Below, piece after piece: positions 1-21,032 of a stretch of DNA of 21,032 nt. Each line of letters starts with the position of its first letter. The first letter of the stretch is position 1. The stretch lies in the IMG/VR virus record IMGVR_UViG_3300025379_000093, positions 1-21,032 of that record, one strand, 5' to 3'. The translations under genes were made by a program, and so were the position numbers. The stretch comes from a virus. The notes under the pieces were generated by a model. That model was given only the letters and a program-made list of their open reading frames with translations, did no database searches and was not told the origin of the DNA.

Positions 1-545
1 ATAGTATAGTCTGGTCTACTACGACCTATTTCTTGATGTAGGTCTTTGAGTGCTGCTATGGCATCTTCTCTGCTGTCTATTCCATCGTAGCCACGGTCAG
101 CACGATAGTGAAAGCAACCCCAACTGTTACCGTCTTGGTAGATTTCACCAACAGGTTTGCCATTCTTGGACTTGATTACTTGTGCGTTGGGATAAACAGT
201 ATCATCCATGCCTTCCGCCACACCTTGCTCGGACTCGCCCATCTTCTTGCCAGCGGCTGCGGCTTTTTGGAACGCTGCTTTGCCATACTTCTTACGACCA
301 ATCGCTGCTACAACTGCTTCAGGATTGTCTGCGGTGCCGCTTTTCTTGATAGCAGCCACAGTCTTCTTGAAGCCCTGGTATTTTTCACTTAGGTTTTGCT
401 CAACACCTTTAACGCCTTCAAGGATACTGCCTTTGGCCTCAACGCTTTCGTAGATGCGTTCTGCTGCCTGCTTTGGTGTCTCTGGTGCTGGCTTTAGTGC
501 ATCCAGCTTAGACATGATGTTGTAAATGTTGTTATGGTCGCTCAT
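1..545 (-). CDS. Lys/Ala-rich phage protein, possible capsid-internal or scaffold-associated protein (partial, C-terminus missing)
   Basis: The ATG is at 545-543 and the frame stays open to the left edge, so about 181 residues are visible and the C-terminus is missing. The start follows AAGGA, which lies about 10 nt upstream. The N-terminal half is charged and helical in character, with an Ala/Lys-rich stretch (AIGRKKYGKAAFQKAAAAGK, residues 81-100). The part after about residue 120 looks like a small folded domain (PVGEIYQDGNSWGCFHYRAD, residues 131-150). I know no function for it. Two sites, ILE-G at residues 41-44 and VAE-G at 109-112, resemble the (L/I)xE cleavage signal of T4 prohead protease gp21. 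Together with the Ala/Lys composition this hints at a protein packaged in the prohead, which is inference. It lies 4 nt downstream of the Cys-rich gene and is probably co-transcribed from the late promoter at 1210-1217. Confidence 0.6.
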   Translation of the reverse strand, partial: MSDHNNIYNIMSKLDALKPAPETPKQAAERIYESVEAKGSILEGVKGVEQNLSEKYQGFKKTVAAIKKSGTADNPEAVVAAIGRKKYGKAAFQKAAAAGKKMGESEQGVAEGMDDTVYPNAQVIKSKNGKPVGEIYQDGNSWGCFHYRADRGYDGIDSREDAIAALKDLHQEIGRSRPDYT

Positions 546-549
546 TGTA

Positions 550-1188
550 TCAGTTTCCTTTTGGCTTACGGTAGACTATGTTTTGTTTTGTACCTACAGG
601 GGCAGTAGTACCCACGGGCAAATCATTTGTTGTTTTGCCATAGCTAGATTGCTTGTCTGTACCAATCTTGGTATCAGTACCAGCGATCTCATAAGCCCGG
701 CTCATTGGCTCTTTGCTTAACTCTTTTAGCAGACTGTCGACACGTTGTTGGCCAGCGATTGCCTGTGCGCCTTTGACGTCCGCTAGTTCTGGATTTTCAA
801 TAACAGGACCGTTGGCACCTTGTGCGATGATTCCTGCTTCTACTAGTTCTTCTTGTTCCGCTTGGTTCAAGGTGTATACGCAAACTTTTTCGCTGGGTAC
901 ACCGGCACGGTTGATAACCAATTGACGAACTTGTTCAGCAATGGTTGGGTAGTTGACAGCAACATCGATATGATGGCATTCGCAAGGACCCAATTTGCCA
1001 AAGTCTCTGTGTTCTTGGATGGGCAAACGCTTGGGAGCAGACATTGTTTCTACTTCATAAGCGTCTAGTGCGTTCTTGATTGCTTCTTGCAGGTCTTTGT
1101 TGCAGTCGCAATTTGCCAGTTTGATGCGGAATTCATACAACTTCTTAGCGTTGTAGAAGTAATTCTGAAATGTTTGTTGTACAGCCAT
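550..1188 (-). CDS. Conserved phage protein of unknown function with CxC and CxCHH motifs
   Basis: This 212-aa protein starts at ATG 1188, 16 nt downstream of the predicted start of a perfect TATAAATA late promoter, with AGGA upstream. The N-terminal third is helical with a CDC motif (about residues 27-29) and a CECHH motif (about residues 69-73). Together these could bind a metal, but I do not recognise a known zinc-finger family. The middle contains an acidic helix (QAEQEELVEAGIIAQ), and the C-terminal 50 residues are polar, Gly/Thr-rich and probably disordered. There is no signal peptide or membrane segment. It sits directly after the gp16-like gene, where T4 itself carries gp17. It is far too short for large terminase and has no Walker motif, so it is not gp17. 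A late-expressed virion or packaging role is a guess from context. Confidence 0.6.
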   Translation of the reverse strand: MAVQQTFQNYFYNAKKLYEFRIKLANCDCNKDLQEAIKNALDAYEVETMSAPKRLPIQEHRDFGKLGPCECHHIDVAVNYPTIAEQVRQLVINRAGVPSEKVCVYTLNQAEQEELVEAGIIAQGANGPVIENPELADVKGAQAIAGQQRVDSLLKELSKEPMSRAYEIAGTDTKIGTDKQSSYGKTTNDLPVGTTAPVGTKQNIVYRKPKGN

Positions 1189-1209
1189 ATGGTTAGTGTC
1201 CTATTACTA

Positions 1210-1217
1210 TATTTATA
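1210..1217 (-). promoter_or_regulatory. T4-type late promoter (TATAAATA)
   Basis: The minus strand reads TATAAATA, an exact match to the T4 late promoter element. It lies in the 34-nt gap between the gp16-like gene and the 212-aa gene. With T4 spacing the start of transcription falls near 1204, giving a 16-nt leader that contains AGGA. Confidence 0.75.
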
Positions 1218-1222
1218 AAAGT

Positions 1223-1726
1223 TTACTTCTTTTGGCCTGCGAGAATCTGTTTTAGCAGTTCGTTGCGATCCAATACCATGCCTTGCCCGTCCACTGGCTC
1301 TTCAAGATCTGCTGCTCCTGACTTGGCGTCTTTGGCTATCTGATGATCCAGTCTGGCCTTTTGTAACTGCAAGCTGATCATGCGTAGCTTCTTGTCCATT
1401 TTGGCAGTCTTGGCTGTAATGGCATGTCCCAACATAGTGCCCGCTGTCTGCATGATAACGCCAGCAAAGCGTGGGTCAATGTTGAGTCCAAGATCCATCA
1501 GGTCTTCGGCTTTTTCTTTGGCCAACTGTGCCAGTTCATCCAGTTCGGCATCACCTGCTTCTAGGTCTCGTACTAGTGGCAAAGCAGCATCAATTTTGGT
1601 AATGGCACTGTCTACCTCTGTGATGAGGTCCTGGTTGTCTTTAATAAAGTCAAGTGCTTCTTGTGGAGTTGGATCGTCGGAGTTTGATGCCGGAAGATTC
1701 AATAATTGCTCTAGTTGTTTTGTCAT
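1223..1726 (-). CDS. 16: Terminase small subunit, T4 gp16-like
   Basis: This is a 167-aa mostly helical protein, the same size class as T4 gp16 (164 aa). An acidic N-terminus is followed by helices with the pattern AKEKAEDLMDLGLNIDPRFA (about residues 69-88) and then MLGHAITAKTAKMDKKLRM. This matches what I recall of the conserved central helices of T4-type gp16. A C-terminal LDRNELLKQIL resembles the short motif ending many gp16 proteins. gp16 forms a ring that recognises DNA and regulates the gp17 packaging motor. The ATG overlaps the stop of the gp4-like gene (TAATG), so translation is probably coupled. The large terminase does not follow it. The assignment rests on remembered family patterns and helical periodicity, so it is likely but not certain. 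Confidence 0.7.
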   Translation of the reverse strand: MTKQLEQLLNLPASNSDDPTPQEALDFIKDNQDLITEVDSAITKIDAALPLVRDLEAGDAELDELAQLAKEKAEDLMDLGLNIDPRFAGVIMQTAGTMLGHAITAKTAKMDKKLRMISLQLQKARLDHQIAKDAKSGAADLEEPVDGQGMVLDRNELLKQILAGQKK

Positions 1727-2175
1727 TACTTATTTATTTTAGGTGGCTTACCACCATGAAACATATCTTTTTCCGTAATTATACGCCATCCAAGATTATT
1801 TGCTTTACAGTAAGCCTGGGCGGCTTGCCACTTACACATATTAAGTATTGCAGCAGCCTGTGCTTTTTTACTATTGCCTGCTGCCTCTAGTGTAGTTTCT
1901 TTAGTAGGCTTTATTTCCCATAATTCGGCATGTTGTTTATTGTTGGCATCAACATATACCACAAAAAAATCAGGAACATATATTGTATTTTTATTAGTAA
2001 AAGGATTACGGTAGTTTATATGTATAGCTTCATTAGCCCATTGGAGTATTGACGGATTATTATCGCACATCCTCATTACTACATTCTCCCAAGAGCTACG
2101 ATAGTGCGGTGCTTTTTTACCAACATACTTTTGTGGATTTAATAATTGGTATATACCATTTGCATATTTGCTCAT
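1726..2175 (-). CDS. 4: Head completion nuclease, T4 gp4-like (PD-(D/E)XK fold)
   Basis: This 149-aa protein has the same length and plan as T4 gp4 (also called gp50/65), which acts on DNA ends and heads before tail joining. The N-terminal GIYQLLNPQKYVGK matches the family's 'NPxKYxG' opening. RSSWE follows at residues 26-30. The nuclease core can be read as Glu30, then PDF at 68-70 (Asp69), then WEIKP at 86-90 (Glu87 and Lys89), the E...D...ExK pattern of PD-(D/E)XK enzymes. A tryptophan-containing helix, KWQAAQAYCKANNLGWRII, closes it as in the family. Its ATG overlaps the HNH gene stop (ATGA), and its own stop overlaps the gp16-like start (TAATG). The gene looks intact. Confidence 0.83.
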   Translation of the reverse strand: MSKYANGIYQLLNPQKYVGKKAPHYRSSWENVVMRMCDNNPSILQWANEAIHINYRNPFTNKNTIYVPDFFVVYVDANNKQHAELWEIKPTKETTLEAAGNSKKAQAAAILNMCKWQAAQAYCKANNLGWRIITEKDMFHGGKPPKINK

Positions 2176-2846
2176 TTTATTGCCTTACAATTTTGTCCGT
2201 GCCATCTTTTATAATTAGATGCTCCGGTTCCTTCCTTCCCACAATGCTCACATTTAAAGAGAATCTGAGTTTGTATTGGATTTTTGCCTTTTCTAGTTGC
2301 GGACATTTTTAATTTGGTTTCTTCAGATGCTTTCCTACCCAGACCTGCTTTAGCTATTGCATCCCGGTGTTCTTGTGTCCTGGGCGGTCTTTTTTTCCAA
2401 GACTCTTTCATCTTTGCTTTGGTTTCTTCTGAATGTTTTCTACCAGAATAAGAAGCTAAGATTCTTTTTTGCTCATCGCTAATTTTTCTCCCCTTATTCA
2501 TTATACCCTTTCGTTCTAATGACAAAGTTTTTGCTAATTCTGATCTAATTGTTTCATAACTTCTACTATTAACAACATATCTTTTTTGATTGCCGCTAGT
2601 TCTAGTAAAACACCATACCGCCTGCAACATTTTTCTTTTTTGAACACCATCTACCATTTTAGTTAACAATCTGTGGCATATAAAATGCTCTCGAGCAGTT
2701 AGTTTCACTATATTCTCTTTTGTATCAGCACCACCAAACGACTTAGGAATTATGTGATGACGTTCAATGTACCCGGTTGGATTTCTAGAAAGAGCGGAGT
2801 TTATAATATTAAAATACCAATTAGTATATTTGTTTTCTTTAAACAT
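2172..2846 (-). CDS. Free-standing HNH homing endonuclease with NUMOD3-like DNA-binding repeats
   Basis: This is a 224-aa protein. Residues 27-60 form an HNH nuclease core: IERHHIIPKSFGG (HH at 30-31), then KENIVKLTAREHF (Asn45, His54). Downstream are short repeats of the GRKxSEETKxKM type at about 119-132, 135-148 and 170-188, the NUMOD3-like motif used by phage homing endonucleases to contact DNA. The C-terminus has CEHC (199-202) with His216 and Cys220, a likely zinc finger. Such genes copy themselves into cognate sites and are often found between essential structural genes. It sits between two conserved late genes and overlaps the gp4-like ATG by ATGA. A perfect TATAAATA lies 8 nt before the ATG, and no Shine-Dalgarno sequence is visible. 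Its A/T richness looks higher than that of its neighbours, consistent with recent acquisition. Confidence 0.88.
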   Translation of the reverse strand: MFKENKYTNWYFNIINSALSRNPTGYIERHHIIPKSFGGADTKENIVKLTAREHFICHRLLTKMVDGVQKRKMLQAVWCFTRTSGNQKRYVVNSRSYETIRSELAKTLSLERKGIMNKGRKISDEQKRILASYSGRKHSEETKAKMKESWKKRPPRTQEHRDAIAKAGLGRKASEETKLKMSATRKGKNPIQTQILFKCEHCGKEGTGASNYKRWHGQNCKAIK

Positions 2847-2854
2847 AATATACT

Positions 2855-2862
2855 TATTTATA
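2855..2862 (-). promoter_or_regulatory. T4-type late promoter (TATAAATA) for the HNH gene
   Basis: The minus strand carries an exact TATAAATA in the 38-nt gap upstream of the HNH ORF. T4 spacing places the start of transcription near 2849, leaving a leader of only about 3 nt, so HNH translation from this RNA would be nearly leaderless. Confidence 0.65.
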
Positions 2863-2884
2863 CCAATGTGCGATAAAGGTTGGT

Positions 2885-3265
2885 TTACGCTAGAATGGCT
2901 CGAGTTATGTATTTGTTCTGTACAGGACTATTGTTAACGCCCACTAAACTTGTGCCCACACGATTCAAATTCAAGAACATGGCTAGATACAAGTTTAGTT
3001 CCCCAGGTTTGAGTGCTTGAAACTGTTGTACTATGCTCATGGGATCCAGTCCCTGTGCCAATGCAGTGTAAACAACAGTACTGGCCAGTACTGCTGCACT
3101 TTGTTTGTTGCCACCAGTCACTGTTTCAAAATAAGCGGTAACTGCATCGTTTTGATTGCTTGATACTGTGGTTGGCTTTGTGAAGTAATTGTTAAAATAC
3201 TGTGTGGCTGGAGTTTTTTTGTTGACACTTAGATCAACTGCTGTAATATTGTTTGCATTGCTCAT
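2885..3265 (-). CDS. Small conserved T4-type phage protein, probable virion component
   Basis: This 126-aa protein has a disordered Asn/Thr-rich N-terminus, then a helical body containing NDAVTAYFE, a run of Ala/Val helices (AAVLASTVVYTALAQGLDPM, residues 58-77), and PGELNLYLAMFLNLNRVGTS. I recall similar 'LNLNRVGTSLLG' proteins in T4-like cyanophages and pelagiphages, where they are listed as hypothetical or structural; this comes from memory and was not searched. There is no catalytic motif. The ATG overlaps the stop of the upstream 79-aa gene (ATGA), so the pair is translationally coupled within the tail gene cluster. Its place behind the tail-tube-fold gene suggests a small head-tail or tail assembly part. 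Confidence 0.7.
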   Translation of the reverse strand: MSNANNITAVDLSVNKKTPATQYFNNYFTKPTTVSSNQNDAVTAYFETVTGGNKQSAAVLASTVVYTALAQGLDPMSIVQQFQALKPGELNLYLAMFLNLNRVGTSLVGVNNSPVQNKYITRAILA

Positions 3266-3501
3266 GACGTTATCCCCGGCGGCAATGGATTACTGGGTAC
3301 TCGTGCATTGCCAATACTTTCGCCGTTGCTCTGCATCACTGCTGCTGCGTACCTGTTGTTGGCCGGTGCTGCTTGTGCTGCTGGAGTAACTTGCTGATAG
3401 TAGACTCCAATGTTGGTCAGTCCAGCAACTGTTTGGTTTGGAGTTGCACCGCTTGGAGTTCTAGGACCTTGGTTAGTGTAAATGATATTGAATGTAGGCA
3501 T
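3262..3501 (-). CDS. Small hypothetical protein in the tail gene cluster
   Basis: This is a 79-aa, Pro/Ala/Asn-rich protein with little predicted secondary structure beyond an N-terminal strand (TFNIIYTNQG). I do not recognise it. It is supported as a gene by tight packing: its ATG lies one base after the stop of the 347-aa tail-tube-fold gene (TAACATG), and its stop overlaps the next ATG (ATGA). No other frame in this stretch is as well placed. It is expected to be a minor structural or assembly protein, co-transcribed with its neighbours. Confidence 0.6.
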   Translation of the reverse strand: MPTFNIIYTNQGPRTPSGATPNQTVAGLTNIGVYYQQVTPAAQAAPANNRYAAAVMQSNGESIGNARVPSNPLPPGITS

Positions 3502-3502
3502 G

Positions 3503-4546
3503 TTATTCTGCTGATTGGATCACGCTGTTGGTTCCGCTAGCGGCACCTGGTTTGGGCAAGCTGAGTCTGTTCAGTGTATTGGTATCGCCACTGAGTATGC
3601 CTTGGCCAATATTCTTAAGTTCGGACCCAGCAAGTCCCAGAAGACTTTGTCCTTTGAGGTTGTTGAATGCACGTAGTCCTGTTATGCCAGATTGCAGTAC
3701 GCCCAGTGGGTTTAGTGTACCATCTGCGTTGGGTGCTAGACTTTGACCAATGCCCTGCGCTGCATCCAGTAATCCGCCTTGGCCCAATAGACTTGTTGTG
3801 CCGCCACCTGCAGAAGTCAATGGACTTGGAACTTTGTCATAATCCAATGTAGCAAATCCATCAGGTTCGCCACCAATTTTTATACTGCCATAGTTGTATA
3901 GCACAGTTTCAAAAGACACTGTCATTGTGTTTTCAAGGAACTCGTTTTGTCCCTGTTGGTGCTGCCCGTGACCAAAACTGGTGATTGTGGGATTTACTAA
4001 CACATACTCTGTAAAACGCTTCTGATGAAGGCTATACAATTTGATACTGTTCAATATGCGCTCCACTGTACCGTTGCTGCTGTATTTTGCAGGTTGGTAA
4101 CCCCAATGTTCGGTTTGTTGCAGATTGTACTTTGTGGGCTGTGTGTAGAGAGTGGGTGCATAATCACTGTCTCTATAGTAATGACTCATGTAGTCATACC
4201 AGAAGTCACGTACCACATCAGCGCTGTCGTCATGGAATGTAATGGTGACTGGATCGTATTTGATTTTGTTTTGTACAATGTTGACACGATTATAAGCATT
4301 TAATATTTTGGTATCAACTGTGAACTTGGGCAAGCTGGCGCTTTTGACCAACATGCCCAATTGTAGTTTTTCAATATTAGGCAAACGAGTAAGATTGCTG
4401 TCAATATCAAATGCCACATGGAACAAGAACGCATACTTGGGACTTAGCTCATAGGCATTGCTGACAAAGATTTTGCTGGCGTGTTGGAAATCACGAACAC
4501 TGGGTCCAGTTCCTATACCGTGTAAGACGTCATTAAGTATGCTCAT
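3503..4546 (-). CDS. Tail-tube-fold protein, gp19-related (baseplate tube gp48/gp54-like)
   Basis: This is a 347-aa protein. Residues 30-235 have the plan of a T4-type tail-tube fold: KYAFLFHVAFDI, then VKSASLPKFTVDTKILNAYN, then KIKYDPVTITFHDDSADVV and a later ENTMTVSFETVLYNYG strand. After residue 240 it becomes Gly/Ser/Leu-rich and low in complexity. In T4, gp48 (364 aa) and gp54 (320 aa) are gp19-like proteins that cap the baseplate and start the tube, and gp54 also has a C-terminal Gly/Ser/Leu tail. It is longer than gp19 and sits immediately downstream of it. I infer a tube-initiator or tube-adaptor role but cannot say which of gp48 or gp54 it matches. No good Shine-Dalgarno sequence precedes the ATG, and a GATAAATA element lies 5 nt away. 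Confidence 0.7.
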   Translation of the reverse strand: MSILNDVLHGIGTGPSVRDFQHASKIFVSNAYELSPKYAFLFHVAFDIDSNLTRLPNIEKLQLGMLVKSASLPKFTVDTKILNAYNRVNIVQNKIKYDPVTITFHDDSADVVRDFWYDYMSHYYRDSDYAPTLYTQPTKYNLQQTEHWGYQPAKYSSNGTVERILNSIKLYSLHQKRFTEYVLVNPTITSFGHGQHQQGQNEFLENTMTVSFETVLYNYGSIKIGGEPDGFATLDYDKVPSPLTSAGGGTTSLLGQGGLLDAAQGIGQSLAPNADGTLNPLGVLQSGITGLRAFNNLKGQSLLGLAGSELKNIGQGILSGDTNTLNRLSLPKPGAASGTNSVIQSAE

Positions 4547-4551
4547 ACTAA

Positions 4552-4559
4552 TATTTATC
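4552..4559 (-). promoter_or_regulatory. Late promoter-like element (GATAAATA)
   Basis: The minus strand reads GATAAATA, matching 7 of 8 positions of TATAAATA. It lies between the gp19 terminator and the ATG at 4546. With T4 spacing the transcript would begin exactly on that ATG. Confidence 0.5.
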
Positions 4560-4560
4560 C

Positions 4561-4584
4561 AATAAAAAACCCGCCGAAGCGGGT
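4561..4584 (-). terminator. Rho-independent terminator after gp19 (UUCG tetraloop)
   Basis: On the minus strand, ACCCGC and GCGGGT form a perfect 6-bp stem (4584-4569) closed by a TTCG tetraloop, followed by a run of T. This is a textbook intrinsic terminator. It starts 19 nt after the gp19 stop, so gp19 transcripts should end here and the 347-aa gene should need its own promoter. Confidence 0.9.
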
Positions 4585-4602
4585 CTTTTGTTTTGTGTAA
4601 TA

Positions 4603-5235
4603 TTAACCAGTGATAGCGCCAATAGTTTGACTGATTGTTGCACCAAAGCCAACACCAGCAGTTTGGCCACCAGCTGGTAGTTGTTCTGCGTTGTCATAAC
4701 GGATACTCAATGCAATCATTTGAGCATCGTTTGTGGCATAGTTCAATTCACCGTAGTCAACTGAGGTCAAGAAGCAACCATACAATTGCCATGATTCCAA
4801 TACATTGGGAGTTGCTGCACCGTTGCCGCCGTCCAAGATATCAATTTGAAGTTGGAACTTGTAATCAATACCGCTTGCTGCACTGGCTTGTTCTTGGAAG
4901 TCAAATTGTTTCTGGATTTGTTCACCAACCAATTTGCTGACTGCACCATTGGAATCATCGCGCAAATTAACTGTAGTTTCTTCCCAGCTTGGCTTACCAG
5001 CAAAATAGATCTTGCTGTTGTAAATATCAACTGTGACTGGTTCAAACTTGACGCTGGGTTTCTTTGCGTCCATGACCTGTTTGGTCAATTCAATTACATT
5101 GTTGGTACTTACACCAAAGTTTACAAAACTTAGACGAAAGCGATACTTTAGTTTTGGCATCAACAGGCCCTGGCTGGTTGCTGATGCGCCACCTGCTAGG
5201 GGTACTGTAAAGTTTGTTAGGGATGCTACTGCCAT
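4603..5235 (-). CDS. 19: Tail tube protein, T4 gp19-like
   Basis: This 210-aa protein forms the inner tail tube inside the sheath, through which DNA passes. T4 gp19 is 163 aa. The motifs are those of T4-type tube proteins: KYRFRLSFVNFG near residue 30, DAKKPSVKFEPVTVDIYNSK (about residues 53-72), KPSWEETTVNLRDDSNGAVS, and a late strand group, ESWQLYGCFLTSVDYGELNY and AQMIALSIRYDNAEQ. The ATG has a strong AGGAG 8 nt upstream. It directly follows gp18, the standard T4 order of sheath then tube. A terminator lies just after it. Expression should be high and late. Confidence 0.92.
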   Translation of the reverse strand: MAVASLTNFTVPLAGGASATSQGLLMPKLKYRFRLSFVNFGVSTNNVIELTKQVMDAKKPSVKFEPVTVDIYNSKIYFAGKPSWEETTVNLRDDSNGAVSKLVGEQIQKQFDFQEQASAASGIDYKFQLQIDILDGGNGAATPNVLESWQLYGCFLTSVDYGELNYATNDAQMIALSIRYDNAEQLPAGGQTAGVGFGATISQTIGAITG

Positions 5236-5256
5236 TTATTATTCTCCTGTTATGTT

Positions 5257-5264
5257 TATTTACC
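5257..5264 (-). promoter_or_regulatory. Weak late promoter-like element (GGTAAATA) before gp19
   Basis: The minus strand reads GGTAAATA (6 of 8 matches, with the TAAATA core intact) in the short gap between gp18 and gp19. The predicted start near 5251 would give a 16-nt leader with AGGAG, the same geometry as the better late promoters here. Confidence 0.35.
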
Positions 5265-5268
5265 TAAA

Positions 5269-8200
5269 TTACTTGCCGCCCAATTTGGCGATATCGCCTG
5301 GGTTAAACAAGCGGATTGGAATGTAGATAAATTCAACATCTTTAGTAGGTTCAATCGCAACATCTGCATACAATTGATTGTTTGCAATACGATCTGGTGT
5401 GTTATTTGTAGTGTCGCAAACCACCAAGTAGTCATAGATACCACGTTTAGCAATCAAATCGTTCAACGCACGGTTCAATGTTGCTGCAAACTGATCACGT
5501 GTGATCTTGTCATTTGGTTCAAACAAGAACGCATTGCCTGCACTTGCAAAAATTGTACGAATGTAGTTGACCAAACGTGCAACGTTAACGCGGTCCAAGC
5601 TCTCTGTATTTGGATCACGTGTTTTCTGACCCCATACAACTAAACCAATACCAGGAATGATTGTGATTGGGTTGATCTTGTTTTGATACAGTGTATCACG
5701 TAGGGCTTGATTAACACCAGTACGCATGAACTCGCCTGTGGTGCGGTTCAAATAGCCCAAGTCTGTAGCATTGCTTACTAGGCCACGACGTGTGCCAGCA
5801 GGAGCAAACCAAGGGAAAGCCACATTGTCGTTGTACAAGTATGTACGCAATGCCATATGACTTGCAGGTACCATGATCTCGTTGCCGCTCAAGTCTGTGC
5901 TTAATCCGCCTGGATAGTAAACTGCCAAGTAAGGATCGCTTGTTGCTAGGCCTGTACCGTTGGTGTCATTACTCCAATTGATCAAGTTAACTGGGTTGGT
6001 GCTTAGATCCAACGGTGTGTCACCAATCACAAATGCTGTGTTGGCACGGTCGTTGTTTAAACTCACCATGTCTGAGATCAGTTCTGGATAACCAGGAGCA
6101 CAAATCAAGCTGAACTTGAATTGATCTTCACGGATCTCGGTGTTGGCATCAAGCGCTGCCTTCATTGCTGCAATAACAATTTGACGTTGTGCTTGGTGTC
6201 CGCTATATGGGCTACCATCATCTTTCAATCCGCTTGTTGTTACCCAAGTACCAGTTTGTAGTGGTGCCCAGTAAGTGGTGTTGGTTACTGAATTACCAGT
6301 GTTGTTGCCGTTGTACACAGAAACATAGATTGTTGATCCACCTAGTACTTTTGCACCTTGTGTATAAGTTGTACCGCTATTGTAAGCAGCCACATTATCA
6401 GCGCTGGTGTTAAAGTATCCAGTGATAAATTTCTTAACGTTGTAACCGCTGCGGCGTGTGTTACATAGCAACATGCCACGTGGATATAACAATGGGTTAG
6501 GAGCATCTAGATCTAGATAACTGCTCTGTGCCATTGCAATTGGGGTAACTTCTGTACCGCTTGCTGGATCAGTTGTACCAGTAATGTCCCAACGTGCATC
6601 AGCAAACAAGATACCGTTTGTTGTGATTTGGTCTGTGTTGTCAATTGCAACCCATGTGCTACCGTTCCAACGGCTTAGATTAGGCCAATGTTCAAGATCG
6701 CTTGTGTTTAACCACAAATCACCTCTTGCCAATGCAGTATTGTCAGTGTGAGTAGTTGGGGCAACTGCTGCTGCAATGACGCCTGATGGATCTAGTGTAC
6801 CATAAGACAAGTTGTATCCACGAGCATCAGTTAGGCCAGTTTGATAACCAACCCATGCTGTACCGGTATTGATCATGACGTCAATAACTGTAGGATCGCT
6901 ATAGTACCACAATGTGCCATTAGCAGGATCTGCAACTGGCTGAGTATCACTATAAGTGTAAGTCAATGGTGCAAAACCGCTTATGGTTGCAACTGCTGTT
7001 AGACCAGATCCAACCACATTAACGTTTGTTACGCTTGCTGTAAACCCTGCTGTTGCTGGTACGTTATAAACGCCACCAATTGGAGTCATTGTAATTGCTC
7101 CGCCAGCAGTGTGTGTTATTGTAATAGTACCATTGGCATTGACTTGTGCAGTTATGTTGGGTACATTTGCTGCTTGAATTGCAGTTACAAAATCTGTTGC
7201 ACCAGTTCCGCCTAGGGTAATTTGTGCAGTAATATTAGTAGACGACCCGGGCTGGCTAACGCTGATGTTGAACTGACTACCGTTAGTGAATGTTGGATTT
7301 GCAACACTACCAGTTGCACTTACTGCACCAGTCACAGTACGAACACGTGCGCGGTAGCCAGCATAGCCAAGCACTGCACTACCGGCAGGGTTTGGATCTT
7401 GACGCATAAAAATTGTGCCCATTGCAATGTTTGCACCGCCGCCGGTTGGGTCAAGATAGTATAATGCTGTAGATTCGTTTGGATAGCTGCTTACCGCTTG
7501 AGTGTTCCACAAACCAGTGGTTGCATTGTATTGTTTGAATACAAAGTTGGTACCACCGCCAGTGGCACCTTGTTTCAACCATACAGATCCGCCAGGTGCA
7601 TTGATATCGTTAGAAACTGTGTTGGTCCATGGTGGAATATTGGTGAATGTACCATATCCAAATGCCTCAGTACCGCTGACATAAGTTTGTAATTGTGGTG
7701 CTACTGAAACTGCATAGTAGCCGTAACTGCCGCTGTGTCCAGGGATTGCACCAACAGTTGAGCTGACTGTTAAGCCAACAGCATTGATCAATGCAACGTT
7801 ACTTGTGCTATTCCAGTTTGGATCAGTGTAGATGTTGATCTTGCCATCATTTGCAGAGATACCGCTTGAAGTACCATCGCTAAACAATGCCAACTTGTTG
7901 TTTACAACCTGTGCAGTTACACCGCTAATAGAAGCTGAGTTAATGGCTGCTGCCACGTTACTCATTGTGTAGCTGCCACCAACTGATACAGCAACGTTAG
8001 AACCGTTAATGTACATATAGCTGTTTGTAGGCAATGTTAGGCTAGTAGATACAACGCTACCAGTTACTGTGGGGTGGCTTGCACGCCATGCAGGAGTTCC
8101 AACTAACAACCACTGGTTGTAAGACGGGTTGACAGCCAATTGATTGGCCAGTGTAGGCAAGTATGGACTACATGCATCGCCTGCTTTGTAGTAAGTACGG

Positions 8201-8817
8201 TTATACCCGTCAACTACCACAACTGCATAGCTACCAACAGTACCAATACTAGTCAATGGAGTGTAGGCATAGCCAGATCCACCAGTAAACGAGCCTTGAG
8301 TGTTTGCAGTAGTTGTTTGGCTTGCAAGCTCAACAACGATAGGGTTCTTGGCAACAAAACTCTGTGTTGACTGACTCCATTCGTAGATGCCCCAAGTTGT
8401 ATCCACTGTATCAAACCAATAAGTGCTGTCAGCAACAGATGCAGTGGGACGAACACTGGTGCCTTGAAGTTCATTCAAGTCAATATCGGCACGAACTGCA
8501 TACAATTGATTGCCCAGCCCCAATGCACTATAAGATGCCATCAAACCATATTCGTTTGTTTCATCGCCGTGTAGTGGTGTGCCTGCTGAACTTTGTTGGA
8601 ACACTGGATAACCCATTGCTGTGCTCAATTCGCGTTGGCTACCAAACACTTGCAACATGCCTGCGTTTGCTTTGCTTGTTCCGGTTGCTACTGCACCGTT
8701 GATTGTTTTGTCTTGTGCGGTTGCTAGTAGTACAAGTGGAACTGTTCCCACTGCATTGCTGATGTATTGACTTTCATCAGTTACTGTAATACTTAAACCT
8801 GGTGATACTAATGCCAT
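5269..8817 (-). CDS. 18: Tail sheath protein, T4 gp18-like, with large inserted domains
   Basis: This 1182-aa contractile sheath subunit is nearly twice the length of T4 gp18 (659 aa). The N-terminus (VSPGLSITVTDES, then LQVFGSQRELSTAMG and YSALGLGNQLYAVRAD) and the C-terminus (about 863-1182, including VNVARLVNYIRTIFASAGNA, FEPNDKITRDQFAATLNRAL and VEFIYIPIRLFNPGD) are typical sheath core. The C-terminal part mediates assembly and contraction. Between them are Ser/Thr/Gly-rich beta inserts near 250-330 and 495-600, and a compact motif near 808-853 (YNSGTTYTQGAKVLGG...YWAPL) resembling a family 5/12 carbohydrate-binding module. The inserts probably face outward, which is inference. AAGGAAG precedes the ATG, and AATAAATA upstream is the likely late promoter. 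gp19 follows. Confidence 0.95.
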   Translation of the reverse strand: MALVSPGLSITVTDESQYISNAVGTVPLVLLATAQDKTINGAVATGTSKANAGMLQVFGSQRELSTAMGYPVFQQSSAGTPLHGDETNEYGLMASYSALGLGNQLYAVRADIDLNELQGTSVRPTASVADSTYWFDTVDTTWGIYEWSQSTQSFVAKNPIVVELASQTTTANTQGSFTGGSGYAYTPLTSIGTVGSYAVVVVDGYNRTYYKAGDACSPYLPTLANQLAVNPSYNQWLLVGTPAWRASHPTVTGSVVSTSLTLPTNSYMYINGSNVAVSVGGSYTMSNVAAAINSASISGVTAQVVNNKLALFSDGTSSGISANDGKINIYTDPNWNSTSNVALINAVGLTVSSTVGAIPGHSGSYGYYAVSVAPQLQTYVSGTEAFGYGTFTNIPPWTNTVSNDINAPGGSVWLKQGATGGGTNFVFKQYNATTGLWNTQAVSSYPNESTALYYLDPTGGGANIAMGTIFMRQDPNPAGSAVLGYAGYRARVRTVTGAVSATGSVANPTFTNGSQFNISVSQPGSSTNITAQITLGGTGATDFVTAIQAANVPNITAQVNANGTITITHTAGGAITMTPIGGVYNVPATAGFTASVTNVNVVGSGLTAVATISGFAPLTYTYSDTQPVADPANGTLWYYSDPTVIDVMINTGTAWVGYQTGLTDARGYNLSYGTLDPSGVIAAAVAPTTHTDNTALARGDLWLNTSDLEHWPNLSRWNGSTWVAIDNTDQITTNGILFADARWDITGTTDPASGTEVTPIAMAQSSYLDLDAPNPLLYPRGMLLCNTRRSGYNVKKFITGYFNTSADNVAAYNSGTTYTQGAKVLGGSTIYVSVYNGNNTGNSVTNTTYWAPLQTGTWVTTSGLKDDGSPYSGHQAQRQIVIAAMKAALDANTEIREDQFKFSLICAPGYPELISDMVSLNNDRANTAFVIGDTPLDLSTNPVNLINWSNDTNGTGLATSDPYLAVYYPGGLSTDLSGNEIMVPASHMALRTYLYNDNVAFPWFAPAGTRRGLVSNATDLGYLNRTTGEFMRTGVNQALRDTLYQNKINPITIIPGIGLVVWGQKTRDPNTESLDRVNVARLVNYIRTIFASAGNAFLFEPNDKITRDQFAATLNRALNDLIAKRGIYDYLVVCDTTNNTPDRIANNQLYADVAIEPTKDVEFIYIPIRLFNPGDIAKLGGK

Positions 8818-8843
8818 AGTAAACTTCCTTTTGCTATTATGAA

Positions 8844-8851
8844 TATTTATT
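8844..8851 (-). promoter_or_regulatory. T4-type late promoter (AATAAATA) for gp18
   Basis: The minus strand reads AATAAATA (7 of 8 matches). With T4 spacing, transcription starts near 8838, giving a 21-nt leader that carries the strong AAGGAAG ribosome-binding site of gp18. Confidence 0.6.
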
Positions 8852-8882
8852 AATAAGTGCTGTTTTTGGGTGTCTACGCTGC

Positions 8883-8894
8883 CCTTTGCAAAGG
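8883..8894. other. 12-bp perfect palindrome CCTTTGCAAAGG
   Basis: The sequence is its own reverse complement over 12 bases. It sits in the divergent gap between gp18 (leftward) and the zinc-ribbon gene (rightward). It could be an operator or a transcription pause site. No T-run follows on either strand, so a terminator is unlikely. Confidence 0.3.
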
Positions 8895-8924
8895 TTAGCT
8901 CAGATCGGCACTACTAAATACAGT

Positions 8925-9272
8925 ATGGAAAGAAAGATATGCCCCACTTGCAACCAAAGACCAGTTGCAGTCAACTATGTCAAAGAAGATGTTACACACT
9001 ATAGATCACAGTGCGATGTGTGTAGTCGTGAGGGCAAAAAGATCAACCGTACCCCGGCTTGGTACAAAAGTGGATATAGAAAAAAGCCGCAGTGTGAAAA
9101 ATGCGGCTTCAAGTTCAGGTTCCCGGTGGAACAATCAGCGGTGTATTACCTTGACGGTAACTTAAAAAATAACAATCACTTCAATCTCAAGACTGTGTGC
9201 TTAAACTGTGTTCAAGAGGTTGCTCGTTCACGCTTGCCTTGGCGATCAAGTCCTCTTGTGCCAGATTTTTAA
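8925..9272 (+). CDS. Zinc-ribbon / degenerate HNH-like protein
   Basis: This 115-aa protein starts at the ATG at 8925; an upstream in-frame TTG is less likely. It has four CxxC knuckles: C6/C9 with C30/C33, and C57/C60 with C92/C95, suggesting two structural zinc sites. Residues 73-95 (VYYLDGNLKNNNHFNLKTVC and onward) follow the HNH pattern with DGN, paired Asn and NL. However, the position of the catalytic His is Tyr75, and the usual His after the last CxxC is Val96. It may therefore bind DNA without cutting it. I recall similar small proteins in T4-like cyanophages. It is rightward against its neighbours, and its last 86 bases are antisense to the end of the dNMP kinase gene. No clear Shine-Dalgarno sequence or promoter is visible. 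Confidence 0.75.
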   Translation: MERKICPTCNQRPVAVNYVKEDVTHYRSQCDVCSREGKKINRTPAWYKSGYRKKPQCEKCGFKFRFPVEQSAVYYLDGNLKNNNHFNLKTVCLNCVQEVARSRLPWRSSPLVPDF

Positions 9273-9867
9273 GTTGTTTGTATAGTGCATCAATAGTGCC
9301 ATTGTTGTCTACAACTGCATCAAAGCAGGTTCCAGCCCAGCTATACTCACTAGCATGAATACCCTCAGTTTTTAACCATTCTTTAGCTTTAGTATCTCCG
9401 CGATTTGCCAGACTGGCAACGTCATACCAGTGTGGGGTTAGCCCTCGCTGAACCCAAATGATCTTTCCGCCCTGTGCTTGGATGGCTGCAATCTCGTTAG
9501 GGAATCTGCAATCACTGATAACAACGTTGTCCTGCGCTTTACGTAGGCGGTTTTCCAAGCTGGCAATCCACATGTCGTCGTGAAAGCCTTGGCGACAAAC
9601 TTCTGTACCCCAGTACTGTAGAATCCAGCGTGGCGTCAAGTGTGGCATTGCCAGGCGTTCTGCCCACCAAACATCCACTTGTTCACGCCATTCACGGGCT
9701 TGTTTGGTACGCCCTTCCAGCATGGTTCTATCCCACCCAAACACTGCCGACACTGCATCTTTGAGTGTGTTGGCAAAACTTTCTCTACGGTATTCGTGAA
9801 AGTTAACCAAATAGTCTGCCGCTGTGTCTTTGCCTGCACCAATAAATCCGCAAATGCCTATGATCAT
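9187..9867 (-). CDS. 1: Deoxynucleoside monophosphate kinase, T4 gp1-like
   Basis: This 226-aa protein is close to T4 gp1 (241 aa), which phosphorylates dNMPs to dNDPs for phage DNA synthesis. The P-loop is GFIGAGKDT at residues 7-15 (Lys13). Family-typical segments follow: FANTLKDAVSAVFGWDRTML, then LTPRWILQYWGTEVCRQGF and WIASLENRL. VVISDCRFPNE is the second conserved block, with Arg and Asp for nucleotide binding. The C-terminal 20 residues are polar and are read antisense to the zinc-ribbon gene. A sigma70-type promoter, a hairpin and an AGGAG site are packed directly upstream, which fits early expression of a nucleotide-metabolism enzyme among late genes. Confidence 0.9.
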   Translation of the reverse strand: MIIGICGFIGAGKDTAADYLVNFHEYRRESFANTLKDAVSAVFGWDRTMLEGRTKQAREWREQVDVWWAERLAMPHLTPRWILQYWGTEVCRQGFHDDMWIASLENRLRKAQDNVVISDCRFPNEIAAIQAQGGKIIWVQRGLTPHWYDVASLANRGDTKAKEWLKTEGIHASEYSWAGTCFDAVVDNNGTIDALYKQLKNLAQEDLIAKASVNEQPLEHSLSTQS

Positions 9868-9869
9868 AA

Positions 9870-9895
9870 AAAATGCTCCTATTACAGAGCATTTT
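9870..9895 (-). terminator. Hairpin before the dNMP kinase: terminator-like and RBS-sequestering
   Basis: On the minus strand, AAAATGCTC and GAGCATTTT form a perfect 9-bp stem around an 8-nt loop, followed by more T just before the ATG at 9867. The kinase ribosome-binding site AGGAG straddles the loop and the 3' arm. The -10 box of the local promoter (9891-9896) is in the 5' arm. Readthrough RNA can form the hairpin; RNA from the local promoter cannot. Confidence 0.7.
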
Positions 9896-9920
9896 AACGT
9901 AGTTGTAACACTGAAGTCAA
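9891..9920 (-). promoter_or_regulatory. Sigma70-type early promoter for the dNMP kinase
   Basis: On the minus strand, TTGACT (9920-9915) and TAAAAT (9896-9891) are separated by 18 nt. The predicted start is near 9884-9883 in the hairpin loop, giving a leader of about 16 nt with AGGAG. The -35 begins one base after the TAA of the upstream gene (TAACTTGACT). Confidence 0.65.
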
Positions 9921-9921
9921 G

Positions 9922-10254
9922 TTAGATGTCTATGATTTTTTGTATGTTTGGTGTTCTTGATGCCCGTGCTGGATAAACTGTTTTTAAAATGAACACCAAT
10001 CGATCAGAGCTGACTCTTCTCAGTCCCAGACTGATTTCGCTGGTCCAATCATAAACCCAAAATTGTTGTCCCACTTCAACCCGTTCAAGTTTGTTGATGA
10101 TCTTGGACAAGCGCTTAAGAGTGTAGTCAACACCTCTAGGATAAACGCCACGAGTTTTTGTACGATCAAGTGCATGATCGTCAACCCGCACTTCAATTGG
10201 GCCCAGGTGTAAAGTGCCCACTGTTGCTTCATTGATGATCTCGTTGGCTAGCAT
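9922..10254 (-). CDS. Small basic protein, possible RelE/barnase-like nuclease fold
   Basis: This is a 110-aa protein. I chose the ATG at 10254 because it overlaps the gp13 stop as TAATG; a TTG five codons upstream is possible but less likely. The body has an N-terminal strand pair (LGPIEVRVDDHALDRTKTRG), a helix rich in Lys/Arg (VDYTLKRLSKIINKL), then strands EVGQQFWVYDW, ISLGLRRV and RLVFILKTVYPAR. A 'HALDRTKxRG' helix followed by strands that end in basic residues resembles small toxin-like nucleases such as DUF4258/RelE-type proteins found in phages. This is a fold-level resemblance only, and no catalytic residues can be assigned safely. It is translationally coupled to the neck gene gp13, and the dNMP kinase promoter begins at its stop codon. 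Confidence 0.65.
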   Translation of the reverse strand: MLANEIINEATVGTLHLGPIEVRVDDHALDRTKTRGVYPRGVDYTLKRLSKIINKLERVEVGQQFWVYDWTSEISLGLRRVSSDRLVFILKTVYPARASRTPNIQKIIDI

Positions 10255-11195
10255 TAACCAGTTACCCAAGTTAGAGGTCTACCGTTGTCAATATAGTTCA
10301 CAATCTCGTACTCTAAACGTGTCATTTCTTCATTGGCTTCTGCAATCATTGCAGCACCGTTTAAGCTCGTACCACCTTGTGGGCCAGCAATCTGTGCAAA
10401 CTTGCTGTAGGCTTGTCCTAGTAGACGTTTGCTGAAGCTGTAGGCATACTCTTGGATCCAAGGGAAACTGTAGGTGTCGCTCAGTATCATGCTGTCGGGT
10501 TTGATGTTATCAATCCAGAGCAGTACAGATTCAAATGGGTTCTGAGTCCCGCCACCGCCACCAGTTGATCCACCGTAACCGTAAGGCATCTTGCGTACAA
10601 TGGTCAGCTTCTTGGTTGTGGGGTTGAAGGTATAATTCAAGAAACCACCAAACATTTTCATACTGAGCTTTTGGTAGTCCACAAACAATTCATAGTTAGT
10701 AAGGCCGCCAACACGTCCTGCTTGTAACATGTAAGTGTTCATGAAACCTGACGCAAAAGGTTCAAATTGACTTGCTGTAGTGCCTGTAACCGAGCCAATA
10801 CCACGTCTAAAGGCAGCTCTAACGTTCATAATCTCTTTAGGCAGTATGTATTCCTGTGTTTCAGGCAATAGATCCAAAAAGCAGTAGCTTTCTTCCACGC
10901 TGTTGGCAGCACGTTGACGATACTTGATCAGGGCCTGGGTAATGGCCATAGCATAGTGTTCTTGCTCTAGCTCAACATCAACTATGCCATCACCTAGACG
11001 CATACGAATATAGTCTGTTATCTCACTGCGTTTTTGATCACTTGTGGGAAGTGTGCTGGGGTCAAATTGAATTGGTCCCGGTCCAGTCCCGGTACTGGGA
11101 TTGTAAAGTGTAGCAGATTTAACGCTACCAAAGACTGTTAAATTCCCGTCAATTTGGGGAGAGGTTGAAGCATTTGGGTCGCTGTATTCAGCCAT
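10254..11195 (-). CDS. 13: Neck protein, T4 gp13-like
   Basis: This is a 313-aa head-to-tail connector protein that joins the portal vertex; T4 gp13 is 309 aa. After a low-complexity N-terminus, the family block begins at about residue 58: ITDYIRMRLGDGIVDVELEQ, then AITQALIKYRQRAANSVEES and ETQEYILPKEIMNVRAAFRR. A later block has YELFVDYQKLSMKMFGGFLN, LTIVRKMPYG, and an Ile/Tyr-rich helix with ESVLLWIDN and PWIQEYAYSFSKRLLGQAYS. A Gly-rich loop (GGSTGGGGG) interrupts it. The ATG has AGGA within the upstream hairpin, and a TATAAATA sits in the hairpin. gp14 and gp15, normally next to gp13 on the same strand, are instead encoded on the opposite strand to the right. Confidence 0.85.
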   Translation of the reverse strand: MAEYSDPNASTSPQIDGNLTVFGSVKSATLYNPSTGTGPGPIQFDPSTLPTSDQKRSEITDYIRMRLGDGIVDVELEQEHYAMAITQALIKYRQRAANSVEESYCFLDLLPETQEYILPKEIMNVRAAFRRGIGSVTGTTASQFEPFASGFMNTYMLQAGRVGGLTNYELFVDYQKLSMKMFGGFLNYTFNPTTKKLTIVRKMPYGYGGSTGGGGGTQNPFESVLLWIDNIKPDSMILSDTYSFPWIQEYAYSFSKRLLGQAYSKFAQIAGPQGGTSLNGAAMIAEANEEMTRLEYEIVNYIDNGRPLTWVTG

Positions 11196-11199
11196 AAAA

Positions 11200-11230
11200 A
11201 ATCCTGTTATATGCTATTTATAACAGGATT
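11200..11230 (-). terminator. Hairpin before gp13: terminator of the early unit and RBS-sequestering stem
   Basis: On the minus strand, AATCCTGTTAT and ATAACAGGATT form a perfect 11-bp stem with a 9-nt loop, followed by TTTT and then the gp13 ATG at 11195. It starts 6 nt after the stop of the 388-aa gene. The AGGA ribosome-binding site of gp13 is in the 3' arm. Confidence 0.8.
11215..11222 (-). promoter_or_regulatory. T4-type late promoter (TATAAATA) inside the gp13 hairpin
   Basis: An exact TATAAATA on the minus strand spans the 5' arm and loop of the hairpin. The predicted start near 11209 lies at the beginning of the 3' arm, so late transcripts would lack the 5' arm and expose the AGGA. 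Confidence 0.75.
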
Positions 11231-11236
11231 GGGAGT

Positions 11237-12403
11237 TTAGGCTACTTTGAGTAACACAATGTCTGCGTTAATGCGCCCGTTCATCTTGGTTTCAGTTGCT
11301 TTGACATCGTCCAAGAACTTGCGTAGTTGCACTTTGCCTGCTCGGGCAAACTCTTTCAACTTTTCCTCGGGCTTCCTTAATGTCTTTGATACGCTCTTGT
11401 CGGTATCAAAGTTCACAATACTTGTTCCTTTGACGTTGAGTGTTTGATATGCGGCTGCTACATATCGACCCAGCTTTCTGGTTTTAACATTATATACCCA
11501 CAATGCTTGAGCCCCAATAATGTCAGCAGGATTGATTGACACAATCTTAAGGCCAGCATTATCTTTTGCGTACTTGATTTTAGCAACCACTTTTTCCCGA
11601 CTTGGAGCTTTTTTAACTCTTGCCTTCTTGAGGCTCTTTTTAACGCCGCGGTACTGTTCAACTGCGGCCAGGAGGTCGTCGATCCAAGCGATAATACGCT
11701 TGAAGTCAGCTGCCTTAAGATGGCTGTAGCCCTCTCGAACTTGTTCATCCTTTTTGGATACTGCAAGTTCAAGTTCAGCTTTTCGTGTTTTATAAACATC
11801 TTCGTATTTTCCTAACTGGCTTTGTACCACGTTGTTGGCAACAAGATAGTCATACAGTTTAGTTGGGTTCTTGACACCTGTAGCAACATCGTCAAAGATG
11901 CCCTCCAGCTCACCAATGATCTCGCTTGTGCGTTCAGCAAGTCGATCTTGAATAGTGGGACGGTAGGCTACTTGTTCTGCTGTTGCAATCTCTGCAACGG
12001 GCTCGGGTTCTGCCTTGGCAACCACTTCCATAACACTGTCAACAATGAACTCAATGTGGCGTCCACGGAAAGGCATGCCCTTGCGGTGCGCCATGATAAG
12101 GCTGCACACTGTCATAGGCAGCAAGCGATCACCTGCACGGTTAAACGCTTTGACTTCTTCGATTGAAAGTTTGCTGTTCTTTTGTAGCCACTCAACTACA
12201 TACTTTTTGCAGTCTTTTTGACTGTAGTAATAATTGTAGTAGTAGAAGCTCTTACGCAGGCGGTTGTCAAATCGTTCATTGTCCCAGTCCGCGGCTTCTG
12301 CGGGCCATTCAGGCTCGCTACCAGTGTACTTTTCATCAGCGAAAGCAATACGTGCTTGACGTGGTGCTTTGTTTTTGATCTTGATGCCTGCTACTGTTGC
12401 CAT
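11237..12403 (-). CDS. Conserved T4-type phage protein of unknown function (388 aa)
   Basis: The start is set at ATG 12403, which overlaps the upstream stop (TAATG); the longer frame begins at TTG inside the previous gene. The 388-aa protein is Lys-rich and mostly helical. Blocks include ARIAFADEKYTG near residue 20, FYYYNYYYSQKDCKKYVVEW (about residues 52-71), PTIQDRLAERTSEIIGELEG, EGYSHLKAADFKRIIAWIDD, a basic KKSLKKARVKKAPSREKVV, VSINPADIIGAQALWVYN, and VQLRKFLDDVKATETKMNGR near the end. I recall closely similar hypothetical proteins widespread in marine T4-like phages. No enzyme motif is evident. It lies in a unit with sigma70-type promoters and ends at a terminator, so early expression is predicted. 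A role in DNA or RNA handling seems as likely as a structural one. Confidence 0.8.
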   Translation of the reverse strand: MATVAGIKIKNKAPRQARIAFADEKYTGSEPEWPAEAADWDNERFDNRLRKSFYYYNYYYSQKDCKKYVVEWLQKNSKLSIEEVKAFNRAGDRLLPMTVCSLIMAHRKGMPFRGRHIEFIVDSVMEVVAKAEPEPVAEIATAEQVAYRPTIQDRLAERTSEIIGELEGIFDDVATGVKNPTKLYDYLVANNVVQSQLGKYEDVYKTRKAELELAVSKKDEQVREGYSHLKAADFKRIIAWIDDLLAAVEQYRGVKKSLKKARVKKAPSREKVVAKIKYAKDNAGLKIVSINPADIIGAQALWVYNVKTRKLGRYVAAAYQTLNVKGTSIVNFDTDKSVSKTLRKPEEKLKEFARAGKVQLRKFLDDVKATETKMNGRINADIVLLKVA

Positions 12404-12636
12404 TATACACGTTCCTTTTTCACGCGGCCAATGCGGCTCGCTTTGTTCCAATCATATACAACGCCATCGGGGCAGAGCCCGTTTTTGACGCTGTCTACAC
12501 CAAAAATCCCACAAACCTCAAAGTCCGCGCCTTTGATGGTTACAAATTCATCTATTAGTTTTGCCGCTTCCATTGCTGTGCCTAAGCTATCAAAAGCACC
12601 ACGAACAAAACCTGTATTGTCTATTACTTTGTACAT
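12403..12636 (-). CDS. Small conserved phage protein of unknown function (77 aa)
   Basis: This is a 77-aa protein with an N-terminal MYKVIDNTGFVRGAFDSLGT, a helix TAMEAAKLIDEFVTIKG, a strand FEVCGIFGVDSV and a basic C-terminus (RIGRVKKERV). I recall similar short 'MYKVIDNTGFVRG' proteins in T4-like cyanophages without a known function. It is a compact alpha/beta protein with no signal peptide. No Shine-Dalgarno sequence precedes the ATG. A TTGACT-17-TATAAT promoter ends 6 nt before it, so the mRNA may begin at the AUG. Its stop overlaps the next ATG (TAATG), linking it to the 388-aa protein. Confidence 0.72.
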   Translation of the reverse strand: MYKVIDNTGFVRGAFDSLGTAMEAAKLIDEFVTIKGADFEVCGIFGVDSVKNGLCPDGVVYDWNKASRIGRVKKERV

Positions 12637-12642
12637 GCCATT

Positions 12643-12671
12643 ATTATAACGCAGAAACCATTTTGAGTCAA
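12643..12671 (-). promoter_or_regulatory. Sigma70-type early promoter, predicted leaderless start
   Basis: On the minus strand, TTGACT (12671-12666), a 17-nt spacer and TATAAT (12648-12643) match the sigma70 consensus at 11 of 12 positions. Six bases separate the TATAAT from the ATG, so the start of transcription is expected at or within a base or two of the A of the ATG. The -35 begins one base after the TAA of the upstream gene. Confidence 0.85.
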
Positions 12672-12672
12672 G

Positions 12673-12939
12673 TTAGTACATTAGTGTTGCCATTAGATAC
12701 CACTGCTCAAACTCGTTAACGCAGATTTCAAATTTTTCCGTTAATTCTTTGTACTTATGTGTTACTTTTGACAACCGTCTACATTCCACCATTTCTCGAT
12801 CCATGGCGATGTATGCATCATTGCAGTTTGAGTAGATCTTGTACAGGGTACTACGGGCTTTGATATTTTTGGTATCCTGTACCATTTTCAAGCACTTTTG
12901 CAGGCGCTCGTAGTAATTCATGTGTGTCGGAGTCGTCAT
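12673..12939 (-). CDS. Small helical hypothetical protein, first gene of the leftward early unit
   Basis: This is an 88-aa protein that is almost wholly helical by composition: NYYERLQKCLKMVQDTKNIK, then DREMVECRRLSKVTHKYKEL and KFEICVNEFEQWYLMATLMY. It could form a coiled coil or helical bundle. I do not recognise it. The first ATG (12939) lies 6 nt after a consensus TATAAT and would give a leaderless mRNA. A second in-frame ATG at 12921 (residue 7) would have an 18-nt leader but no clear Shine-Dalgarno sequence. Its stop TAA abuts the -35 of the next promoter. The position directly behind a full-consensus promoter suggests strong early expression, as for small host-takeover proteins, which is inference. 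Confidence 0.68.
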   Translation of the reverse strand: MTTPTHMNYYERLQKCLKMVQDTKNIKARSTLYKIYSNCNDAYIAMDREMVECRRLSKVTHKYKELTEKFEICVNEFEQWYLMATLMY

Positions 12940-12945
12940 GCTGGT

Positions 12946-12974
12946 ATTATAACACCTTTTGGTTAACGTGTCAA
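12946..12974 (-). promoter_or_regulatory. Full-consensus sigma70 promoter, predicted leaderless start
   Basis: On the minus strand, TTGACA (12974-12969), a 17-nt spacer and TATAAT (12951-12946) match the sigma70 consensus at all 12 positions. TATAAT is followed by ACCAGC and then the ATG at 12939, placing the start of transcription on the ATG. Confidence 0.92.
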
Positions 12975-12979
12975 ATCAG

Positions 12980-12987
12980 CATAAATA
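12980..12987 (+). promoter_or_regulatory. T4-type late promoter (CATAAATA) for the gp14-gp15 block
   Basis: The plus strand reads CATAAATA (7 of 8 matches). T4 spacing puts the start near 12993, giving a 14-nt leader with AAAGGA ahead of the GTG at 13007. It lies back to back with the leftward early promoter. Confidence 0.65.
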
Positions 12988-13006
12988 CACGAACAAAGGA
13001 TTTACA

Positions 13007-14362
13007 GTGGCAAGACTCAGTTTATGGCAAGATGGCCGACACAGTAACGATTACAAGTTTTTTGATCGCAGAATCAGTGAAATGTTTACCATTGGCGGCA
13101 CTGGCATTCTGTGTCACAAATACTTGGGCCCAATTGCACAGGGCACACAGTTGGCAACCACGGCGGCACAGGGTGCTGCGGGACCTGTAATTAACCTACC
13201 CGATACTAGCACAATCAATCTAGGCGATACTGTAACAGGTACAGGCATTCCCACAAATGCCAAGGTCATTGCCAAAGATGCCAGCACCATCACAATCAGC
13301 GCCAATACCACCAGTGCATTGGGCATTGGTGTTACCGTGGGCATCAGCGCCAGTGCTGCACAGCCCAGCTATACTAATCAAAGTGAGCAGAACATACAGG
13401 ACTTGCTGTGGCTAGAAAACAGAGACCGCAAGTATGATACCAGCATCTACAAGATGCGCGGCATTTATCAGCGTCAAGATCAAGACTTTGACCTAAGCCA
13501 ATTTGGGCTGTTTCTAGCCACTGGTACCATCTTTATGGTGTTTCACCTGCGTGACATGGTGGACTTGATTGGGCGCAAGCTCATGAACGGTGACGTGCTT
13601 GAACTACAGCACTTGACTGATTATGACGCACTTAATCAAGACGTGCCAGCAGCACTGAAACGCTTTTATGTTGTAGGCGATGCCAGCTTTGCAAGTGAAG
13701 GTTTTACCCCAACTTGGTGGCCGCACTTATGGCGTGTTAAATTGAACCCTCTAGTGGACAGCCAAGAATACAAAGACATTCTCAACAATGTCATGGCCAG
13801 TGATGGTACTACGCCAATTGGACAGTTGTTGACTACATTGGATACCAACTTGAAGATTAACGATGCAGTTATACGTGAGGCAGAAGCCAACGTACCGTTC
13901 AGCGGTTACGATACCAGCAGCCTCTATATTGCTCCTGAAACTATTGCAGACGAGCCAGACAAAACTGCCGATGATGTGGTTGATACCGCAGATGATGTAG
14001 CAGATACTGCCGACGAGGGTCCATTGACTCCGGGTTCTACAGTATATGGCTACTTGTCAGGATCAGCAGTAGCACCAAACGAACAAGCAATGGGAGTAGG
14101 TATCATGTTCCCTGCAAATCCAATCAGTGGCGACTACTTCCTACGCACAGACTACTTGCCAAATCGTGTGTTCCGCTTTGACGGCAAGCGTTGGGTCAGC
14201 ATCAATGATGTACAGCGCACAAGTCTTACACAAGGTGCAAATAATCAAACACAGTTGGGTACCTTTGTCAACGCAAGTGGTACGTTTACTAATGCAGATG
14301 GTGCTACAGTAAATGTCCGACAAAGCCTCAGCAAGGCCCTAACACCAAAGGCAGATAATTAA
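13007..14362 (+). CDS. 14: Probable neck protein, T4 gp14-like, with inserted domain
   Basis: The start is set at GTG 13007, with AAAGGA six bases upstream and just after a late promoter; the longer frame starts at TTG without a ribosome-binding site. The 451-aa protein opens with ARLSLWQDGRHSNDYKFFDR and ISEMFTIGGTGILCHKYLGP, where gp14-type proteins have a comparable block. It continues after an insert (about 46-118, a Thr/Gly/Ala beta module with TVTGTGIPTNAKVIAKD) with EQNIQDLLWLENRDRKYD, GDVLELQHLTDY and PTWWPHLWRVKLNPL. An acidic DTADDV-type repeat at about 319-338 leads to a C-terminal module with FLRTDYLPNRVFRFDGKRWV. T4 gp14 is 256 aa. The gp14 call relies on partial similarity and on gp15 following directly (TAATG overlap). 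Confidence 0.7.
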   Translation: MARLSLWQDGRHSNDYKFFDRRISEMFTIGGTGILCHKYLGPIAQGTQLATTAAQGAAGPVINLPDTSTINLGDTVTGTGIPTNAKVIAKDASTITISANTTSALGIGVTVGISASAAQPSYTNQSEQNIQDLLWLENRDRKYDTSIYKMRGIYQRQDQDFDLSQFGLFLATGTIFMVFHLRDMVDLIGRKLMNGDVLELQHLTDYDALNQDVPAALKRFYVVGDASFASEGFTPTWWPHLWRVKLNPLVDSQEYKDILNNVMASDGTTPIGQLLTTLDTNLKINDAVIREAEANVPFSGYDTSSLYIAPETIADEPDKTADDVVDTADDVADTADEGPLTPGSTVYGYLSGSAVAPNEQAMGVGIMFPANPISGDYFLRTDYLPNRVFRFDGKRWVSINDVQRTSLTQGANNQTQLGTFVNASGTFTNADGATVNVRQSLSKALTPKADN

Positions 14363-15750
14363 TGACAGCTCCTAGCAACTACTTTTATGATGGTCAAGTC
14401 CGTAGATTTGTAAGTCAGTTTATTCGAATGGTATCAAACTTCTACGTAGAGTTTGGTAAAGACAGCAATGGTGTAACTAGCCTACAGCGTGTACCAGTCA
14501 TGTATGGAGATCCCAGCAGACAAGCCGCACAAATTATTCGTAATAACAGTGAGAACACAATCAACGCTGTTCCCGCAATGGCTGTTTATATCAACGCCTT
14601 AGAATATGATCGTGAACGTTTGCAAGATCCTTATCTAGTTGAGAGTATGCAAATACGTCAACGACAGTTTGATCCAGTAACTGGTACCTATGGCGATGCT
14701 CAAGGACAAGCCTACACAGTTGAACGCTTGATGCCTGCGCCTTATAAACTGACACTGAAGCTGGATATTTGGACCAGCAACACAGAACAAAAACTACAGC
14801 TGATTGAACAATTGGCTGCATTGTTTAACCCGGCGATGGAAATACAAAGCACTGACAACTATATTGATTGGAGCAGTCTTAGTGTTGTACTGCTTACTGA
14901 TATAACATGGGACAGTCGTACTGTGCCCACAGGTGGCGAAGAACCTATCAGTGTTGCTACTATGAATTTTGACTTGCCCATCTGGATCAGCACCAGCGCC
15001 AAGGTCAAGAAAATGGGTGTTATACAACAAGTTATTACCAACTTCCAAGATCTACAGTCACTGGACAGCTTAGGACAGCAACAGGTTATTTCTGTGCTGA
15101 ACTATGGAGTACTGTTGAACTCCTATATCAGCAGCGGAGTTCCCTACTATACACTAAAACTGCTCAAGCCACAGGATGTAGTAAACTACAATGCCTATGG
15201 ACAAGACAGTGTAATTGCTGCAAGACACACTTGGGAACCATTGCTGAATCAGTATGGTGAATTTAAATCTGGTACTAGCGAGATACGCTTAACACAGCCT
15301 AACGGCAGTGAGATCATTGGCACCATTGCCACTAATCCCAGTGATGCAACAACCCTATTGTACACACCATTTGGCGACACGTTCCCGGCCAATACACTAA
15401 ATGCTGTCAATGCCATTATTGATCCACAGAATGTCAATGTGGGCAGCTTCTTAACCAATCCTTCAAACGGTACTCGTTATCTCTTGGTCAATGACATTGG
15501 CGACTACAATAACATTGCTGGTGCAGTTGCTTGGAAGGGCACTGACGGAAATGATTTGGTTGCACATGCCAACGATATTGTTGAATATAATGGCGCACAC
15601 TGGCGAGTGGTATTTGACAGTGCCAATGAAAATAGTTTACAATATGTAACAAATCTAACAACCGGTATTCAATACAAATGGCAAAACAACCAATGGTCAA
15701 AGAGCTACGACGGACTGTACAACGAGGGCGAGTGGATGCTGGTCCTTTGA
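14362..15750 (+). CDS. 15: Tail sheath stabiliser / tail completion protein, T4 gp15-like
   Basis: This 462-aa protein caps the tail and joins it to the neck; T4 gp15 is 272 aa. The N-terminal 230 residues have the family plan: NYFYDGQVRRFVSQFIRM (as in gp15 'YFYNSSFRRY'), LQRVPVMYGDPSRQAAQII, a central PAPYKLTLKLDIWTSNTEQK, QLIEQLAALFNPAMEIQ, and ISVATMNFDLPIWISTSAKV. After about residue 255 there is a C-terminal extension absent from T4 gp15, with beta-rich segments (SEIRLTQPNGSEIIGTI, GSFLTNPSNGTRYLLVNDIG) and a Trp/Tyr-rich tail (YKWQNNQWSKSYDGLY). The start overlaps the gp14 stop (TAATG). The last 73 bases overlap the NUDIX gene in another frame. Confidence 0.88.
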   Translation: MTAPSNYFYDGQVRRFVSQFIRMVSNFYVEFGKDSNGVTSLQRVPVMYGDPSRQAAQIIRNNSENTINAVPAMAVYINALEYDRERLQDPYLVESMQIRQRQFDPVTGTYGDAQGQAYTVERLMPAPYKLTLKLDIWTSNTEQKLQLIEQLAALFNPAMEIQSTDNYIDWSSLSVVLLTDITWDSRTVPTGGEEPISVATMNFDLPIWISTSAKVKKMGVIQQVITNFQDLQSLDSLGQQQVISVLNYGVLLNSYISSGVPYYTLKLLKPQDVVNYNAYGQDSVIAARHTWEPLLNQYGEFKSGTSEIRLTQPNGSEIIGTIATNPSDATTLLYTPFGDTFPANTLNAVNAIIDPQNVNVGSFLTNPSNGTRYLLVNDIGDYNNIAGAVAWKGTDGNDLVAHANDIVEYNGAHWRVVFDSANENSLQYVTNLTTGIQYKWQNNQWSKSYDGLYNEGEWMLVL

Positions 15751-16160
15751 TTGGTGCCGGGGCCTTAATCTACTGTAGAACTACTCACAGATATCTTTTC
15801 TTACTGCGCGATGGCGGAACACACAGCGGCACTTGGGGCCTTGTTGGCGGTAAAATTGAACCAGGCGAAACAGTTGTTGCTGGACTGACTAGAGAGATTG
15901 CCGAAGAATTAGGTGGCATTATTAAAGATGCTAAATTGGTGCCAATTGAAAAGTTTACTAGCGACACCAACAAGTTTGAATACCACACCTACGTTATACG
16001 TGTGGACGAGGAGTTTGTACCTACACTAAACAGTGAGCATCGCGGCTACTGTTGGGTACCACTAAATGACTACCCCCGGCCTCTGCATCCGGGGGTTTGG
16101 CGTACATTCAAATTTAGCAGCGTTATCGATAAGATACGCACACTAGAAACATTAACCTAA
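15678..16160 (+). CDS. NUDIX hydrolase
   Basis: This is a 160-aa protein. Residues 60-82 hold a complete NUDIX box: GKIEPGE, then TVVAGLT, then REIAEELGG, fitting Gx5Ex7REUxEExG. The two Glu of REIAEE bind the metal. The enzyme would cleave a nucleoside diphosphate linked to another group; the substrate cannot be read from the sequence. The flanks GAGALIYCRTTHRYLFLLRD and SGTWGLVGG are normal NUDIX strands. The start is uncertain: ATG 15678, ATG 15693 and GTG 15732 are all in frame, and only the GTG has a purine-rich site upstream. ELRRTVQRGR before the core argues for an early start. It lies downstream of gp15 and ends by overlapping the leftward GNGPS gene by 9 bp. Phages use NUDIX enzymes for nucleotide housekeeping or RNA cap/NAD removal. 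Confidence 0.88.
   Translation: MAKQPMVKELRRTVQRGRVDAGPLIGAGALIYCRTTHRYLFLLRDGGTHSGTWGLVGGKIEPGETVVAGLTREIAEELGGIIKDAKLVPIEKFTSDTNKFEYHTYVIRVDEEFVPTLNSEHRGYCWVPLNDYPRPLHPGVWRTFKFSSVIDKIRTLETLT
16072..16096 (+). other. GC-rich hairpin inside the end of the NUDIX gene
   Basis: ACCCCCGG and CCGGGGGT form a perfect 8-bp stem around a 9-nt loop (16080-16088), about 65 nt before the NUDIX stop and close to the convergent junction with the GNGPS gene. Only TTT follows, so it is a weak or factor-assisted terminator at best. Confidence 0.4.
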
Positions 16161-16901
16161 GTCTACTTCTAGTACAAATTCTCTAAAGGTAATTTGGCGT
16201 AGGTTAAGTTGATACTTCCAACTGTCGGGCATGTAGTAATCTTTTGTAGGACTTACACGCACAAAGTCTACATCAGGATACAGTTTCATAACCTGTAGTA
16301 GTGCGTTTATAAAGTTTGTTTCTGTAGTTGGACTGAGTGTGTCTGGGTAGCCAGGAGTACCAGCATAGACATTGAATTGATAGTCAGTGTGTCCACTGTG
16401 CAGATCAAATCCCATTAGATAAACTTGTTTGTGTCCGTCAAAGCAGGCCAAGTAGGCTGCTGTTGCACCCATGTTCCAGTTAGGGTTTTGAGGCACAAGA
16501 TAAAACTTACCAGGGTAGCTCAATACCATTTGTGCTGTACCATAGATGATGGTTTGATCGCAGTGGCCACCGTTTACCAGTTCACTAGCAACTTCATCGT
16601 TGGCTACAACAAAGTCTGGAAGAAAGTCGCGCACAATGGCATTGCAGCCGTATGTCTGTACTGCACCTGCTGCCAACAATCCGCCCTTGTGATTTTTGAG
16701 AAAATCAAATAGTTGATCGTGATGTTCTGTTCTGCTGGGCCCATTGCCTAAAACCACAGCTCGACCACTGGTTTGTCTGTTATCAACTGCGCTGTTGATG
16801 CGCTCAACTGTTTTTTGCCAGTCGCCATCTTGGTAAGTCATTTCAGTAATGACATCTTCTCCCATGTAGCTGCTGCGGTATAATTGTTTAATCTTTTGCA
16901 T
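16152..16901 (-). CDS. GNGPS-motif protein, possibly glycosyltransferase/MptE-like (DUF115) fold
   Basis: This is a 249-aa protein. Motifs in order: AVVLGNGPSR (GNGPS at 52-56), GGLLAAGAVQTYGCNAIVRD, PDFVVANDE (Asp96, Asp102), TIIYGTAQMV, GKFYLVPQNPNWNMGATAAY, and QVYLMGFDL (161-167). The GNGPS loop followed by a Rossmann-like strand pattern and a 'DFVVANDE' strand resembles GT42-type sialyltransferases and the DUF115/MptE-like family, both of which bind nucleotide substrates. I recall close hypothetical relatives in T4-like cyanophages and pelagiphages. The substrate is unknown. It has AGGA seven bases before the ATG and an AATAAATA late element upstream. It lies downstream of the LamG adhesin, so modification of a virion protein or of host glycans is possible, which is inference. 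Confidence 0.7.
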   Translation of the reverse strand: MQKIKQLYRSSYMGEDVITEMTYQDGDWQKTVERINSAVDNRQTSGRAVVLGNGPSRTEHHDQLFDFLKNHKGGLLAAGAVQTYGCNAIVRDFLPDFVVANDEVASELVNGGHCDQTIIYGTAQMVLSYPGKFYLVPQNPNWNMGATAAYLACFDGHKQVYLMGFDLHSGHTDYQFNVYAGTPGYPDTLSPTTETNFINALLQVMKLYPDVDFVRVSPTKDYYMPDSWKYQLNLRQITFREFVLEVDLG

Positions 16902-16918
16902 GTTGTTATCCTATAGTG

Positions 16919-16926
16919 TATTTATT
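16919..16926 (-). promoter_or_regulatory. T4-type late promoter (AATAAATA) for the GNGPS gene
   Basis: The minus strand reads AATAAATA (7 of 8 matches), overlapping the TAA stop of the LamG gene. T4 spacing gives a start near 16913 and a short leader that begins at the AGGA site. Confidence 0.5.
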
Positions 16927-19900
16927 GAGCTATGTCACTAATAGTTGGAGGAGTAAAGTTGCCAGTGTAACGTGCATATTTGGTAATGCGTACATCGTCT
17001 AGATACCCGTTGAATGACACATTGTTTGAAGATCCCAGTGTCACTGGAAGCGTAGCCACTGCTTGCGGGGTACCGCTGATTGTGCCAGTAGCCGATGATA
17101 CTCCATTGATATAGATGGTTAATGCGCCGGCATTGTTTACAAACGCCAAATGATACCATTGCCCCGTTGATAATGTAGTACTTGTGGTCAAAGTCTGTGC
17201 TGAACCGTTGTAGTAATACCAACGAACTGTACCGCCAGCAATTGGGCCAAATGCCCAGTAGGTACTGGTACCTGTTGCACCCAAGCAGCCCAATACAGTG
17301 GATTCACCGTTGCCGCCAGTAGTGAATGCGTTGGCATAGATCCAGTATTCAACTGTGTATGATCCAAGCCACCATTGCAATGCTGGTAGTGATTGGAATG
17401 ACTGCAAGTACGCTCCGCTAGTACCAGTGAACTGTAGACTTCTAGTACCATATTTGACTGTACTGGTACTTGTTTGTATGTTACCAACGGTTGCAAAATT
17501 AAACGAACCGTGTTGATCAACAATACCGCCGTTGTTGAAGTTTAGCAAAAGAGTTGCTGGAGTAGAGTTGGCATAGTTTGTCAGTGGTGCTGTGGGAGGA
17601 GTAAATGCAGTGGTATACACCGCAGTTCCCGGGGTAATTCTAACATCACTGATGTATCCCGGGAAGTAGGCATTGCTACCGTTGTTGTTGTTGGCAACAG
17701 ATAGTGCCCCAGCGCCAGTAAATGAAGATAAAGTTACCGACGCTGTACCAGCAGCAACACCGTTTAAGAAGAAGTAGACTGTTGTGCCCGAGACACTGAT
17801 GGCAATATGATTCCAAGTACTTGCATAAATGTTGACTGTGCTTGAGTTGTAGGTGCCGTTACTTGTTCCACTTCCGCCAGATTGTGGTTGCCAGCTAATC
17901 ACCCCTGCTGTACCACCGCTAGCAGATCCAGTCAAGTATACACCCCATTCGTAGTCGCTGGTGCCGGTACGACCTTTTTGTATTAGGTTGTAGTTGGTGT
18001 TACTCCAAGTACTAGAGAAGTTGACCCAAAACTCAATGGTCATGTTGCGATTGGCAATGCCCTGTAGCGTGGTTGTACTTGGTACAGTCAGATAATCAGT
18101 ACTGCCATTGAAGTATGCGCTGCCACCGTTTGTCGTTGGCGAGTAGATCACCCCTGGAGAGAATGGGGTAAAGGCTTGAGCACTCGGAGTACCCGTTGGG
18201 GTTATTGTATAGTTATTGGTTGAGTTGTCTTTGAAACGGTTACTTTGGCAAGTCAACACAGCAGTGCCTGATACTGCTGTCAAAGGTGTAGTGCTCGGAG
18301 TAAAGTTAGTAGTGTAGACTGCTGTACCGTTAACTACGCGAGCATTGGAAATATAGCCATTCCAAAAATAAGTGTTGCCTGAAGTTTGACGACCAATTGA
18401 ACCAGATCCTGCTATACCAATACTGGTCACTGTAAGTGTACCCGAACCAGATGCAACACCATTTAAATATACAGTCAAAGTAGTTCCGTTGCGAACTGCT
18501 GCAATGTGTGTCCATTGATTAATGGGAACTGTGCCTGTTCCTATTGCAGTATATGTACTAGCACCAGTAGCATAACTAAATGCCAGTGTTCCCGAACTAT
18601 TCAACCACAGTTGCCACATCCCGTTGGCGTAAGAACCAAATGCGTTTAACCAATTGTCAATTGCAATTTGACCTGTGCCATATGCCGATGTGTAGACCCA
18701 GCATTCTACTGTAAAGTTATTTGTACCAAATACAAATGCTCCAGTTGGCACAGTTAGATAATCAGTGCTGCCGTTGAACAAGTTGCTCCAGCCCATTTGA
18801 CTGTAGGGACTGAATGTGCCCTGTGCAGTTGTGCCTGCACGAGTTATGATGTTGTTGAATTCACTGTTGTCTGCAAAGCCACCGTTGGTAGCGCCACCGT
18901 TGTTCTGTAGTGTCAACAAGCTGGTGTTTGCCACTGCGGTCAGTGGTTGATAAGTGGGCGCAAAAGTTGCTGTATATAGTGCAGTACCATTGACTACACG
19001 AACATCACTTAGATATCCTGCAAATTTAAGGGTAGTGGTTGCATCTCTATAGTCAACAGTACTGGCAATGGTACAGTATGTATCAGTACAAGATGTTGCA
19101 CTTGCTGCTGACCCAACCTGTGTGCCGTTCATATACAGATAGATTGTTCCACTGACCTTGACCATTGCAATATGAGTCCAGCTGTTCAATGCGATTACAG
19201 TAGTTGACGTGAACAATGTAGTGGCGTTGACATAAACATAGGGCTGATTTGATGAGTTAATTGCCAAAGCTACTCCGCTAGCCGATGTTCCAACTGCTCG
19301 TGTGTCAAACAAACACATGGTCTTGCCTGCCACTGTGGGATATACCCACATTTCAACTGTGTAGTTGCTGGTGCCAAACGCAAATTGACTACCCGGGGCT
19401 GCTGTCAAATAATCTGCTGTACCACTAAAGTAAGTTGCGCTAAGTTTAGATAAATTTGAAACTGTTGCCGTTGGTACAGTAAACGGATAAGTGTTGTTGA
19501 CAACTTTGACGTTACCAGTGGGTGTTAATGTAAGTGCATTAGAACTTGCATCAACAATGGCATTGCCTTGACAAGTCAACAATGTGGTATTGGCAATTGC
19601 AGTTAATGGGGCAGTCGGGGGCGTAAAGTTACTAGTATATACTGCTGTGCCAACAACTAAACGCAAGTTGCTGATATAGCCAGGCATATATTCTTGTGTA
19701 TTATCTAAACTACCAATAAAGAATCCAGATGCAGTGAAGTTGCTGTTTGTAGATGTAGTAGTCGATCCTACACCTGTGCCATTGATATATGCAGTGATGG
19801 TAGCACCATTGCGAACAAATGCAAAATGATACCATGTATTGGTAGCAATAACCCCTGAACTAGATGCAATTTGTCTAGCACCGTTGTAATACATCACAAC

Positions 19901-21032
19901 AATACCTGAACTATCAGTACCAATGTTGAAACCTGTTGTGCCTCTAGTGATGGAAAACCAATCCATATAGTTATACAATGCGGTATGGTATACCCAACCT
20001 TCAATAGTGAAGTTACTATTTCCTATTGTTGTACTTAGTGTACCACTTAAACTTGAGCCTGCACTAGTAGAAGTACCATTAAAGTAAACACTATAACCAA
20101 TATTGGCTGTGATGCTGGATGGTGTGGCAAACGGAGAGGCTGGGGAGATGTTTACTGTGCCATTCTTGGTTATTGCGAGGTTGTTTGCACTTTTGTCAAC
20201 AATGCTGGTTGATTGGCTGGTCAATAGTGCTGTGTTTGCTACTGAGGTTAGTGATGTTGTGCTTGGAGTAAAGTTTGCGGTGTATAGTGCTGCGCCGTTG
20301 ACCAATCTCAAGTTAGACACATATCCATTGATATAATATGAACCAGATACTGCGTATCCAATATAAAATGTGTTGGAATTAGAGTCTATTACTCTTGAAC
20401 CAATGCTGGTGTTTGTTGCACCAACTTGCGCTCCATCTAAGAAGAAGTAGGTATTGGATCCGCTTCTAGACACTGCAACATGGTGCCACGTATATGTTGT
20501 CAGTGTGCCTGTTCCAACTTGAATGTTATAACCTGTACTACTAGAGTTGTATCCCAATTGGAGTAGGCTACCACCGTTGAATACTGAATTAACAATAAGC
20601 CAATAAGAACCACTTCCAGTACCGTCATTAAGATTACCCAGTAACAACATTTTTCCAGTGCTCATGGGGAATATCCAAGCCTCAATGGTAAAGTTGTTGC
20701 TGCCTACTTGTAGTGCGCTGGGGGTACCTAAAGTTAAGTACCCACTAGAGCCGTCAAACAAGTTACTGTAGTAACCATCACCCAAGTAGGGTGTAGTCAA
20801 TGTTGGGCGTGTGTTGCCCACAATGGTCACTGCGGTGTTATTGCTGCTGGCATCTGCAATAAAACTTGTATTGGTAGTTTCGCCGTTGAGCAACATGGTG
20901 GTTGAGGTAAACTGCGGATCATATGCAGATAGTGTCAGTGCAATGTTGCCCGAAGTTGTGGTCTCGTTGTACAAGTCTGTGGCATTGACATAGAAATAGA
21001 AAGTTTGAACGCCGCCGCTGACAGCAACTGTG
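16922..21032 (-). CDS. Large LamG-repeat (concanavalin-like) phage adhesin, N-terminus beyond window
   Basis: The frame is open to the right edge: upstream of the TTG at 20974 it continues as VAVSGGVQTFYFYVNATD, so the true start lies outside. At least 1370 residues are visible. There are six laminin-G/concanavalin-type domains, each with F-NGS-DYLTV, NFTIE-WVY, W-H-A-VR-GT---YLNG and NGYISN-R-VNGTA-YT-NFTP--PLT. Approximate positions, from the first domain leftwards: 20765-20215, 20095-19560, 19440-18905, 18780-18240, 18117-17535 and 17440-16925. Such domains bind glycans or proteins and are common in phage tail fibres and decoration proteins. The protein is Ser/Thr/Gly-rich with almost no Cys or Lys. 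A receptor-binding or virion-surface role is inferred. It ends at the promoter of the GNGPS gene. Confidence 0.87.
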   Translation of the reverse strand, partial: TVAVSGGVQTFYFYVNATDLYNETTTSGNIALTLSAYDPQFTSTTMLLNGETTNTSFIADASSNNTAVTIVGNTRPTLTTPYLGDGYYSNLFDGSSGYLTLGTPSALQVGSNNFTIEAWIFPMSTGKMLLLGNLNDGTGSGSYWLIVNSVFNGGSLLQLGYNSSSTGYNIQVGTGTLTTYTWHHVAVSRSGSNTYFFLDGAQVGATNTSIGSRVIDSNSNTFYIGYAVSGSYYINGYVSNLRLVNGAALYTANFTPSTTSLTSVANTALLTSQSTSIVDKSANNLAITKNGTVNISPASPFATPSSITANIGYSVYFNGTSTSAGSSLSGTLSTTIGNSNFTIEGWVYHTALYNYMDWFSITRGTTGFNIGTDSSGIVVMYYNGARQIASSSGVIATNTWYHFAFVRNGATITAYINGTGVGSTTTSTNSNFTASGFFIGSLDNTQEYMPGYISNLRLVVGTAVYTSNFTPPTAPLTAIANTTLLTCQGNAIVDASSNALTLTPTGNVKVVNNTYPFTVPTATVSNLSKLSATYFSGTADYLTAAPGSQFAFGTSNYTVEMWVYPTVAGKTMCLFDTRAVGTSASGVALAINSSNQPYVYVNATTLFTSTTVIALNSWTHIAMVKVSGTIYLYMNGTQVGSAASATSCTDTYCTIASTVDYRDATTTLKFAGYLSDVRVVNGTALYTATFAPTYQPLTAVANTSLLTLQNNGGATNGGFADNSEFNNIITRAGTTAQGTFSPYSQMGWSNLFNGSTDYLTVPTGAFVFGTNNFTVECWVYTSAYGTGQIAIDNWLNAFGSYANGMWQLWLNSSGTLAFSYATGASTYTAIGTGTVPINQWTHIAAVRNGTTLTVYLNGVASGSGTLTVTSIGIAGSGSIGRQTSGNTYFWNGYISNARVVNGTAVYTTNFTPSTTPLTAVSGTAVLTCQSNRFKDNSTNNYTITPTGTPSAQAFTPFSPGVIYSPTTNGGSAYFNGSTDYLTVPSTTTLQGIANRNMTIEFWVNFSSTWSNTNYNLIQKGRTGTSDYEWGVYLTGSASGGTAGVISWQPQSGGSGTSNGTYNSSTVNIYASTWNHIAISVSGTTVYFFLNGVAAGTASVTLSSFTGAGALSVANNNNGSNAYFPGYISDVRITPGTAVYTTAFTPPTAPLTNYANSTPATLLLNFNNGGIVDQHGSFNFATVGNIQTSTSTVKYGTRSLQFTGTSGAYLQSFQSLPALQWWLGSYTVEYWIYANAFTTGGNGESTVLGCLGATGTSTYWAFGPIAGGTVRWYYYNGSAQTLTTSTTLSTGQWYHLAFVNNAGALTIYINGVSSATGTISGTPQAVATLPVTLGSSNNVSFNGYLDDVRITKYARYTGNFTPPTISDIAQ

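Follow-up and report, generated by a model that had tools for sequence, protein, structure and literature searches.

Can a phage message transcribed from a sigma70-type promoter begin directly with its start codon, and is this arrangement a regular feature of the phages that carry it? The question is raised by two small genes (genes 1 and 2; Table 1) in the window, by which we mean the whole 21,032-nucleotide stretch of viral DNA that was analysed, a 21-kb IMG/VR virus record of an uncultured lake phage that carries genes for tail sheath, head-tail adaptor, and dNMP kinase. An earlier sequence-only reading had pointed to TTGACA-17-TATAAT-ACCAGC-ATG and TTGACT-17-TATAAT-AATGGC-ATG ahead of these genes, and both are present exactly, on the minus strand (12974-12937 and 12671-12634), with a TG preceding the -10 box of promoter 1. 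They are the top sigma70 matches (12/12 and 11/12) in a scan of window positions 10000-16000; a third 11/12 match, at 15614, has an 18-nt spacer and no ATG at N6. The window holds two TATAAT-N6-ATG promoters, whereas among 1000 dinucleotide-shuffled sequences 993 had no such site, 7 had one, and not one had two. Reading of the window sequence also bore out the claim that both genes lack a Shine-Dalgarno (SD) sequence, as none stands at normal distance 5' of either ATG. No other start codon separates either ATG from the in-frame stop 5' of it, so that each gives its ORF at full length; promoter 2 occupies the gap from the gene 1 stop to the gene 2 ATG, and RNA folding around both 5' ends showed nothing remarkable. 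Because the two ATGs sit at the expected RNA start, the messages would have no ribosome-binding leader.

Table 1. Features of the two promoters and their surroundings (window coordinates).
Feature	Position	Strand	Description
T4-like late promoter box CATAAATA	12980..12987	+	putative function, from motif and position
Sigma70-type promoter 1	12946..12974	-	TTGACA 12969-12974, 17-nt spacer, TATAAT 12946-12951; kept in relatives
N6 of promoter 1 (ACCAGC)	12940..12945	-	length fixed, bases vary across relatives
Gene 1 ATG	12937..12939	-	predicted +1 is the A at 12939
Gene 1	12673..12939	-	88-aa protein; predicted leaderless
Sigma70-type promoter 2	12643..12671	-	TTGACT 12666-12671, 17-nt spacer, TATAAT 12643-12648
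N6 of promoter 2 (AATGGC)	12637..12642	-	
Gene 2 ATG	12634..12636	-	predicted +1 is the A at 12636
Gene 2	12403..12636	-	77-aa conserved protein, no assigned function; predicted leaderless
SD of gene 3 (AAGGA)	12413..12417	-	
Gene 3	11237..12403	-	388-aa phrog_11903 protein; SD-led; ATG 12401-12403

Genes 1 and 2 sit in a structural-gene region. No Pfam or PHROG family was found for either, and the few Pfam matches of single gene-1 relatives were inconsistent between members and were discounted. The predicted fold of gene 1 is a three-helix bundle (pLDDT 90) with no match to solved structures at E<=0.001, and the viral proteins that match it best are phage proteins without a name; the fold prediction for gene 2 has low confidence (62.6). 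The start of gene 3 and the stop of gene 2 overlap (TAATG). A TATAATG at gene 3 was considered as a third promoter and not counted, because its ATG is part of the box itself and gene 3 has an SD. The late box at 12980 stands back to back with promoter 1, 5' of an SD-led structural gene (GTG 13007), and two further T4-like late boxes, at 11222 and 1217 (both TATAAATA), precede SD-led genes as well. Elsewhere in the window, a 224-aa ORF among the tail genes (2172-2846, minus strand) looks by eye like an HNH homing endonuclease, and a 1350-aa ORF (16922-20974, minus strand) has repeated segments that by eye resemble LamG/concanavalin domains and might be a tail adhesin. Searching the window against Rfam and for tRNA genes gave no matches.

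To place the window, we compared it with known phages and with IMG/VR, where at least 80 closer relatives are found. Several of these lie on contigs of 320-374 kb, and the clade is therefore one of jumbo phages. Judged by sequence and gene order, the window is part of the genome of a jumbo myovirus whose nearest cultured relatives, Pseudomonas phage PA5oct (Arenbergviridae) among them, are distant; the window and PA5oct share the order of gene-3 homologue, head-tail adaptor, dNMP kinase, and tail sheath. The PA5oct homologue of gene 3 has, however, no more than 31% identity across 74% of the query, so that a close sequence relationship is lacking, and no DNA match of window 11500-14500 was found in the phage collection. 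The sole match in bacterial genomes is a gene-3 homologue with 67% identity on L401, a 23-kb contig assigned to an uncultured Chitinophagaceae MAG; the contig is possibly mis-binned phage DNA and was left out of account for the host.

Whether the spacing of six nucleotides is fixed can be judged from about 80 relatives, in whose promoter-proximal orthologues of genes 1 and 2 it is nearly always kept, with a few cases of 7-9 nt. A profile search that made no use of the promoter supplied the orthologues of both genes. For gene 1, the ATG stands at six nucleotides past the -10 box (d=6) in 34 out of 47 distinct informative contexts, at d=7 in 8, at d=8 in 4, and at d=9 in 1; for gene 2, it stands at d=6 in 17 out of 18 promoter-proximal contexts and at d=7 in the other. 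This tally is our own count, takes the first in-frame ATG where two stand close, and omits the SD flags of L036 and L068, which are contig-edge artefacts. Across the relatives, the 73 promoter instances with an ATG at 6 nt have 40 distinct N6 hexamers and 45 distinct 17-nt spacers. We found no SD fitting a leadered start in the promoter-proximal contexts of gene 1 or gene 2, and the case that the sequence-only reading had named as contrary to its claim, homologues whose start is a downstream ATG with a ribosome-binding site, is absent from all promoter-proximal orthologues. In L022-L026, the N6 ATG behind promoter 2 belongs to a 143-aa ORF, and gene 2, which has an internal position there, is preceded by GAGGA; M1 of gene 2 is invariant in the alignment, such SD-led internal copies included. 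Where a promoter stands directly 5' of gene 3 (L056, L061, L063, L065-L067, L069, L070, L073, L076, and L081), gene 3 has a leader of 20-40 nt with an SD-like sequence. Another relative (L058:2077-3374) carries several tandem units of promoter and small gene between genes 1 and 2, and the near-identity of their promoters suggests unit duplication.

We also scanned four large relatives (354, 338, 374, and 145 kb) for TATAAT preceded at 16-18 nt by a -35 box of 5/6 or better (136 sites), measuring the distance to the first ATG ORF of at least 60 aa that begins 3-60 nt past the -10 box. The distribution of -10-to-ATG distances in these four genomes is bimodal. Among 73 strong sigma70 promoters with an ATG ORF within 60 nt, 29 fall into a class at 5-7 nt, 23 of them at exactly 6, and not one has an SD (0/29); 41 fall into a class at 17-45 nt, where an SD is present in 31 out of 41, and a single promoter lies at 9-16 nt (Fisher P=1.6e-11). 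A reversed-genome control gave no ATG ORFs at 5-8 nt. Starts at d=6 that open an ORF of at least 60 aa comprise 23 ATG, 0 GTG, and 0 TTG. Leaderless counts vary by genome, with few in G003. The class includes small proteins without an assigned function and others mostly in DNA metabolism and accessory roles (UvdE, an Rv2179c-like exonuclease, a PD-(D/E)XK exonuclease, a GIY-YIG protein, an AAA_33 protein, DnaJ, an N6/N4 DNA methylase, a primase-like protein, and an NAD-synthetase-like protein). Some N6-ATG promoters open ORFs of only 3-6 codons (-10 boxes at 282883 and 299568 in G001, and at 6468 and 26180, minus strand, in G004), and these ORFs (e.g. ATG TTA AGC AAT TAA) are possible leaderless mini-ORFs. 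Two distant relatives share a conserved transcript start, TGTAGATGCCCGGGTGGGGTCTACA (G004 near 47892; G005 near 19119, minus strand), which from its sequence is likely a hairpin leader.

The position of the RNA start can be predicted independently from promoters that are free of the ATG constraint. At the leadered promoters (n=39), a pyrimidine stands at d=5 in 38, an A at d=6 in 28, and a T at d=7 in 28. This Y-A-T is the classical start-site pattern and therefore places the predicted +1 on the A at d=6, in keeping with the claim that +1 falls on the A of the ATG. Predicted 5' ends are often AUA(GCAA...) at leadered promoters and AUG at leaderless ones, and a one-base difference can separate the two: at a leadered promoter of G001 whose -10 box stands at 183158 on the minus strand, the N6 is that of gene 2 of the window, AATGGC, and ATAG follows. 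Alternatively, +1 might lie 1-4 nt 5' of the ATG, leaving a tiny leader too short for an SD. That orthologues with 7-9 nt exist, a spacing allowing a leader of 1-3 nt, and that sigma70 start sites scatter by 1-2 nt both count in favor of such a leader, but the sharp peak at 6 (23/29) and the A at d=6 in leadered promoters speak against it, and we regard it as improbable.

A second alternative is that the spacing is a coincidence and that the promoters serve leadered messages with true starts downstream, for example at Met7 of gene 1; the in-frame ATG at codon 7 of gene 1 in the window does align with the start of other orthologues. Yet codons 2-6 are under synonymous constraint: the window (ACG ACT CCG ACA CAC), L004 (ACA ACT CCG ACT CAC), and L008 (ACA ACC CCA ACG CAC) differ only synonymously (MTTPTH), and gene 1 of L003 has no internal Met. 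It therefore appears to be the N6 ATG, rather than Met7, from which gene 1 is translated. There is also no SD 5' of Met7, the gene 2 orthologues align at M1, and the genome-wide spacing falls into two modes, all of which make coincidence highly unlikely. It is hardly credible that genes 1 and 2 owe most of their expression to upstream or late read-through with unstructured SD-free initiation and make only minor use of the sigma70 sites, since, for all their location among structural genes with late boxes at 12980 and 11222, the box at 12980 is directed away from gene 1, the promoters are near-consensus and conserved in position, and each gene owns one.

We consider it very probable that these host-sigma70-type promoters have their +1 on the A of the ATG (or within 1-2 nt), that genes 1 and 2 are leaderless, and that they belong to a clade-wide two-mode programme. 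Host RNA polymerase would start on the A of the AUG at both promoters, genes 1 and 2 would be expressed from mRNAs beginning 5'-AUG, and the ribosome would recognise the 5'-terminal AUG instead of pairing with an SD. A single promoter type would thereby serve two modes, with the RNA either beginning on AUG without an SD or carrying a 17-45-nt SD leader after a first triplet that is mostly AUA or one like it. Such leaderless messages might, as the sequence-only reading suggested, be translated by 70S ribosomes even when initiation is disturbed. The proposal of leaderless mRNAs with a fixed N6 is thus supported by the spacing in relatives, the genome-wide bimodality, the SD-free 5-7-nt class, and the position of +1. 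From these sequence features we infer the RNA 5' ends and the recognition of the 5'-AUG in translation, as well as early timing, which is consistent with the host sigma70-like promoter type (as opposed to the T4-like late boxes) and with the kinds of gene found in the class. The gene 1 mRNA might also serve for the translation of gene 2.

Leaderless phage messages had been said to be known already, and two systems confirm this. Lambda PRM is a sigma70 promoter with +1 on the A of the AUG, and cI is a single lysogeny gene transcribed from a weak, activated promoter; the window clade, in contrast, has near-consensus promoters and dozens of genes. The translation of the leaderless cI mRNA is described in PMC9031893. 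The large Thermus phage phiYS40 has, like the window clade, a whole class of leaderless mRNAs (PMC3594737), but its class is middle/late, its host is Thermus, and IF2 is raised and IF3 lowered (PMC3594737), whereas the window clade uses consensus sigma70-type promoters, has its other genes SD-led, and shows no IF3 gene in the five records searched. Leaderless genes are common in the Thermus group (PMC3160421). Bacterial TA-led leaderless genes have a -10 box ~6-7 bp 5' of the ORF and no SD (PMC3160421, PMC12340547), and their leaderlessness was likewise deduced from sequence. The corresponding features, a -10 box ~6-7 nt 5' of the start, no SD, and an AUG start, are all found here; the TA-led genes, however, occur mostly in Actinobacteria and Deinococcus-Thermus and have TANNNT, as against a full -35/-10 consensus in viruses. 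In the open-licence literature searched, we found no published leaderless sigma70 class in jumbo myoviruses.

The phages also encode parts of the translation machinery. All five large relatives searched encode bS21 (L399, G001:211696-211848, and the matching places in G002-G005), a protein that contacts the SD helix (PMC9723584). G001 has a predicted tmRNA and 48 predicted tRNA genes in tRNA clusters, one of them for a Met tRNA in which positions A1 and A72 are mismatched, as they are in initiators; the tRNA-Met at L097:319-393 has this A1-A72 mismatch and the anticodon arm GGCTCATAACC. We read the A1-A72 Met tRNA as initiator-like from its sequence. Leaderless mRNAs bind 70S ribosomes directly and are stimulated by initiator tRNA (PMC9031893); a phage-encoded IF3 was found in none of the five records. 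A link of bS21 and the Met tRNA to the leaderless class is speculation. It is conceivable, although we think it rather doubtful, that translation deliberately runs in two channels, a 5'-AUG bypassing the SD and a 5'-AUA with an SD leader, with bS21 and the initiator-like tRNA shifting ribosomes between them.

To see how widely such starts occur, we scanned IMG/VR for consensus promoters with N5, N6, N7, N9, and N12, the figures describing ORF length among the matches listed and not rates. Among the matches listed, the ATG opens an ORF of at least 60 aa in 76 out of 117 at N6 (65%), 58 out of 113 at N7, 48 out of 109 at N5, 50 out of 110 at N9, and 25 out of 111 at N12 (23%). Given this excess at N6 among the matches listed, consensus-promoter viruses probably often have leaderless or near-leaderless starts, and the window clade is probably not alone in this. 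The sharp split into two classes is, on present sequence data, seen only in the window clade; PA5oct lacks the N6 pile-up (1/6 promoter-ATG matches) and its small upstream genes have other start contexts, and the pile-up was not seen in seven other cultured relatives either.

Leaderless mRNA in SD-using hosts is usually considered rare. In the window clade, ~40% (29/73) of the strong host-type promoters that have an ORF close by appear to be leaderless, beside SD-led genes and a phage bS21. The clade would aid start-codon annotation, because gene finders reward an SD, and it would offer a natural system in which to ask what leaderless initiation is good for.
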